From: Jiangella alkaliphila
GTDB lineage: Bacteria > Actinomycetota > Actinomycetes > Jiangellales > Jiangellaceae
Direction of reading: 5' to 3'
DNA: 64,000 nt
NCBI RefSeq assembly: GCF_900105925.1
Contig: NZ_LT629791.1
Span: 496,001 to 560,000, forward strand
The notes under the pieces are model-generated. The model saw nothing but the letters and a program-made list of their open reading frames with translations, searched no databases and had not been told where the DNA came from. Shown piece after piece: positions 1 through 64,000 of the stretch. Positions within the stretch are counted from its first letter, which is position 1. Each line of letters starts with the position of its first letter. The position numbers and the translations under genes are program-made.

Positions 1-3000
1 CGTTGAACCGATACGGCGAGTCGCACGAGCTCCACGCCTCGGCGTCGAGGCTGCACTCGAACTCGGCCGGGTGCTCGATGGTGTCGATGGTCGAGCCGAA
101 CTGGAACTGGACCTCGGCGCCGTCACCCGTCGACTGGATCGTCGGATCCGGCGGCGCTTGGATCATGGTGGTGTCGGGAGCGACCACCGCCGAGGCCTCG
201 GCGACGGCGAACGGCGAGAGGCTGCTGACGACACCGCAGAGCAGGTCGCCCTGCTGCTCGAGCGTCACGTCGAGCCACTCCCCGTCGAAGTGGAGGACGT
301 GCGCGTCGACGAGCGCGCCGTACGGCAGGCACACCGTGATGTCACCGACGAAGGTCGCCGTCGTGGAGACGTCGTAGTAGAGAGCGTCGGCCGCGTCGTA
401 GCCGGCCGGCAGGGTGGGCGCCGACTCCGCGGCGAGCGTGGCGACCGAGGTGAAGCCCTCGGCGGTGACCTCGGCGAACGTCAGCGTGGCACCGCCTGTG
501 GACACCTCGATGTTCGTGCCTACCGGCGTGTTGGCCGCGCCCGGAGGCTCGATCGTCCACTCGTAGGTGGCCGGCGAGTCGTCGACGTTCGGCGGATCGG
601 CCGTGTCCGAGGCGCGCACCGCGAAGGTGTGGTCGCCGACGGTGAGGCCGGTGTAGACGTCGCCGCTCTCGCAGTCGGCGAACGCGGCCCCGTCCAGCGA
701 GCACTCGAACGTCAGGTCGGCGGGCGCGGTCAGGTTGTCCGTGCCGCCGAAGACGAACGTGGCGGAGCTGTTGGTGGTCGGGTTCGCCGGACCGAGCTGG
801 AGCGTGGTGGTCGGCGCTGTCGTGTCGGAGGCGTCGATCGTCCACGTGTACTCCGCGGCCGGGCTCTCGGTCATGCTCTGCCCGGCAAGCGGCAGCGTCG
901 TGGCCCTGACCTCGAACACGTGCTCGCCGTTGGACAGGTCGTACGGGTACGGCGACGTGCACGGCTCGAACGGGTCGACGTCCGGGTCCACGGCGTCGAG
1001 CCGGCACTCGTACGTCGAGCCCGGCTGGTCGACGAAGGACAGCTCGCCCGTGGCGCTCGTGCTGGTCTCGCCGTCCGGCACGTCGACGCCGGCCGGCGCC
1101 TCGTTCGTGATGGTGGTCAGCGGCGGCGCGATGACGTTCCACGTGTGGGTGGCCGGCGTGAGGTCGGTGAGCGGCGTCTCGTCGACGGCCCGGACCTGGA
1201 ACGTGTGCTCGCCACCCGCGAGCTCGGGGAGCGTCCACGGCGTGGAGCACGGCTCGAACGGCGCCGCGTCCAGGGCGCATTCGAACTCGAGGTTCGCCGG
1301 GATCGTCCCGTTGTCGGATCCGGTGAACCGGAACTCGACCTCGTTGCCGCTCGGGTTGCTCGGGAGCGGGGCGAGCAGCGTCGTCTCGGGTGCCGTGTCG
1401 TCCGTGACCACCCACTCGTGCAGCGCTGTCTCGAGCGTCACGCTCGGGAGCAGGTCGGCCCTGGTCGCGGTCACCTCGAACGTGTGCGGGTTCTGCTCGC
1501 CGGCCAGGAGGTCCGTGTACTCGAACGGCGAGGAGCACGGGAGCTCCGGTCCGCCGTCGAGGACGCAAGTGAACGCTGCCTCCGGATCCGTGGAGCTGAA
1601 CTCGATCGTCCCTGTGGACGCCGTGCCGCCGGTGGCCGGCGGGGCGTCTGTGATCGTCACGTCAGGAGCCACGTCGGTGCCGCTGACGAACTCGAACTCG
1701 GCAGGTGTCGTGTCCGGCGTGCCGAACTGGCCGACCGTGAAGACCTGGAACAGGTGCTCGCCGTAAGGCACGTCCGGGTAGCTGACCCCGGAGACGCACG
1801 GCTCGAAGGCGGTCGAGTCGAGAGCGCACATGAAGGTAGCGCCCGTGCCGGAGAACTCGAAGCTGAACGAGGTCGCGGTCGTCTCGAAGTCGGGCCCGGC
1901 GATGGGCGGCGTGACGGCCAGGAACGTCGTCCCGGGCTCCGCCTCGACGGCGAACTCGTGCGCAGGCTCGGGAGCCGGCGTGAGGTCGTGGTTGCCCGCG
2001 ATGTCGATGGCGCGGACCTGGAACGTGTACGCGCCCGCGGTCAGCTCCTCGAACGCGATGTCGTGGACGAAGGTGTCGTCCGCTGCGGGCTCCCCGCACT
2101 CCTCCCACACCACGGGGTCGCCCGCGGTCGTGTTGGTGACGGCGCACTCGAACTCGAGCTCGAACGACGAGCCGAGGTCGTCGGCCCCGCGGAAGGTGAA
2201 CCGCAGGCCGGGGTCGAGGAACTGTGCCGGGCCGATGCCCTCCGCGCCGAGGAAGAAGGTCTCGGGCGGCGTCACGTCCTGGACCGTCCACCGGTAGACC
2301 GCCGGCGTCTGGTCCATGACCTGCTCGCCGTCGGCGTTGCGGTACTGGTTCACCGCGCGGACCTCGAACTCGTGCTCCTCCGGCGCGCCGGCCTCGCCGG
2401 GCAGGAACGGCCCGGCCTGGTACCCGGACGAGCAGTTCACGAACGGCGATCCGTTGACCGAGCACTGGAACGTCGCGCCGGGCTGCTCGGAGTGGAACTC
2501 GAAGGTCGCGGTGAACTCGCCGGTCGGGTCGGCGGGTCCTGCGTCGATGACGGTGTCCGGTTCGCCCGTCGTGACCCACACGAACGGCTCGGTGTCGACC
2601 GTGCCGGCCGGGAAGCCGCGGCTGGCGCCCGCGGGCGTCTCATCGACGTTCGGGACCTCGGCCGCATCGATCGCGCGGACCCACAGCCAGTGCGGCCCGG
2701 AGTCGAGCGACTCGAGGAACCAGACGGTCTCGCACTCCTCCCACGTCGTCGGCAGCTCGGCCGGCGGCGCACCGTCACCCATGGCGCACTCGAAGGTCTC
2801 GACCGGCTCGTTGCTGGCGAAGGCGAAGGTGACGTCCGGGCCGGAGTTCGCCGGGTCAGGGAAGACGGTGATGAACGTCTCGGGCGGCGTGGTGTCGTCG
2901 GCACCGATGATCAGCCACTCGTAGAACGCCGGCGAGATGTCACGGTTGCCGTCGGGGTCGACCGCGCGGACGTGGAAGACGTGCGGTCCACCGCCGAGCG

Positions 3001-6000
3001 GGCCGGCGATCGTGTGGGGCGAGGTGCAGGGCGCGAAGTCGCCGGTGTCGAGTGCGCACTCGAACTCGAAGACCGGGTCGTCGTTGAGCAGCTCGAAGCC
3101 TTCGAACTCGAAGGTCGCGCTGGTCTCGGTCGTCTCCTCCTCCGGTCCGAGGACGATCTCGGTGTCCGGCCCGGACATGTCGACGACCGTCCAGTTCCGG
3201 ATGGCGCCGACGGGGTCGATGTTGCCGGCCGCGTCGATGGCCTGGACCACGAGGGTGTGGTCGCCCGGCGTCGTGACCTCGATCTCCTCGAGCGTCTCGC
3301 AGCCTCCGATGGCCGCGCCGTCGAGCGTGCACTCGAACTCCAGCTCGAGCTGCGGCGTCATGTCGTCGGTGCCGGTGAACTCGAAGATGCTGATGAAGTT
3401 CGGCGTGGACGAACCCTCGGGCGGTCCGTTCGTGATGACGGTCGTCGGCGGTGTGACGTCCGGGCCGATGATCTCCCACTCGAAGATCGCGGGTGTCAGG
3501 TCCATCCAGCCGAACTCGTTGATGGCCTGGACCAGGAACTCGTGGTCGCCTTCCTCCAGCGGGCCGACCGTGAGCGGCGACTCGCAGTAGAAGAACGGAT
3601 CGCCGTCGATCGAGCACTGCGTGATCGCGTTCGGCTGGTCGGCCCAGAACTCGAACGTCGCCGAGCCGCTGGTCGACGTGGGCAGGCCCTCGGGACCGAG
3701 CGGGCCGTCGGGACCGGACAGGATCGACGTCTCCGGCGCCATCCCGGACGAGGCGCGCGCGATCGCGTACAGACCGAAGTCCTCGACGATGTTGCTGCAC
3801 AGCCGGGCCGGCGTGGAGAACGGGTTGTGCAGCGTCGTGACGTCGAGCCACACGTCGCCGTCGAAGTGGAGCAGCCGCAGCGAGGTGGCCCCGTTGAACG
3901 CCGCCGGGTCGTAGTTCACGCAGAGCGTGACCGGGTCGGAGTAGGCGGCGGTGGTGTTGATGTCGTAGAGCTGGGTGCCCGCACCGCTGAAGCCGTCGGG
4001 CAGCGCCGGGCCGGCCGGGATGCGGTCGACCGTGGTCGTCCCCGCCGTCTCGACGGAGAAGTAGGTGACGGTGACGTCGCCGACGGTGACCGCGACGTTG
4101 TCGCCAACCGGCGTGTTCGGCGCGCCGGCGGCCTCGATCGTCCAGGTGTGGACGGCCGGGCTCGCGTCGACGTTGCCGGACAGGTCGGTGGCCACGGCGG
4201 TGAACGTGTAGGCGCCCGGAACGAGATCGGTGAACTCGGTCACGACGCCCGGCTCACACTCGCCGGTCTCGGTCCCGGCGGGACCGGTCAGCGTGCACTC
4301 GATCGTCACCGTCGGGTCATCGGAGCTGACCTGGAAGTACGCGGTCGTGCTGAGCGTCGTCGCGGCCGGGCCGAAGTCGATGATCGTCTCGGGGGCCGTG
4401 AAGTCCTGGACCGTCCAGGTGTGCGTGGCCGGGATCGGGTCGTGCTCGAACGGCAGACCCATCCAGTCGACGCCCGTGTAGAGCGTCTGCACCTGGAAGG
4501 TGTGCTCGCCGGGGAACAGGTTGGTGTACGTCTTCGCGTACGTGCCAGGCGTTCCAGCCACGGGCGTCTCGTTGCACAGCCCGAACGGGCGGTCGTCGAG
4601 CGAGCAGTAGAAGACGGCGTCGGGGTCGAGCGGGTCGCTGGTGAACTCGAAGGTCGCGGTCGTGGTCGTCCCGTTGGCCGGCGCCGACGTGATCTGCGCC
4701 TCGGACGGGGTGACCCGGAACTCGGAGTCCTCCCACGGACCGAGGTTCCCGAACTGGTCGACGGCGCGCACGGCGAAGAGGTGCTCGCCGATGCCGAGGC
4801 CGGTGTAGGTCATGCCGGCCGGGTCGCACGGCAGCGGATCGTTCGGCAGTCCGGGCGTCGTCGACGGTCCAGGCGTGCCCGGGTTGAATCTCCCGTCGAG
4901 CCAGCAGTGGAACGTCACCGGCGTGACGTCGGCGGAGTACGTGAAGGTCACGGTCCGGTCGGTCGTCTCCTCCTGCTCCACACCAGGCCCGGAGAGGATG
5001 GTCGTGACCGGCGGCGGCGCGACCGTCCACGTGAACTCGGCCGGCGTCGACTCGACGTTCCCGGCCGCGTCGACGGCGCGCAGCAGCAGCGTGTGCGTGC
5101 CGCGGGTGAGGTCGGAGAACTCCTCGGGCGAGGTGCACGAGTTCCACGACGTGGTCGAGTCGAGCGCGCACTCGAAGGTCAGCTCCTGCGCGGGCGTCCG
5201 GTTGTCGGTGCCGGCGAAGGTGAAGGTGGCCGTCTGCGACAGCGTGCCGTTCTCCGGCCCGGTGGCGAACTGCGCGTTCGGCTCGGTGACGTCCGCGCCG
5301 AGTACGACGAGCCACTCGTAGACCGCTTCCTCGCCGACGATCCCCTGCGCGCTGGTCGCGCGGACCGCGAACTGGTGCTCGCCGTCCTCGACGACCCAGG
5401 CCGCACCGGTGGCGGGCAGAGTCGTCCCGCCGCACGGCAGGAAGTCGGAGCCGTCGACGGAGCACTCGAACGTCGACCCCGCCTGGTCGGCCTCGAAGGT
5501 GAAGACGGCGTTCTCGGTGCCGCTGGCGCCGTCGGGCTCCCCCGAGATGGGGTCGAGACGGCCGTCCGGCCCGCTCAGGAACGTCACGACCGGCGCACCC
5601 GAGACGTTGACGGTCCGGGTGGCGGCCGGCCCGATGTTGCCGGCGAGGTCCGTCGCGCGGACGGCGACGGTGTAGGCGCCGGGCTCGAGGCCGCTGATGT
5701 CGTAGCCGCCGACGGGCGACTCGCACGACTCCCACTCGGCCGACGAGACGCCGGCCGCGGTGAGGTAGGCCGCGCACTCGAACTCGAGCTCGAGCTGCGG
5801 TGTCGCGTTGTCGATGCCGGAGAACGTGTAGAGCTCCGGCTCCTGGCCGACGGTCGCGCCGTCGGCCGGACCACCGGTGAGGGTCACGGCAGGCGTTCGC
5901 CTGTCGGCGACCGGGGTCCAGGTGTACGCGGCCGGCGTCGGATCGGCGTTGCCCTCGAACTCGGGCTGCGTCGGGTCCGGGAACTCCGGCTCGAACATGT

Positions 6001-7260
6001 CGACGGCGCGCACATAGAACGTGTGCTCCGTGAGCAGCAGCTGCGGATCCGCGTACGAGTACACGTCGAGCAGGTTGAACGGGCTGACGCACTCGACCCA
6101 CTCGTTCCCGTTCGGCGGCGCCGTGCCGTCGGTGACCTGGCACTCGAACGTGAGCAGGAACTCCGGGGTCAGGTCGTCCGTGCCGCTGAACTCGAAGATC
6201 GTCGAGCTCAGGTCGAGCAGCCCTGGGGCGCGCTCGATCGTGGTGTTCGGCGGCAGCGTGTCGACCGGTTCGACGACCTCCCACTCGTACACGGCGGGCT
6301 CCAGCTCGGCGGCCGTGCCGAACAGCTCGGACTCGCCGTAGACCTCGAGCACGTGGTCGCCGGGGAGCAGTGGCTCCGGGAAGGCGGTGTCGCCTTCGAA
6401 CGCCGGGCCGGCGCGGAACGGCGACTCGCACGGGAAGTAGCCGCCGGGGTCCATGCTGTCGAAGCGGCACCAGAACGTCGCGTCGGCGACGTTGGCCTCG
6501 AAGTGGATCTCGGCCGAGGTGCTCGCGCTCGGACCACCCGTCGCCGGGTCGCCCTGCGGGCCGCCGGCTGTCGGCGTGAAGCCGGGGCCGTCGGTGAAGA
6601 CGACGTTGACGCCCAGGAGCTCCCAGGTGAAGGTCGTCGGCGCACCGACGTTGCCCTCGAAGTCGATCGCGCGGACGGAGAACGTGTGCGGTCCGACCTC
6701 GTTCTCCTCCAGGCCCCACTCGAAGGCGCCCTGGTTCATGAACGTGGCCGCCTCGAAGCCACACGGCTCGTAGCCGTTCGCGTCGACCTTGCATTGGAAG
6801 GTGACGTCCGGCTCGTTCGCGTGGAAGGTGAAGATCGCGTCGAGGAGCCAGACCTGGACGCCGGCCGTCGCGGGCTCGATGTCCTCCGGCACGACGTCGA
6901 GGGTCACCTCGGGTGCCACGCCCGTCGGCAGCGGCACGTAGCTGAAGGTGAAGCTCTCCGGCGTCGGGTCGGCCAGGCCCTGGCCCATCATGTCGACGGC
7001 GCGGACCTCGAAGGTGTGCTCGCCGGGACTCAGGTTCAGGTACTCGGCCGGGTAGTCGCAGTCCTCCCACGCCAGCGGATTCGTCGAGTCCATCCGGCAC
7101 TCGAAGACGAGCTCGTGGATCGGTGTGAACTCGTCGTCGCCCATGTAGGTGAAGCTCGCGTTGCGGCTCGGGCTCTGGATACCCGGCGTGGCGGTGTCCC
7201 AGTCGGCCGGGCCGGAGACGATCCAGGTCTCGGGCGCGCCGGGCACGGTGCCGAGCTCGC
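1..7260 (-). repeat. C-terminal array of about 22 Ig-like repeats in the giant protein
   Basis: Roughly every 280-330 bp the minus strand encodes a unit of about 95-110 residues. Each has a FEC.LD core, a second Cys about 10 residues later in C.SP, and HTF.VRAVD..GN..PTP. Unit cores lie near 55, 700, 1010, 1265, 1566, 1826, 2141, 2460, 2785, 3055, 3331, 3612, 4285, 4600, 4890, 5168, 5461, 5775, 6140, 6466, 6790 and 7095. Two different modules interrupt the array near 180-500 and 3750-4080; both contain LHFDG-W-DVT and a later Cys. The units are diverged copies, not exact tandem repeats. Confidence 0.85.
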
Positions 7261-10200
7261 AGACCACGCCGAAGCACTGCTCGGGCTCCATGTTGCCGGC
7301 GGCGAAGTTGCCGCCGCCGTCGACGGCGCCGACCGAGTAGATGCCCCAGCCGCCGTTGATCTGGGCGACGTTGTCCTTGATCGTGTGGCCGGAGCCCTCG
7401 ACGTAGATGCCGTCGCCGCCGTTGGAGTCCGCGGTGTTGTTCTCGACCAGGGTGCCGGAGTCGAGGACGGACGACTCGGTGACGGCGATGCCGTCGCCGC
7501 CGTTGCCGCTGGCGGTGTTGCCGCGGACCACGGTGTCCTCCGACAGTTCGCCGATCTCGACGCCGGACCCGAGCGTCCCGCTGGCGTTGTTCGCCTCGAT
7601 CGTCGTGCCGGTGGCCTCGCCGACCTCGACGCCGCTCGCGCTGCCGCCGAAGTCGTTCCCCTTGACGAGCGTGTTCGTGGCGAGCTCGACGACCACGCCC
7701 GGCCCGGACGAGCCGTTCACGGTGTTGTTGAGGACGGTGTTCCCGTCGCCGCCGACCAGCACGCCGCCCTGGCCGCCGGAGATCGTGTTCCGCCGCACCA
7801 GGTTGTCGTTCGAGGGCAGCAGTTCCTCGCCGGCCACGACAGCGAAGCCGCCGTTGTCCTTGAGCGTGTTCTCGCTGACGGTGTTGTTCCCGCCGCCGAT
7901 CATGAAGATCCCGTCGCCGCTGCTCATCGAGACCTGGTTGCCCTCGATCAGGTTGTCGCTGGCGAACTCCAGGTAGATGGCGCCCTCGCCCTGGTTCGCG
8001 CCGAGCGTGTTGCCACGGATCACGGTGTGGCGCGTGCCGGTGTAGAGCGCGATGCCGAGCTCGTTGGCCACGATGGAGTTGTCGCGGATCGTGTTGCCGT
8101 CGCCGCCCTGGTCGGCGTCGGACAGCGCTATCCCGGCCTCCTCGTTCGCTTCGACCCGCAGGTCGTGCACGACGTTGCGGGCGGTGCCCACGTTCAGCTG
8201 GACGCCGTAGAGGAACTGGGTGACGAGGCCGTTGGTGACCGTGACGTCGTCATGTCCGTTGTTCAGGATGCCGGCGTCGAGGCCCAGCCCGTCGATGACG
8301 TGGCCGTCGAGATCGATGGTGATGCCGGGGGCGCCCACGATGAGGCCGTGGCCGCCGCAGTCGACGAGGTCGTTGGTCAGGCGCGTGCTCTGGGTGAGGA
8401 TCTGGCCGCAGCTGACCTGGGCGGCCACCGGTAGCGGACCGATGGTCCAGGCGAACACCTTCGTGTCGAAGGTGCTCGCGGCGTCCGTGGCCCGGACCCA
8501 GAACTCGTGGTCACCGGGCTCGAGATCGGTGTACGTGACCGGCGAGGTGCAGGCCGCCGCGTCCGGCCACAGGTCGGTCAGGTCCGTGCCGGCGTCGACC
8601 CGCAGGCACTGGAACGTCACGCCGGCGTTGCGGTTGGCGGAGAACGCGAACGTGGCGTCCGTGTCCACCGTGATCTTGTCCGGCGTGGAGTCGATCGAGA
8701 CCGCGAAGCTACCGAGCTCCACCGACCACGTGTAGGTGGCCGGCGTCGCGTCGGCGTTGCCGCTGAAGTCGATCGCGCGGACCTCGAACGCGTACGTGTC
8801 GTTGACGAGATCGGTGATCGTCTCCGGGCTGGTGCAGGCCTTCCACTCCACGGACGCGGCGAGAGGCTGGGGGCCGAACCGGCACTCGAAGGTGACCGGG
8901 CTCGCGTTGTCGGCGCCCGTGAAGTGGAAGACGGCAATGCTCTGCGTGCTCGGGTTGACCGGCGCCTCGAGGATGCTCGTGTTCGGGGCGATCGAGTCGC
9001 CGCCGCCGGGCCCGTCCACGCAGGTGATGTTGTAGCACTGCTGGGGCTTGAGGTCAATGCCGAGCGGGCCCTGGTTGCCCTGCGCGACGTTGCCGCCGCC
9101 GTCGATGTTCGCCCGCCCGTTCGACGGGTCGCCGACGTGGATGCCCCAGCTCTCGTTGTCGAAGGCGACGTTGTCCTTGAACAGGTGCGCCGGCTTCGAT
9201 GCCTGGATGCCGGTGCCCTTGTTGCCGTTGGTCGTGTTGCCCTCGACGAGGGTGCCCTGGCCGGCCGGGGTCTCGTCGCCGATGTAGATCCCGCCGCCGT
9301 CGTTGTTGCTGGACACGTTGTCGAGCAGCACGTTGCTGAGCGACTGCGCCTCGAGCGTGATGCCGGTCGACTCCGAGTTGCTGGCGTCGTTCGCTTCGAT
9401 CCGGTTGCCGGTCGACTCCTTGAGCGAGACTCCGCCCTTGTTCCCGCTGACCTCGTTGCCACGGATGACGTTGTCGTTCGCCCGGTAGAGCTCGATCGCG
9501 TAGGCGCTCGAGAGCGTCCCCACGTTGTCGATCAGCTGGTTCTGGCTCGACGTGTCGATCTCGAAGGCGGGTCCGGCGGTGTCGGACACCATGTTGCCGA
9601 CGACGACGTTGCCGGTCGACTCGATGCCGATCGTCGGCCCCTGCGTCGTGGCCCCGACCAGGACACCGTGAGCGGCGTCCACGATCGTGTTGCCCTTGAC
9701 GGTGTTGCCGGTGGCGCCCTCGAGGAGCACGCCGGCACCGCTGGAGGACTGCAGGTCGTTGCCGTCGATCAGGTTCTCGGTGGCGCGCTCGATCCAGACC
9801 GCGTCGTCGCTCGAGGCGCCGATGAGGTTACCGCGCACGACGTTGTCCTTGGCGCCGTTGAGGATCCACACGCCGCGCCGGTTCGACACGAGCGTGTTCG
9901 ACCGGACGATCGTGCCGTCGACGCCGGACTGGAAGCCGGGCACCGGTTCGCTCGGGGCCAGGGTCGGGTCCTCGGGGAACGTCCCATGGCCGAGACTGAT
10001 GCCGGCCTCCTGGTTGGTCTCCGCCGTGATGCCCTCGACGATGTTCAGCCCGGCGCCGTTGTTCAGCATGACGCCGTAGTCGAAGTCGGCGAGACGACCG
10101 TTGCGGATCGTCACCGAGACGAAGCCGTTGTTGAGGATCGCGGCTCCGAGCGACTTGCCGTCGATGGTCTTGCCGTTCAGGTCGATGGTGATGCCGTCGG

Positions 10201-13200
10201 CGCCCACGATGAGGCCGTGGCCCAGGCAGTCGCCCAGGTTGTTGTTGACGATGATGCTCTGCGTGATCGTCTGGCCGCAGAAGACGGTCTTGTGCACCGG
10301 TGCCGCGCCCACGGTCCAGACGTAGGCCGCCGGGACCCCGTCACCCGGGTCGAGCGGGTCCGGCTCGGCCGGGTCGTCGACGGCGCCGTTCACGTCGTCG
10401 ACGTTTCCGGACAGGTCGACGGCTCGGACCTGGAGCACGTGCTCGCCCGGTGTCAGGCCGTTGACCACGTGCGGCGAGGTGCAGTCCGTCCATGCGGGCT
10501 CGCCCGCGTCCATCGCGCCGTCGAGCCGGCACTCGTACGTGAGTCCGTCGATCGGCGTCTGGTTGTCGCTGCCCGTGAAGGTGAACGTCGCGCTCGTCTG
10601 CACGGTCGTCGGGTCCGGGCCGGTGAGGACCTCGGTGTCGGGCGGCGTCGTGTCCGGGGGCGGCGGGTGGATCCACCAGGTGTGCGACGCCGGGCTCAGG
10701 TCCTTGTGCCCGACGAGGTCGACGGCGCGGACCTGGAAGATGTGCCCGCCGTGGGCGAGGCCGGCGTACTGCTTCGGCGACTCGCACGGGCCCCACTCCA
10801 CCGTGCCCGGGATGTCCTCGGGCGTGAGCTCGTCGTTGAACTCCTCGTGGTACGTCCGGCACTCGAAGGTGAGGTTCTCGCCCGCGGTCCGGTTGTCGTT
10901 GCCGGTGAACGCGAAGGTCGCCGCTTGGTTCGTCGTGTCGTAGCGCGTGCCGGCCTCGTCGGTGACCAGCTCGCCGGGCGCCTCGGTGATGCGCGTGTTC
11001 GGCGCGGCGCCGGCGGCGGCGCAGTCGACGCCGAGCGTCTCGCCGGGACCGCACTCCTCGGTGCCGTCCTCCTCGACGCCGGGCTCGATCCGCCAGGTGT
11101 ACTCGGCCGGGGTGAGATCGAAGTTGCCGGCCTGGTCGACGGCGCGCACCTCGAAGTGGTGGTCCATGGCCGGTTCGAGGCCGAGGTAGGTCTGCGGGCT
11201 GGCGCACTCCACCCAGCGCTCGCCCTCGGGCGGCTCCGGCAGCTCCGGCGGCTCGGTCGGGTCGGGCGGCTCGAGCTCGGGGTCCTCCGGCGGCACCGCC
11301 GGGTCCGGTGGCGCGTCGAGGCGGCACTCGAAGATCATCGCGGTCACCGGATCGCCGGTCGGACCGTCGTTGGCGGTGAACTCGAAGACCGCCGTCTGGT
11401 TCCCGGTCGCGGCGGGCGGCACCGAGGTCAGCGTGGTCTGCGGCGCGGCGAGGTCCGGTGGGGTGATCTCACCGAAGTCGGTCGTCCCGCAGACGACGCC
11501 CACGCACTGGACCGCGTCGGGCAGGCCGGGCGTGACGCCGACGTCGGCGTGGTTGCCGCCGGCCCGGTTGCCGCCGCCGTCGATGTTCCGGTTCGGGTCG
11601 AGCGGTTCGCCCTGAACCGGCTCTTCGCCGGCCTCGATTCCGTAGCCGGCGTTGAGGTTCGCCGTGTTGTTGCGGATCGTGTGGCGTCCGGTCGCGACCG
11701 AGATGCCGCTCTCGCCGTTCTCGTGCGCGGTGTTGCCCTCGATCAGCGCTCCGCCGACGCCGACGCCGTTCGCGTCGAAGGCGGCGGCTTCCACCGAGAT
11801 GCCCGCGCCGCCGCTGTTGTTGGCGATGTTGTCGCGGATGATCATGCTGACGCCGTCGCCGAGCTCGATCCCGGCCTGGAGCGAGCGCGAGACGTCGTTG
11901 TTCTCGACCACGAGGCTGTTCGTGCCCGAGGCGTCGAGTCCCGACGGGTTGTAGCGCAGATCGCTGTTCTTGACGACGCTGTTGCTGGAGTTGGACAGCA
12001 CGACGCCGCCGTCGGACTGCTGGTGCGCCAGCACGCCGTCGACCTCGATCCGGTCCGAGTCCTGCACGATGACGCCCGCGTCGCCGTTCCGGACGAGGAC
12101 GCCGCCGCGGACGATCGTCCCGTGCGAGCCCTGGTGGATGACGACGCCGGCGTCGCCGGTGTCGCTCACGTCGTTGTTCTCCAGGACGTTCTGCCGCGAG
12201 CCGTTCTCGACCACGATGCCGGCATCGGAGTCGAGGGCCGGGTCGATGATGATGCCGCTGATCGTGTTGTTCCGGATGACGTTCCGGTGGCTGTCGAACA
12301 CGTGGATCGACATGCCGTTGGAGACGAAGTGGTTGTTCTCGATCAGCGCGCCCTCGGTGCCGCTCATGAGCTGCAGACCGGTCTCGCCGTTCGAGTCGAA
12401 GACGCTGTCGTAGACCGAGGCGCCGGTGCGCCCGTTGTCGGCGTCGAAGAGCTGCACGCCGGTGAGCGCGTTGCGGACCAGCGTCATGCCGTGCACGTCG
12501 CTGTGGATGGAGCCCGGGCTCAGCAGGATGCCGTAGCCGTAGTTCGTGACCGTGCCGTTGCGGATCTCGACGTTCGGGTAGCCGCTGCGGATACCCGGAG
12601 TCAGGTTGTCCTCTTCGCCCGGCTCGAGGACGAAGCCGCTGGACACCGTGTGCCCGTTGAGGTCGAGGACGATGTTCGGCGCGCCGATGGCGATGCCCTC
12701 GCCGAGGCAGCCGGTGACGTCCGCGGCGAGCTTGGTGCTCTTGGTGATGACCTGCCCGCAGGTCACGACCTCCGGCGCCCCCGGCTCCTCACGATCCGGT
12801 GGGGGCTGGGTGGCGGTCGGCACGAAGCGCAGCTCGAGCTCGGGCAGGGTGATCTCGGGCGGATCCTGCGGCTGCTCCCTGGACACGAAGGTCTGGTCGC
12901 CGCCGCTCTCCAGGTCGGACTCGGTCTGGTCACGCAGCACCCAGCCGTGGCTGGGGACGGTGCCCGCGAAGATCCCCTCGACGTGAGTCTTCACGTCGAA
13001 CTCGCGGTAGCCCTCTCCCGCTTCGGCGGTGGCGCCGGCGGCGCCGGCGACCGGGTCGGGCTGCGAGAGCCAGGTGAGCGTGCTCTCCTTCCACGTCTCC
13101 GCCAGCGGCTCCGCGACGAGCGTCCGGCCCTCGGTGTGCGAGCTGGAGTAGAGGCGCAGCGTGGCCGACTCGAGCGCGCAGTCGGGCGCGTCGAACTGGA

Positions 13201-16200
13201 GCGGGAAGCGGAAGAACGCGCGCGCGTTCTCGGGCGTGAGCGGCTGGCCGTTGCCGGGATCTCTGGCCGCCGAGCGGACGTCCAGCTCGGTCTCGAAGAG
13301 GTAGTTCTCGAGCGGGTTGACCTGGTCCGCCCACCCGTCCGCGGTCGGGGTCAGGGTGATGTTCGCCTCGTCACAGGTGACAGCCGGTGCTGCGGGGTCG
13401 CCCGGGTCCGGTCCGACGCGCCACGTGTAGCGCGCGGGGGTCGGATCCGGTCCTGCCTCGCCCGCGATCGCCCGCACCTCGAAGGTGTGCAGGCCGGTGG
13501 TCAGGTCGGCGTACATGGCCGGGTTGAAGCACTCGACCCACTGATCCGGATCCCGGCTGTCCAGACGGCACTCGTACTCCGCGAACTGCGCCGGCGTGAA
13601 GGTACTGACCGCGGCGAAGCTGAACAGCGCCGCTCGGCTGTTGGTGGCCGGCATGGGGTCCGGAGCGGGCGGAACCGTCGTGCCGGGCGTCAGGCCGGGA
13701 GCCTCGAGGATGACCGTGTCGGGCGGAGTCATTCCCACGCCGCTGATGAGCTGGCTCACCGGAGTCTCGTCGGTGTTGTCCGCGCGGTCGATGGCGCGGA
13801 CCTCGAACCGGAACAGCCCCTCTTCCGGGAGCGGAACCGACCACGGGCTCGAGCAGCCGTTCCACATCTCCTCGGGCGGAGTCGGCTCCCACGGCGGGAC
13901 CGGCTCGGGCTCTTCGGTCAGCTCGATCTCGATGAAGCGGCACCCGAAATTGAGCTCTTCGGGCGCGGTCTGGTTGTCGGTTCCGCGGAACCGGAACGCC
14001 ATCGTCTCGAGCCCGTCCTGGAACGGGCCGTCCTCGGGGTAGTCGAAGATGGTCTCCGGGGGCTCGTCGTCGACCGCCGCCGGGTCGCCGACGAACTCGA
14101 AGGCGCCCGCGTCACAGCGTCCGTTCTGGGGCCGGTCGATCCCGCGCTGGTCGACGACCGTGCACGGCGCCGCGCTCGAGTCGATCGCCAGGCTGCCGGC
14201 TTCGAGCGCGTGCGTCAGCGTCGGCCCGCCGTTGTCGGCGATGGCCAAGAGCCGCGGGTCACCCCGCCGGTCGCGGACGCCGAGCTCGATCGGGTTCTGC
14301 GCGGTCTCCGCGGTCACGGCGAGGAAGCAGGTGTTCCGGTCGCCGGTCTCGAGGTTCCCGCCCTCCGACCGGATGTACCAGTCGCAGTTCCCGCCCTCGA
14401 GGCTGCCACCGACGATCGTGTTCTTGAGCACGACGGCGGCGTTCGTCTTGGGCGGGACTTCCGGGACGAAGTCGGACTCGACGACGCCGATTCCGCCGCC
14501 GACCGGAGCGGAGTTGCGCCAGACCGTCCCGTGCACGAGCCGCAGCTCGCCGTCGGCGTCGTGGAAGAGGCCGCCGCCGGCGGTCGCGGCCCGGTTCCCC
14601 GAGATCGTGACGTTCTCGTACAGCGAGTCGCCGTCGGCGAAGCTCATGATGCCGCCGCCGTGGCCGGCGTTCTCGTCGAGCACGCCTTCCTCGTTGAGGG
14701 CAAGGCGTGCCGTGTTGTTCAGGAAGAGCGTCCCGCGCGCGATGATCGCGTTGTCGGGCGCGTTCGCGAGCCCGCCTCCGATGACGCCGCTGTTGCCCCG
14801 GATCGTCGAGTCGAGGAGGTGGAAGTGGTCGCTCGACGTGTTGTAGATGCCGCCGCCCGCGCCGCCGGCGCGGTTGCCCGAGACCGTCACTCGCTGGAAC
14901 GTGACCTTTTGGGCGCTGTTCTCGACGCCGCCGCCGTCGAGCGCGCGGTTGCCGCTGATCGTGCTGTCGGTGACCTCGACGTCGCCCATGTTGTTGAGGC
15001 TGAGGCCGCCGCCCTCCTCCGTCGCCTCGTTGCCGTCGAAGGTCGAGCCCTCGATGGTGAGCGGGCCGCCGTCCGTGTGCAGGGCTCCGCCGCCGGCGAC
15101 GTCGTCGCTCAGCGTGCCGTCGTCCTCCACGACCGGCACGCCCGCCTTGTTCTTCGTGAAGGTCGAGTCGATGATCGTCTGCTGGCGCTCACTGTGGGTC
15201 CAGGCGCCGCCGCCCTCGCCGTTCGACTCGTTCTCGGTCACGGTCACGCGAGTGAGCGTCAGGTTCGACCGTCCCTCGCTGGTGATCGCGGCGCCGTGGT
15301 CGGACGAGCGGTTCTTGCTGAACGTCGTGTCAGTCACGGCGAGCTGGGCGTCGCCGCCGTTGTAGAGGCCGCCACCGTTCTCGGCGATGTTCTCCGAGAC
15401 CTGCGAGTCCTTGACCGTGAACGTGCCGCGCAGGCCGTGTTGCGAGACCTGGCCGCCGCTGTAGAGGCCGCCACCGTTGGCGGCCTGGTTCTTGGAGATC
15501 GTGCTGCCCGAGACGGTGACCTTGCCGCCCTCGGTGTAGAGGCCGCCACCGGCCGCCGCGCGGTTCTGGGTGATCGTCGAGTCGGTGATCTCGACGATGC
15601 TGTCGCCCGCGTTGAGGATGCCGGCGCCGTTGCCCTCCGCGGCGTTCAGCGACACGGTCGAGTCGGTGATCTTGAGGGTGCCGGCCTTCTCCCAACGCGC
15701 CTGGTTCGCGATGGCGCTCGCTGCGATCGGGTAGTCCGACGGGTCGACGAGGACGAACGCCTCCGGGTCGAGCGGGTCGGGCTTGATCGCCCCGGGGTTG
15801 AGCGTGACGACGCTCTCGTCGGAGATCGTGATCGTGCCGCCGGAGACGTTGTTGATGGCCGCGCCGCTCCCGCCGGCCGAACCGTTGCCGGTGAAGGTCG
15901 AGCGCTTGATCTCGACGCGGCTGTACGGGAGCAACTCGAGGTTCGGCGGCTCGGTCGTCCACGGGTAGTCGTGCAGGTCGGCGTGGTTGACGCCGCCGCC
16001 GCCCTTCTCCGCGTAGTTGTCCTTGACGGTGACCCCGTCGAGCGTCAGCTTGCCCATCGACCAGTTCTGGATGGCGCCGCCCTCCTCCGGGGTGAACCCG
16101 TTCTGGAGGGTGACGTTCTTGATCGTGACGTCGCCGGCGCCCGGGTGGATCTCGAACAGCCGGTCGAGACCACGGGCGACGACGGGCGCGCCCGGCAGGG

Positions 16201-16651
16201 GCGTGCCGGCGTCGATGACGACGGCGCCGAGGTAGTCGGGCGCCTTCTCGATCGTCACCGAATCGAGGATCTCGAAGTCCCCGACGTTGGCGCCGTTCTC
16301 GTTGATCGGCGCGATCCCGATCGCGTACGTGCCGGGAAGGATGTGGATGCTGTCAGCACCGGGGTTCGCGTTCGCCTCCTGGATGGCGGCGCGCAGCGTA
16401 CAGCCGCCTCCGGCCGCCCTGCACACGCCGTCACCGGCGGTGACGTCGACCTGATCCCTCGTGTCGTCGACCAGGAACGCGGCAGGGGGGTCGGTCGCGG
16501 CCAGAGCCGGCGCGACGGGCAGTAGCAGCCCGGCGAGCATCGAAGCCGCGGACAAGACCGCGATGGCGAGGTGCCATCGTGGTCGGCGCTTTCCCCTCAT
16601 GCCCAACCGGGTCGTGAACAGTGTCTGCGCGCGCCATTCGGATCTCGCCAC
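1..16651 (-). CDS. Giant secreted beta-helix / Ig-like repeat protein (3'-partial)
   Basis: The frame is open from 16651 to the left edge (about 5,550 codons, no stop), so the C-terminus is missing. The GTG at 16651 has a run of seven G six bases upstream, much like the neighbouring regulator gene. The ATG at 16600 gives a cleaner signal peptide (RGKRRPRWH, a hydrophobic core, then APALAA) but has no SD. Order: signal peptide; CSLREA-like segment (CTLRAAIQEANA, about residues 82-93); beta-helix A ending CDAGAFE; two Ig-like units; DNRLRE-like module; beta-helix B; three Ig units; beta-helix C; two Ig units; beta-helix D; then about 22 Ig units. Ig units carry FECRLD...C.SP..Y..L..G.HTF.VRAVD..GN.D.TP. 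The role is probably adhesion or glycan binding at the cell surface or outside it (inferred). No catalytic motif was recognised. Confidence 0.9.
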   Translation of the reverse strand, partial: MARSEWRAQTLFTTRLGMRGKRRPRWHLAIAVLSAASMLAGLLLPVAPALAATDPPAAFLVDDTRDQVDVTAGDGVCRAAGGGCTLRAAIQEANANPGADSIHILPGTYAIGIAPINENGANVGDFEILDSVTIEKAPDYLGAVVIDAGTPLPGAPVVARGLDRLFEIHPGAGDVTIKNVTLQNGFTPEEGGAIQNWSMGKLTLDGVTVKDNYAEKGGGGVNHADLHDYPWTTEPPNLELLPYSRVEIKRSTFTGNGSAGGSGAAINNVSGGTITISDESVVTLNPGAIKPDPLDPEAFVLVDPSDYPIAASAIANQARWEKAGTLKITDSTVSLNAAEGNGAGILNAGDSIVEITDSTITQNRAAAGGGLYTEGGKVTVSGSTISKNQAANGGGLYSGGQVSQHGLRGTFTVKDSQVSENIAENGGGLYNGGDAQLAVTDTTFSKNRSSDHGAAITSEGRSNLTLTRVTVTENESNGEGGGAWTHSERQQTIIDSTFTKNKAGVPVVEDDGTLSDDVAGGGALHTDGGPLTIEGSTFDGNEATEEGGGLSLNNMGDVEVTDSTISGNRALDGGGVENSAQKVTFQRVTVSGNRAGGAGGGIYNTSSDHFHLLDSTIRGNSGVIGGGLANAPDNAIIARGTLFLNNTARLALNEEGVLDENAGHGGGIMSFADGDSLYENVTISGNRAATAGGGLFHDADGELRLVHGTVWRNSAPVGGGIGVVESDFVPEVPPKTNAAVVLKNTIVGGSLEGGNCDWYIRSEGGNLETGDRNTCFLAVTAETAQNPIELGVRDRRGDPRLLAIADNGGPTLTHALEAGSLAIDSSAAPCTVVDQRGIDRPQNGRCDAGAFEFVGDPAAVDDEPPETIFDYPEDGPFQDGLETMAFRFRGTDNQTAPEELNFGCRFIEIELTEEPEPVPPWEPTPPEEMWNGCSSPWSVPLPEEGLFRFEVRAIDRADNTDETPVSQLISGVGMTPPDTVILEAPGLTPGTTVPPAPDPMPATNSRAALFSFAAVSTFTPAQFAEYECRLDSRDPDQWVECFNPAMYADLTTGLHTFEVRAIAGEAGPDPTPARYTWRVGPDPGDPAAPAVTCDEANITLTPTADGWADQVNPLENYLFETELDVRSAARDPGNGQPLTPENARAFFRFPLQFDAPDCALESATLRLYSSSHTEGRTLVAEPLAETWKESTLTWLSQPDPVAGAAGATAEAGEGYREFDVKTHVEGIFAGTVPSHGWVLRDQTESDLESGGDQTFVSREQPQDPPEITLPELELRFVPTATQPPPDREEPGAPEVVTCGQVITKSTKLAADVTGCLGEGIAIGAPNIVLDLNGHTVSSGFVLEPGEEDNLTPGIRSGYPNVEIRNGTVTNYGYGILLSPGSIHSDVHGMTLVRNALTGVQLFDADNGRTGASVYDSVFDSNGETGLQLMSGTEGALIENNHFVSNGMSIHVFDSHRNVIRNNTISGIIIDPALDSDAGIVVENGSRQNVLENNDVSDTGDAGVVIHQGSHGTIVRGGVLVRNGDAGVIVQDSDRIEVDGVLAHQQSDGGVVLSNSSNSVVKNSDLRYNPSGLDASGTNSLVVENNDVSRSLQAGIELGDGVSMIIRDNIANNSGGAGISVEAAAFDANGVGVGGALIEGNTAHENGESGISVATGRHTIRNNTANLNAGYGIEAGEEPVQGEPLDPNRNIDGGGNRAGGNHADVGVTPGLPDAVQCVGVVCGTTDFGEITPPDLAAPQTTLTSVPPAATGNQTAVFEFTANDGPTGDPVTAMIFECRLDAPPDPAVPPEDPELEPPDPTEPPELPEPPEGERWVECASPQTYLGLEPAMDHHFEVRAVDQAGNFDLTPAEYTWRIEPGVEEDGTEECGPGETLGVDCAAAGAAPNTRITEAPGELVTDEAGTRYDTTNQAATFAFTGNDNRTAGENLTFECRTYHEEFNDELTPEDIPGTVEWGPCESPKQYAGLAHGGHIFQVRAVDLVGHKDLSPASHTWWIHPPPPDTTPPDTEVLTGPDPTTVQTSATFTFTGSDNQTPIDGLTYECRLDGAMDAGEPAWTDCTSPHVVNGLTPGEHVLQVRAVDLSGNVDDVNGAVDDPAEPDPLDPGDGVPAAYVWTVGAAPVHKTVFCGQTITQSIIVNNNLGDCLGHGLIVGADGITIDLNGKTIDGKSLGAAILNNGFVSVTIRNGRLADFDYGVMLNNGAGLNIVEGITAETNQEAGISLGHGTFPEDPTLAPSEPVPGFQSGVDGTIVRSNTLVSNRRGVWILNGAKDNVVRGNLIGASSDDAVWIERATENLIDGNDLQSSSGAGVLLEGATGNTVKGNTIVDAAHGVLVGATTQGPTIGIESTGNVVVGNMVSDTAGPAFEIDTSSQNQLIDNVGTLSSAYAIELYRANDNVIRGNEVSGNKGGVSLKESTGNRIEANDASNSESTGITLEAQSLSNVLLDNVSSNNDGGGIYIGDETPAGQGTLVEGNTTNGNKGTGIQASKPAHLFKDNVAFDNESWGIHVGDPSNGRANIDGGGNVAQGNQGPLGIDLKPQQCYNITCVDGPGGGDSIAPNTSILEAPVNPSTQSIAVFHFTGADNASPVTFECRFGPQPLAASVEWKACTSPETITDLVNDTYAFEVRAIDFSGNADATPATYTWSVELGSFAVSIDSTPDKITVDTDATFAFSANRNAGVTFQCLRVDAGTDLTDLWPDAAACTSPVTYTDLEPGDHEFWVRATDAASTFDTKVFAWTIGPLPVAAQVSCGQILTQSTRLTNDLVDCGGHGLIVGAPGITIDLDGHVIDGLGLDAGILNNGHDDVTVTNGLVTQFLYGVQLNVGTARNVVHDLRVEANEEAGIALSDADQGGDGNTIRDNSIVANELGIALYTGTRHTVIRGNTLGANQGEGAIYLEFASDNLIEGNQVSMSSGDGIFMIGGGNNTVSENTLKDNGGFAVVAGEELLPSNDNLVRRNTISGGQGGVLVGGDGNTVLNNTVNGSSGPGVVVELATNTLVKGNDFGGSASGVEVGEATGTTIEANNASGTLGSGVEIGELSEDTVVRGNTASGNGGDGIAVTESSVLDSGTLVENNTADSNGGDGIYVEGSGHTIKDNVAQINGGWGIYSVGAVDGGGNFAAGNMEPEQCFGVVCELGTVPGAPETWIVSGPADWDTATPGIQSPSRNASFTYMGDDEFTPIHELVFECRMDSTNPLAWEDCDYPAEYLNLSPGEHTFEVRAVDMMGQGLADPTPESFTFSYVPLPTGVAPEVTLDVVPEDIEPATAGVQVWLLDAIFTFHANEPDVTFQCKVDANGYEPCGFEAATFMNQGAFEWGLEENEVGPHTFSVRAIDFEGNVGAPTTFTWELLGVNVVFTDGPGFTPTAGGPQGDPATGGPSASTSAEIHFEANVADATFWCRFDSMDPGGYFPCESPFRAGPAFEGDTAFPEPLLPGDHVLEVYGESELFGTAAELEPAVYEWEVVEPVDTLPPNTTIERAPGLLDLSSTIFEFSGTDDLTPEFLLTFECQVTDGTAPPNGNEWVECVSPFNLLDVYSYADPQLLLTEHTFYVRAVDMFEPEFPDPTQPEFEGNADPTPAAYTWTPVADRRTPAVTLTGGPADGATVGQEPELYTFSGIDNATPQLELEFECAAYLTAAGVSSAEWESCESPVGGYDISGLEPGAYTVAVRATDLAGNIGPAATRTVNVSGAPVVTFLSGPDGRLDPISGEPDGASGTENAVFTFEADQAGSTFECSVDGSDFLPCGGTTLPATGAAWVVEDGEHQFAVRATSAQGIVGEEAVYEWLVVLGADVTEPNAQFATGPENGTLSQTATFTFAGTDNRTPAQELTFECALDSTTSWNSCTSPEEFSDLTRGTHTLLLRAVDAAGNVESTPAEFTWTVAPPPVTTILSGPGVEQEETTDRTVTFTYSADVTPVTFHCWLDGRFNPGTPGPSTTPGLPNDPLPCDPAGMTYTGLGIGEHLFAVRAVDQFGNLGPWEDSEFRVTPSEAQITSAPANGTTTTATFEFTSDPLDPDAVFYCSLDDRPFGLCNETPVAGTPGTYAKTYTNLFPGEHTFQVQTLYTGVDWMGLPFEHDPIPATHTWTVQDFTAPETIIDFGPAATTLSTTAYFQVSSDDPTVTIECTLTGPAGTETGECEPGVVTEFTDLVPGAYTFTAVATDLSGNVDASPAVHTWTIEAAGAPNTPVGDNVAVTVGDVTVTYFSVETAGTTTVDRIPAGPALPDGFSGAGTQLYDINTTAAYSDPVTLCVNYDPAAFNGATSLRLLHFDGDVWLDVTTLHNPFSTPARLCSNIVEDFGLYAIARASSGMAPETSILSGPDGPLGPEGLPTSTSGSATFEFWADQPNAITQCSIDGDPFFYCESPLTVGPLEEGDHEFLVQAINEFGWMDLTPAIFEWEIIGPDVTPPTTVITNGPPEGSSTPNFISIFEFTGTDDMTPQLELEFECTLDGAAIGGCETLEEIEVTTPGDHTLVVQAIDAAGNIDPVGAIRNWTVVDMSGPDTEIVLGPEEETTETSATFEFEGFELLNDDPVFEFECALDTGDFAPCTSPHTIAGPLGGGPHVFHVRAVDPDGNRDISPAFYEWLIIGADDTTPPETFITVFPDPANSGPDVTFAFASNEPVETFECAMGDGAPPAELPTTWEECETVWFLESLDSGPHWLWVRAIDAAEVPNVDETPAGASRGFPAGTVDTEPFVWVTTGEPDTVIDAGPADPTGEFTATFEFHSEQPGATFQCSVNGSPFVNCSSGYQAGPFLPGEAGAPEEHEFEVRAVNQYRNADGEQVMDQTPAVYRWTVQDVTPPETFFLGAEGIGPAQFLDPGLRFTFRGADDLGSSFELEFECAVTNTTAGDPVVWEECGEPAADDTFVHDIAFEELTAGAYTFQVRAIDIAGNHDLTPAPEPAHEFAVEAEPGTTFLAVTPPIAGPDFETTATSFSFEFSGTGATFMCALDSTAFEPCVSGVSYPDVPYGEHLFQVFTVGQFGTPDTTPAEFEFVSGTDVAPDVTITDAPPATGGTASTGTIEFSSTDPEAAFTCVLDGGPELPCSSPFEYTDLLAGEQNPHTFEVTATRADLLPSVTLETALHEWVVTDDTAPETTLLAPLPSNPSGNEVEFRFTGSDNGTIPANLEFECALDAAPFEPCSTPWTLPELAGGEHTFQVRAVDETPLTDLTPATHTWNVIAPPLTTITNEAPAGVDVPDGETSTSATGELSFVDQPGSTYECRLDAVDPDVDPFEPCTSPYPYDLSNGEHVFEVRATTLPLAGQSMTESPAAEYTWTIDASDTTAPTTTLQLGPANPTTNSSATFVFGGTDNLTAPADLTFECSLDGAAFADCESGDVYTGLTVGDHTFAVRASDTADPPNVDDSPATYEWTIEPPGAANTPVGTNIEVSTGGATLTFAEVTAEGFTSVATLAAESAPTLPAGYDAADALYYDVSTTATFVGDITVCLPYGALVDAHVLHFDGEWLDVTLEQQGDLLCGVVSSLSPFAVAEASAVVAPDTTMIQAPPDPTIQSTGDGAEVQFQFGSTIDTIEHPAEFECSLDAEAWSSCDSPYRFN
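7265..8430 (-). repeat. Beta-helix module D (NosD-like)
   Basis: This module starts with CGQ.LTQSTRL..DLVDC.GHGLIVGA and continues as rungs of about 22-24 residues (N.I..N.....GI.L). It ends in NGGWGIY.....DGGGN..AGN..PEQC...C, immediately before the next Ig-like unit. The pattern is typical of right-handed parallel beta-helix (PbH1/NosD) folds. Confidence 0.8.
8440..9020 (-). repeat. Two Ig-like units between beta-helices C and D
   Basis: Two FEC/QC-type units lie here, with cores near 8610 and 8880. Each has the paired cysteines and the VRA(T/D)DAAS/FSGN-type strand seen in the long array. They link beta-helix C to beta-helix D. Confidence 0.75.
9025..10310 (-). repeat. Beta-helix module C (NosD-like)
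   Basis: It opens with CGQTITQSIIV.NNLGDCLGHGLIVGA and has many N.I.GN......GI rungs. It closes in SWGIHVGD..NGRANIDGG then QGPLGIDLKPQQCYNITC. The same head and tail motifs occur in modules B and D, which points to segmental duplication of a whole module. Confidence 0.8.
10315..11480 (-). repeat. Three Ig-like units between beta-helices B and C
   Basis: Cores lie near 10530, 10858 and 11323. The first unit after beta-helix B contains an inserted Pro/Glu-rich loop (PPEDPELEPPDPTEPPELP) between its FECRLD strand and its second Cys. Confidence 0.75.
11490..12775 (-). repeat. Beta-helix module B (NosD-like)
   Basis: Head CGQVITKSTKLAADVTGCLGEG, followed by about 20 rungs with repeated N-x-[IV] and NNT/NND turns. 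Tail NAGYGIEAGEEP...NIDGGGN and AVQCVGVVC. Same layout as modules C and D. Confidence 0.8.
12780..13375 (-). other. DNRLRE-like (CBM96-type) module in the giant protein
   Basis: The segment reads as FFRFPLQFDAPDCALESATL, then LRLYSSSHTEG, then AETWKESTLTW and a final GWVLRDQ region. This matches the general pattern of DNRLRE / CBM96-type modules: a row of beta strands with ATLRLY and W.E.TLTW. It sits between an Ig pair and beta-helix B. A role in glycan binding or spacing is inferred from the family. Confidence 0.6.
13390..14060 (-). repeat. Two Ig-like units after beta-helix A
   Basis: Two units with cores near 13570 and 13930 follow the CDAGAFEFVGD end of beta-helix A. Both have the FRFRGTDN / FSFAAV strand, the C.LD-type core and the FEVRAI strand of the family. 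Confidence 0.75.
14060..16480 (-). repeat. CSLREA-like start and beta-helix module A
   Basis: CTLRAAIQEANANPGADSI lies at about 16340-16405. It is followed by a long run of NGGGLYN / NNGGGGIYN / GGAIT-type rungs that ends in NGRCDAGAFEFVGD near 14090. This head and tail are characteristic of CSLREA-domain / polymorphic outer-surface beta-helix proteins. The rung style (GGG.YN) differs from modules B-D, so A probably has a separate origin. Confidence 0.8.
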
Positions 16652-16692
16652 GAGATGCCCCCCCAGGCGAAGGCAGCCGCCCCGGCTGCCTG

Positions 16693-16722
16693 GAACTAGC
16701 TGTCCCAATGGGGCTCAGTCAA
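16693..16722 (-). promoter_or_regulatory. Candidate promoter of the giant gene
   Basis: On the minus strand TTGACT (16717-16722) and TAGTTC (16693-16698) are separated by 18 bp, about 40 bp upstream of the GTG at 16651. Inferred from consensus similarity only. Confidence 0.35.
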
Positions 16723-16726
16723 GACC

Positions 16727-16759
16727 TGGTGCGTAAAGGATCTATAAGGGTTTCATGAG
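16727..16759 (-). promoter_or_regulatory. Three tandem 11-mers, candidate response-regulator site
   Basis: Read on the minus strand the 11-mers are CTCATGAAACC, CTTATAGATCC and TTTACGCACCA, directly abutting. They end 4 bp before the candidate -35. Winged-helix OmpR/PhoB regulators bind 11-bp direct repeats, and such a regulator gene lies just upstream. Confidence 0.35.
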
Positions 16760-16780
16760 GAGTTCTTTATCGACCGGCAG

Positions 16781-17437
16781 TCAGCGGCGCAGCCGGTAAC
16801 CGACACCCCTCACGGTCTCGATGACGTCAGCGCCGAGCTTGTGACGAAGCGTGTTGATGTAGACGTTGACGACGTTGGTCCCCGGATCGAACCCATAGCC
16901 CCAGGCCTGGGAGAGCAGTTGCTCGCGGCTGAGAACCTGGTCGGCGTGGCGGAGGAGGGTCTCGAGCAGACGGAACTCGCGGGATGTCAGCTCGACGGTC
17001 TTCTCGTGCGACGTCACGCGATGTGTCTGCAGGTCCAGATGCAGCTCGCCGGCGTCCAGGACATGCGGCTGCTCACTTCCGGAGTGCCGTAGTCGTGCCC
17101 GGACGCGGGCGAGCAGCTCATCCAATCGGAACGGCTTCTTCATGTAGTCGTCCGCACCCGCATCGAGGAGCGCCACCACGTCGAGTTCGCTTCGCCCGGT
17201 GAGGACGAGCACCGGCAACCTGCTTCCTCTGGCCCGCAGCTCTCGCAGCACCTCTGACCCGTCCCGGTCGGGCAGATGGAGGTCGAGGATCAACAGGTCG
17301 AAAGCGCCACTGAGGCCGAGCGCCTCAGCCTGCTCGGCATTGCCGACAAGCGTGGTGGAGTAGCCCCCAGCTCTGAGGCCCTTTTCCAGGAACGAGCCGA
17401 CAAGCGGGTCGTCCTCAGTGATCAGGATCGTCGCCAC
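16781..17437 (-). CDS. OmpR/PhoB-family response regulator
   Basis: This 218-residue protein is the right length for the family. An N-terminal receiver (ILITEDDPLV, phospho-acceptor D52 in LILDLHLPD, T80, K101 in KKPF) is followed by a C-terminal winged helix (ELTSREFRLLETLL ... VVNVYINTLRHKLG ... VRGVGYRLRR). I chose the GTG at 17437 because VATILITEDD starts a normal receiver and GGGGGGA precedes it; a longer frame runs to 17602. It is divergent from the histidine kinase and lies 129 bp upstream of the giant gene on the same strand. It probably controls itself, the kinase and the giant gene (inferred). Confidence 0.88.
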   Translation of the reverse strand: MATILITEDDPLVGSFLEKGLRAGGYSTTLVGNAEQAEALGLSGAFDLLILDLHLPDRDGSEVLRELRARGSRLPVLVLTGRSELDVVALLDAGADDYMKKPFRLDELLARVRARLRHSGSEQPHVLDAGELHLDLQTHRVTSHEKTVELTSREFRLLETLLRHADQVLSREQLLSQAWGYGFDPGTNVVNVYINTLRHKLGADVIETVRGVGYRLRR

Positions 17438-17448
17438 GAGTCCCCCCA

Positions 17449-17466
17449 GCGTGGCAACTGCCACGC
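17449..17466. promoter_or_regulatory. 18-bp palindrome just upstream of the response-regulator start
   Basis: GCGTGGCA-AC-TGCCACGC is a perfect 8-2-8 inverted repeat, 11 bp upstream of the GTG at 17437. It could be an operator or a leader hairpin. Confidence 0.45.
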
Positions 17467-17475
17467 AACACCCCC

Positions 17476-17493
17476 CGAGGGGCGAACCCCTCG
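17476..17493. promoter_or_regulatory. Short hairpin in the divergent regulator/kinase gap
   Basis: CGAGGGG-CGAA-CCCCTCG, 7-bp arms and a 4-base loop. Role unknown; it could form an RNA hairpin or be half of an operator array. Confidence 0.35.
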
Positions 17494-17509
17494 ACTGCAC
17501 CCGTCGGCA

Positions 17510-17540
17510 GCATAGTGCGAGACCCGGACTCGCACTATGC
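17510..17540. promoter_or_regulatory. 31-bp perfect inverted repeat (12-7-12)
   Basis: GCATAGTGCGAG and CTCGCACTATGC flank a 7-bp spacer in the middle of the gap between the divergent response regulator and kinase genes. This is a strong candidate operator controlling both directions. A transcribed hairpin is the alternative. Confidence 0.5.
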
Positions 17541-17645
17541 CCCACGTCGATTCCGCCCGTGGATGAGGGATTCCGGAAGCCAGGGGTGGCCGTGTGCACC
17601 AAAGTCCGTGTACTGCAGGGCTACCTGGTCGGCCCACGCGACGCC

Positions 17646-19118
17646 ATGATGGGCATCATGGCAAGTCTGAGCCGGTGGAGGGACTTACTCGGCGGGATGC
17701 GGGTCCGCATCCTCGCCGCGGTCATTGTGCTCCTTGCCGGGTCGTCGGTCGTCTCGATCCTTCTTTTGCGTGGTGCACTGCTGGAACGCCTCGACGAGGA
17801 GATCGAGGCGAACATGCACCGTGAGACGGAAGAGTTCCAGACTGCGGCGGACCGTCTACTTCCACCGGATCGGGCGCGGACCGAGGCCGATCTGGTCGCG
17901 GTGTACGACGCGTACTTCGCCCGCGAAGTGCCCGACGAGGGCGAGACTCTGATCTCGTTCATCGGCCGTGACATCTACATCACCGAGAGTGCGACCCACG
18001 CCGTACCGGCGAATGAGCTGGGCGATACCGTCCGCTACTGGCTGAGCCTCGACGAGTACACCGAGGACGAGATCGATACCAGCGGAGGCATGGCCCGGTT
18101 CATCGCGATCCCATTGCGCGACGACGGCGCTGACGGACTATTCGTGATCGCCAACTTCCCGGCCGCCGAGCGGGAAGAACTCACCGATGCCGTCGCCGCT
18201 CAGGCTCTGATCCACTTCGTGACGATCGTGCTGGCGTCTGTGGTCGGATGGTTCCTCGCGGGGCGCGTATTGCGGCCATTGAACACGCTCGCCGAAACGG
18301 CTCGGGTCATCTCCGAGACCGACCTGACGCGACGTATCCCGGGACGCGGCGACGACGAGGCGTCCCGGATCGCCACCGCGTTCAACGACATGCTGGCCCG
18401 GCTGGAGCGAGCGTTCGCCACGCAACGCGACTTCCTCGAGGAGGTCAGCCACGAGCTACGGGGACCGCTGACCGTCATTCGCGGGCATGTCGAGTTGCTC
18501 GACCTGGAAGATGACCCTCAGGAGCGGGCCTCGACCACGCTGCTCATCACGAACGAGATCGACCGCATGAACCGGATGGTCGAAGATCTGCTCACGCTGG
18601 CCAGGGCCGAGCGGCCCGACTTCCTGACGCCGGAACCGGTGGACCTGGAGATGTGGACCCACGACATGCTTCGCAAGGCGTCGATGCTCTGCGGCAGGAC
18701 GTGGGAGCTCGAAGCGTGCGCTTCGGGAGTGCTCTGGGCCGACAGCCAGCGGCTCACCCAGGCCATCATGCAACTGGCCGAGAACGCCTGCCAGCACACC
18801 GATGCCACGGCGGCGGTCCGCATCGGGTCCGAGGTCCATGGAGGCTTTGTTCGCCTGTGGGTCCACGACGACGGTCCCGGTGTAGCGGCCGAGGACGCGG
18901 AGCGCATCTTCGAACGCTTCGTCAGATCCTCCGGCGGCCGGACCGGCAGCGGCCTGGGCCTGTCGATCGTCGCCGCGATAGCCGAGGCCCACAGCGGATA
19001 TGCCCGGCTGAATCCGGACACCGAGCGCGGCGCCATGTTCGAGATATTCATCTCGACAGATCTCATCCGCGAGCAGAGCAAGCTGAGTTCGACGGCTTCC
19101 GTGCTGAGCGCAGATTGA
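17646..19118 (+). CDS. Membrane sensor histidine kinase
   Basis: About 490 residues. Two membrane helices (about 22-41 and 188-207) enclose an extracytoplasmic sensor of about 145 residues with many acidic residues. A HAMP segment (207-259) follows, then the dimerisation helix with phospho-accepting His at about 269 (SHELRGP). The ATPase part has the N box (LAENACQH), DDGPGVA and the GSGLGLSI lid. I start at ATG 17646; the frame stays open upstream without recognisable sequence. It is divergent from the OmpR-type regulator and convergent (5-bp gap) with a stand-alone receiver, so it may serve both. The ligand is unknown. Confidence 0.88.
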   Translation: MMGIMASLSRWRDLLGGMRVRILAAVIVLLAGSSVVSILLLRGALLERLDEEIEANMHRETEEFQTAADRLLPPDRARTEADLVAVYDAYFAREVPDEGETLISFIGRDIYITESATHAVPANELGDTVRYWLSLDEYTEDEIDTSGGMARFIAIPLRDDGADGLFVIANFPAAEREELTDAVAAQALIHFVTIVLASVVGWFLAGRVLRPLNTLAETARVISETDLTRRIPGRGDDEASRIATAFNDMLARLERAFATQRDFLEEVSHELRGPLTVIRGHVELLDLEDDPQERASTTLLITNEIDRMNRMVEDLLTLARAERPDFLTPEPVDLEMWTHDMLRKASMLCGRTWELEACASGVLWADSQRLTQAIMQLAENACQHTDATAAVRIGSEVHGGFVRLWVHDDGPGVAAEDAERIFERFVRSSGGRTGSGLGLSIVAAIAEAHSGYARLNPDTERGAMFEIFISTDLIREQSKLSSTASVLSAD

Positions 19119-19123
19119 TGGAG

Positions 19124-19477
19124 TCAGAGGGCGGCATCGACCAAGGCAAAGAGGTCGGCGAGCGGAAAAGGCTTGGTCAGGTAGGCCTTGACGCCGAAGC
19201 TCTCGGCTTTGGATCGGTCCACCGGGTCGCTTCGGGAAGTGATGACGATGACCGGCGTCTGATCACCGCGCTCCTTGAGCTGTCGCAGCACGTCGAGACC
19301 GTCGATGTCGGGCAGTCCGAGGTCGAGTAACTGGAGATCGACACCCGTCTTGTCGATGCGGTCCAGCGCCGCCTTCCCGGTCTGCACCCATTCGACGTCG
19401 TGACCACGCCGAACGAGGGCCTTTTGGATGAAGGACGCAATCAGCGGATCATCCTCCACGATGAGTACCGTTGCCAC
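19124..19477 (-). CDS. Stand-alone receiver-domain protein
   Basis: A single receiver of 117 residues with no output domain. The acidic pair is in VLIVEDDP, phospho-acceptor D52 in LLDLGLPDIDG, the switch residue in VITSRSD, and Lys in YLTKPF. GAGGAG precedes both ATG 19480 and GTG 19477. I prefer GTG because spacing is better and the product (VATVLIVEDD) then begins like the neighbouring regulator (VATILITEDD). Such proteins act by protein contact, as phosphate sinks or as relay intermediates. The partner is probably the kinase that ends 5 bp away. Confidence 0.85.
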   Translation of the reverse strand: MATVLIVEDDPLIASFIQKALVRRGHDVEWVQTGKAALDRIDKTGVDLQLLDLGLPDIDGLDVLRQLKERGDQTPVIVITSRSDPVDRSKAESFGVKAYLTKPFPLADLFALVDAAL

Positions 19478-19480
19478 CAT

Positions 19481-19820
19481 TCTCCTCTGACACCTGCAGA
19501 AAAGGCCTGACAGACAACCCCGATAGCCCCATGCCGCTCGATCGCCCAAGCCTACAGACTTCTCGTTCACCGGGCCGACGCTGCCTGACGGCAATTCGGC
19601 GGTCGCTGCCCGTGCTCGGCGGGCCTGGCTCGGAACGCCCGGCGAGCTCCTCGCTGCTGGTGCGCGCGACCCGCGGCTGCCGCCATCGGCCTGGGCGATT
19701 GATCCGGTTTTGACGGTGAATTGACGGTTGCCGACCTTCAGCACCGCGTGTCCTAGTGGCGATAGTTGCCGCGGCACCTCCGGCGACGCCGGAGATCGTA
19801 CAGACACGAGGAAGGCATCA
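19481..19820. other. Gap upstream of the metalloprotease gene
   Basis: 340 bp between the stand-alone receiver (minus) and the protease (plus). No conserved reading frame was recognised. The only structure noted is the TTGACGGT direct repeat at 19710-19731 and the SD GAGGAAGG before 19821. Confidence 0.6.
19710..19731 (+). promoter_or_regulatory. 11-bp direct repeat upstream of the metalloprotease
   Basis: TTGACGGTGAA and TTGACGGTTGC abut exactly (8 identical leading bases, 11-bp period), about 90 bp before the protease start. The spacing fits an OmpR-type regulator, but TTGACG may instead serve as a -35 element. Confidence 0.35.
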
Positions 19821-20453
19821 ATGCCTCAGACCTTGCCCACCGTCCCAGACGGAAGCCCTCGCCGCTCCACCTCGTCGGTTCGCGCCCGCCTCGGCGCCGT
19901 CATCAGAGCGTGCTCGATCGGCGCCGTCGTCGTCGGCACCGGTCTCGTCGCGCCGACCGCGGCGAACGCGACGCCGTATCCCGACGGCGAGCTGGCCGAC
20001 AGTGCCGGCCACGCCTTCTGCTTCACCCCCAGCTTCGACAACTATCCCGAACACCGCACGCGTGTCACCTGGGCGATGAGTCGCCTCGACACGCAAACGG
20101 ACCTGTTCGATATCCGGGAGACCTGTGTTGCCGGAACCGACCTGTGGTGGTGGCGGTCCGACCTGCCCGGAAACCTGCGCGGCACCTACTCGTGCTGGGA
20201 GCGGACGCCGACCAACCGGTGCGACTCGGCCAACATCAACATGGACTTCCCGGAGATCAACCAGGGCCCCGCCAACGACGTCTACGACCAGCAGAAGACG
20301 GCCCTCCACGAGATCGGCCACAGCGTCGGGCTGGGTCATCACTCTCCGTCCGCCCACAACTGCGTGATGATCAGCGGCGAGATCCCCAGCTCGAGCCTCA
20401 CGTGGCGGTCCTTCCACTCCCACGACGTCTCCCACATCAACGCGACCTTCTGA
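19821..20453 (+). CDS. Secreted metzincin-type zinc protease
   Basis: 210 residues. Start ATG 19821 has GAGGAAGG five bases upstream. After an Arg-containing n-region a hydrophobic stretch (IGAVVVGTGLV) and APTAANA form a signal peptide. The mature part has several Cys and HEIGHSVGLGH (H163, E164, H167, H173), the HExxHxxGxxH zinc site of metzincins/matrixins. A plausible Met-turn follows (CVMISGEI, M183). The lipoprotein gene begins 31 bp downstream on the same strand, so the two are probably cotranscribed. The substrate is unknown; neighbouring surface proteins are possible targets. Confidence 0.82.
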   Translation: MPQTLPTVPDGSPRRSTSSVRARLGAVIRACSIGAVVVGTGLVAPTAANATPYPDGELADSAGHAFCFTPSFDNYPEHRTRVTWAMSRLDTQTDLFDIRETCVAGTDLWWWRSDLPGNLRGTYSCWERTPTNRCDSANINMDFPEINQGPANDVYDQQKTALHEIGHSVGLGHHSPSAHNCVMISGEIPSSSLTWRSFHSHDVSHINATF

Positions 20454-20484
20454 GCCGCCCACACGTCGATAGGACACGTGAACC

Positions 20485-21168
20485 ATGAAGACCACCATCG
20501 CGATCGTCACGTCGTGCGTGGCCGCTGCGGCGCTCGCCGCCGGATGCTCTGCCACCCACGAGGCCGACACCACTGACGCCACCGATGCGGGCTCCGCGCG
20601 CGAACTGGCCGACCTGGCCGGCGCCGGGATCCACTTCGACTACACACCGCTGGACTCGGCGGCGGACGCCGTCGGGCAAGCCGATCTGATCGTCTCCGGC
20701 ACCGTGGTCGACGTGACCGAAGGGATCCGCCTCGACAATCCCGCAGCCGCTGCCGCCGGCCGTTCCGCCGACGCCTATCCGACCTTCGTGATCGCCGTCG
20801 ACGAGGTCCTAGCCGGCGCGCCTGAGCAGGTCACCGACGGCAAGGTCTATGTCTCCGTCCAGACGAACATCGCGCACGGTCCCGACGAACTCGCCGTGCT
20901 GAACCCGCAGGCCGAGATCGTCGCCGTGCTCGACGACATCACCACCTGGCGGCCCCAGCCGGACACGACCGTCACTCGCCCGTCGGCCATCCCCTCGCAG
21001 GCCGGGCTCTACGCCCCGTACCGGGATGGGTTGTGGCTGCAGGGCGCCGCCGACGACGACATGCTCGGCATCGACGTCGCGCACTCCGATCTCGCACCGG
21101 GATGGGGGGCCGTGCACGACCTGACGGACTTCTCCGCTGCGATCAAGCAGGCCGTCGCGTCGGACTGA
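20485..21168 (+). CDS. Putative lipoprotein
   Basis: 227 residues. MKTTIAIVTSCVAAAALAAGC gives a signal peptide and lipobox (LAAGC), so the mature protein should be lipid-anchored on the outer face of the membrane. The rest contains an OB- or beta-barrel-like stretch (ADLIVSGTVVDVTEG, FVIAVDEVLAG, VYVSVQT) of the sort seen in secreted proteins of unknown function that accompany actinobacterial proteases. No catalytic motif is visible. It follows the metzincin gene by 31 bp, which suggests a partner or inhibitor role (inference only). Confidence 0.75.
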   Translation: MKTTIAIVTSCVAAAALAAGCSATHEADTTDATDAGSARELADLAGAGIHFDYTPLDSAADAVGQADLIVSGTVVDVTEGIRLDNPAAAAAGRSADAYPTFVIAVDEVLAGAPEQVTDGKVYVSVQTNIAHGPDELAVLNPQAEIVAVLDDITTWRPQPDTTVTRPSAIPSQAGLYAPYRDGLWLQGAADDDMLGIDVAHSDLAPGWGAVHDLTDFSAAIKQAVASD

Positions 21169-21248
21169 TCAGGTCCGGCAGGCGCGCGGCGGTTCCGGTC
21201 ACGACGCACGGGACCGCCGGCGGCCACCGACGGCCCCACCCCCCGTGG

Positions 21249-23633
21249 TCACGCGCTGGTAGCCGGCGAGCCCACCGACGTCAGCAACGAGCGCACGTGA
21301 TCGGCTTCCGGGTGCTCGAGGGCGGTCAGCAACCGCAGTGAGCTCTCCCATGCGGTTCGTGCGCTGCCGGGGTCGCCGGCCGAGACGTAGGCCTCGCCGA
21401 GGCGCGCGAGCGCTTCGGCTTCCTCGTAGCGTTGGTCGAAGGCGCGCAGCAGATCCACGGCCCGCCGGTAGCAGTTCACCGCCGCGCGGAAGTCGCCGAG
21501 TTCATGGTGCGCGTGGCCGAGGCTGTGCCAGGTGGCCGCCGCCCCGCGGCGATCACCCAGCCTCTGTTGCAGGGCGAGTGCGCTGAAGCAATGGTTGACC
21601 GCGCTGAGGTGATCGCCGAGTTGAGCCATCAGCCAGCCCAGGTTGTTGTGGACGCGCGCCTGTCCGGCCAGGTTGCCTGTCACGACATACAGACTCAAGG
21701 AGTCGATCGCGTAGTCGATGCTCCCCTGTCGCTCGTTCTGCGACCACAGCACCTGCGCCAGCGTGCAGGTGACGTCCGCCTGCGCGGCGAGATCGCCACT
21801 CTGGCGGAACCACGTGAGCGCATCGGTCAGGTTGCGGCGCGCCTCGTCGAGGCGCTCCAGCCGGACGCATGCCAGACCAGCACCCTTGTCGGCCTGCGCC
21901 CGCGCGGCCGGGTCACCCAGGTGGGAGGCCGCGTCCTGGCCGATCCGCTGCACGGACAGGTTGTCCTCCCAGAGGCCGGCCCAATCGAGGAGATCCCGCA
22001 TGGCCCAGGCCAACCGCCACGCGTGGCCGTCGAACCCGGTGTCCCGTGCATCGCGCTGCACGGCCACGAGCACGGACCGCTCGGCCGCGAACCACGACGT
22101 GGCTCGAACGTGGTCGGCCATGGCCTCCGGAACCGCGTCCGGGTCCGGCGACGGCAGGGCCAACGGTGATCGGTGCGGCTCGAGCCGCATGGCCGCCGCG
22201 TGCGCCGTGTGCAGATAGTGATCGAGCAGTCGTCGTCGCCACATCTGCCGTTCGGACTCCGGATCGAGGCGATCGCTGAGTTCACCGGCATAGCCGCGCA
22301 GCAGGTCGTGGAGGGTGTACCGGCCCGGCGCCGGGGAGTCCAGGAGATGGGCGTCGGCGAGCTCGGCCAGCAGCAGGGCCACCCGTGGCTGAGCGGCTGC
22401 GGCGAGGCTGGCCGCGGCGGAGATGCCGATGTCCGGGCCTGGCGGCAGGCTCAGCAGCCGCAGAAGCCTGGCAGCGGCCGGGCTGAGGACGCGGTACGAC
22501 CAGGAGAACGCCGCCCGGAGATCCGTCGCGGGGTCGTCGCGGTCGAGGGCATCGAGCCGTTCACGCACCTGCCGGAGCTGGTCGGCCATCACGGCCAGCG
22601 AGAGCCCCGGCTCGGTGACGGCGCGAGCGGCGGCGATCACCAGGGCGAGCGGGAGCCGTCCGCAACCGGCCACGACGGCGTCCGCGGCATCCGGTTCGGC
22701 CCGAACCCGCTCCTCACCGAGTCGCTCGGCCAGCAGCACCCTCGCCTCGGGTTCGGACAGCAGATCCAGTGCGAGCAGCCGGGCTCCCTCCGCCGCGACC
22801 AGCCCGGACAGCCGGTAACGGCTCGTCACGACGGTGAAGCAGGTGCGCGATCCTGGAAGCAGCGCCCGGACCTGCTCGGCGTCCCGGGCGTTGTCCAGCA
22901 CGATCAGCATGCGCCGATCCGCGAGCAGGCTTCGGTAGAGGCCCGCCCGCGCCTCCACGCTGGCTGGGATCCGCTGCGCAGGGACCTGCAGTGCGTCGAG
23001 GACCCGCAACAGCGCCTCGGCCGGAGTCACGGGTGTGCCGGCCGGATGAAAGCCACGCAGATCGACGTAGAGCTGTCCGTCCGGGAAGTGATGCCGAGCC
23101 CGGTGGGCCCAATGCAGCGCCAGCGTCGTCTTGCCGACACCGGCCATGCCGGCGATGACCGCGACCGGCCGTGGCGACGCGGGCTCGACGGCATTCGCGG
23201 TGCGGTCCAGCAGCGTGAGTTCTTCGTCGCGGCCGACGAATCCCCTCACGGCGACGGGCAGCTGCGCCGGAACCATCCACGGCCCGCTCGGCGACGACGC
23301 GGCGGTGTCGTCGTTCACCCCGGCGACTGACCCGACGAGTGCCGCACGGTCCGTTGCCGACAAGGCCAGGGCATCGGCGATCAACCGCAACGTCGAGGCG
23401 CGGGGACGGCGGATCCGGCCGGACTCCAGCCCTCGTACCGTGCCGACACTCAACCCCGACCGTTCCGCCAGCTCGTCCTGGGTCAACAACGCTCGTTCTC
23501 GCGACGCCCGCACCAGCTCGGCGAGCTCTCCAGCCGTAGCAGCGATGGGCACCCCCGCGATGTCGACGGTCGGACGTGGAACCGCTTTCCCAACCGGCGC
23601 GACGAGGTTACCAAGCGTGTGCCTGCGTGTCAT
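21249..23633 (-). CDS. STAND regulator (HTH - NB-ARC - TPR)
   Basis: 794 residues. An XRE-type helix-turn-helix (TQDELAERSGLSVGTVRGLESGRIRRP, about residues 50-78) is followed by an NB-ARC ATPase. This has a P-loop in GMAGVGKTTLALHWAH, Walker B in MLIVLDNARD, and GCGRLPLAL. The C-terminal third contains TPR-like helices (ARVHNNLGWLMAQLGDHLSA, TWHSLGHAHHELGDF, EALARLGEAYVSAGD). Proteins of this layout resemble AfsR-type regulators without the SARP domain and are thought to switch on ATP binding when an effector reaches the TPRs. It converges on the protease-lipoprotein pair. Target genes are unknown. Confidence 0.85.
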   Translation of the reverse strand: MTRRHTLGNLVAPVGKAVPRPTVDIAGVPIAATAGELAELVRASRERALLTQDELAERSGLSVGTVRGLESGRIRRPRASTLRLIADALALSATDRAALVGSVAGVNDDTAASSPSGPWMVPAQLPVAVRGFVGRDEELTLLDRTANAVEPASPRPVAVIAGMAGVGKTTLALHWAHRARHHFPDGQLYVDLRGFHPAGTPVTPAEALLRVLDALQVPAQRIPASVEARAGLYRSLLADRRMLIVLDNARDAEQVRALLPGSRTCFTVVTSRYRLSGLVAAEGARLLALDLLSEPEARVLLAERLGEERVRAEPDAADAVVAGCGRLPLALVIAAARAVTEPGLSLAVMADQLRQVRERLDALDRDDPATDLRAAFSWSYRVLSPAAARLLRLLSLPPGPDIGISAAASLAAAAQPRVALLLAELADAHLLDSPAPGRYTLHDLLRGYAGELSDRLDPESERQMWRRRLLDHYLHTAHAAAMRLEPHRSPLALPSPDPDAVPEAMADHVRATSWFAAERSVLVAVQRDARDTGFDGHAWRLAWAMRDLLDWAGLWEDNLSVQRIGQDAASHLGDPAARAQADKGAGLACVRLERLDEARRNLTDALTWFRQSGDLAAQADVTCTLAQVLWSQNERQGSIDYAIDSLSLYVVTGNLAGQARVHNNLGWLMAQLGDHLSAVNHCFSALALQQRLGDRRGAAATWHSLGHAHHELGDFRAAVNCYRRAVDLLRAFDQRYEEAEALARLGEAYVSAGDPGSARTAWESSLRLLTALEHPEADHVRSLLTSVGSPATSA

Positions 23634-23680
23634 GACCTGGCGTCGCGATCGATGACATCCTCGTCGGCGGAGGAGGTTCC

Positions 23681-24550
23681 ATGGCGAGCGAGGGCGCCGA
23701 GGCGCTGGGCTTCGCGCCGGCGGCCCGCGTGCTGATCGTCAACTGCGACGACCTCGGCATGCACCCTGCCGTCAACGCGGGGATCGTCGAGGCGGTGGAG
23801 GACGGGATCGCCGTCTCGTGCAGCCTCATGGTGCCCGGCCCGGCCGCCACCAACGCGATGCGGCTGCTACGGGAGAGGCCGTGGCTGCCGTTCGGCGTCC
23901 ATCTCACCATCATCCGCGACTCGGCCGACTCCGCGTGGGGGCCGGTCGCGGCGCGCGAGCGGGTGCCGTCGCTGCTCGATCCCGCGACCGGTGAGCTGTT
24001 CACCAACAGCGCCGTCGACCGCGACCGCCTGCTCGCGCGGGCCCGGATCGAGGACGTCGAACGAGAGCTGCGCGCGCAGCTCGACACGGTGCTGCGGGCC
24101 GGGCTGGCGCCGACCCACCTGGACTGGCACTGCCTCGCCGACGGCGGCCGGGCGGACGTCTTCGAGCTCGGCCTGGCGCTCGCCGCCGAGCACGGGTTGG
24201 CGGCGCGGGTCTGGCTGGACGAGGGACGGGCGGCGGCGCGGGCGCTGGGCAAGCCCGTCGTCGACCACGCGTTCCTCGACAGCTTCGCGCTCGACCCGGC
24301 CGACCCGGCCGGCAAAGCGGCGACGTACGAGCGGCTGCTGCGCGAGCTGCCGGCTGGCCTGAGTGAATGGGCCGTCCATCCGGCGCTCGCGACGGCGCAG
24401 TGGCGGGCGATCGAGCCCACGGGCTGGCGGGTGCGGGCGACCGACCACGCCTTCCTCACGTCCGCCCGCGCCCGCGGCGTCCTGGCCGAGGAAGGGATCA
24501 CGGTGATCGACTACCGGCCGCTCCAGCGGGCCTGGGCGGCGACAACCTGA
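23681..24550 (+). CDS. ChbG/HpnK (YdjC-like) deacetylase
   Basis: 289 residues. The N-terminal VLIVNCDDLGMHPAVNAGI carries the metal-binding Asp pair, and THLDWH supplies the second ligand cluster, as in YdjC/ChbG carbohydrate deacetylases that remove acetyl groups from N-acetylglucosamine-type substrates. VHLTII and the C-terminal EWAVHPA motif also fit. There is no signal peptide, so it is cytosolic. The PP2C gene begins 70 bp downstream on the same strand. The ATG at 23681 is preceded by GGAGGAGGTTCC, a good SD. Confidence 0.85.
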   Translation: MASEGAEALGFAPAARVLIVNCDDLGMHPAVNAGIVEAVEDGIAVSCSLMVPGPAATNAMRLLRERPWLPFGVHLTIIRDSADSAWGPVAARERVPSLLDPATGELFTNSAVDRDRLLARARIEDVERELRAQLDTVLRAGLAPTHLDWHCLADGGRADVFELGLALAAEHGLAARVWLDEGRAAARALGKPVVDHAFLDSFALDPADPAGKAATYERLLRELPAGLSEWAVHPALATAQWRAIEPTGWRVRATDHAFLTSARARGVLAEEGITVIDYRPLQRAWAATT

Positions 24551-24614
24551 AGCAGGTTGCGCGCGGACCGCACACCGTCGGAGGGTGGGGGCACCGAAAC
24601 GGCGAGGAGACGAG

Positions 24615-25451
24615 GTGCCGATGCTCCGATTCCGGCCGGCCGCGAGGTCCGACCGCGGCCTCGTGCGCGCCAACAACGAGGACTCCGGTTACGCGAGCGC
24701 CGGGCTGCTGCTGGTGGCCGACGGCGTGGGCGGGAACGCGGCGGGCGAGGTCGCGTCGGCCAGTGTCGCGCACGTCGTCGCGTCGTTCGTGCTCGGGTCG
24801 CGGGAGCGGCAGGACCCGGTCGCGCTGCTCAGCGACGCCGTGGGTTACGCGTTCGCGCACCTGAGCGACGGCGTGCGGCGCGATCCGGCGCGGGCCGGCA
24901 TGGCGACGACGCTGACGGCGCTGCTGGCCGACGGCGACGGGTTCACGCTCGCGCACGTCGGCGACTCGCGTGGCTACCTGCTGCGCGGACCCGTCCTGCG
25001 ACAGCTCACCCGCGACGACACACTGGTCCAGGAGCTGATCGACGAGGGCCGCATCACGCGCCAGGACGTCGCGTCGCACCCGTACCGATCGGTCGTCGTC
25101 CGGTCGGTCGCCGCCGAGAGCCCGCCGGTCGTGTCGATCGTCCGGGTCGAGCTAGAGCCCGGCGACCGGGTGCTGCTGTGCAGCGACGGCCTGACCGACC
25201 TCGTGCCGGACGACCTGATCGTGCGGCTGCTGGACGACGGCTCGCCGACGACGGCGGCGCAGCGGCTGGTCGACGCGGCGCTGGCCGCGGGCGGCCGCGA
25301 CAACGTCACCTGCATCGTCGGCGACGTCGACGACGGCAACCCGCACGTGCGCAACGGCCACCTGGTCGGGGCGCACCAGAACCCGGTCAACCTCATCGAT
25401 CCGGCGGCCGCGCTCGCGTACAGCCTGGAGCGGGGCGCGACCGTCGAGTGA
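24615..25451 (+). CDS. PP2C-family serine/threonine phosphatase
   Basis: 278 residues. All PP2C motifs are present: RSDRGLVRANNEDS, ADGVGG (metal-binding Asp), GMATTLTAL, HVGDSRGYL, LLCSDGLTDLV and RDNVTCIV. This makes it a PstP-like soluble catalytic domain that lacks the transmembrane tail of the cell-division PstP. GTG 24615 has GAGGAG upstream; ATG 24621 is nearly as good and changes only two residues. No kinase gene lies beside it. It converges on the SnoaL-like gene with a 2-bp gap. Confidence 0.88.
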   Translation: MPMLRFRPAARSDRGLVRANNEDSGYASAGLLLVADGVGGNAAGEVASASVAHVVASFVLGSRERQDPVALLSDAVGYAFAHLSDGVRRDPARAGMATTLTALLADGDGFTLAHVGDSRGYLLRGPVLRQLTRDDTLVQELIDEGRITRQDVASHPYRSVVVRSVAAESPPVVSIVRVELEPGDRVLLCSDGLTDLVPDDLIVRLLDDGSPTTAAQRLVDAALAAGGRDNVTCIVGDVDDGNPHVRNGHLVGAHQNPVNLIDPAAALAYSLERGATVE

Positions 25452-25453
25452 GG

Positions 25454-25879
25454 TCAGGCCGGCTGTGCCGCAGGCGCCGCCGACAGCTGGCGCATCAGGC
25501 CGGCGTCGTCGCGCACCGCCCAGTGCTCGACGCCCTTGCCGCCGGCGAACCGGATCAGGTGCATCTGCCGGTAGCTGAACGACCGGCCGGTGGGCGCGAG
25601 GCCGAAGAAGTCGCCGACGTGGCGGCCGCTGTGGGTGCAGTGAACCGCGACGGTGTCGCCGTCGGCGAGCACGTGGTGCACCGTCCACTTCTGGTCGGCG
25701 AAGGCGCCCGCGAGCAGGTGCATGTAGAACGCGATGCCGCCCAGCCCGGGCGGCGTGCCGGGCGGTGCCTCGTGGTTGACGAACTCGTCGCTGATCAACT
25801 CTGCCAGCGCGGCGTCATCGTTCGCCGGGAAGATCTCCTCCAGCACGCGCCGGGCGCTCTCCTTGATGTCGGTGGTCAT
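25454..25879 (-). CDS. SnoaL-like ester cyclase family protein
   Basis: 141 residues, NTF2-fold. It contains FVNHEAPPGTPPG and FADQKWTVHHVLADGDTVAVHCTHSGRH, then PTGRSFSYRQMHLIRF.GGKGVEHWAVRDD, the usual pattern of SnoaL-like/polyketide-cyclase-related proteins. Start ATG 25879. It is transcribed divergently from the TetR gene that begins about 50-70 bp away, so it is a likely target of that repressor. The substrate cannot be deduced; many members are not cyclases. Confidence 0.8.
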   Translation of the reverse strand: MTTDIKESARRVLEEIFPANDDAALAELISDEFVNHEAPPGTPPGLGGIAFYMHLLAGAFADQKWTVHHVLADGDTVAVHCTHSGRHVGDFFGLAPTGRSFSYRQMHLIRFAGGKGVEHWAVRDDAGLMRQLSAAPAAQPA

Positions 25880-25951
25880 GACGTCCCCCCATTCTGAACG
25901 CCGGCGTGTCGGGCCGGCTCCGGCTAATTCATGACAGTATCATTCTCCTCA

Positions 25952-26629
25952 ATGTCGGAGATCGCAAGCCCCAAGCGCAGGTACGACTCGACGAACCGCC
26001 GCGCCCGTGCCGCCGAGACCCGGACCCGCATCGTCGAGGCGGCCAGCCGCGTCTTCGTCGAGCTCGGGTACGCGCGGGCGACGATCCCGCGCATCGCGGC
26101 CGAAGCCGGTGTCGCGGTCGAGACGGTGTACCGATCGGCGACGGGCAAGGCCGGCCTGCTCGAGGCCGCCGTCCTCGCCGCCGTGGCCGGCGGCGCCGAG
26201 CGCTCCGACGTCCCGGTGGAGCAGCGACCGGCGATCCGGCGGATCATCGACGAGCCCGACCCCGTGCGGCAGCTGCGCGCCTACGCCGCGACGCAGCCGG
26301 GCATCTGGAGCCGGGTCGGGCCACTGCTGCACGTGCTGGACGCGGCCGCCGCCACCGACGACGCCCTGCAGGCGTTGCGGATCCAGCAGGCCGAGCTCCG
26401 GCACGCCGGGCTGCGCCGGTTCGCCGACCTGCTCGAATCCCGCGGAGCACTGCGGGCGGGGGTGACGCCGGACCGGGCGGCCGACGTCATCTGGACGGTT
26501 TGCGCGCAAGCCAACTTCGACGCGTTCGTGCTGGCGTGCGGCTGGTCGCACGAGGAGTACGAGCGGTGGATCGGCGACACGCTGATCCACGCCCTGCTGC
26601 GATCCGCGCGTCCCGGTGGAAACCCATGA
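25952..26629 (+). CDS. TetR-family regulator
   Basis: 225 residues. N-terminal HTH TRTRIVEAASRVFVELGYARATIPRIAAEAGVAVETVYRSATGKAGLLEAAV is typical of TetR. The C-terminal ligand-binding domain is not classifiable by eye. I prefer ATG 25952: TATCAT seven bases upstream could be a -10, giving a nearly leaderless message. ATG 25931 is the alternative. An ATGA-N5-TCAT half-site pair lies just before the start. The divergent SnoaL-like gene is the probable target. Confidence 0.8.
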   Translation: MSEIASPKRRYDSTNRRARAAETRTRIVEAASRVFVELGYARATIPRIAAEAGVAVETVYRSATGKAGLLEAAVLAAVAGGAERSDVPVEQRPAIRRIIDEPDPVRQLRAYAATQPGIWSRVGPLLHVLDAAAATDDALQALRIQQAELRHAGLRRFADLLESRGALRAGVTPDRAADVIWTVCAQANFDAFVLACGWSHEEYERWIGDTLIHALLRSARPGGNP

Positions 26630-26649
26630 TCATCGGCGATGATCATGGG
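26623..26649. terminator. 27-bp perfect palindrome between convergent genes
   Basis: CCCATGATCATCG - G - CGATGATCATGGG has 13-bp arms, overlaps the TetR stop and lies 5 bp before the MFS stop. A bidirectional terminator is likely, but there is no T-run on either side. Confidence 0.5.
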
Positions 26650-26653
26650 GTGG

Positions 26654-28072
26654 TCAGACGGAGTCGGGGACGGGGTCGAGGCGCTCGGCCTCGGGACCCA
26701 GTGGCCCCTCGGGGCCGACCGCCGCCGTTGCAGCCAGGCCGTCGTCCGGCCCGCTCGCGGGACCGCGCTCGGGCGGCTCGGGGTCGTCGCGCAGCGGGTG
26801 GGCGAGCTCGTCGGCCGGGAGCTTCGCCCAGATGATCGCCACGACGGCGACCACGGCCGGGACCACACCCGCGATGACGAACGTGGCCCGCAGGCCGATG
26901 AGCTGGGAGATCGGGCCGGCCAGCGCCATGGACACCGGCATCAGCGAGATGGACACGAAGAAGTCGAGGCTGGCGACCCGGCCCAGCAGCGCAGGCGGCA
27001 CCCGCCGCTGCAGCAGCGTCCCCCAGATGACCATCGGCGCGGAGAACATCGCCCCGAGCAGGAACGCCGCCCCGATGACCACCCACACGGAGTTCGCGAA
27101 GCCGATGACCACCATGGGCAGGCAGCCGACGCCCCAGAGCAGGTTCATCCAGGTGAGGTAGCGGCGCGGCATGCGCATGGACGCCATGATCAGCGAGCCC
27201 ACCGCGCCGCCGATGCCGAACGCGCCGAGCACCCACGCGTGGTCGCCGGGGCCGCCGCCGAGGCGGTCCTTGATGATGAACGGCGTCAGGACCTCGAGCG
27301 GACCCATGAGCACCAGGATCATCAGGCTGGCGAACAGCAGCGTGGCCAGCAGCCACGGGGTGCGCCACATGTACGCCAGCCCCTCGCGCATGTCGGCCAG
27401 CGCGGTGCGGACGGGGTGGGCGACGGCCTCGGCGGGCAGCTCGCGGCGGACCGGCGTCTTCGGGACGGTCGTCAGCGCCAGCAGTCCGAGCGCCGCCGCC
27501 CCGGCCGCCACCAGTACGGCGGAGCCGGGGTTGGCCATGCCGACGACGGCGCCGGCGACCGCCGGACCCAGCGCCTGGCCGATGGTCGGCCGGACCATGC
27601 CCTCGAAGCCGTTGACCGCCATGAGGTCGGACTCGGGCACCAGCGCCGGCAGCCAGGCGGAGTAGGCCGGGTAGTAGAACGCCATGCCCACGCCGGTGAC
27701 GAACCCGACCACGGCCAGGTGCCACAGCCGCGTGGCGTCGGTGAGCGAGAGCGTGGCCACCAGCGTCATGCCGCCCAGCTCGATGCCGGCCACGCAGAGC
27801 AGGATGGTCTTCTGCGGGACGCGGTCGGCGACCACGCCGGCGAGCAGGGCCGGCAGCAGCACGCCGAAGGCCGACGCGGTGGAGACGACGGAGAGCTGGG
27901 CCGGCCCGCCGCCGAGGCGGATGACCTCCCACACCTGCGCCACGATCCAGACGCCCGAGGCGAACGTCGAGAACACCAGGGCCACCGCCAGGCGGCGGTA
28001 GGCCGGGGTGCGGAACGGCGTCAGCGCGCGCGGCAGCGGCCGGCCGGCGGCGACGGGTTGTGCGTCAGTCAT
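26654..28072 (-). CDS. MFS exporter (12-helix, EntS-like)
   Basis: 472 residues with about 12 hydrophobic helices. Characteristic pieces are FRTPAYRRLAVALVFSTFASGVWIVAQ at the start, GVVADRVPQKTILL (the loop 2-3 GxxxDRxxR-type motif), a long central loop (PKTPVRRELP), and FVSISLMPVSMALAGPI. This is the MFS family that includes enterobactin exporter EntS and macrolide efflux proteins. A hydrophilic Pro/Glu-rich tail follows the last helix. The VOC gene downstream on the same strand and a TetR gene beyond suggest a small resistance or detoxification group. The substrate is unknown. Confidence 0.85.
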   Translation of the reverse strand: MTDAQPVAAGRPLPRALTPFRTPAYRRLAVALVFSTFASGVWIVAQVWEVIRLGGGPAQLSVVSTASAFGVLLPALLAGVVADRVPQKTILLCVAGIELGGMTLVATLSLTDATRLWHLAVVGFVTGVGMAFYYPAYSAWLPALVPESDLMAVNGFEGMVRPTIGQALGPAVAGAVVGMANPGSAVLVAAGAAALGLLALTTVPKTPVRRELPAEAVAHPVRTALADMREGLAYMWRTPWLLATLLFASLMILVLMGPLEVLTPFIIKDRLGGGPGDHAWVLGAFGIGGAVGSLIMASMRMPRRYLTWMNLLWGVGCLPMVVIGFANSVWVVIGAAFLLGAMFSAPMVIWGTLLQRRVPPALLGRVASLDFFVSISLMPVSMALAGPISQLIGLRATFVIAGVVPAVVAVVAIIWAKLPADELAHPLRDDPEPPERGPASGPDDGLAATAAVGPEGPLGPEAERLDPVPDSV

Positions 28073-28147
28073 CGTGGGTCCTCCGCGATTTGATTGTGCC
28101 GATACCGACTGACAAAGTCGTGCGAATTCATCGCCGCCGGGCTCCGC

Positions 28148-28540
28148 TCAGGCGGCGGCGGCGTCCATCCACATCAGCTCCCAGTGGTGACCGTCGGGGT
28201 CGAGGAAGCTGCGGCCGTACATGAAGCCCTCGTCCATCGGGTCCTTGGCCTTCTCACCGCCGGCGGCCAGCGCCTTGTCGGCCACCTCGTCGACCTCCTC
28301 GCGGCTGCCCAGCTCGAGTGCGAGGACGACCTGCGTGCCGGAGGTCGAGACGCCGTTGGTGACCGTCTCGGTGAAGAACCCCTCGGTGACGGCCATGACG
28401 TAGATGGAGTCGGTGAGCCGGAGGCAGGCGGCCTGCTCGTTGGAGAAGTCCTCGACGAGGGTGAAGCCGAGCGCCGTGTAGAAGTCGATGCTGCGGCGAA
28501 GGTCCTGGGTGCAGACGTTGACGAAGATCTTCCGGGACAT
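28148..28540 (-). CDS. VOC-family (glyoxalase/bleomycin-resistance fold) protein
   Basis: 130 residues. It starts at MSRKIFVNVCTQDLRRSIDF (ATG 28540; the frame is open to 28576 with no family sequence). Features are FYTALGFTLVEDF, a mid-strand LALELGSREEVDEVADKALAAGG, and the closing FMYGRSFLDPDGHHWELMWMD with the metal-ligand type Glu and His. It belongs to the small VOC group annotated as lactoylglutathione-lyase-like. It is divergent from a TetR gene with a palindrome between them, so probably regulated by it. Confidence 0.85.
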   Translation of the reverse strand: MSRKIFVNVCTQDLRRSIDFYTALGFTLVEDFSNEQAACLRLTDSIYVMAVTEGFFTETVTNGVSTSGTQVVLALELGSREEVDEVADKALAAGGEKAKDPMDEGFMYGRSFLDPDGHHWELMWMDAAAA

Positions 28541-28575
28541 GAGGCACTCGCTTCCTGATCTGTGTCCGCCGGTCA

Positions 28576-28621
28576 ACTGTTTCCGGCTGAGGACAACTGT
28601 GTCCTACAGATACTGTTTCCG
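28576..28621. promoter_or_regulatory. Candidate TetR operator between VOC and TetR genes
   Basis: The palindrome GGACA-ACTG-TGTCC (28591-28604) is flanked by two identical copies of ACTGTTTCCG at 28576-28585 and 28612-28621, all inside the 127-bp divergent gap. Confidence 0.4.
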
Positions 28622-28667
28622 CAAGACTCAATTTTGATAGAGTTCGGGAAACGGAAGGTGAGGGCAC

Positions 28668-29375
28668 GTGGTGACGGACTCGGACACGACAGCGGATGGC
28701 ACGATCCAGCTGCTCTGGGGGCTGCGCGAAGGGCCCACCCGGGGCCCGAAGCCGGTGCTCAGCCTGGAACGCATCGCCCAGGCGGCGGTCGACCTCGCCG
28801 ACTCGGAGGGCCTGGCGGCGGTCTCGATGCAGCGGGTCGCCGCCGACCTCGACTTCACCAAGATGTCGCTCTACCGGTACGTCACCGGCAAGGACGAGCT
28901 GGTCGCGGCCATGATCGACCTCGCCGTCGGTGAGCCGCCGGTGTTCGACGAGCTGCCCGGGACGTGGCGGCCGCGCATCGAGGAGTGGGTCCGGCTGCTC
29001 GGGCGCACGTGGGAGGCGCACCCCTGGCTGCCCTGGGTCACCATGGGCGACCGCGTCATGGGACCCAACGAGACCGGCTGGACGGAGCTGTCCGCGGCCG
29101 TGCTCGCCGAGAGCGGGCTGACCGTCCCGGAGCGGATGAGCCTGGCCCGGATGCTGGGCGGGCACGTCCGCGCCACCATGTCGGTGTCCACCGCGGGCAC
29201 CCAGCCGTGGGTCAACCGCCGGCAGGCGGACCTGCTGCGCGAGCACGCCGAGCTGTTCCCCACGCTGCGGTCCATGCTCGACGGCGCCGACCCGCCGCCG
29301 GACAACGGCCGCGACTTCGGCCTGCGGCTCATCCTCGACGGCGTCGAGCGGCTGGTCGCCGAGCGCTCGACCTGA
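28668..29375 (+). CDS. TetR-family regulator (TetR C-terminal type)
   Basis: 235 residues, GTG start with GGAAGGTGAGGG upstream. The HTH (LSLERIAQAAVDLADSEGLAAVSMQRVAADLDFTKMSLYRYVTGKDEL) and the C-terminal region (GRTWEAHPWLPWV, LGGHVRATMS, FGLRLILDGVERL) match the subgroup with a tetracycline-repressor-like C-terminal domain. It is divergent from the VOC gene, with the candidate operator between them. The effector is unknown. Confidence 0.85.
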   Translation: MVTDSDTTADGTIQLLWGLREGPTRGPKPVLSLERIAQAAVDLADSEGLAAVSMQRVAADLDFTKMSLYRYVTGKDELVAAMIDLAVGEPPVFDELPGTWRPRIEEWVRLLGRTWEAHPWLPWVTMGDRVMGPNETGWTELSAAVLAESGLTVPERMSLARMLGGHVRATMSVSTAGTQPWVNRRQADLLREHAELFPTLRSMLDGADPPPDNGRDFGLRLILDGVERLVAERST

Positions 29376-29409
29376 CACCGCAACCCCATGACCATGGGAC
29401 ACTGAAGGG

Positions 29410-29865
29410 GTGGACGTCGATGTCAGCGCCAACGTCGCCTCGGTCGAGCGCGCGCTGGATCGTCTGCGCGCCCGCGGGCACCGCGTCACCGGCGCCCGCC
29501 ACGCGGTCATCGAGGCGCTGGCGACCGTCGACGGCCACCCCAGCGCGGAGCAGCTGTCCGAGCAGGTCCGCGAGCTGCACCCGACGGTCCACCGCGCGAC
29601 GGTCTACCGCACCCTCGAGACGCTGGCCACGCTCGGCGTCGTCACGCAGGTGCACGTCGGCGGCAGCGCCACCACGTACCACCTGGCCGGCGACGCCACC
29701 GGACACGACGACCACCTGCACGCCAGCTGCCGGGTCTGCGGCCGCATCATCGACCTCCCCAGCGACCTGCTCGACCCGATCAAGCGCCGGCTGGCCGACG
29801 AGAGCGACTTCCAGCTCGACCCGCCGCACATCGCGCTGTCCGGCACCTGCCGCAGCTGCCAGTAA
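29410..29865 (+). CDS. Fur-family metalloregulator
   Basis: 151 residues. A winged helix (RVTGARHAVIEALATVDGHPSAEQL ... VHRATVYRTLETLATLGVV) is followed by the metal-binding dimerisation domain GHDDHLHASCRVCGRII and a terminal CRSC, giving the two CxxC structural zinc pairs. Fur, Zur and PerR subtypes cannot be separated by eye. GTG 29410 directly follows an AGGGG run, so translation may start close to the 5' end of the message. No iron or zinc transporter gene is adjacent, so its targets are elsewhere. Confidence 0.85.
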   Translation: MDVDVSANVASVERALDRLRARGHRVTGARHAVIEALATVDGHPSAEQLSEQVRELHPTVHRATVYRTLETLATLGVVTQVHVGGSATTYHLAGDATGHDDHLHASCRVCGRIIDLPSDLLDPIKRRLADESDFQLDPPHIALSGTCRSCQ

Positions 29866-29947
29866 CCGGCCCGGAACCCGGCTCAGACATCGAGTGTCGT
29901 CGGGCCGGACATGGCCCCAGCAACGGTCACCGTGGCTCGTCGCTCGC

Positions 29948-30021
29948 ACCGACGAGGTCGAGGAGACCTCCGGCCCCCTCTCATCGCCGGTATGTCCGGC
30001 CCTCCTGGAGCCGCAGCGTCG
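29948..30021. repeat. Copy A of a dispersed 75-80 bp repeat
   Basis: Aligns with 59442-59520 at roughly 75-80% identity with small gaps. It shares an exact ACCTCCGGCCCCC core plus GCCGGT and CCGGCCC blocks. It covers the intergenic strip and the last codons of the EEP gene. Confidence 0.4.
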
Positions 30022-30757
30022 CCCGGACCGGCCAGTGGTCCGACGGCAGCCGGCCGCCCGGCCGCTCCCGCTCGACCGCCGCGTCCTCGAACGTCCACTG
30101 CGGGCTCGCCAGGATGTGGTCGATGCGCCGTCCGTCCTCCTTGCCCGTGAAGCCGTGCACCGTCCCGCCGGTCACCGGCGCGAGCCGGAACCCGGCGTCC
30201 AGCAGCGGCCCCATGACCTTCCGGTCGCCGTGGACGGCGTTGAAGTCGCCCATGACGACGGCGGGGACGGCCGGGTCCAGCCACCCGACCAGCTGCCGGA
30301 CCGAGGCCGCGCGGTTGGCCGGGTGCCGCTCGTCGAGATGGGTGTTGACGACGGTGAACTCGCGGGCCGTGCGCTGGTCGCGGCAACGGAGGAGGGTCGC
30401 GACGCGCGGGAACGACGCGTCCGGCAGCCGGGTCCCGGGGACGTCCGGCGTGTCGCCGTACCAGCGGGTGCGATGCTCGAGGACCCGGACGAACCCGCCG
30501 CTGACGGCGACCGGGCACTGCTCGCCGGACGTGCCGCCGTCACGTCCCTGCGTGAACCACTGCGCGCCGGGCAGCCGCCGGGCCAGGTAGCGGCGCTGGA
30601 ACTCGTAGACCTCCTGCAGCCCCAGCACCTCCGCGCCCAGCGCGCCGATGGCCGCCGCCGTCGCGCCGCGCCGGAACCACCACGAGTTCAGCCAGTCGAG
30701 GGCACGGCCGTTGCGGATGTTGAACGTCGCGACTCGCAGCACCAGACCGGGGTCCAC
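29981..30757 (-). CDS. Endonuclease/exonuclease/phosphatase-family hydrolase
   Basis: 258 residues. EEP-fold motifs occur in order: LRVATFNIRNG, EVLGLQEVYEF (metal-binding Glu), FTVVNTHLDERH, VVMGDFNAVHGD, RRIDHILAS and LPSDHWPV. Members cleave phosphodiesters (DNA, phosphoinositides, sphingomyelin); the substrate here is unknown. No signal peptide. The GTG at 30757 has no clear SD and is 16 bp from the stop of the DUF72 gene, so translation is probably coupled. A GTG five codons later is possible. Confidence 0.85.
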   Translation of the reverse strand: MDPGLVLRVATFNIRNGRALDWLNSWWFRRGATAAAIGALGAEVLGLQEVYEFQRRYLARRLPGAQWFTQGRDGGTSGEQCPVAVSGGFVRVLEHRTRWYGDTPDVPGTRLPDASFPRVATLLRCRDQRTAREFTVVNTHLDERHPANRAASVRQLVGWLDPAVPAVVMGDFNAVHGDRKVMGPLLDAGFRLAPVTGGTVHGFTGKEDGRRIDHILASPQWTFEDAAVERERPGGRLPSDHWPVRATLRLQEGRTYRR

Positions 30758-30773
30758 GGCGGCAGCGTAGCGC

Positions 30774-31550
30774 TCAGGTGGGGACGGTGTCGGCCAGTGA
30801 CGGGGTGCGGGTGACGGACCGGCCGGCCCGGCGCAGCACGCCGGCGAACCGGACGGCGTCGCGGACCGCCGCGCCGTCGGGGTCGTTGTTGAAGTAGACG
30901 AAGACGTCGCGGTCGTCGGCCCAGGTCGCGGCCAGCCGGTCGGCCCATGCGCGCAGCGCCTGGCCGCCGTACTTCGGCCACGGGTGCGCGGCGCCCTCGT
31001 GCAGCCGCAGGTAGCCCCACCCGGCCGTGCGCCACAGCGGCGTGACCGGCCGGCCCTGGCGGTCGGCCCAGCACAGGGCCGCGCCGTGCCGCTCCAGCAG
31101 CGACCGGATCTCGTCGGTCCACCACGACTCGTGCCGCGGCTCGACCGCCACCCGCACGTCGCGCGGGAACAGCGACAGGCACCGGTCCAGCCGGTCATGA
31201 TCGGCCCGCAGGTTCGGCGGCAGCTGGAGCAGCACCGGGCCGAGCCGGTCGCCCAGCCCGGCGGCGACGTCCAGGAACCGGCGCACCGGCTCGTCCGGGT
31301 CGCGCAGCCGCCGCAGGTGCGTCAGGTACCGGCTCGCCTTCACCGCCATGACGACGTCGGCGGGCAGCCGCTCACGCCACGACGCGAACGTCTCGCGCCG
31401 CGGCAGCCGGTAGAACGCGCTGTTGTTCTCGACCGTCGCGAACCCCTCGGCGTACCGCTCCAGCCAGCGCCGTTGCGCCAGTCCGCGCGGGTAGAGCACG
31501 CCGCGCCAGGAGTCGTACTGCCAGCCCGACGTCCCCACGTGCACCACCAT
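30774..31550 (-). CDS. DUF72 (YecE-like) family protein
   Basis: 258 residues. VHVGTSGWQYDSWRGVLYP at the start and FATVENNSAFYRLP, MAVKASRYLTHLRRL, VLLQLPPNL, VAVEPRHESWW, YLRLHEG and DVFVYFNNDPDGAAVRDA are all family hallmarks of the TIM-barrel DUF72/YecE proteins, whose biochemical role is not established. First gene of a two-gene operon with the EEP hydrolase. Divergent from the M20 amidohydrolase gene, with about 39 bp between starts. Confidence 0.88.
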   Translation of the reverse strand: MVVHVGTSGWQYDSWRGVLYPRGLAQRRWLERYAEGFATVENNSAFYRLPRRETFASWRERLPADVVMAVKASRYLTHLRRLRDPDEPVRRFLDVAAGLGDRLGPVLLQLPPNLRADHDRLDRCLSLFPRDVRVAVEPRHESWWTDEIRSLLERHGAALCWADRQGRPVTPLWRTAGWGYLRLHEGAAHPWPKYGGQALRAWADRLAATWADDRDVFVYFNNDPDGAAVRDAVRFAGVLRRAGRSVTRTPSLADTVPT

Positions 31551-31589
31551 GGCCGGTTCAGTACCCGATCCCGCCTACCGTGGTCGTCC

Positions 31590-32762
31590 ATGATCCCGAG
31601 TTTCGACGCGATGTGGGCCGACCTCGAGCCGGTCGGGCGCGACCCGCGCGGCGGCTACCGGCGGTTCGCGTGGACGGACGCCGACGCGCTGCTGCGGGAG
31701 TGGTTCGCAGCCGAGGCGGCCCGCCGCGGCCTGGCCGTCACCGTCGACCGCAGCGGCAACCAGTGGGCGTGGTGGGGTGAGCCGTCCGCCGGAACGAAGG
31801 GGGTCGTCGCCGGCAGCCACCTGGACTCGGTGCCCAGCGGCGGCGCGTTCGACGGCCCGCTGGGCGTGGTGTCGGCGTTCGCCGCGGTCGACCTGCTGCG
31901 CGAGCGCGGGCACGCGCCGGCGCGGCCGATCGGCATCGTGAACTTCGGCGACGAGGAGGGCGCCCGGTTCGGCGTCGCCTGCGCGGGGTCGCGGCTGGTC
32001 ACCGGTGCGCTGCCGGCCGGCCGCGCGCTCGGCCTCACTGACGCCGACGGCGTCAGCCTCGCCCAGGCGCTGGGCCGCCACGGGCGCGACCCGGACGCCG
32101 TCGGCCCCGACCCGGAGGCGCTGGAGCGCGTCGGCGCGTTCGTCGAGCTGCACGTCGAGCAGGGCCGCGGGCTGGTCTACCAGAACGCGCCGATCGGCGT
32201 CGCCACCGAGATCTGGCCGCACGGACGCTGGCGGGTCACGCTCGCCGGCGAGGCCAACCACGCCGGCACCACACCGCTGGCCGACCGCAGCGACCCGATG
32301 CTCGACCTCGCCGCCCTGGTCACCGAGGCGCGTGCCGCCGCGACGAGACACGGCGTGCTGGCCACGGTCGGCAAGGTCGAGGTCGACCCGAACGGCGTCA
32401 ACGCGATCCCGTCGCAGGTCCGGGCCTGGCTGGACTGCCGCGGCGCCGACCCTGACGCCGTCGCCGCCGTGATCGCCGACCTCGGCGGCTTCGGCCCGCA
32501 GAGCGAGTCGTGGACGGCCGCGACCGTCTTCGACCCCGCGCTGGCCGCGCGGCTGAGCGGCGTCCTCGGGAACGCGCCGCTGCTGCCCACCGGCGCCGGG
32601 CACGACGCGGGCATCCTCAGCGCCGCCGGCATCCCCACGGCGATGCTGTTCGTCCGCAACCCGACCGGCGTCTCGCACTCCCCGGCCGAGTTCGCCGAGC
32701 GCTCCGACTGCCACGCCGGCGTGGCCGCGCTGGCGGACGTCCTCGCGGAGCTGACCCGGTGA
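31590..32762 (+). CDS. M20-family amidohydrolase (allantoate/N-carbamoyl type)
   Basis: 390 residues from ATG 31590; the frame is open far upstream without family sequence. M20 zinc motifs: VAGSHLDSVPSGGAFDGPLG, NFGDEEGARFG, FVELHVEQG, and a late HDAG. The dimerisation part includes GEANHAGTTPL. It resembles allantoate amidohydrolases and N-carbamoyl-L-amino-acid hydrolases. Its stop overlaps the GTG of hutF by 4 bp. In that setting it may hydrolyse N-formylglutamate or a related histidine-catabolism intermediate instead of allantoate (inference from context). Confidence 0.85.
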   Translation: MIPSFDAMWADLEPVGRDPRGGYRRFAWTDADALLREWFAAEAARRGLAVTVDRSGNQWAWWGEPSAGTKGVVAGSHLDSVPSGGAFDGPLGVVSAFAAVDLLRERGHAPARPIGIVNFGDEEGARFGVACAGSRLVTGALPAGRALGLTDADGVSLAQALGRHGRDPDAVGPDPEALERVGAFVELHVEQGRGLVYQNAPIGVATEIWPHGRWRVTLAGEANHAGTTPLADRSDPMLDLAALVTEARAAATRHGVLATVGKVEVDPNGVNAIPSQVRAWLDCRGADPDAVAAVIADLGGFGPQSESWTAATVFDPALAARLSGVLGNAPLLPTGAGHDAGILSAAGIPTAMLFVRNPTGVSHSPAEFAERSDCHAGVAALADVLAELTR

Positions 32763-34072
32763 CGGCGTTCTGGGCCGCGCACGCCTGGCTGCCCACCGGG
32801 TTGGGCGACGACGTGCGGATCGAGGTCGCCGACGGTGTCATCGTCGCGGCCGCGGCCGGCAGCGCTCCGGAGGACGGCGACACCCGGCTGCCCGGCGTCG
32901 TGTTCCCCGGGTTCGCCAACGCCCACTCGCACGCCTTCCACCGGGCGCTGCGCGGGCGCACGCACGACGGGCGCGGCTCGTTCTGGACCTGGCGCGAGGC
33001 GATGTACGCCCTGGCCGGCCGGCTCACCCCGGAGACGTACTACGAGCTGGCCCTGGCGACGTACGCGGAGCTGGCGCTGGCCGGCGTCACCGTCGTCGGC
33101 GAGTTCCACTACCTGCACCACGGCCCCGGCGGCACCCCGTACGCCGACCCGAACGCGATGGCCGCCGCGCTGCGCCAGGCCGCCCGCGACGCCGGGATCC
33201 GGCTCACGCTGCTCGACACCTGCTACCTGGAGGGCGGCATCGGCCGGCCGCTCGACGGCGTCCAGCTGCGGTTCGGCGACGGGACGGCGGACGCCTGGGC
33301 CGAGCGGGTGGCACGGCTGGCGGACGACGACGGCAGCCGCGTCGGCGCCGCGATCCACTCCGTCCGCGCCGTCCCGCCGGCCGCCGTCGAGACCGTCGCC
33401 GCCTGGGCCACGAAGCATGGCCGGCCGCTGCACGTCCACCTGTCCGAGCAGCCGGCCGAGAACGAGGCCGCGCTCGCGGCGTACGGCCGGACCCCGGCCC
33501 GGCTGCTGGCCGACCACGGCGCGCTCACCGCACGGACCACGGCGGTGCACGCCAACCACGTCACCGGCGACGACATCGCGCTGCTGGGCGCGGCGGGCAC
33601 CGCGATCTGCGCCTGCCCGACCACCGAGCAGGACCTCGCCGACGGCCTCGCTCCCACCGGAGCGCTACGCACCGCCGGGTCGCCGCTGTGCGTCGGCAGC
33701 GACCAGCACGCCGTCGCCGACCTGCTGCTGGAGGCCCGGCTGCTGGAGCACCACGAGCGGCTGCGCACCGGCGAGCGCGGCACGTTCGACGCCGCGGCCC
33801 TGGTCGGCGCGCTCACCGAGAACGGCCACGCCGCGCTCGGCTGGCCGGGCAACGGCCGGCTCGCGCCGGGGGCGGCGGCCGACCTGGTCGCCGTCCGCAC
33901 CGACACCGTCCGCACCGCGGGCGCCGACCCCGCCCAGCTGGTCATCGCCGCGAGCGGCGCCGACGTCGACACCGTCGTCATCGCCGGCCGCACCGTGGTC
34001 AGCGGCGGGACACACGAACGGGGCGACGTCGCGGGCCTGCTGACCCGCGCCATCGCCCCGTTGTGGGACTGA
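32759..34072 (+). CDS. hutF: Formimidoylglutamate deiminase
   Basis: 437 residues, amidohydrolase superfamily. FPGFANAHSHAFHRALRGRT (metal HxH), FHYLHHGPGGTPYADPNAM, GAAIHSVRAV, LHVHLSEQPAENEAA, TAVHANHVTGDD and LCVGSDQHAV (Asp ligand) match HutF, which deiminates N-formimino-L-glutamate to N-formyl-L-glutamate and ammonia. GTG 32759 overlaps the previous stop as GTGA, so the genes are translationally coupled. The other hut genes are not in the window. An SGAD..VVIAGRTVVSGG segment near the end closes the amidohydrolase beta sandwich. Confidence 0.88.
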   Translation: MTAFWAAHAWLPTGLGDDVRIEVADGVIVAAAAGSAPEDGDTRLPGVVFPGFANAHSHAFHRALRGRTHDGRGSFWTWREAMYALAGRLTPETYYELALATYAELALAGVTVVGEFHYLHHGPGGTPYADPNAMAAALRQAARDAGIRLTLLDTCYLEGGIGRPLDGVQLRFGDGTADAWAERVARLADDDGSRVGAAIHSVRAVPPAAVETVAAWATKHGRPLHVHLSEQPAENEAALAAYGRTPARLLADHGALTARTTAVHANHVTGDDIALLGAAGTAICACPTTEQDLADGLAPTGALRTAGSPLCVGSDQHAVADLLLEARLLEHHERLRTGERGTFDAAALVGALTENGHAALGWPGNGRLAPGAAADLVAVRTDTVRTAGADPAQLVIAASGADVDTVVIAGRTVVSGGTHERGDVAGLLTRAIAPLWD

Positions 34073-34078
34073 ACGCCG

Positions 34079-35446
34079 TCACACGGCGACCGCCTGCACC
34101 GCAGGCACCCGGATCGCCTTCCGGGCCGCACCGAGGCACGACGCCAGCGTGAGCACGGCGGCGGTCGAGACGATGCCGACGTAGATGCCGATCGTGGCGT
34201 CCGGCAGCAGCTCGCCCGTGCGGGCCAGGCTGTACGGGAACACCGTCACGATGGAGCCGATCGAGCCGAACAGCACGCCGGCCGCCGCGAGCACGACGCC
34301 CTCCATGCCGACCATGCTCAGCACCTGGGGCGGCGTGGAGCCGACCAGCCGCTGCTGGCCGAACTCGCGGCGCCGGTAGGTGGTGGCCGCGACCAGCGTG
34401 TTGATCACCAGGATCGCCGCGAACACCGACAGCATGCCGACCACCACGAAGTTCAGCGTCTCGATCGCCTGCGCCTCGTCCGGCGGGATGGACGACCCGA
34501 CCGCCGGCGGCGCCGAGTTCTCGATGCTCTGCATGTACAGCGTGCCGGTCGCGATGCCGGTGAACAGGATGATCGGCATCAGCGCGCCGGCCATGTGCTG
34601 CGTCCGGCGGCGGACGTTCTCGACGGCGAGGTAGCCGCTGGTCCCGCCGAGCAGCCGCAGCGGACCGGCCAGCACCGCCGTCACGGCCCGCACCAGCACC
34701 GGCGCGAACAGCGCCAGCCCGATGGAGAACCAGATGGACGCCTGACCGGCGGTCTGCATCGCGTCGATGCCCTTGTCCTCGAACAGCGCGACCGTGAGGA
34801 TCGCGCAGTTCAGGCCGATCGCGAGGAACGCGATGGCGGCGATGGTGCGCTTGCGGGTCATCCGCGACTGCTCGATGGTGACCGCCGTCATGGCCTCCTT
34901 GGCCCCCATCCGCGTGGACCGGCGGGCGGTGACGATCGCGCCGCCGACCGCGGCGAGGAACGTCACGCCGACGCCGATGGACAGCGCCGCCGAGCCGAAC
35001 CCGTAGGAGATGCCGTCGGCGACCTGGTCGGTGTTCTGCAGCATCTCCAGCAGCAGCCGGCCGGCACCGAGCGCCGGCAGGATCGCCAGCGCCGCCGCCG
35101 CGACGGCCACGACCGCGGCCTCGCCGACGATCATCCGTCCGACCTGGAACGGGGTCGCGCCGATGCTCTTCAGCAGCGCCATCTCCGACGCCCGCTGCCG
35201 CACCGACAGCGTCATCGTCGAGATCACCGCGAACAGCACGATGACCAGTCCCCAGCCGCCCACGACCAGCGCCATCGTCGTCAGCGTTTCCTCACTGACG
35301 TCGTCGACGCCGGCCCCGGCCGCGGTGTCGAGCAGTGCGGCGAAGGCCATGACGACGATCGCGCCGAGGAACATCGACAGGAAGCTCGCGACGAACCCGC
35401 CGGTGCGGTGCCGCAGCGAGCGGACAGCCAGCCCGAACACCGTCAC
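34079..35446 (-). CDS. ABC transporter permease (FtsX/MacB-type)
   Basis: 455 residues. Two FtsX-like halves are each built from about four helices with large extracytoplasmic loops. Recognisable are VISTMTLSVRQRASEMALLKSIGATPFQVGRMI and ATTYRRREFGQQRLVGSTPPQVLSMV (the RxxExxLLRxxGAT-type coupling loops), in which the second copy carries GQQRLVGS. The GTG start overlaps the ATPase stop by 4 bp (GTGA). Members export lipids, peptides or antibiotics, or act as mechanotransmission systems; the cargo is unknown here. Confidence 0.85.
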   Translation of the reverse strand: MTVFGLAVRSLRHRTGGFVASFLSMFLGAIVVMAFAALLDTAAGAGVDDVSEETLTTMALVVGGWGLVIVLFAVISTMTLSVRQRASEMALLKSIGATPFQVGRMIVGEAAVVAVAAAALAILPALGAGRLLLEMLQNTDQVADGISYGFGSAALSIGVGVTFLAAVGGAIVTARRSTRMGAKEAMTAVTIEQSRMTRKRTIAAIAFLAIGLNCAILTVALFEDKGIDAMQTAGQASIWFSIGLALFAPVLVRAVTAVLAGPLRLLGGTSGYLAVENVRRRTQHMAGALMPIILFTGIATGTLYMQSIENSAPPAVGSSIPPDEAQAIETLNFVVVGMLSVFAAILVINTLVAATTYRRREFGQQRLVGSTPPQVLSMVGMEGVVLAAAGVLFGSIGSIVTVFPYSLARTGELLPDATIGIYVGIVSTAAVLTLASCLGAARKAIRVPAVQAVAV

Positions 35447-36222
35447 TCACCCACAGCCGCGTGCAGGGCGACCGCGTCGCCGAGGTGGGTCATTCGCTCG
35501 GCGACGCCTTCCGCCGTCGGACGGTCCAGCGAGCCGGCGATGCGGCCGTCGGCCAGGAAGATCACCGAGTCGGCGTAGGAGGCCGCCACCGGGTCGTGCG
35601 TCACCATGACGACCGTCTGGCCGAACTCGCGCACGGCCTCGGCCAGCAGCGACAGCACCGTGCGAGCGCTGCGGCTGTCCAGGGCGCCGGTGGGCTCGTC
35701 GGCGAAGATCGCGCTCGGGTTCGTGACCAGCGCCCGCGCGATGGCGACCCGCTGCTGCTGCCCGCCGGACAGCTCGGCCGGACGGTGGTTGATCCGCTCG
35801 CCCAGCCCGACCCGCTCGAGGATCGCGACCGCGCGCTTGCGGTCGGCCCGCTTGCCGGCCAGCCGCAGCGGCAGCGTCACGTTCTGCAGGACGGTGAGCG
35901 TCGGCAGCAGGTTGAACTGCTGGAAGATGAAGCCGATGCGCTGGCGGCGGAACTTCGTCAGCGCGGTCTCGCTGCCGCCGGTCAGTTCCGCGCCGTCGAT
36001 GAACACCCGGCCCGCGGTCGGCTGGTCCAGGCCGGCGGCGCACTGCAGGAACGTGCTCTTGCCGGACCCGGACGGGCCCATGATCGCGGTGAAGGTGCCC
36101 GGGGCGAGGCTGACGGACACGTCGTCGAGCGCCCGGACCGGGTTCTCGCCGGTGCCGTAGGTCTTGCTGACCTGAACCAGCCGCAGGGCTTCGGCGGCCC
36201 TCGTGATGTCATGCCCAGCCAT
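35443..36222 (-). CDS. ABC transporter ATPase (LolD/MacB-type)
   Basis: 259 residues. Walker [11 protein letters not shown]-loop [12 protein letters not shown], signature [16 protein letters not shown], Walker [14 protein letters not shown]-loop VMVTHDP. ATG 36222 has GGAGAGAGAC upstream; the frame remains open far upstream across antisense of the copper genes, which I reject. It pairs with the FtsX-like permease by a 4-bp overlap. A CCCCA-GT-TGGGG palindrome lies upstream at 36307-36318 in the divergent gap. Confidence 0.9.
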
Positions 36223-36366
36223 GTCTCTCTCCGTTCTCGGGAGGCGCTCGTCTGCGCCTACGAGAAACCTAGGAATTCCCCCTGGCCCGGCACGATGGAG
36301 TTGACTCCCCAGTTGGGGTGGGGCTAGCCCCCGAGTCGGTCTTGACCGTCTCGGTACAGTGACGTC

Positions 36367-36918
36367 GTGCCAGGTCTCGGACGCGGTCGAGCGCGCTTCG
36401 CGCGCGGCCTGGTCATGTCCGCGGCCTGCCTGCTGCTGCCGACGCTGGCCCACGCGGCCGCCGGTGGTGACGTCTCGACGACTCCAGGCTTCGTCGCCGT
36501 GGCGCTGCTGCTGTGCGCCGCCTGCGTGGCGCTGGCCGACCGGCGGCGCTCGGTGGCCGAGATCGCGGCGATGCTGGTGTTCACCCAGCCGCTGCTGCAT
36601 GTCCTGCTGACGCTCGACGGCCACCACGGCGCGGCGTCCTCCGTCGTCCCGTCCGCCGGCATGGCCGTGGCGCACGTGCTGTCCGCCGTCGTGCTGACGG
36701 TGCTGCTGGCCGGGGCCGAGAACGTCGTGTGGTCGCTGGCCTCGCTGTCCGCGACGCTGCTGCTCACCCGGGTGCGCGAGCTGCTCGCCTCGCCCGTCTT
36801 GTCCGCACCGCGGGTGCCGGCCAACGGTGACGACGTCGCCGAGGCCGCACCGCGCGGCGTCCTGCTGGTCCGGTCGACACCGTGGAGAGGCCCGCCGGCG
36901 CTGCCGGTCCCGGCCTGA
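36367..36918 (+). CDS. Integral membrane protein of the copper cluster
   Basis: 183 residues with about 4 hydrophobic helices and an HDGHH-like stretch (LLTLDGHHGAAS) plus GMAVAHVLSAV. Similar small membrane proteins accompany ycnI/copC/copD genes in other actinobacteria, so a role in copper handling is inferred from position. The GTG start lies seven bases after TACAGT (36355-36360), consistent with a leaderless transcript. The Pro-rich tail is probably disordered. Confidence 0.65.
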   Translation: MPGLGRGRARFARGLVMSAACLLLPTLAHAAAGGDVSTTPGFVAVALLLCAACVALADRRRSVAEIAAMLVFTQPLLHVLLTLDGHHGAASSVVPSAGMAVAHVLSAVVLTVLLAGAENVVWSLASLSATLLLTRVRELLASPVLSAPRVPANGDDVAEAAPRGVLLVRSTPWRGPPALPVPA

Positions 36919-36999
36919 ACGAAACGGGGGACGTGGCGCCACGATCCGGCGCCGCGTGGCTTCCGTATATCTCCACGACTGAGACAAAGGACGCATTCC

Positions 37000-37740
37000 A
37001 TGATCACACGTACCCTCGCCCGCGTGGGGCTCGCCGCAGGCGGCGCCATCACGCTCGGGGTGGTGCTCGCGGCCGGCGCCGCGGCACACGTCACCATCCG
37101 GCCGGACGTCGACACCGCCGGCTCCTACGCCAAGATCACCGTCCGGGTGCCGAACGAGTCCGACACCGCCGGCACGGTGCAGGTGCGGCTCGACCTGCCC
37201 GCCGACACCCCGATCCCGTCGGTCCGGGTCCAGCCGCACCCGGGCTGGACCGCCGAGCTCACCACCACCCAGTTCCCCGAGCCGGTACAGGTGGGCGACC
37301 GCACGCTCGAGGAGGCGGTCACGGCCGTCACCTGGACCGCCGACCCTGGCGTCCGCATCGACCCGGGCGAGTTCGACGAGTTCGCCATCTCCGCCGGCCC
37401 GCTCCCCGAGGCCGGCATGTACCTCTTCCCCGCCACCCAGACCTACGACGACGGCGAGGTCGTCGCGTGGGCCGAGGAGACGGTCGAGGGCGAGGAGGAG
37501 CCGGAGCGCCCGGCGCCCGTGCTCGAGGTCGTCGAGGCGACGTCGGAGGACGGCCACGGCGGCGGGGCGTCCGCCGAGAACGTCGCCGACGAGGGCGCGG
37601 ACGAGGACTCGTCGGCCGCGTCGTCCTCGGACGGGGACGACAGCGACGCGCTGGCGCGCGGGATCGGCATCGGCGGCCTGGTCGTCGGCGCTGCCGGTCT
37701 GGGCGTGGGGGCCGCGGCACTGCGGCGGCGGAATGCGTAG
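37000..37740 (+). CDS. ycnI: YcnI family (DUF1775) copper-binding protein
   Basis: 246 residues. A signal peptide ends in AAGAAAHVTIRP, so the mature chain begins with the His that in YcnI binds Cu(II). The DUF1775 domain (ITVRVPNESDTAGTVQVRLDLP, VQPHPGWT, FDEFAIS.GPLPEAG) is followed by an acidic Ser/Asp-rich linker and a C-terminal helix (GIGIGGLVVGAAGLGVGAAALRRR) that anchors it outside the membrane. ATG 37000. Its end overlaps copC by 8 bp, so the cluster is cotranscribed and coupled. Confidence 0.88.
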   Translation: MITRTLARVGLAAGGAITLGVVLAAGAAAHVTIRPDVDTAGSYAKITVRVPNESDTAGTVQVRLDLPADTPIPSVRVQPHPGWTAELTTTQFPEPVQVGDRTLEEAVTAVTWTADPGVRIDPGEFDEFAISAGPLPEAGMYLFPATQTYDDGEVVAWAEETVEGEEEPERPAPVLEVVEATSEDGHGGGASAENVADEGADEDSSAASSSDGDDSDALARGIGIGGLVVGAAGLGVGAAALRRRNA

Positions 37741-38371
37741 CCTCCGTCGCCTGATCGGGGTCGCGGCGCTCGCAACGGCTCCGGTCGCCGGGCTATCCCT
37801 CATGGCGGCGCCCGCGGCCGCCGCCCACGACCAGCTGGTCTCCAGCACACCGGAGGACGGCGGCGCCGTCAGCACGCCGCTCACGTCGGTCGAGCTGGTG
37901 TTCAGCAACGCGATCCCCGCCGAGTTCGTGCAGGTCGCGGTCACCGACGCCGCCGGAGCCACGTTCCAGGACGGCGCGCCGCAGACCGTCGGCGACACCG
38001 TCACCCAGGCCGTCCAGCAGCTGCCGGACGGCGCATACACGATCGCCTACCGGGTCGTGTCGTCCGACGGCCACCCGATCGAGGGCGCCGTCGCGTTCAC
38101 CGTCGCCGGCGTCGGCCCGGCCGACCCGCCGCCGGCCGAGACACCCACCGAGACACCCGCGGAGACGCCGTCGGAGGACGCGTCGACGCCGGCCGAGCAG
38201 CCGTCGGACGAGACCACCCCGGCCGCCGGCACAGACTCGTCCGACGACGGCGGTCTGGGCTCGACCGCGACCGTCCTGCTGATCGTCGGCGGCGTCCTGG
38301 TCGTCGCCGTGCTCGCGTTCGTCGCGGCCGGTGGCCGGCGGCGCGGCGCCACGGGGGACACTGACAGCTGA
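37733..38371 (+). CDS. copC: CopC-domain copper-binding protein
   Basis: 212 residues. A signal peptide ends at APAAAAHDQLVSSTPEDGG, placing His at the mature N-terminus as in CopC. The beta sandwich continues to YRVVSSDGHPIEGAVAFTV, with the DGHPI copper-ligand motif. A Pro/Thr/Glu-rich spacer and a C-terminal helix with GGRRRG form a membrane anchor. It overlaps ycnI by 8 bp and the next gene by 1 bp (TGATG). It probably passes copper to the CopD part of the next protein. Confidence 0.9.
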   Translation: MRSLRRLIGVAALATAPVAGLSLMAAPAAAAHDQLVSSTPEDGGAVSTPLTSVELVFSNAIPAEFVQVAVTDAAGATFQDGAPQTVGDTVTQAVQQLPDGAYTIAYRVVSSDGHPIEGAVAFTVAGVGPADPPPAETPTETPAETPSEDASTPAEQPSDETTPAAGTDSSDDGGLGSTATVLLIVGGVLVVAVLAFVAAGGRRRGATGDTDS

Positions 38372-40380
38372 TGAACACCTCGACACCGGCCGCCGACGTC
38401 ATCCCGCCGACCCGCCAATGGGGCGTGGCGGCGGCCGGGATCGCCCTGGTCACGCTGGTCGTCGCCCTGCTGCTCGGCGGCGGCGACGCGACCGCCGGCA
38501 TCCCCGGCCTGGGCGACCCCGGCGACGTCACCAAGTGGGGACTGCCGATCGCCCGGGCCGTGCTCGACGGCGCCGGCGCGGTCACCGTCGGGCTGCTGGG
38601 TCTCGCGGTCGTGCTGCCGGTGCGCAAGGGCCAGCTCGGCGGGGACGCGCTGCACGCGCTGCGGGCGGCGTCGCTGTCCGCGCTCGTGCTGGCCGTCGCC
38701 GCCGCCGTCGTCCACCTGCTGACCTTGTCCGACCTGGTCGGGCGGCCGCTCCCGGACGCGCTGGCCGGCGACTCGTTCCTCTCCTACACCTCGACGGTCG
38801 AGCAGGGCCGGGCGTATGCGGCGATGGTCGTGCTGGCGCTGGCGATCATCCCGGCCGCCCGGCTGACGCTGGGCCATGGCGGTGCCATCGCGCTGTTCTG
38901 CCTGGGCGTCGCGACGCTGGTCCCGCTCAGCCTGATCGGGCACTCGTCCTCCGGCGACTACCACCACTCGGCGCGGGTGTCGCTGCTGGTGCACCTGATC
39001 GGCATGGTGCTGTGGGTCGGCGGGCTGGTCGCGTTGTCCTGGTACGCCGGACGGCGCGGGCGGGAGCTGCCACGAGCGGCGCGCGCCTTCTCCGCCGTCG
39101 CGCTGGGCTGCTTCGTCATGGTGGCGGCCAGCGGGGTGCTGAACGCGTGGGTGCGGCTGTCGTCGCTGACCGAGGTGTTCACGTCCTCGTACGGGCTGAT
39201 CCTGTTCGGGAAGGTGCTCGCGCTGGTCACGCTCGGCTGGCTCGGCTGGCGGCATCGCAGCCGCACGCTGCCGCAGCTGGACGCCGGCCGGCCGGGCGCG
39301 TTCCGGCGGCTCGCCGTCGGCGAGATCATCATCATGGCCGTGGCCCTCGGCCTCGCCGTCGCGCTCAGCCGCACCGAGCCGCCCGGCCCAGCGATCCCCG
39401 AGGTCAGGACCGCCGTCCGCACTCTCATTGGCTTCCCGATCCCGCCGGAGATCGGGCCCGGCCGGCTGTTCACCGAGTTCTACCCGGACGCGATGTTCGC
39501 GCTGGGCATCCTCGCCGCCCTCCTCCTCTACCTCGGCGGCGTCTGGCGCCTGTACCGCCGCGGCGACAAGTGGCCCGTCGGGCGGACCATCGCCTGGCTG
39601 GCCGGCCTCGCGACGGTCGCGTTCGTCGGGCTGAGCGGGCTGCAGACCTACGGCATGGTGATGCTGTCGGTGCACATGGTCCAGCACATGATCCTCATGA
39701 TGGTGAGCCCGATCCTGCTGGTCCTCGGCGGTCCCATCACGCTGGCCCTGCGCGCCCTGAAACCGGCTCGACGGGGTCAGCTCGGCCCCCGCGAGGCCAT
39801 CACCGCCGCCGTCAACAGCCCGGTCGCGCAGGTGCTCACCCACCCGCTGGTGGCGCTGGCGTTGTTCGTGTCGGGCTCGTTCACGGTCTACTTCACCGGC
39901 CTGTTCGAGTCGGCGATGCGCTCGCACACCGGGCACATGCTGATGAGCGCCCACTTCCTCGTGGTCGGCTACCTCTTCTTCGAGATGCTCATCGGCATCG
40001 ACCCGCTGCCCAAACGGCCGCCGTATCCGGCGCGTGTGGTGTTGCTGCTGCTGTCGATGTCCTTCCACGCCGTGTTCGGCCTCGCCCTCATGGAGTCGTC
40101 CCGCCTCGTCGCCGGCGACTACTACCGCGAGATCGCCGTCGAGATCCCCTGGCTGCCCGATACCCTGGACGACCAGATCCTCGCCGGGCAGATCACGTGG
40201 GGCTTCGGCGAGCTGCCCGGGCTGCTGGTCATCGGCATCCTGTTCGTCCAGTGGTACCGCTCGGACGAGCGCGAGGCGCGCCGCTTCGACCGGCGCGAGG
40301 GCGAGGACGAGGCCGAACGCCAGGCCTACAACGCCTACCTCGCCGAGCTCGACGAACGGTCGCGCAACGAGAAGACCTGA
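38371..40380 (+). CDS. CopD-CtaG fusion membrane protein
   Basis: 669 residues, about 15 helices. The first part (to about residue 330) is CopD-like, with VHLIGMVLWVGGLVALSWY and ASGVLNAWVRL. The second part is caa3 assembly factor CtaG-like, with MVMLSVHMVQHMILMMVSPILLVLG, FTVYFTGL and MRSHTGHMLMSAHFLVVGYLFF. Both halves carry His pairs in membrane helices that could bind copper. The fused protein probably imports copper and delivers it to cytochrome oxidase. Such fusions are known in actinobacteria. The Arg/Glu-rich tail is cytosolic. Confidence 0.88.
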   Translation: MNTSTPAADVIPPTRQWGVAAAGIALVTLVVALLLGGGDATAGIPGLGDPGDVTKWGLPIARAVLDGAGAVTVGLLGLAVVLPVRKGQLGGDALHALRAASLSALVLAVAAAVVHLLTLSDLVGRPLPDALAGDSFLSYTSTVEQGRAYAAMVVLALAIIPAARLTLGHGGAIALFCLGVATLVPLSLIGHSSSGDYHHSARVSLLVHLIGMVLWVGGLVALSWYAGRRGRELPRAARAFSAVALGCFVMVAASGVLNAWVRLSSLTEVFTSSYGLILFGKVLALVTLGWLGWRHRSRTLPQLDAGRPGAFRRLAVGEIIIMAVALGLAVALSRTEPPGPAIPEVRTAVRTLIGFPIPPEIGPGRLFTEFYPDAMFALGILAALLLYLGGVWRLYRRGDKWPVGRTIAWLAGLATVAFVGLSGLQTYGMVMLSVHMVQHMILMMVSPILLVLGGPITLALRALKPARRGQLGPREAITAAVNSPVAQVLTHPLVALALFVSGSFTVYFTGLFESAMRSHTGHMLMSAHFLVVGYLFFEMLIGIDPLPKRPPYPARVVLLLLSMSFHAVFGLALMESSRLVAGDYYREIAVEIPWLPDTLDDQILAGQITWGFGELPGLLVIGILFVQWYRSDEREARRFDRREGEDEAERQAYNAYLAELDERSRNEKT

Positions 40381-40682
40381 GGTACTGGCGATCCTCACTC
40401 GGCGTGGGTGACCTCACCCGCCTGGAGACCGCCTGGGACTGGGTTTCCGCGTCGCCTACGGCTCTCCGGCGGGTGAGGTGCCCTGCCGGCGAGTGAGGTC
40501 GCCGTGCAGGCGTGCGTCGACCACAACGATGTGAGATCGCTGCGTCGACAGTGTGACCTTGCTGTCGTGGTGGGAACACTGATCCCCCATCGTTCTCGCA
40601 GCGAACTCACACCGTTGAGCGCCACGGTGACCTGATTTCGCCCCGCGCGTCGGCGTCGGTTAAACTCGTCCCGCCAACGCAA
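40381..40682. other. Gap between the copper cluster and tRNA-Phe
   Basis: 302 bp. It holds an 11-bp inverted repeat (see 40412-40478) and a -10-like TAAACT at 40661-40666, which would start transcription about ten bases before the tRNA. No gene recognised. Confidence 0.6.
40412..40478 (+). terminator. Inverted repeat after the copper cluster
   Basis: CCTCACCCGCC (40412-40422) and GGCGGGTGAGG (40468-40478) are perfectly complementary with a 45-base loop, 32 bp after the fusion gene stop. There is no T-run, so the terminator reading is tentative. Confidence 0.35.
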
Positions 40683-40755
40683 GGACAGGTAGCTCAGTTG
40701 GAAGAGCGTCCGCCTGAAAAGCGGAAGGTCGGCGGATCGAACCCGCCCCTGTCCA
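40683..40755 (+). tRNA. tRNA-Phe (GAA)
   Basis: 73 bases fold into a complete cloverleaf. Acceptor GGACAGG/CCTGTCC, D arm GCTC-AGTTGGAA-GAGC, anticodon stem TCCGC/GCGGA with loop CTGAAAA (anticodon GAA at 40716-40718), T stem GGCGG/CCGCC. CCA is not encoded. The T loop reads ATCGAAC, so position 54 is A instead of the near-universal T. Its 3' end is repeated at 46276-46302, marking it as the likely attachment site of the island that follows. Confidence 0.93.
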
Positions 40756-40770
40756 CCCCTTGACCAGCGC
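40744..40770 (+). repeat. Candidate attL: tRNA-Phe 3' end
   Basis: 27 bp beginning in the T stem and running 15 bp beyond the tRNA. They match 46276-46302 at 24 of 27 positions, including an uninterrupted GTCCACCCCTT and ACCAGC. Confidence 0.6.
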
Positions 40771-41002
40771 ATTCATCGGTCGCTGATTGACCGTGACTCA
40801 CCGCGCCTGTCCGCGTTTCGCCGGTCGCTATCGCACGTACATCGCACGGCCGGACTCTGTCCGTTGGCCGGCGATTGGCCCTGCACGGCGCGCGGTCCGC
40901 CTGCTGCTCGGCTCCAGCTCATCCGCAAGTCGCCCCGGCCGGTGCCTAACACGGGCTGGGGACTTGATCCCGCCTGAGCTGCGTTACGTGAAGTCTCGGT
41001 GG

Positions 41003-42013
41003 TTACGACGGTGCTGGTGCGCGGGTGTAACGGTCGAGAATGCGCTCGGTGAGTTCGATCATGCTGGGGACGTCGCCGTTGTTGGCCAACGCGGTGATCG
41101 TGACTCCGAGGTCAGGCAGGCGGATTGCCTTGGCCGTCCATCCGCCGGGCCAGTTGCCGCCGTGGCTGTGTATCAGCACACCGTTCTCTCGGCTGACTCG
41201 CACCCCCCAGGCATAGTCGATCGGTCGGCCGTCCTCGAGCCTGCCGGGAGCGTGGATCAAGGCTCGAACGCGCCCGTCGATACTGCCGCCCGGGAGCAGC
41301 GCGTCATTCCAGCGCTGTAGGTCGTTGACGGTGCTCCAGGCTCCGCCGTCGCCAAGGCTGAGCGGCAGCGGCCAACGCTCACCGTGTTCGTCGTCCGGGT
41401 TGCCCGCAGCTGCACCGGCTGGGACGGCGGCGTGATGATCGCAGAATAGGGACTGTCGCATGTGCAGCGGTTCGAACAGCTGGTGAAGTGCGAGATCTGT
41501 GAACGGGGTGTCTGTGACGCGTTCCAGGACCGCGACGAGGCAGATGTAGCCGGCATTGCAGTACTGGTAGGCGCTTCCTGGTCGGAACTGCAACGTCGAA
41601 CAGTTCTGCAGGGCTCGCATGACCGCGGGGCTGTCCCACTGGTGTTGACCGTTGGCGGCGATGTGCTGCTGCAGTGCAGCATCGCCGGGCAGTCCGCTGG
41701 TGTGGTGAATCAGATGACGGATGCGGACGTCGTCGCTCCACGCGGGAAGTTCGGGAAGCCATTGCCGCACAGGCGATTGGATGTCCAGCTGGCCGTCCAA
41801 GACCAGAGTTGCGGCACAGGCCGCGACCATCTGCTTGGACAGAGACCCGGTTTACGACACGGTGCTTGCGGTGAACGGGACTCCAGGTCGTGCGTGGCCG
41901 CGAGCCGCTGAAAGCAAGGCGCCGTCGGTGTCCCGGACTGCGACGGCAGCCCCGCAGGCGTCCTGGTCGTAACCCGCGCCCTCCAGCAGTGCTTCGAGCG
42001 TCGGATCTCTCAT
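41003..42013 (-). pseudogene. Beta-lactamase-family serine hydrolase with in-frame stop
   Basis: The family frame runs in register from ATG 42013 (MRDPTLEALLEGAG) to 41003 but contains TAA at 41852-41854. The codon lies just before the catalytic SxxK (GSLSKQMVAA). The later motifs are intact: YCN (Y-x-N) and HGG (H/K-x-G). Restarting at ATG 41830 would lose SxxK, so no active enzyme is expected without readthrough. A single base change would explain it. The family covers class C beta-lactamases, D,D-peptidases and esterases. It lies inside the tRNA-Phe island. Confidence 0.8.
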
Positions 42014-42343
42014 CGGGGCAGTATCCAGCATCTGGTCGGTCGCCCCGGACACCGGAGATCGGCGCGGGTGGCCCGGACGTTCCCGAGCTACCTCGCACCG
42101 CCGACGGCCGCACGTCGGCGGTGCGTTCGAGTCGGGTGAGTTGCTGGTGGCAGGACGTTGCCTCGTCGTCTCGCATCGCTCCTGCCGCACGTCAGGTGGC
42201 GGAGATGTGTCGCACATCTGTTGGCGGATCACACCACGAAGGCACAACGAAGGAAAGCCACCTAGGCCACGAGGAAGCGGCAATCTACGTCGCCAGGCAC
42301 TCAGGACGAAACGTGTGTGTCCGCTTACCGCTCGCTCTCTGCG
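42014..42343. other. Gap between the beta-lactamase pseudogene and the AIPR gene
   Basis: 330 bp with no recognised gene. A 7-3-7 palindrome, AGATGTG-TCG-CACATCT, at 42203-42219 lies about 190 bp upstream of the pseudogene start and may be the operator of a lost regulator. Confidence 0.5.
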
Positions 42344-44086
42344 TCACTGGCCGTCGTCGGCGGCCAAAGGATCAAACTTCAGGCTGCTGAGGTGCAAGAC
42401 GAAGTCAGGCCCCTTTGCGATCTTGTCGGGGGAGTCCCCACTCGCCTTACTGAAATCGACCTGCGCTTCGCGCACCAGCTCCAAGCACTCGTGTAGATCG
42501 GCGTCGGAGATGGTCTTTTCTCGCGCGGTGGAGTTGAGTTGTCCGACCGCGACGACACTCTGCCCGACCAGTCGCCGCGCAGCAACCATGGCGACATGGA
42601 AGCGGAGATCAGTCCGCTCTTGAGCCGTCACGCTCGGATCTGAAAGAAGGAATGCATCTATCTTCTTCTGCGACTCGGCCAACCAGAGGTACGTGGGTAG
42701 AGGCACTGAGCGCGAAAATACGCGCTTATAGTCTTCGTCGCGCTTCAACAAGCTTGACGGACGAGCGCGCGAGTTGTCCGGGCGCCCCAGGCCCATTGCC
42801 ATCACAGCCTGGGCGAGTAGTGGAATGCTAATAATCTTTTCGGAGCTCTTGCCTATGTTTCGGTAGTAGTTCTTGCGCCTGTCGTAAAACCATCCGTGAC
42901 CCAGGAAATATGCCTCGATATCTCGCTGGATATCGTCTGTTGCCCGCAGAGACGCTGCGGGAACTGAGGTCTGCCGATTAGTCGCCCTGATGACACGATC
43001 ACGAGTCGCCAGATCGTCACCGGTCACCAAGATCCTCACAAGAACTGCCCGATCAAGCGCGGCGTGAGTCTCCTCCACGGCACTCAACTCATTGAAAATC
43101 GTGTACGAGGTCTGTAACCCATTTACGACCTGCACGTTGTCAAGGATATAGGTCTTGCTCACCGTGGAAGCGCTCGAGCAAACAACCGTAATTCCGTTGT
43201 TTAGCCACCAAAACTCGGGACTATCGACGTCCTTGATCGAGTCGCCGATTTCGCGATTTACCTCCACGTCGCCCTGATAGTCCCGAACGTTCCAGTCGAA
43301 TATGTAGCGCCGGAGGGTGCCATCTTCATCCTTCAAGAACTTCACATAGTCGCGAAGCTTGACGAGCGCGACATGGCCATTTCCACGCGTGACGTTCTCC
43401 TGGAATTCTAGCTCTGATGTGTAGGACGGGACTGAGTTAACACGTTGCCAGAGCTCGACCGCACCAAGAAACTCGACGTGGGCCTCAGCGCCGGTTATTA
43501 CCCCGGCAAGTTGCCGCTGCAGATCTCTGCCCTTGATCTCGACCTTAGCGTTAATGTCACTCGTGGTGCCCCGACTAGCGTAAACGAACCAAACCGTCAC
43601 CGTTGGTCGCCTGGTCGCTAGTGCCCTGAGTGCCTTTCGGAATAGTGAGATCCGCTCGACGACCGCGCGCGAATAGAGTCTCAGGAGATCTTCCTCAGCC
43701 TCGCTAAGGTTGAGCAATCGCCTTGCCGAATCGGACGCCTTCTCGATCGCCGTCTCGGAGAAGGACTCCTCCCTCTTCGCTTGGACGAGCCACAATTCGA
43801 GCTTCGATCTCGCCGGATACTTGGTGGCGACGAAATCTGCGGCGAGTACTTCAGAGTCCTCGGTCAGCACAGCCTCGTTTAGGAGAGCATAAATTCCGTC
43901 GAAGCCGCCGTCATTACCGCCCCCAATGACGCCGTCTGAGATCTCCTCGGAGGAGAGTTCACGTTCCCGCAGCGCCTGCTCACAGGCGAAGAGCTCAAAG
44001 GCATAGTCGGCAGCGATGGGGGTAGTTCGCTCCGCCTCACGTTGGACCAAAACTTGATCGAGCAACACGAGCTCGTTGTTCACCAT
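42344..44086 (-). CDS. AIPR-family abortive-infection phage-resistance protein
   Basis: 580 residues from ATG 44086; an upstream ATG at 44179 adds 31 unrelated residues. The N-terminus has a Mrr-like PD-(D/E)xK pattern: D63 in GGFDGIYALL and Q102-A-K104 in LELWLVQAKRE. The body carries AIPR hallmarks: WNVRDYQGDVEVNREI, FWWLNNGITV (about 293-301) and VVNGLQTSYT (about 322-328), then RVIRATNRQTSV. AIPR proteins are linked to phage defence by abortive infection. It is the second gene of a pair, 114 bp after the nuclease-like gene, in DNA of lower GC than its surroundings. The target is unknown. Confidence 0.85.
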   Translation of the reverse strand: MVNNELVLLDQVLVQREAERTTPIAADYAFELFACEQALRERELSSEEISDGVIGGGNDGGFDGIYALLNEAVLTEDSEVLAADFVATKYPARSKLELWLVQAKREESFSETAIEKASDSARRLLNLSEAEEDLLRLYSRAVVERISLFRKALRALATRRPTVTVWFVYASRGTTSDINAKVEIKGRDLQRQLAGVITGAEAHVEFLGAVELWQRVNSVPSYTSELEFQENVTRGNGHVALVKLRDYVKFLKDEDGTLRRYIFDWNVRDYQGDVEVNREIGDSIKDVDSPEFWWLNNGITVVCSSASTVSKTYILDNVQVVNGLQTSYTIFNELSAVEETHAALDRAVLVRILVTGDDLATRDRVIRATNRQTSVPAASLRATDDIQRDIEAYFLGHGWFYDRRKNYYRNIGKSSEKIISIPLLAQAVMAMGLGRPDNSRARPSSLLKRDEDYKRVFSRSVPLPTYLWLAESQKKIDAFLLSDPSVTAQERTDLRFHVAMVAARRLVGQSVVAVGQLNSTAREKTISDADLHECLELVREAQVDFSKASGDSPDKIAKGPDFVLHLSSLKFDPLAADDGQ

Positions 44087-44200
44087 GCGCGGCAGCGTAG
44101 CCCACGCGTGGTGCGTCTTCCAGGCACCGAATGGGCGCCGCTCAGCGTCACCTGACGCGTGTGCGACCGCTGCGGGCATGAGATTGCCCGCCCGGTCCTC

Positions 44201-45487
44201 CTACTCGGCCGGAAGGGTTACGACGCCCGTAGCCCCTTTGAGCACCTGCAGCACGTCCGCGGCCCGCATAGCTCCGGCCTCGACCGCCGTTCGGAACTTA
44301 AAGATCTGCGCCGTATCCACGACCATGCCACCATCATTCGCGAAGTCGTGAACCGCATCGGGGTTCGAGATGAGCGGAAGAGGTCGCGAGGCCGGGTCCA
44401 TTCCGCTGCGCTGATTGACCACGTACCACAGCGCGTCTGGCTCTCGATGGTTCTCCAGAGCGAACTTCACGGCAGGTCGCCTAAATTGTTGAAGGTCGTT
44501 TACCTTTGCGTCGCGCCGGCCGCCATATCCCTTGACCTCGACAAGAGCGACCCAGTCGCCGTCCCAGACCTGGAGGTCTTCAAGCTTCTCATCAGCGCGC
44601 TTCGGTAGGCCATCGGAGTCCACGACTCTGAATCCAAACAGTTCCAGAGTAATGCGGACCTCATCCACGAGGTCGTCACCCTGAGCCGTAAGCAGGCGTC
44701 TTTGTCCTTGCGCTGCCGCCTCGCCGGCATGGTCCAGCGCCGCTTCAAGTGCCTGACCTTGCGCGGCCCGCTCGGCTACGATCCGAGTTGTTTCTGTACC
44801 GTGAGCAAGTAGGGCATCCGAAGCCCTCGTCTCGGCAGCAGTGAACCATTCAGAGTTCGAGGTCCAATCGCTGGTCTCAGGAAAGCGCCCAGACTCGACC
44901 TGTCGCCACGCATTTAGCACTGCGGACAGCCAAGCACCTTTCTGGGGCGTGTCCGACGGCAGCCACCACCACTGAGCGCTTGTGGAGCTTTCAGTACGGT
45001 TCCAGTATCCGGCGGCGGCGTCCCCGTCTTCCTCTAGAACGATTGGACTCACCCGCATCGGACTGTCGCGCCAGTTTGACGGCGGCAGGATAAGGAATCG
45101 TGGACGCATACCAAGTAGGTAGGGCGCCAGCGACCTGTTAGCTAGGTCAGAAACCTCGGCAGATAGACCCTCCGAGGGCACAGCTAATCGCTCCCCGACA
45201 CCGCGCCGATCGAACTCAACGTACCCGGGGTACTGAGTAGGAAAGAAAACTCTGTCCTCGTCGCTAAACTGCAGAACGTAGAGGTGTGACGCAGGACTTC
45301 GCTCGATTCCCTGCACTACATATGCGTCGAACTCCGCTTGTCGTACCTGTTCATCGATTGATGCTCCCGACTCCAGGAAGGCGACATGCGAACTAAGCGC
45401 AGCCAGCGCCTTTCCCAGTTCACTGCCCGGTGCGATACCGTCAGCGATTATCCATGGTTTCGGCTTGGCGCCATAAATGTTCGCCAT
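44201..45487 (-). CDS. Putative PD-(D/E)xK nuclease-like protein, partner of AIPR
   Basis: 428 residues; ATG 45487 has a strong SD (AAGGAGG, eight bases upstream). I do not recognise the first 220 residues; they are rich in W and beta strand (LYVLQFSDEDRVFFPTQYPG, AQWWWLPSD). A helical stretch (about 222-265) leads to a C-terminal domain VDEVRITLELFGFRVV ... EKLEDLQVW ... WVALVEVKGYGG. E/D303-304, E317 and K319 fit a RecB/Mrr-like nuclease core. The domain order suggests an N-terminal sensor joined to a nuclease. It probably forms an operon and a functional pair with the AIPR gene. Low GC and the island location suggest transfer. Confidence 0.6.
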   Translation of the reverse strand: MANIYGAKPKPWIIADGIAPGSELGKALAALSSHVAFLESGASIDEQVRQAEFDAYVVQGIERSPASHLYVLQFSDEDRVFFPTQYPGYVEFDRRGVGERLAVPSEGLSAEVSDLANRSLAPYLLGMRPRFLILPPSNWRDSPMRVSPIVLEEDGDAAAGYWNRTESSTSAQWWWLPSDTPQKGAWLSAVLNAWRQVESGRFPETSDWTSNSEWFTAAETRASDALLAHGTETTRIVAERAAQGQALEAALDHAGEAAAQGQRRLLTAQGDDLVDEVRITLELFGFRVVDSDGLPKRADEKLEDLQVWDGDWVALVEVKGYGGRRDAKVNDLQQFRRPAVKFALENHREPDALWYVVNQRSGMDPASRPLPLISNPDAVHDFANDGGMVVDTAQIFKFRTAVEAGAMRAADVLQVLKGATGVVTLPAE

Positions 45488-45841
45488 TTAAAGGCCTCCT
45501 TGGCCAATTCAATGCTACGTGGTCTGGGGATTGCGGACCCTATCAACTACGCTGGCGAGGTGACTCATGTCAGTAACCACGATATTTGCACCGGCATTTT
45601 CTAGCCTAGCCCGCTTTCCAACTTTGTTGGCATAGCCGATGACAGAGGCCTCGTGACCAACCAGTCTACTGGTGTCGGCCGCTCTACTGGGTATTCACAC
45701 CTGGCCCGATCGATCGAGAATTGTGTTATCAAGTACGGCTGCATCGGCAGCTACCTGCCGAGGTCTAAGATCTCCTTCAACGGCACGGGAGGCTATAGCT
45801 ATATTGGTGGGAAGGGATAGCTTCGACAGGAGTGCGCTCAG
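45488..45841. other. Gap upstream of the nuclease-AIPR pair
   Basis: About 350 bp of lower-GC DNA. It holds the HAD remnant at 45515-45694 and the AT-rich TATAGCTATATT near 45795, which may be a promoter for the small membrane protein gene. Nothing else was recognised. Confidence 0.5.
45515..45694 (-). pseudogene. C-terminal remnant of a HAD-family hydrolase
   Basis: A 59-codon frame between two stops reads LVGHEASVIGYANKVGKRAR then LENAGANIVVTDMSHLASVV. This resembles the end of actinobacterial HAD hydrolases (VGYANKPGK.. LxxAGAD.VV..M.xL). The catalytic N-terminal part with DxDGT is absent and there is no start codon, so it is a fragment. It sits between the small membrane protein and the nuclease-AIPR pair in the island. 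Confidence 0.55.
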
Positions 45842-46027
45842 GTGAAGACCGTTCTGCGGATGTTGGTTGTCTTCCTCATCTATTGCCTCGCGGTTTTTCT
45901 GCTCGCCGTGCTTCTTGGGAGCCTTGGCGGGCCGATAGGGAGTGTCGAACTGGTGATCATCATGATCGCGGTCGGCGTCGCTGAGGCCTACGTCATCAGG
46001 AGGATGGAGAGACGGCAGAGCGCCTGA
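45842..46027 (+). CDS. Small membrane protein
   Basis: 61 residues with two hydrophobic helices (LRMLVVFLIYCLAVFLLAVLLGSLGG and VELVIIMIAVGVAEAYVI) and a basic tail (RRMERRQSA). GTG start with AGGAG nine bases before. No family recognised. Small two-helix proteins on islands can be holin- or toxin-like or simply membrane anchors; the sequence does not decide. Expression is supported only by the SD and an AT-rich stretch upstream. Confidence 0.5.
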   Translation: MKTVLRMLVVFLIYCLAVFLLAVLLGSLGGPIGSVELVIIMIAVGVAEAYVIRRMERRQSA

Positions 46028-46139
46028 CGCATCACGACGGAGTGCCCGGGGGATGGTTATGCACCCCCGGGCACCTTTCGCTGCCTGCTGCAGTCGAGCC
46101 TGGACGGGCCGCCCACCGGCGCACATGGCGATGACTAGG

Positions 46140-46275
46140 TGTGGTCGTCCCGCCGCCCGCGCGGGCAGTGGACCGCACACCAACTTGCGACACGATCAGC
46201 TTCTCGTCGCGCAGGATGTCCAACGAATTCTGCACGGTCTGGCGGGCCACGCCGTTAGGTCTCGGCCAGCCTGCA
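46140..46275 (-). pseudogene. Frameshifted remnant of a GntR-family regulator
   Basis: The minus strand reads RLAET, then with one extra base (A, at about 46256) YGVARQTVQNSLDILRDEKL followed by IVSQVGVRSTAR, the classic GntR winged helix. The extra base creates a TAA and a frameshift. The N-terminal part is lost at the candidate attachment repeat. GntR regulators (KorSA-like) are usual near the ends of actinobacterial integrative elements, which supports the island reading. Confidence 0.65.
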
Positions 46276-46302
46276 CGCCCCCGTCCACCCCTTCACCAGC
46301 AC
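46276..46302 (+). repeat. Candidate attR: imperfect copy of the tRNA-Phe 3' end
   Basis: 24 of 27 bases match 40744-40770 in the same orientation. Mismatches fall at the 7th, 18th and 26th positions. It closes the lower-GC segment; core-type sequence resumes at once with the SnoaL-like gene. Confidence 0.55.
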
Positions 46303-46336
46303 GAACGTCGTGCGGCGATGCCGCTACAGCCGTCGA

Positions 46337-46741
46337 TCACGAGGCAGGCGAGTCGTCCACGATCGGGCGCGACGAGCGCCAGCGGGCCCGCCACTCCGGC
46401 GCCTCCCAGGCCTCGCCGCCGTAGATCGTCTCGCGGATCACCTTGTCGCCGCGGAACTCGAAGACGGAGACGCCGAACATCGAGGAGCCGCTGTCGTAGG
46501 TGACGATGAGCTCCATCACCCACAGGTCGCCACTGCCGCGTAGGCGGCGGATCTCGAAGTCGGTCCTCGCCGGATAGATCCGGCGCCACTCGCGGAAGTT
46601 CTCAATGCCCTCGAAGCGCTCGCCGGACTGTGGGAACTCGAGGACGGCGTCCTCGTGGTAGATCTCGTGCGAGATGTCCTGGTCGACGCCGCTGTAGTCA
46701 ATGTAGCGCTGTAGTGCTGCTCTGATCGCGTTCTCGTCCAT
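46337..46741 (-). CDS. SnoaL-like / NTF2-fold protein
   Basis: 134 residues from MDENAIRAALQRYIDYSG (ATG 46741). FHEDAVLEFPQSGERFEG-type strands, ENFREWRR, YPARTDFEIRRLRGSGDLWVMELIVTYD and FEFRGDKVIRETIYGGEAWEAPEWRARW give the NTF2/SnoaL pattern. Likely cytosolic. The function of this subgroup is unknown. It is the first intact gene to the right of the candidate attR. Confidence 0.8.
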   Translation of the reverse strand: MDENAIRAALQRYIDYSGVDQDISHEIYHEDAVLEFPQSGERFEGIENFREWRRIYPARTDFEIRRLRGSGDLWVMELIVTYDSGSSMFGVSVFEFRGDKVIRETIYGGEAWEAPEWRARWRSSRPIVDDSPAS

Positions 46742-46843
46742 GTCAGCTGCCCCTCGCGACGAGGCTACCGGCTGAACAGCAGATGACCCCGCACCCACCG
46801 GCCGGGAGGGACCGGCGGGCGCGGGGCCAGCTCGGGACGGTGA

Positions 46844-47614
46844 TCAGGCCGTCTCGGACCGCCGACGAGCCACGATCGCCGCACCGCCGGCCGCCAGGGC
46901 CAGGCCGCCGAGGGCGATCAGGGTCGCGTCCGAGCCGGTGTCCGGCAGCTCGTCATCGCCGTTCTCGTCGGCGGACGCGTCGTCGGTGCCGGCCTCGCCA
47001 GTCCCGTCGTCGCCGCCGCTCTCGGTGCCGGCGTCGGTGCCGCTGACCTCGCCGGTGCCGACGTCCGAACCGCTCTCGTCGCCACCGTCGTCGGCGCCGT
47101 TCTCGTCAGCGCCGTTCTCGTCAGTGCCGGCTTCAGCGCCGTCATCGGAGCCGACGTCGCCGCCGTCCTCCGCACCGTCGTCGCCGCCGTCGACGGCGCC
47201 CGTGTCGGAGCCGACGTCCGAGCCGTTCTCGTCGCCACCGCTCTCGTCGGCGCCGTCGTCGCCACCGTTCTCGTCGGCGCCGTCGTCGCCACCGTTCTCA
47301 TCGGCGCCGTCATCGGCGCCGTCGTCGCCACCACTCTCGTCAGCGCCGTCGTCGCCACCGTTCTCGTCGCCACCGTCCTCGGCGCCACCGTCCTCGTCGC
47401 CACCGTCCTCGGCAGCGCCGTCGTCCTGACCGTCCTCGCCGCCGTCGTCGTGGCCGTCCTCGCCGCCGTCGTCGTGGCCATCCTCGCCACTGTTGCCTTT
47501 GTCATCGTCGAAGGAGGCGACGGCCGCAGCCTCCACCTCGGCCGCCAGTGCCGGTGCAGCACCGGCGACGGTGAGAGCCAACGCCCCGATCCCACCGATG
47601 ATGCTCTTCCGCAT
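46844..47614 (-). CDS. Asp/Gly-rich LPxTG cell-wall-anchored protein
   Basis: 256 residues. Signal peptide MRKSIIGGIGALALTVAGA..APALA, then about 170 residues of acidic low-complexity repeat (GGDDGADENGGDDGADE and variants). The C-terminal sorting signal has LPDTG, a hydrophobic helix (LIALGGLALAAGGAAIVA) and RRRSETA. It should be linked to peptidoglycan by a sortase, none of which is in the window. The dense Asp/Asn/Gly pattern could bind calcium or act as a charged spacer (inference). ATG 47614 has GGGG upstream. Confidence 0.85.
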   Translation of the reverse strand: MRKSIIGGIGALALTVAGAAPALAAEVEAAAVASFDDDKGNSGEDGHDDGGEDGHDDGGEDGQDDGAAEDGGDEDGGAEDGGDENGGDDGADESGGDDGADDGADENGGDDGADENGGDDGADESGGDENGSDVGSDTGAVDGGDDGAEDGGDVGSDDGAEAGTDENGADENGADDGGDESGSDVGTGEVSGTDAGTESGGDDGTGEAGTDDASADENGDDELPDTGSDATLIALGGLALAAGGAAIVARRRSETA

Positions 47615-47790
47615 GATCAACCCCATAAAGTCACAGAAAGGGACAAAGCGAACATCGGGCGGGACCATACCGCACCCAACGGGCGCCGAAACCGGCTCTC
47701 AGCGGAAGAACGCCGCTGGGTGGGGCGCTGCCGACGGGGCGGACACGCGGCGCTTGACTTCGAGCGCACTCGAACTCGTACCGTCCAGCC

Positions 47791-48840
47791 ATGCGCTATC
47801 GGCCCCTCGGCGGCACCGGCATCCACGTCAGTCCCTACTGCCTCGGCGCGATGATGTTCGGCGCGGTCGGCAACCCCGACCACGAGGACGGCGCCCGCAT
47901 CATCCACACCGCGCTGGAGCGCGGGATCAACTTCGTCGACACGGCGGACATGTACTCCGCCGGCGAGTCGGAGGTGATCGTCGGGAAGGCGCTGCAGGGG
48001 CGACGCGACGAGGTCGTGCTGGCGACGAAGGTTCACTTTCCTATGGGCGACGGGCCGAACCGGGGCGGCAACTCGCGCCGCTGGATCATGACGGCGGTCG
48101 AGGACAGCCTGCGCCGGCTGCAGACCGACTGGATCGACCTCTACCAGGTGCATCGACCCGACCACACCACCGACGTCGAGGAGACGCTGTCCGCGCTGAG
48201 CGACCTCGTCCACCAGGGCAAGATCCGCGCGTTCGGCTGCTCCACCTTCCCGGCCGAGGAGATCGTCGAGTCGCACCATGTGGCCGAACGGCGCGGGCTG
48301 CTGCGGTTCCGCACCGAGCAGCCGCCGTACTCGCTGCTGGCCCGCGGCATCGAGACGTCGGTGCTGCCGACCTGCCAGCGCTACGGCATGGGCGTGCTGA
48401 CGTGGAGCCCGGTCGCGTCCGGCTTCCTGTCCGGCACGCAGCGCAAGGGCCGGCCGGTCGACCTGACGACGGGACGCGCGAAGCTCACCCCCGGCCGGTT
48501 CGACCCGGAGCTGCCGATCAACGCGAACAAGCTCGAGCTGGTCGAGCGGCTGGTCGAGGTGGCCGACGACGCGGGGTGCACGCTGCCGCAGCTGGCCGTC
48601 GCGTTCACGCAGGCGCATCCTGCCGTCACGTCGACCATCATCGGGCCGCGGACGATGGCCCAGCTGGAGTCGCTGCTCGACGGCGCCGAGGTCACCCTGA
48701 ACGACGCGACGCTGGACCGCATCGACGCGATCGTGCCGCCGGGAACGAACGCCTATCACCCCGACGGCGCCTGGACGCCGGTCACGTTGTCGGACCCGGC
48801 CCGCCGGCGCCGTCCGCACTCCGAACGCAGCGCCGTCTGA
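47791..48840 (+). CDS. Aldo/keto reductase
   Basis: 349 residues. NADPH-dependent (beta/alpha)8 barrel with FVDTADMYSAGESE (Asp and catalytic Tyr), VLATKVHF (Lys), DLYQVHRPD (His), and a late TSTIIGPRTMAQLE coenzyme-binding loop. This is the AKR11/tas-like group that reduces small aldehydes and ketones. Monocistronic as far as visible. The carbonyl substrate is unknown. The Arg-rich tail is unusual but short. Confidence 0.88.
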   Translation: MRYRPLGGTGIHVSPYCLGAMMFGAVGNPDHEDGARIIHTALERGINFVDTADMYSAGESEVIVGKALQGRRDEVVLATKVHFPMGDGPNRGGNSRRWIMTAVEDSLRRLQTDWIDLYQVHRPDHTTDVEETLSALSDLVHQGKIRAFGCSTFPAEEIVESHHVAERRGLLRFRTEQPPYSLLARGIETSVLPTCQRYGMGVLTWSPVASGFLSGTQRKGRPVDLTTGRAKLTPGRFDPELPINANKLELVERLVEVADDAGCTLPQLAVAFTQAHPAVTSTIIGPRTMAQLESLLDGAEVTLNDATLDRIDAIVPPGTNAYHPDGAWTPVTLSDPARRRRPHSERSAV

Positions 48841-49020
48841 CGCCGAAGAATATGTCACGACGACGGCAACAACGCGTCGCGCGCGTCATACAAGCGCGCC
48901 AGACAATTGAGCCTTGAACCGTTGAGGACCCAACTGAAAGAAACCGCACAACTTCCAGGCCGAATGGCCGATCAGAAAGAAGATGTGCGAGAAAAGAAAA
49001 CGATCGTCGAAAGTAGCGGA

Positions 49021-49050
49021 CACGGGCGGCCAGTCTGCCCACCGCCCGTG
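49021..49050 (+). terminator. Hairpin downstream of the aldo/keto reductase
   Basis: CACGGGCGG and CCGCCCGTG pair perfectly across a 12-base loop. There is no T-run. It lies 180 bp after the reductase stop. Confidence 0.4.
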
Positions 49051-49139
49051 TCGACGCCTGGCGGCTACTGCGATGCGACGGTGCAGCCGCGCCCCACCCA
49101 GGGCTGACTCCATCGCACTCGCGACGCCGACCTGATCCT

Positions 49140-49168
49140 CGTGTGACCCGTGAAGCACAGGTCACACG
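49140..49168. terminator. Hairpin downstream of bldC
   Basis: CGTGTGACC and GGTCACACG pair perfectly across an 11-base loop, about 130 bp past the bldC stop. It may terminate bldC or belong to an RNA. Confidence 0.35.
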
Positions 49169-49299
49169 ACTGCTAGTTACGCGTTCCCGCGCAGCCCCCG
49201 CCGCAAGCCTGGCCCGCCGCCTACGGGCCCAGCCTTGACTTCCCCGTGTACCGCCCCCGCTCGGCATGGTCGAGCGTATGGTGGGACGATTCTCACCCC

Positions 49300-49521
49300 T
49301 TAGAGCTCGCCGACCTCGACGCGCTCCACTGCGGACCCTTGCCCGTTGAGCAGCGCACGCACCTCGGACTCGCGGTACCGCCGGTGGCCACCGAGCGTCC
49401 GGATCGACGTGAGCTTGCCGGCCTTGGCCCACCGGGTCACCGTCTTCGGATCCACCCGGAACATGGCCGCCACCTCGGCAGGAGTGAGGAGGGGCTCGGC
49501 GTCTTGTGTCCTGGTCGCCAT
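49300..49521 (-). CDS. bldC: BldC, MerR-like developmental DNA-binding protein
   Basis: 73 residues. LLTPAEVAAMFRVDPKTVTR, WAKAGKLTSIRTLGGHRRY and ESEVRALL closely match the Streptomyces protein BldC, a small head-to-tail binding protein that delays sporulation. The ATG at 49521 has a perfect SD. The neighbouring valine dehydrogenase and purM genes match the Streptomyces order. It probably regulates differentiation or its equivalent in this genus. Confidence 0.92.
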   Translation of the reverse strand: MATRTQDAEPLLTPAEVAAMFRVDPKTVTRWAKAGKLTSIRTLGGHRRYRESEVRALLNGQGSAVERVEVGEL

Positions 49522-49523
49522 CG

Positions 49524-49533
49524 TCACCTCCTT
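49524..49533 (-). promoter_or_regulatory. Full-consensus ribosome binding site of bldC
   Basis: AAGGAGGTGA matches the 16S tail completely. It fixes the start at 49521, since the frame remains open upstream to 49644. Confidence 0.75.
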
Positions 49534-49713
49534 AGATCCCATAGCGGGAGGTTTCCCGCCACACCGGATATTCCACCTTGTCAGCCCCGAGAACGACACC
49601 GCCCGTACGGCTCGACCGAAGCCAGCCATTCGGATGATGTCCACCCAGGGTGTCTCTAGCCTACGTAAGGTTCACGTAAGCCGCGAACCGGCCCAAGTCG
49701 CGCCGGGCCGCAC

Positions 49714-51351
49714 TCAGCCGGCATCGGAGATCGTCCGCGTGCCGGCACCACCCACCGCCGCTTCTCGCCTCGTTCGTCCACCCTTGACTGCGAGACACAG
49801 CAGTGCCCCACATGCCACGGCGGCGACCGGAACGATCAACGTCGGCTTCATTGCATCAACATAGCCCTGTATGAACACATCGTGGGCCATTTCGGCGATC
49901 TTTCCCGCGACTTCTTCAGAAACTCCCGGTGGAAGTGTCATGTCAATTCCGTCCTGCGCGCCGCTGACCTGCAGTCCTCCCTCGGCCGCCCCGGCGAAGC
50001 TGTCGATGAACGGCTGTCGAACGTCAGACGGCAAAGCGGTTGCGGCCGCAACTGCCTCCGAATGCAGCCGGCTCGAGAGCAGCCCTTGCAGGACCGCGCC
50101 GACCACCGCGCTGCCCACCACCTGACCCAGCTGCCGGTTGGTGTTCAGCACCCCGGACGCGGCACCGGCGACCCGGCCGGCCACGTCGCGCATCGCCACC
50201 GTGTTCATCGGCGCGAAGACGCAGCCCAGCCCGAGGCCCGCGACGAGCAACGACGGCAGGAAGTGCCACCACTGCGCGGTGACCGTCGACACCAGCGCGA
50301 ACGACGCGATCCCGGCCCCGTAGAGCAGAAGGCCCGCCATCAGGATGAACTTGCCGCCGACGCGGTCGGTGAACCGGCCCGCGACCGGGGCCACGAACAT
50401 CGACACGACGGACATCGGCGCGAGCGTCAGCCCCGCCTGCAGCGCCGTGTGCCCGAGCACGGTCTGCAGGTAGATGGTGATCGGCAGGAACGTGCCCACC
50501 ATCCCGATCGCGACCAGCCCCGCCACCCCGTTCATGACCGAGTAGTTGCGGTCGCGGAACAGCCCGAACGGGATCAGCGGCTCGCGGTCCTGGCGCAGCG
50601 CCTGCAACACGAGGAAGACGACGAGCAGGACGGCGCCCGCCGCCAGCAGCAGCGGGATCGACACGAACTCCCACACCCGGCCCCACCCGAACCGCTCGCC
50701 CTCGACCAGGCCGAACGTCAGCAGGACGAGTGCGGCGCTGGCCAGCAGGACGCCGGGCAGGTCCAGGCCGTGCTTCTCACGCCGGCCCGCCTCCGGGATG
50801 ATCGACCACGCCATCGCCAGCACGACGACGCCCACCGGCACGTTGACGAAGAAGATCCACCGCCAGTCGAACACCGTCACCAGCAGCCCGCCGAGGGTCG
50901 GCCCGGCGACGGTGGCGACGCCGGCCACCGCGCCCCAGATGCCGAACGCCGTCCCGCGTCGCTCCGGCGGGAACGTGGTGATCAGCAGCGCTGACGTCTG
51001 CGGCATGAGGATCGCCGCGCCGATGCCCTGCACCACCCGGCAGGCGATGAGCATGGCCGGGCCCTGCGACAGCCCGCAGGCCAGCGACGCCAGCGTGAAC
51101 ACCGCGACGCCGAGCATGAACATGCTGCGCTGGCCGCGCAGGTCGCCCAGCCGGCCGGCCGTGATGACCAGCACCGCCAGCATGATCACGTACGCGTTGA
51201 TGACCCAGAGGATCTCGTCCAGCGACGCGCCGAGCTCGTCCATCATGCTCGGGATGGCGATGTTGACAATCGTGACATCGAGCAGCGTCATGAAAAATCC
51301 GAGACACAGCGTCAGCAGGATCGCCCACGGGTTCCCGTGCCATCGCCTCAC
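49714..51351 (-). CDS. DHA2-family MFS drug exporter (14-helix)
   Basis: 545 residues with about 14 helices. The N-terminus NPWAILLTLCLGFFMTLLDVTIVNIAIPSM, GRLGDLRGQRSMFM and RVVQGIGAAILMP are signatures of EmrB/QacA-type multidrug exporters driven by protons. MNTVAMRDVAGRVAGAASGVLNT follows in the second half. GTG 51351 has AGGAGGTAG upstream. The gene is divergent from valine dehydrogenase. The substrate is unknown. Confidence 0.88.
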   Translation of the reverse strand: MRRWHGNPWAILLTLCLGFFMTLLDVTIVNIAIPSMMDELGASLDEILWVINAYVIMLAVLVITAGRLGDLRGQRSMFMLGVAVFTLASLACGLSQGPAMLIACRVVQGIGAAILMPQTSALLITTFPPERRGTAFGIWGAVAGVATVAGPTLGGLLVTVFDWRWIFFVNVPVGVVVLAMAWSIIPEAGRREKHGLDLPGVLLASAALVLLTFGLVEGERFGWGRVWEFVSIPLLLAAGAVLLVVFLVLQALRQDREPLIPFGLFRDRNYSVMNGVAGLVAIGMVGTFLPITIYLQTVLGHTALQAGLTLAPMSVVSMFVAPVAGRFTDRVGGKFILMAGLLLYGAGIASFALVSTVTAQWWHFLPSLLVAGLGLGCVFAPMNTVAMRDVAGRVAGAASGVLNTNRQLGQVVGSAVVGAVLQGLLSSRLHSEAVAAATALPSDVRQPFIDSFAGAAEGGLQVSGAQDGIDMTLPPGVSEEVAGKIAEMAHDVFIQGYVDAMKPTLIVPVAAVACGALLCLAVKGGRTRREAAVGGAGTRTISDAG

Positions 51352-51438
51352 GGTGCTACCTCCTCGCCTGCCGTCCTAGAGTGAGCTTGACACCCAGCCC
51401 GCACACCCCGCGGGCCCTGACGTGAAAGGGTCACCACC

Positions 51439-52533
51439 ATGACCAAGGCGTCGCCGCTCGTGTTCGGTCGACACACCGGCCACGAGCAGGTCGTTTTCTG
51501 CCACGATGCCGGCAGCGGCCTACGAGCCATCATCGCGCTGCACTCCACCGCCCTCGGCCCCGGCCTCGGCGGTACCCGGTTCTACCCGTATGAATCAGAG
51601 GACGCCGCACTCGAGGACGTCCTGCACCTGTCTCGCGGCATGACCTACAAGAACGCCCTCGCCGGGCTCGATCACGGCGGCGGCAAGGCGGTCGTCATCG
51701 GCGACCCCGAGCTGGACAAGTCCGAGACGCTGCTGCGCGCCTACGGCCGGTTCGTCGAGTCGCTCGGCGGCCGCTACATCACCGCGTGCGACGTCGGCAC
51801 CTACGTCGCCGACATGGACGTCGTCGCCCGCGAGAGCCGCTGGGTCACCGGCCGCTCGCCGGCCGAGGGCGGCGCGGGCGACTCCAGCGTGCTCACCGCG
51901 TTCGGCGTCTTCCAGGGCATGCGTGCCGTCGCCGAGCGGCTGTGGGACGGCACCAGCCTGGCCGGCCAGCGGGTCGGCATCGCCGGCGTCGGCAAGGTCG
52001 GCTCCAAGCTGACCGGCCTGCTGCTGGACGAGGGCGCCTCGGTCGTCGCGACCGACGTGTCCGAGCACGCGATCGACCAGCTGCGCGCCGCGCACCCGCA
52101 GGTCGACGTCGTCGGCGACACCACCGAGCTGCTCGGCGCCGGCATCGACGTGTACGCACCGTGCGCTCTGGGCGGCGCTCTCGACGACGACACCATGACA
52201 TTGCTCACCGACGGCCGGGTGGCCGCGGTCTGCGGCGGCGCGAACAACCAGCTCGCCCACGCGGGCATCGAGAAGAGCCTCGACGACGCCGGCGTGCTCT
52301 ATGCGCCCGACTACGTCGTGAACTCCGGCGGAGTGATCCAGGTTGCCGATGAGCTGCACGGATTCTCTTTCGACCGGGCCAAGGCAAAGGCCACGAAGAT
52401 CTTCGACACCACCCGCGAGATCTTCCAGCTGGCGGCGGAGGACGGCGTCCCACCGGCCGTAGCCGCGGACCGCCTCGCCGAGCGGCGAATCGCCGCCGTC
52501 AGCCGATTGCGCGACGTCTACCTGGGCCGATGA
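51439..52533 (+). CDS. vdh: Valine dehydrogenase (Glu/Leu/Phe/Val dehydrogenase family)
   Basis: 364 residues, as in the Streptomyces enzyme. The [15 protein letters not shown] segment holds the catalytic Lys, [15 protein letters not shown] the substrate loop, and [12 protein letters not shown] the NAD-binding turn. NNQLAH and [13 protein letters not shown] close the active site. It oxidatively deaminates valine (and Leu/Ile) to the 2-oxo acid. In actinomycetes this feeds short-chain acyl precursors for polyketides. ATG 51439. Confidence 0.88.
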
Positions 52534-52679
52534 CGCCCGGAAGGTCGCTAGTTGGTACCGGATGAGGCGGAACAGCCTCGGACCCTGTACCGTTGTCTCT
52601 ACGAGCAGATGTCATCTGAAGGGAAAACGAGGGCGTCCAGTGAGCTGGTCGCCCCGGTTTGTGCGAGGGGGTCGACCCT

Positions 52680-52901
52680 ATGGGGCGCGGCCGGGCCAAG
52701 GCCAAGCAGACAAAGGTCGCCCGTCGGTTGAAGTATCAGCAGCTGGACACCGACTTCGGCGCTTTGCAGCGTGAGTTGGGCACCGACGGCAATGGCAGCA
52801 ATGACACGGACCTCGACGAGGAGAGTAATGAGGAGTACGACGAGTACTCCCGCTACCTCGCCGACGATGACGACGACGAATCTCGTCGTCACGCGGGTTG
52901 A
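52680..52901 (+). CDS. DUF3073 family protein
   Basis: 73 residues. The basic start MGRGRAKAKQTKVARRLKYQ and acidic end YSRYLADDDDDE are typical of DUF3073, an actinobacterial protein of unknown function that commonly lies next to purM. Start ATG 52680 (GAGGGGG upstream); an in-frame start 7 codons earlier is less likely. Convergent with purM. Confidence 0.88.
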   Translation: MGRGRAKAKQTKVARRLKYQQLDTDFGALQRELGTDGNGSNDTDLDEESNEEYDEYSRYLADDDDDESRRHAG

Positions 52902-52995
52902 CCCGGGCCGATAGCTTCACCGATCGTCTGGACGGTCTGCTGGCCTCGGATATCCCGGGGCCAGCAGTCCGCCCGAGCCGATCAGTCGCGGACGG

Positions 52996-54066
52996 TCACC
53001 CGCGGTAGGCGCCGTACAACGTCGCCGATCCGTCGCCGTCCGCCACCTCACCGGCGATCCATGCCCGAACCCCCCGCTCCGTCAGCAGCCGCACCGCGGC
53101 GTCCGCCGCGTCGGCGGCCACGACGGCGACCATCCCCACGCCCATGTTGAGGGTCTTCTCCAGCTCCGGCTCTGACACGCCACCGACGTCGCCGACCAGC
53201 CCGAAGACCGGCTGCGGCGTCCAGGTCGCGCGGTCGAGCCGGGCCGTGACGGTGCCGGGCAGCACGCGGGCGAGGTTGGCGGCCAGCCCGCCGCCGGTCA
53301 CGTGCGACATCGCGTGCACCTCGACGGCGGCGGCCAGCGCCAGGCAGTCGCGCGCGTAGATGCGGGTCGGCTCGAGCAGCTCCTCGCCCAGCGTGCGGCC
53401 GAGCTCGGGCACGTCGCGGTCCAGTGCCCAGCCGGCCCGCTCGAGCAGGACGTGCCGCACCAGCGAGTAGCCGTTGGAGTGCAGCCCCGACGACGCCATC
53501 GCGACGACGGCGTCACCGGCCCGCACGCGCTCCGCGCCGAGCAGCGCGTCGGCCTCCACGACGCCGGTGACCGCGCCCGCGACGTCGTACTCGTCCGGAC
53601 CCAGCAGGCCAGGGTGCTCGGCCGTCTCGCCGCCGCTGAGCGAGCACCCGGCGGCCACGCAGGCCTGGGCGATGCCCTTGACGATGGCGGCGGTGCGCTC
53701 GGGGACCACGCGGCCGCAGGCGATGTAGTCGGTCATGATCAGCGGCTCGGCGCCGCACACGACGATGTCGTCGACCACCATGCCGACGAGGTCGAAGCCG
53801 ATGGTGTCGTGGACGTCCATCCGCTGCGCCACCGCGACCTTGGTGCCGACGCCGTCGGTGCTGGTGGCCAGCAGCGGCCGGCGGTACGCCTTGAGCGCGC
53901 TGGCGTCGAACAGCCCGGCGAAGCCGCCGAGGCCGCCGACGACCTCGGGACGGCGGGTCTTGGCGACCCACTCCTTCATCAACTCGACGGCGCGGTCACC
54001 GGCCTCGATGTCGACCCCGGCACTGGCATAGGTGGCACCCGCGGGCGGGCTCTCGCTGCTCGACAC
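52996..54066 (-). CDS. purM: Phosphoribosylformylglycinamidine cyclo-ligase (AIR synthase)
   Basis: 356 residues. TYASAGVDIEAGDRAVELMK, LLATSTDGVGTKVAVAQRM, MVVDDIVVCGAEPLIMTDYIA, GGETAEHPG and HVTGGGLAANLARVLP identify PurM. It makes 5-aminoimidazole ribotide from FGAM with ATP in purine synthesis. GTG 54066. purF lies about 2.3 kb upstream on the same strand, with two unrelated genes between. Confidence 0.95.
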   Translation of the reverse strand: MSSSESPPAGATYASAGVDIEAGDRAVELMKEWVAKTRRPEVVGGLGGFAGLFDASALKAYRRPLLATSTDGVGTKVAVAQRMDVHDTIGFDLVGMVVDDIVVCGAEPLIMTDYIACGRVVPERTAAIVKGIAQACVAAGCSLSGGETAEHPGLLGPDEYDVAGAVTGVVEADALLGAERVRAGDAVVAMASSGLHSNGYSLVRHVLLERAGWALDRDVPELGRTLGEELLEPTRIYARDCLALAAAVEVHAMSHVTGGGLAANLARVLPGTVTARLDRATWTPQPVFGLVGDVGGVSEPELEKTLNMGVGMVAVVAADAADAAVRLLTERGVRAWIAGEVADGDGSATLYGAYRG

Positions 54067-54222
54067 GTGTAGAAGGGTAGCCGGTGGACGGTGCTAGGAT
54101 CCTGCTCAGCGTCCGGGCCGCTCAGTGGCTCGGCCCGACAGGAGAGGAGGTCGCGATGTACCGCCAGGTTTCCCGCGCCGCCCTCCATCACGGAGACGGC
54201 GCCTGACTCTCCGAGGAGAGGC

Positions 54223-55176
54223 ATGCAAGAGTTCAGCATCATCCGTCCCACCACGCCCGAGCAGGCGCTCGCCCTGCTCCGTGGCGCCAGGTCCGAGCTG
54301 GGCACTCCCATCTCCGACCTCGTCGTCACCGACGACCACCTGACCAAGGCGTTCGCCAACCGCAACCGCCGGCCCGAGTGGGTCTGGACGGCGGCGCGCG
54401 ACGACCGCACGGCCGGCCGGGTCGCCGCCTGGGGTGCGCCCGCCAACGAGCACCCGTGGATCGTCGAGTTCTTCGACCTCGGCGCCGAGCCGGACCGCGT
54501 CGAGATCATGACGGTGCTCATTCGGCAGGCCGCCACCGACCTGCGCGCGGCCGGACTCGAGCAGGTCGAGCTGAACCTGTTCCCGCCGGCCGGCTGGCGC
54601 GACGACCCTCCGCCGGCCCTCGACGACCTGCTGGCCGCGGCCAAGGCGGCCGGCTTCGAGATCCTGGTGACGCGGCGCCGGTTCCGCTGGACGCCCGCCG
54701 CCGGCGTGCCGTCCATCCGGGAGGGGCTGCGGTTCGAGCCGGTCGCCGGGCCGGACGACCCGGTCCTCGCCGACGCCTACCGGCGTACGTTCGAGGGCAG
54801 CCTCGACGCCCACACGCAACGGTCGCTGCGCACCCGCGACGCCGCGGAGCTGGCCGCCGAGGAGCTGGCCGACATGATGAACTACGCCGGCCCGGTCGAC
54901 GGCTGGCGGGTCGCCTACGACGCCGGCGGCGCGCTGGTCGGGCTGGTGACCGGCGGCCCCGGCGCCAAGGCGTTCACCGGCTACGTCGGCGTGGTGCCGG
55001 AGCAGCGCGGCCACGGCTACGCTCGCGAGCTGCTGGCCTGGATGGTCCGGTGGCAGGCGGAGCAGGGCGCCGAGAAGATCGTCGGCGAGACCGACGACGC
55101 GAACGTGCCCATGGGGAAGGCGTTCGAGGCCGTCGGGTTCGTCCAGGAGAGCGCCCGGGTCGACCTCGTCGGCTGA
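54223..55176 (+). CDS. GNAT-family N-acetyltransferase
   Basis: 317 residues from ATG 54223 (GAGGAGAG upstream); the frame is open to 54091. The C-terminal half is a GNAT domain (GGPGAKAFTGYVGVVPEQRGHGYARELLAWMVR) with the acetyl-CoA loop QRGHGY. The first half looks like a second, degenerate GNAT copy (RPTTPEQALALLRGARSELG). The substrate is unknown. It is opposite in strand to purM and purF and interrupts their cluster. A 14-bp stem follows. Confidence 0.82.
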   Translation: MQEFSIIRPTTPEQALALLRGARSELGTPISDLVVTDDHLTKAFANRNRRPEWVWTAARDDRTAGRVAAWGAPANEHPWIVEFFDLGAEPDRVEIMTVLIRQAATDLRAAGLEQVELNLFPPAGWRDDPPPALDDLLAAAKAAGFEILVTRRRFRWTPAAGVPSIREGLRFEPVAGPDDPVLADAYRRTFEGSLDAHTQRSLRTRDAAELAAEELADMMNYAGPVDGWRVAYDAGGALVGLVTGGPGAKAFTGYVGVVPEQRGHGYARELLAWMVRWQAEQGAEKIVGETDDANVPMGKAFEAVGFVQESARVDLVG

Positions 55177-55214
55177 CGGCGTGAGCAGGGCCTGCTGAGG
55201 GGGCCTCTCGGCGC

Positions 55215-55254
55215 GTTGGAGGTCTGCCGTCGGAACAGATGGCAGACCTCCAAC
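55215..55254. terminator. Strong bidirectional terminator hairpin
   Basis: GTTGGAGGTCTGCC and GGCAGACCTCCAAC pair perfectly (14 bp) across a 12-base loop, between the convergent GNAT and SH3/peptidase genes. Confidence 0.7.
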
Positions 55255-55342
55255 GGCGCGACAGCGTCTCCCGGCCGGCGGGCCGCGCCGTCAGGCCGAT
55301 GCGGTGAAGAGCGCGCGGTTCGCGGCGGTCCTGGCGACGCGG

Positions 55343-56320
55343 TCAGGTGCTGCCCTCGTTGCCGTAGACGGTCACGTGGACGTGGTCGTAGTGGTTCGCG
55401 GTGTCGTCGCCGCGATCCTCCATCCAGCGCCAGCCGTCGGAGGAGCGCTCGACGGTCCAGATGCGCTGCTCCCAGATGACCTCGCTGACGCCCAGCTCGC
55501 TGTAGTTCTCGCGGACGTACGCGGCGATCTCGTCGCCGACCGAGCCGCGGATCATGATGTCCAGCGCGCGACCGGAGCCGTGCTCGCCGCCGTCGCCGGA
55601 GCGGAGGCCGCCGTACGACGTCACCTGCGGGAAGAGCGCGCAGACCGCGCGGTGCACCCGGATGGCGTCCTGGGTGAGGCCGTCCTCGACCCCGGAGCCG
55701 GACTCGCACTCGGCGGCGGAGATGCCGCCGGAGGGCTCCTCGGCGGGCGGCTCCTGGGCCAGGTACTCGGTGGCCACCCAGAAGGGCTCGCCGTCGAGCA
55801 GGATCTGCGACCAGGTGCCTTCGGTGGCGCCGGTGATGTCGACCTCGGTGCCGGTGCCCAGGACCGTCACGACCTCGGCCTCGAGGTCCGGGCTGGTGCG
55901 CACGTTCAGGCCGGACGTCACGAACAGCTGCCCGGCGACGGTCGGCTCCGGTGTGGGAGTCGGCGTCGGGGTGGGAGTGGGCGTGGGGGTCGGAGTCGCG
56001 GTGGGCGTCGGAGTCGGGGTCGGCGTGGGCGTCGCGGTCTCCGTCGGGGCCGCGTTCGGCGTCACCGGCGGGAGCGGCGGACGGTCCTCGCCGCGGCTGG
56101 CGGGGTCCTCGCGCTCTGGGAGGTCGACCGACGCGGTCGCGTTGTCGCCGAGATCGCCGGAGCCGTCGGGCCACATCGCCACGCCGGCAACCGCGGCACC
56201 TACCAGCACCACCGGAGCGGCCAGAAGGGCGATCCGGCGGCGCGTCAGCCCCTGCAGACGGGTGAGCGCCGGCACCTTGGTGCGTCGATGACGATTGCGT
56301 CCGTGACGGGACCGCGGCAC
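55343..56320 (-). CDS. Secreted SH3-domain peptidoglycan hydrolase-like protein
   Basis: 325 residues from GTG 56320 (GGGAGG upstream). After a basic N-tail and one hydrophobic helix (ALLAAPVVLVGAAVAGVAM) comes a long PTPT-rich spacer (about 60 residues). An SH3b-type domain follows (FVTSGLNVRTSPDLEAEVVTVLGTG, FWVATEYL). The C-terminal domain has YGGLRSGDGGEHGSGRALDIM and HYDHVHVTVYG. The H-x5-D and HxDHVHV pairs resemble M15-like/ARB_07466-type zinc peptidases. It is probably a membrane-tethered wall hydrolase. Confidence 0.8.
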   Translation of the reverse strand: MPRSRHGRNRHRRTKVPALTRLQGLTRRRIALLAAPVVLVGAAVAGVAMWPDGSGDLGDNATASVDLPEREDPASRGEDRPPLPPVTPNAAPTETATPTPTPTPTPTATPTPTPTPTPTPTPTPEPTVAGQLFVTSGLNVRTSPDLEAEVVTVLGTGTEVDITGATEGTWSQILLDGEPFWVATEYLAQEPPAEEPSGGISAAECESGSGVEDGLTQDAIRVHRAVCALFPQVTSYGGLRSGDGGEHGSGRALDIMIRGSVGDEIAAYVRENYSELGVSEVIWEQRIWTVERSSDGWRWMEDRGDDTANHYDHVHVTVYGNEGST

Positions 56321-56405
56321 TACGTTCCTCCCACCCTCAGCTCGAGACCATTTCGTGACCGAGGAGCAGGCAACCACATTTCGGGCGGTTTGTCACAACT
56401 CGGCC

Positions 56406-57986
56406 TCACGGACGCCGCAGCGCATCGGCGGCTCCACCGGCGCTGAGCAGGGAGTTCAGGCCGTCGGAGGGATCGCCGAGTGACGCGGCTCGCGCCAGGC
56501 CGTCGCGGTCGGGGGTCTCGCAGCCGGGGATGGGCTCCTGCTCCAGGATGTCCTTCCCGGCGCGGGCCGGCGGCTCGATCGGGTAGACGCCGTCGAAGCA
56601 GGCCCGGCAGAGGTCCTTCTTGCGCACCGTCGTGGCCTCGATGAGCAAGTCGAGCGAGACGTAGCCGAGCGAGTCGGCGCCGATCGACCGGCGGATCTCG
56701 TCGGTCGACAGGCCGGTGGCGATCAGCTCGGCCCGCGAGGCGAAGTCGATGCCGTAGAAGCACGGCCAGCTGACCGGCGGGCTGGAGATGCGCACGTGCA
56801 CCTCGGCGGCGCCGGCCTCGCGCAGCATGCGCACCAGCGCCCGCTGGGTGTTGCCGCGCACGATGGAGTCGTCGACGACGACCAGCCGCTTGCCGGCCAC
56901 GATCTCGCGCAGCGGGTTCAGCTTGAGCCTGATGCCCAGCTGGCGCAGCGTCTGCGACGGCTGGATGAACGTGCGGCCGACGTAGGCGTTCTTGACCAGC
57001 CCGATGCCGTACGGGATGCCGGACGCCTCGGCGTAGCCGACCGCGGCGGGGGTGCCGGACTCGGGCACCGGGATGACGAGGTCGGCGTCGACCGGGTGCT
57101 CGCCGGCCAGCCGGCGGCCCACCTCGACGCGGGTCTCGTGCACCGAGCGGCCGGAGATGTGGGTGTCGGGCCGGGCGAGGTAGACGAACTCGAACAGGCA
57201 GCCCTTGGGCGCGGCCGCCGCGAAGCGGTGCGAGCGCAGGCCGTCGGCGTCGATGACCACCAGCTCGCCGGGCTCGACCTCGCGGATGAACGAGGCGCCG
57301 ACGATGTCGAGGGCGGCGGTCTCGCTGGCGACCACCCAGCCGCGCTCCAGCCGGCCCAGGACGAGCGGACGGACGCCCTGCGGGTCACGGGCCGCGTAGA
57401 GCGTGGACTCGTCGGAGAAGACCAGTGAGAACGCGCCACGGGCCTGCGCCAGCACCTCGATGGCGCTCTCTTCGAGCGTCCGGTCGGCGTAGGAGCCCAT
57501 CAGCGCGGTCATGAGGGCGGTGTCGGTGGTGTTTCCGTAGCGCAGCTCGCCGCTGGCCGACCCGACCCGCTCGCGGACGAGGTCGAACAGCTCGGCGGTG
57601 TTGGTGAGGTTGCCGTTGTGCGCCAGCGCGAGGGTGCCGGCCGGCGTGGCGCCGAGCGTCGGCTGCGCGTTCTGCCAGTGGCTGCCGCCGGTGGTGGAGT
57701 AGCGGGTGTGCCCGACGGCGACGTGGCCGATCAGGGTGTTCAGCGTCGACTCGTCGAAGACCTGGCTGACCAGGCCCATGTCCTTGTAGACGAGGATCTG
57801 CTCGCCGTTGCCCACGGCGATGCCGGCCGACTCCTGGCCCCGGTGCTGCAGCGCGTACAGCCCGAAGTAGGTGAGCTTGGCGACCTCTTCGTCGGGTGCC
57901 CACACTCCGAAGATGCCGCAGGCGTCCTGCGGACCCTTCTCTTGTGGGTTGATGTCGTGCGTGAGTCGTCCATCGCCCCGGGCCAC
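56406..57986 (-). CDS. purF: Amidophosphoribosyltransferase
   Basis: 526 residues. The DACGIFGVWA start holds the catalytic Cys of the glutamine amidotransferase after a short propeptide. YALQHRGQESAGIAV, GHVAVGHTRYSTTG, LALAHNGNLTN and the PRPP loop LVVVDDSIVRGNTQRALVRML are hallmarks. It catalyses the first committed step of purine synthesis. GTG 57986. The C-terminus has the FDGVYPIEPPARAGKD region seen in actinobacterial PurF. Confidence 0.95.
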   Translation of the reverse strand: MARGDGRLTHDINPQEKGPQDACGIFGVWAPDEEVAKLTYFGLYALQHRGQESAGIAVGNGEQILVYKDMGLVSQVFDESTLNTLIGHVAVGHTRYSTTGGSHWQNAQPTLGATPAGTLALAHNGNLTNTAELFDLVRERVGSASGELRYGNTTDTALMTALMGSYADRTLEESAIEVLAQARGAFSLVFSDESTLYAARDPQGVRPLVLGRLERGWVVASETAALDIVGASFIREVEPGELVVIDADGLRSHRFAAAAPKGCLFEFVYLARPDTHISGRSVHETRVEVGRRLAGEHPVDADLVIPVPESGTPAAVGYAEASGIPYGIGLVKNAYVGRTFIQPSQTLRQLGIRLKLNPLREIVAGKRLVVVDDSIVRGNTQRALVRMLREAGAAEVHVRISSPPVSWPCFYGIDFASRAELIATGLSTDEIRRSIGADSLGYVSLDLLIEATTVRKKDLCRACFDGVYPIEPPARAGKDILEQEPIPGCETPDRDGLARAASLGDPSDGLNSLLSAGGAADALRRP

Positions 57987-58063
57987 GGCACCCAGTGTAC
58001 GGAGCGGAACCCGGATTGCGAGTGGGGGAAGAACACCGGGGCGTCGGATGGTTGCCTTAGAAC

Positions 58064-58897
58064 ATGAGCCCCACGACGGTATTGATCACCGGCGCGACCG
58101 ATGGCCTGGGCCGATGGCTGGCGCTGCGGCTGGCGTCGACCGGCGTCGGCGTCGTCCTGCACGGGCGGAATCCGGCGCGTCTGGACGAGACGGCCCGCGA
58201 GATCCGCGCCGAGGGCGGCCGCGACCCGGTCGGCGTCGTCCGGGCCGACCTCGCCGACCTCGGCCAGGTCGACCGGCTGGCCGACGAGGTGCTGAGCCGC
58301 TTCCCCGGCCTGGACATCCTGGTCAACAACGCCGGGGTCGGCTTCGGCGAGCCCGGCGGCCGCCGGGAGCTGAGCCCCGACGGCATCGAGCTGCGGTTCG
58401 CGGTCAACTACCTGGCCGGCTACCACCTCACCCGGCGGCTGCTGCCGGCGCTGCTGGCGGCGGCGCCCGCGCGCATCGTCAACGTCTCGTCCATCGGCCA
58501 GGCGCCCATCGACTTCGCCGACCCGATGCTCGACCACGACTACGACGGCTACCGCGCCTACCGCCAGAGCAAGCTCGCGCAGATCATGTTCACCCTCGAC
58601 CTCGCCGAGGAGCTGCGCGGCACCGGTGTCACGGCGAACACGCTGCACCCGGCCACGCTGATGGCGACGTCGATGGTGAGCGAGGCCGAGCTGACGCCGC
58701 TGAGCACGCTGCACGACGGGGGCGAGGCGACGCTGCGACTGGTCGCCGACCCGGAGCTGGCCGACGTCAGCGGCGTCTACTTCGACCAGACCATGGCGGC
58801 GACGCCGCACGCGCAGGCGCTCGACCCGGCCGCCCGGCGCCGGCTGCGCGAGCTGACCGAGCAGCTGGTCGCCCAGACGCTGGCGCAGCGCACCTGA
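58064..58897 (+). CDS. Short-chain dehydrogenase/reductase
   Basis: 277 residues. Rossmann start VLITGATDGLGRWLAL (TGxxxGxG), ILVNNAGVGFG, IVNVSSIGQ (catalytic Ser) and YRAYRQSKLAQ (YxxxK). It resembles the retinol-dehydrogenase/WW-oxidoreductase-like SDR group. NADP is likely from the Arg in HGRNPARL. Divergent from purF with 77 bp between starts. Substrate unknown. Confidence 0.88.
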   Translation: MSPTTVLITGATDGLGRWLALRLASTGVGVVLHGRNPARLDETAREIRAEGGRDPVGVVRADLADLGQVDRLADEVLSRFPGLDILVNNAGVGFGEPGGRRELSPDGIELRFAVNYLAGYHLTRRLLPALLAAAPARIVNVSSIGQAPIDFADPMLDHDYDGYRAYRQSKLAQIMFTLDLAEELRGTGVTANTLHPATLMATSMVSEAELTPLSTLHDGGEATLRLVADPELADVSGVYFDQTMAATPHAQALDPAARRRLRELTEQLVAQTLAQRT

Positions 58898-58936
58898 CCC
58901 GCGCCGGCCCGAGCTGGGCTGGGCCGGCGCGCGCCG

Positions 58937-59362
58937 TCAGCCGCCGGGGCCGTTGTGGGCGACCACCTGGGCGACCATCCACTCGACGGCGGGACCGACG
59001 GCGCCGTTCGCGGTGAGCAGGCCGGGCGGGTCACCGACGTACCGCTCGGACAGCAGCCCGCGCGTCTCCAGCCGGTCGACCAGCCCCGCTTTCACCGCGG
59101 CCCGGTCCAGCCGGGACGGCACCTGGAACGCGAGCACGTCGAGAGGGTCGTGCGCGACGTCGGGATAGCGCGCCAGCAGGCGGCCGATGTCGGGGTCGGT
59201 GTCGTGCAGGTGCAGCCAGATGCGCACGACCGGCGGCACCCCCGTGCTGCCGACGTAGACCACCGGACGGTCCGCGCCCGGCCGCAGCCACACGTAGACC
59301 CAGGAACCGACGCCGACCAGTTCGCCGTCGCGCACCTGCAGCAGGATGGCCTCGTTCTCCAT
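58937..59362 (-). CDS. Small GIY-YIG-like protein
   Basis: 141 residues. VYVWLRPGADRPVVYVGSTGVPPVVRIWLHLHD carries the GIY-YIG-style pair of strands (VYV ... VYVGST) and a following Arg and His at the expected spacing. The catalytic Glu is not obvious. It may be a degenerate nuclease fold. No signal peptide or membrane helix. Function unknown. Confidence 0.6.
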   Translation of the reverse strand: MENEAILLQVRDGELVGVGSWVYVWLRPGADRPVVYVGSTGVPPVVRIWLHLHDTDPDIGRLLARYPDVAHDPLDVLAFQVPSRLDRAAVKAGLVDRLETRGLLSERYVGDPPGLLTANGAVGPAVEWMVAQVVAHNGPGG

Positions 59363-59441
59363 GGCCGCAGTCTGTCAGTGACACTTCGATGTTCGGGCCG
59401 GACAACGAAAACGCGCGCTCTCTACCAGAGTGCGGGCCTCG

Positions 59442-59520
59442 ACCGACGGATCGACGAGGACCTCCGGCCCCCGGTCTCCCGCCGGTGTTGCCCGGCCCCT
59501 CCCAGGGTGCAGCGCCGTCG
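59442..59520. repeat. Copy B of a dispersed 75-80 bp repeat
   Basis: Aligns with 29948-30021 (same orientation). It ends two bases before the stop of the DUF1697 gene, so both copies sit at the 3' end of a minus-strand gene. Confidence 0.4.
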
Positions 59521-59521
59521 T

Positions 59522-60079
59522 TCAGTCCGAACGACGGTTTCCCGGATCTTGTGACAGTCGCACGAGCGTGCTGACAGTGGCCAGATTTCGTGACGTCGCC
59601 ACCACGAGCGACGGTTTGCTCAGCGCGGCGGCCAGCTTGCTGCGGCCGGCGCCGTCCGGAACATGCAGGTACACCGTGGTGCCGTCGACGCGGAACTCGT
59701 CGGCGCCCGACTCGACCCGCTCCGCCGCCGCGTAGGTGTCCGGCTCGGGCGCCGTGCGCAGGAAGCTCAGCAGCAGCCTGGACGGTTCGGCGTCGGGGAA
59801 CGGGTTGGCGTCGACGGCGGCCGCGAGCTCGTCGTGGGTGCGGACGAGGACGGCGACCTCCAGGCCCAGCCCGGCCCGGATGGCCGACTCGATCGCCGTC
59901 TCCAGCTCGTCCCGTCCGGCATCGGGCGCAGCGTTGGCGAAGACGACGTTGCCGCTGTTGATGTAGGTGGCGACGTCGGTGTGGCCGAGCCCCGCCACGA
60001 GCGCGCGGAGGTCGGCCATCGCGACCTTCTTCTTTCCTCCGACGTTGATGCCGCGGAGCAGCGCGACGTGACGGGACAC
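59522..60079 (-). CDS. DUF1697 family protein
   Basis: 185 residues. HVALLRGINVGGKKKVAMADLRAL, DVATYINSGNVVF and LHVPDGAGRSKLAAALSK are the conserved DUF1697 segments; the biochemical role is not known. Start ATG 60079. It follows the M20 dipeptidase on the same strand by 13 bp, so the two are probably cotranscribed. Confidence 0.88.
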   Translation of the reverse strand: MSRHVALLRGINVGGKKKVAMADLRALVAGLGHTDVATYINSGNVVFANAAPDAGRDELETAIESAIRAGLGLEVAVLVRTHDELAAAVDANPFPDAEPSRLLLSFLRTAPEPDTYAAAERVESGADEFRVDGTTVYLHVPDGAGRSKLAAALSKPSLVVATSRNLATVSTLVRLSQDPGNRRSD

Positions 60080-60092
60080 CGGCCGGTCCGTC

Positions 60093-61433
60093 CTACCCGG
60101 GCAGGCGGGACAGCCGGTCGAGCAGCAGCACCTCGGCCAGGCAGCCCTTGGCGAACATCGCGAGGTCGAGGCTCTCGTTCAGGCCGTGAGGCCCGCTGAG
60201 CGGGTCGCCCATGCCCGTGACCAGCACAGTCGCATCGGGGAAGGTCTTCTCGAACTCGGCGATGAACGGGATGGAGCCGCCGATGCCGGTGCGCACGGAC
60301 GGGACGCCGAACGCCTCGGTGAGCGCCGCCTCGGCCGCCTCGACCACCGGGCCCTCGGTCGGCAGGGCGCAGCCGCCGCCGACCATGCCCTCGGTGATCT
60401 CGATCTGGGCACCGAACTCGACGTGCTCGCGCAGGTGCGCCTCCAGCGCGTCGAGCGCGGCGCGCGGGTCCTGCTCGGGGGCGATGCGGACGCTGACCTT
60501 GGCCCGGGCCTCGTGCACCAGGATGTTCGCGGCGTCGGCGACCGCCGGGGCGTCGATGGCCAGGACGGACGCCGTCGGCCGGGTCCAGAGCCGCTCGGTC
60601 AGCGAGCCGCTGCCGACCAGGTGGACGCCGTCGAGCACGCCGGCCTCGCTGCGGTAGCGCTCGTCGGGGAAGTCGATGTCGGGCGCGTCGGTGCTGATCA
60701 GCCCGGCGATGGCGACGTCGCCCTTGTCGTCGTGCAGCGTGGCCATGAGCCGGGTCAGCGCGGTGAGCGCGTCGACGACCGGGCCGCCGAACAGGCCGGA
60801 GTGCACCGACTTCTGCAGCACCCGCAGCGTGACCAGGCAGTCGACGCCCCCGCGCAGGCTGGTGGTGATGGCCGGGACCTCGGCGGTCCAGTTGGCGGAG
60901 TCGGCGACGACGATGACGTCGGCGGCCAGTCGGTCGCGGTAAGTCTCGAGGAACGGGGTGAACGACGGCGAGCCGATCTCTTCCTCGCCCTCGGCGAACA
61001 GCACGACGCCGACCGGCGGCCGGCCGTCGAACGCGCGCAGCGCCGCGAGGTGCGTGGCGACCCCGGCCTTGTCGTCGGAGCTGCCGCGGCCGTAGAGCCG
61101 GCCGTCGCGCTCAGTGGGCTCGAACGGGTCGGTGGTCCAGCCCTCGCGTGGTCCCGTCGGCTGCACGTCGTGGTGGGCGTAGAGCAGGACGGTGGGCGCG
61201 CCCTCCGGGGCCGGCCAGCTGGCGATGACGGCGGGCCGCCCGCCGGCCGCGCTGACGACGTCGGCCTGAGCGGCTCCGGCGCCGCGGGCCAGCTCGGCCA
61301 CGGCCTCGGCGCTGGCGAGGACGTCGCCGGCCCGGGCGGGGTCGGCGCTGACGCTCGGGATGCGCACCAGCCGCTCGAGGTCGGCGCGCGCGGACGGGAG
61401 GATGGCCTCGACGGCGGCCCGGAGATCGGTCAT
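60093..61433 (-). CDS. M20-family dipeptidase
   Basis: 446 residues from ATG 61433 (MTDLRAAVEAIL). Zinc site: LLYAHHDVQPTG, GRGSSDDKAGV, FAEGEEEIGSP, DSANW, and the late HGLNE. This is the carnosinase/PepV-like group acting on dipeptides in the cytosol. Upstream in-frame codons add no family sequence. First gene of a likely pair with DUF1697. Confidence 0.88.
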   Translation of the reverse strand: MTDLRAAVEAILPSARADLERLVRIPSVSADPARAGDVLASAEAVAELARGAGAAQADVVSAAGGRPAVIASWPAPEGAPTVLLYAHHDVQPTGPREGWTTDPFEPTERDGRLYGRGSSDDKAGVATHLAALRAFDGRPPVGVVLFAEGEEEIGSPSFTPFLETYRDRLAADVIVVADSANWTAEVPAITTSLRGGVDCLVTLRVLQKSVHSGLFGGPVVDALTALTRLMATLHDDKGDVAIAGLISTDAPDIDFPDERYRSEAGVLDGVHLVGSGSLTERLWTRPTASVLAIDAPAVADAANILVHEARAKVSVRIAPEQDPRAALDALEAHLREHVEFGAQIEITEGMVGGGCALPTEGPVVEAAEAALTEAFGVPSVRTGIGGSIPFIAEFEKTFPDATVLVTGMGDPLSGPHGLNESLDLAMFAKGCLAEVLLLDRLSRLPG

Positions 61434-61467
61434 GCCCGACACTCTAGGACCCCGCGCCGACAACGAG

Positions 61468-61501
61468 GAGAGCCGCCGTCCGGTCTCGGACGGCGGCTCT
61501 C
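61468..61501 (-). terminator. Terminator of the ExeM-type nuclease gene
   Basis: A perfect 15-bp stem (GAGAGCCGCCGTCCG / CGGACGGCGGCTCTC) with a 4-base loop lies 20 bp after the nuclease stop on the minus strand. Confidence 0.75.
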
Positions 61502-61521
61502 ACTCGGTGACGCGTGGCGCG

Positions 61522-64000
61522 CTACAGCTGCTCGCGCAGCTCCTCGGCGGCCGCCAGCAGCGCGGCGCGGGCGGCGTCGTCGGCCACCCGCTCGGCCACC
61601 GCCACGAACCGGTCCAGCGAGGTGCCGGCCGGCCCGGTCAGGCCACGCCCGGACAGCCGCTCGGCGGTGTCCAGGTGAGTGGTCAGCTGGGCCGCCTGCG
61701 ACCGGTTGACGGTGCCCGCGGCGGCGTAGTGCGCCACCAGGTCGCGGACGTCGTCGAACGTGGCCGGTCCGGGCGTCTGCAGGCCGACCAGGATCGGGTC
61801 GTGGTCGCTGGCCCGGTAGACCGTGCCCGGCTGGAACAGCTCGCTGGCGAAGTAGTTGTGCCGCGAGTACTCGAACAGCACCGACTCCACCGAGTTGACG
61901 TTCCACACGTCGACGCCGGTGACGAGGTCCTGCTCGACGACGGACGGGCTGGCCAGCACGTGGTCCAGCGAGCCGACCTTGCCGTCGAACACGTAGGTGT
62001 GCTCGCCGGCGTACTCGTTGTTGAGGTCGGTGTAGCCGGCGTCGTACAGCGCCTGCATCGGGTTCTCGCCGCTGTAGGCGTTGAAGTCGCCGAGCAGGAA
62101 CGCGTCGTCGGTCCCGGTGGCCGCCGCACGCTCGTCGGCGAACTCCGCCAAGGCCTGCGCCTGCGCCGTCCGGTCCGCGTCGAAGCAGCCCTCCGGCAGG
62201 TCGCCGCACTCGCCGCCCTTGGACTTGAAGTGGTTGACGATCGCGTTGAACTCCCAGCCGCCGTCGAGCGCCCGGAACTCCTGCGCCAGCGGCTCGCGGG
62301 CGTTGTGGAAGGCCGGGTGGTCGATGAGGATGACCGACTCGCCCACCGGCTCGACGTTCGCCGTCCGGTAGATGAACGCGGTGCGAATGACGTCCTCTGA
62401 CGACGGCAGCTGCGCCGGCGACGGCACGTAGCCCCAGGTGCCCGGGCCGGCGTCCTCGTTGAGCGCGTCGACCAGCGTGGCCAGGGCGACGTCGCGGTCC
62501 TGGCCGAACGCGGCGGAGTTCTCGATCTCCTGCAGCGAGACGACGTCGGCGCCGAGGCCGTTGATCGCCGCGACGATCTTCGCCTCCTGCCGGTCGAAGC
62601 TCACCTCGTCCCACGCGCCGCGGGCGTCGCAGCCGCCCGAGACCGTGAGCGGGTTGCCGGCGCGGTCGGTGAACGCCTCGCAGCCGGGGACGTCGACGCC
62701 CAGCGTGGTGAAGTAGTTCAGCACGTTGAACGCGGAGATCTGCAGGTCGCCGCCGACGTCCTGCGGTGCCGCGTTCGCCTCGCGCGTGTTGCCGGTGCCG
62801 AACGTGACGACGTCAGGCGCCGGGCCGGTGACCGGCTCGGTCGGCTGGAAGTTCCACTGGAACCGGAAGTCGAAGATCATGTCGCTCTGGAACGTGGCGC
62901 CGGCGCCGGTGCGGGCCGGGTCGTCGTTCGTCAGGTACGGCACCAGGCTGCTGGTCGCCGTCCGGTTGGACTGGCCGTCGTCGAGCGTGACGGCGCGGGC
63001 GGCGTTCGCGGCGACGGCCGCGTCGAACTCCGGCGTGCCGGGCAGCGCGACCTCGGTCTCCTGCACCAGCGGGCCGCCGAAGCCCAGGCCGATGGAGCCG
63101 AACGCCGTGCTGCCGAAGCCGCCCAGCTGGAAGGTGTCGGAGACGACGAAGCAGTTTGCCGGGCGGACCAGCATGCCCTCGTAGACCTCGCGGCCGGCCG
63201 CGCTCGCAGGGAGCGTGAACGGCACCGGCTTCACGGCCTCGGCCGGCTCGGTGAGCGGCTCCAGGCCGTCGGCGGGCACCTCGATCTCGGTGAGGCCGAA
63301 GTACTCGCTGACCTCGCCGGTGACGCGGACGTGGTCGCCGATCTCGACCTGCCCGACCGTCGACGGCGAGAAGACGAACACCGCGTCGGAGGCCGTCCGC
63401 GCCGCGTCGCCGCCGCTGCCCGCCGTCTGGAGGTAGTAGCCGCCGAAGCCGCCGGTCGGGTACACGGCGGTGACGACGCCGCTGGTGACGACCGTCGTGC
63501 CGACGAGCGGGGAGTCGGCGCCGGTGCCCTGGATCTCCGGGATCGTGGCCGGCTCGGGCTCCGGGTCGGGGTCAGGGTCGCCGCCGCCGTTGACGGCGCC
63601 GAAGGTGCTGGCGATCGGGCCGGTCCAGGCGTCCTGGACCTTCTGCAGCGACTGGCCGACCGGCGTGGAACTGGCCTGCGAGACGCCGATGTCGACGCTG
63701 GCCATGCCGTTCGCCGGGCCGCCGGCCGCGGTCATGCCGCCCTCGTAGGAGAGGAACTCCGCGACGGTGCCGTCGGGGCGCACGAGCGCGATGCCGTCGG
63801 GCGAGCCGTTCTGGATGCCGTCCGTCGGGTACGTCGCGACGACGACCCCCGCGGCCGGGACGGCGCCGGACAGCGTGCGCGTGTTGTAGGCCGCGTTGCC
63901 GTTGCCGTTGTAGAGGACGATCTGCCAGCCGGTCAGGTCGGTGCCCGGGTCGGCCTGGATCTCGATCGACTCGCCGGTGTCGGCGCCCGCGTTGTCGTAG
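61522..64000 (-). CDS. ExeM/NucH-type extracellular nuclease (5'-partial)
   Basis: The frame is open across the right edge, so the N-terminus and signal peptide are missing. Visible order: a lamin-tail-like segment (ESIEIQADPG, LTGWQIVLYNGNGNAAY), an OB-fold part (GVVTAVYPTGGFGGYYLQT, VGQVEIGDHVRVTGEVSEYFGLTEI), then the EEP nuclease (ISAFNVLNYFTTLG, ADVVSLQEIENS, VNHFKSKGGECG, FLLGDFNAYSGENP, SLDHVLASPSV, SDHDPILV). A C-terminal helical tail (FDDVRDLVAHYAAAG) ends at 61522. Secreted DNases of this type degrade extracellular DNA for phosphate or biofilm turnover. Confidence 0.88.
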   Translation of the reverse strand, partial: YDNAGADTGESIEIQADPGTDLTGWQIVLYNGNGNAAYNTRTLSGAVPAAGVVVATYPTDGIQNGSPDGIALVRPDGTVAEFLSYEGGMTAAGGPANGMASVDIGVSQASSTPVGQSLQKVQDAWTGPIASTFGAVNGGGDPDPDPEPEPATIPEIQGTGADSPLVGTTVVTSGVVTAVYPTGGFGGYYLQTAGSGGDAARTASDAVFVFSPSTVGQVEIGDHVRVTGEVSEYFGLTEIEVPADGLEPLTEPAEAVKPVPFTLPASAAGREVYEGMLVRPANCFVVSDTFQLGGFGSTAFGSIGLGFGGPLVQETEVALPGTPEFDAAVAANAARAVTLDDGQSNRTATSSLVPYLTNDDPARTGAGATFQSDMIFDFRFQWNFQPTEPVTGPAPDVVTFGTGNTREANAAPQDVGGDLQISAFNVLNYFTTLGVDVPGCEAFTDRAGNPLTVSGGCDARGAWDEVSFDRQEAKIVAAINGLGADVVSLQEIENSAAFGQDRDVALATLVDALNEDAGPGTWGYVPSPAQLPSSEDVIRTAFIYRTANVEPVGESVILIDHPAFHNAREPLAQEFRALDGGWEFNAIVNHFKSKGGECGDLPEGCFDADRTAQAQALAEFADERAAATGTDDAFLLGDFNAYSGENPMQALYDAGYTDLNNEYAGEHTYVFDGKVGSLDHVLASPSVVEQDLVTGVDVWNVNSVESVLFEYSRHNYFASELFQPGTVYRASDHDPILVGLQTPGPATFDDVRDLVAHYAAAGTVNRSQAAQLTTHLDTAERLSGRGLTGPAGTSLDRFVAVAERVADDAARAALLAAAEELREQL

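Follow-up and report, generated by a model that had tools for sequence, protein, structure and literature searches.

The analyzed window, a stretch of 64,000 nucleotides from Jiangella alkaliphila, harbors two neighboring genes that lie together on a genomic island beside a tRNA-Phe gene (table 1). Both genes delimited in the earlier note are present as open reading frames (ORFs) on the minus strand, one encoding a protein of 428 residues and the other, in its longest form, a protein of 611 residues. The G+C content of the island is 0.61, compared with 0.70 for the window. By means of blastn, the window was compared with syntenic sequence, 8 to 15 kb in length, of 11 relatives in the same genus; only matches of more than 80 bases were considered. 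The copD gene and the tRNA region were kept in all 11 relatives, and the island with both genes was not found beside tRNA-Phe in 11 of 11 stretches. The matches inside 40.80-46.78 kb were all shorter than 100 bases (40887-40974 and 46189-46274, each in three relatives). Similarity to the window returns near 46.78 kb in L054, L056, and L057, after intervening stretches of about 90, 570, and 45 bases, respectively, and at 47.6-47.8 kb in L052, L053, and L055, while for L049, L050, L051, L058, and L059 the absence holds for the fetched stretch only, since the far flank was not reached. For the SnoaL-like protein encoded by the island, nothing was found at E 0.001 when the other 11 genomes of the genus were searched.

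Table 1. Features of the tRNA-Phe island and its surroundings (window positions, unless residues are given)
Feature	Position	Strand	Basis and remarks
tRNA-Phe	40683-40757	+	ARAGORN; one island edge
Island, ~6 kb, carrying both genes	40800-46780		blastn against 11 syntenic stretches; G+C
Serine hydrolase/beta-lactamase-fold protein, island cargo, downstream neighbor	41003-41830	-	PF00144, E 2.6e-36, profile 59-325 of 329
AIPR/AbiU1-family gene	42344-44086 from likely start (ORF to 44179)	-	Pfam and PADLOC; start by alignment, 3 relatives
Intergenic gap	44087-44200	-	TACGCT, which begins 13 bases ahead of the AIPR start
Gene of the 428-residue protein	44201-45487	-	ORF and translation
Parts of the 428-residue protein	residues ~211-265 (possible long helix)		unrecognized N-terminal part; C-terminal candidate PD-(D/E)XK core (D304, E317, K319)
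SnoaL-like protein, island cargo	46337-46741	-	PF12680

Further features were noted in and around the island. An imperfect direct repeat of 44 bases (75%) has one copy at 40744-40787, beginning within the 3' part of the tRNA-Phe gene, and the other at 46276-46319, near the far island edge; it is possibly a worn attachment site, or a chance resemblance. The serine-hydrolase gene may be split over two adjacent ORFs (41003-42283), and the ORF that was scanned matches the Pfam model from profile position 59 only. Just outside the island, a repetitive acidic protein with an LPXTG-type anchor is encoded at 46844-47668.

The AIPR ORF comprises 611 residues in full (42344-44179, minus strand) and 580 from the likely start. 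Three relatives in the AIPR alignment begin at residue 32 or 33 of the long ORF, and most of the 80 matches listed start near the same residues, so that the start at 44086 is likely, which leaves a gap of 114 bases to the gene of the 428-residue protein. In the numbering of the long ORF, the K104 of the earlier note is K135. An AGGAGG stands just before the start of the 428-residue protein, and the TACGCT before AIPR seems, from its sequence, to be a promoter motif of leaderless type. Leaderless actinobacterial promoters resemble a TANNNT motif at this spacing. TANNNT was found at -12 or -13 in 5 of the 28 AIPR relatives examined, all five being among the 10 with at least 56% identity (in two of these five the upstream sequence is the same), and its background frequency in the loci of seven close relatives is 0.0016 per position. 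Since five of the 10 closest relatives share this motif, AIPR seems to have its own promoter, with or without the 428-residue neighbor; as the two genes are co-directional and 114 bases apart, read-through is possible as well.

The identity of the second gene agrees with the earlier note, which had called it AIPR: it is a full-length AbiU1/AIPR-family protein, matching Pfam AIPR (PF10592) with 120.8 bits (cut-off 25, E 1.2e-34) and the PADLOC AbiU model (PDLC02357) with E 2.3e-181 over residues 36-597 (profile 2-530 of 537). Conservation was assessed in an alignment of 80 rows, composed of the window protein and 79 of 80 loci; the set designated A6 consists of 51 AIPR relatives. Across all 80 rows, the window protein included, N297, R299, D300, N308, N327, N328, N353, G354, and Q356 of the AIPR domain are invariant. 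Closer to the N-terminus, D90, G91, and D94 are found in 75 of the 75 ungapped rows (five being gapped over D-G-G-x-D), and at Q-x-K, where three rows are gapped, Q133 is present in all 77 ungapped rows and K135 in 76 of them.

The AlphaFold2 model of this protein, built from 52 sequences, has a mean pLDDT of 88.2. When superposed by VIA-align, for which a best Z of 7 to 8 is typical in the lack of a clear match, residues 1-220 aligned with the FokI cleavage domain at Z 9.5, slightly above that range (rmsd 4.3, 153 aligned), and with MspJI at Z 8.8 (rmsd 4.1, 137 aligned), while HamA (Z 6.0) and EcoT38I (Z 5.8) ranked lower. The identity to FokI and MspJI is only 10-21% over the aligned part, and the rest of each enzyme is unmatched. 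Residues ~232-373 superposed on ParB N-terminal CTPase domains at Z 6.2, which is below that range and of a size that the tool calls common (rmsd 3.2, 95 aligned), and on SspE at Z 4.8 (rmsd 3.5, 117 aligned); after about residue 373 the model is mostly helical. The fold reading rests on VIA-align, as a Foldseek search with the same model returned nothing at E 0.001 or better. A search of the AIPR profile against PDB sequences gave a single row at E 0.86, and hhalign against Mrr_cat gave 8.6% only, though the motifs line up. The N-terminal region is therefore predicted from the model to be a FokI/MspJI-like PD-(D/E)XK domain, carrying a D...(D/E/Q)-x-K motif, followed by a ParB/SspE-like, putatively nucleotide-binding domain. 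The catalytic motif of MspJI is of the Q-x-K form. The nuclease reading is the firmer of the two because fold, motif, and family-wide conservation come together in it, and the PD-(D/E)XK-like N-terminus suspected in the earlier note is borne out by both the conserved motif and the modeled fold. A passage in PMC3506569 states that the AbiU1/AIPR family has an N-terminal HEPN toxin domain. In the protein analyzed here, the Pfam scan gave AIPR only, and the model matches PD-(D/E)XK folds at the N-terminus, where it favors such a fold. The DndB link fits with a ParB/SspE-like middle domain.

The 428-residue protein was not matched by any family in Pfam, PADLOC, NCBIfam, or PHROGs; its family is uncatalogued in these four libraries. 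Its single-sequence model has a mean pLDDT of 39.5, and the helix at ~211-265 comes from this low-confidence model only. An alignment of 14 members was used to inspect the C-terminal core. It includes L156, which is absent from the set designated A7; neither of the two includes L160, a member split over two ORFs, or the other plasmid matches. Four of the seven records found with L024 as query were read, and of the 23 found with L004 only L165, which those seven had already supplied, was used. D304 is present in each of these 14, and 13 of them have E-x-K; as the similarity by which members were collected lay partly in the motif region, this conservation is not an independent test of the motif. 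The residues named in the earlier note (E303/D304, E317, and K319) are present, and all hold up except E303, whose position varies among E, A, and D. In L025 (1447-3015), a relative with D-A-T in place of E-x-K, the signature is lost, and this member may be inactive. The likeness to a RecB/Mrr-like core, also proposed in the earlier note, stands in part: two relatives match Mrr_cat (PF04471) below threshold, at E 0.0032 and 0.057, in the region of the D...E-x-K core, and the motifs of the family align with those of Mrr_cat, whereas the protein itself has no Mrr_cat match and hhalign of its family gave a probability of only 5.5%. From its sequence, the protein likely carries a candidate nuclease core. 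Seven rows obtained with the family profile against PDB sequences (E 0.07 to 0.49) were read as chance and rejected as homologs, which leaves no convincing PDB sequence for the protein. A relation between this family and AIPR was rejected as well, the profile comparison giving 0.5%.

Close orthologs of the 428-residue protein did not turn up. In a set of 99 genomes, mostly from the same genus, family, and class, two had a match at E 0.001, its own included. Among 393 genomes of the class, seven had a match at E 0.01; besides its own, two of them were strong, at 29% and 33% identity and with E values no higher than 1e-30. A four-row profile detected 10 of 393 at E 1e-4, again with its own included. 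A relative (L004) lies elsewhere in the same genome. A two-pattern scan of genome contigs, which is a weak test, found no close ortholog. As a query, the protein gave no match at 1e-5 in plasmids, no match in viral contigs, and one weak phage match (E 0.007). Other members reached further: L024 detected seven plasmid records (Klebsiella, Serratia, and Rhodococcus), with an identity of about 24% and a lowest E of 3e-7, and L004 detected 23 plasmid records, 16 of them of Streptomyces. Members of the Klebsiella branch of the family were also seen in two contigs of the viral collection (L168 and L169).

The earlier note had described the two genes as fixed partners of an undescribed two-gene defence unit, and had proposed the co-occurrence of the 428-residue family with AIPR as a check. 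We analyzed 87 AIPR-bearing stretches, namely the best 80 of 311 AIPR loci together with seven others, of which five come from plasmids, one is viral, and one comes from a further genome (L181 and L182 are not among them); 67 of 86 measure at least 9 kb, and the shortest 3,094 bases. By tblastn and the four-row HMM, a member of the 428-residue family was found in none of the 87. The three HMM matches obtained in this search are known loci of the family, and tblastn of the 428-residue protein on AIPR loci returned, besides known family loci, four rows at chance level (L136, L088, L113, and L083, E 0.26 to 9.8). Conversely, the 80-row HMM found AIPR in none of 10 loci of the 428-residue family, and in four plasmid loci of this family none was present by annotation, which is incomplete there. 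Both families occur in the genome G091, on different contigs, its AIPR being near a contig end. In the sets examined, no AIPR stretch out of 87 and no family stretch out of 14 shows the two genes together. Such a lack of conservation is what the earlier note had named as refuting its proposal, and the fixed-partner reading was dropped; the earlier observation is sound in parts and wrong in its main inference. We consider it probable, at roughly 0.7, that the two genes are independent cargo of the tRNA-Phe island and not a dedicated pair, AIPR being an AbiU1-family effector and the 428-residue protein a separate, second nuclease.

Two other explanations share the island setting with this reading. 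Both genes could be decaying cargo, neither of them active in defence here, in line with the scanned serine-hydrolase stretch, which matches its Pfam model from position 59 only, and with the ORFs in the interval 45.5-46.3 kb, which by eye look unconvincing. Both ORFs of interest are intact and keep their motif residues, however, and the AGGAGG before the one and the promoter motif before the other also speak against decay, which we regard as unlikely. A two-gene defence unit confined to a rare lineage, with a sensor and two nuclease centers, would account for the shared strand, the gap of 114 bases, the candidate nuclease motifs in both proteins, and the presence of both genes on one island that was not found there in relatives. 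Because the best relatives of the 428-residue protein share only about 30% identity with it and none is a close ortholog, lineages outside the sample may hold such a pair. The lack of pairing in all 87 AIPR stretches and all 14 family stretches, along with a promoter motif that AIPR has in common with close relatives without the partner, makes such a unit quite unlikely.

Under the independent-cargo reading, the AIPR effector would consist of a FokI/MspJI-like PD-(D/E)XK domain, a ParB/SspE-like and probably nucleotide-binding domain, and a helical tail, and binding of a nucleotide or another ligand by the middle domain might release the nuclease during phage infection. We infer nuclease activity, a trigger for it, and, in this host, an effect against phages. 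The 428-residue protein would join an N-terminal part for sensing or targeting, through a helical linker, to a PD-(D/E)XK core at the C-terminus. We tentatively suggest for its family, as a possibility against which the odds still stand, that it comprises uncatalogued mobile single-gene nucleases with varied N-terminal parts (perhaps sensors) and a shared C-terminal PD-(D/E)XK core, carried by actinobacterial and enterobacterial plasmids and islands as stand-alone effectors of phage or plasmid defence. The proposed two-gene defence system is thereby removed and two simpler claims take its place. If AIPR/AbiU1 is, as modeled, a FokI/MspJI-type nuclease with a ParB/SspE-like domain, a long-known family of abortive-infection proteins would gain a concrete mechanism. 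The interest that remains in the neighbor is that its nuclease-like family, present on a number of plasmids, lacks an entry in the four protein-family libraries searched.

The link of AIPR with phage defence, as drawn in the earlier note, agrees with the match to the AbiU model and with a passage in PMC3506569. Lactococcal AbiU is described, in a passage of PMC3985639, as abiU1 plus abiU2. The AbiU model, which the window protein matches over its full length, is also matched by a lactococcal plasmid AIPR protein, at E 1.2e-177. The locus of the latter, L181 (3797-6849), has a HEPN_AbiU2 protein downstream of AIPR, as in the described arrangement. In the window, abiU1 beside a HEPN abiU2 is not found: the scanned neighbors of AIPR are instead the serine hydrolase downstream and an unrelated candidate nuclease upstream. 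It is very improbable that AIPR acts as in the lactococcal system with the 428-residue protein in the place of AbiU2, for despite the two-gene composition of AbiU and the downstream HEPN_AbiU2 neighbor of the lactococcal AIPR, the 428-residue gene lies upstream and not downstream, its product has no similarity to the lactococcal HEPN_AbiU2 protein and was rejected as an AbiU2, and no AbiU2 relative was found in 86 AIPR loci (tblastn, 1e-5; a weak test with one query).

AIPR is a known kind of protein, found in several other defence settings. Mza-like operons, in an excerpt of PMC9523054, are proposed defence operons that combine a Z1 protein, a PD-(D/E)XK protein, a cytosine methyltransferase, and AIPR. 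The window resembles them in having AIPR together with a PD-(D/E)XK candidate, and differs in that the other parts are absent among the four island proteins scanned and that the 428-residue protein has no Pfam or PADLOC match. Seven Streptomycetaceae loci (L073, L074, L076, L077, L078, L079, and L080) have a tblastn match to AIPR/AbiU1 at about 6001-7800, between pglZ and brxD; for L076, L077, and L080 the AIPR ORF was not delimited by the filter, so that they have no neighbor row. In L073, PADLOC names BrxC-PglY, PglZ, BrxD, and BrxHI around AIPR, as in a type 2 BREX/Pgl operon. A Microbacterium plasmid (L006, 24-7548) carries HmaB- and HmaC-like genes and a gene for an uncharacterized protein of 320 residues, followed by AIPR.
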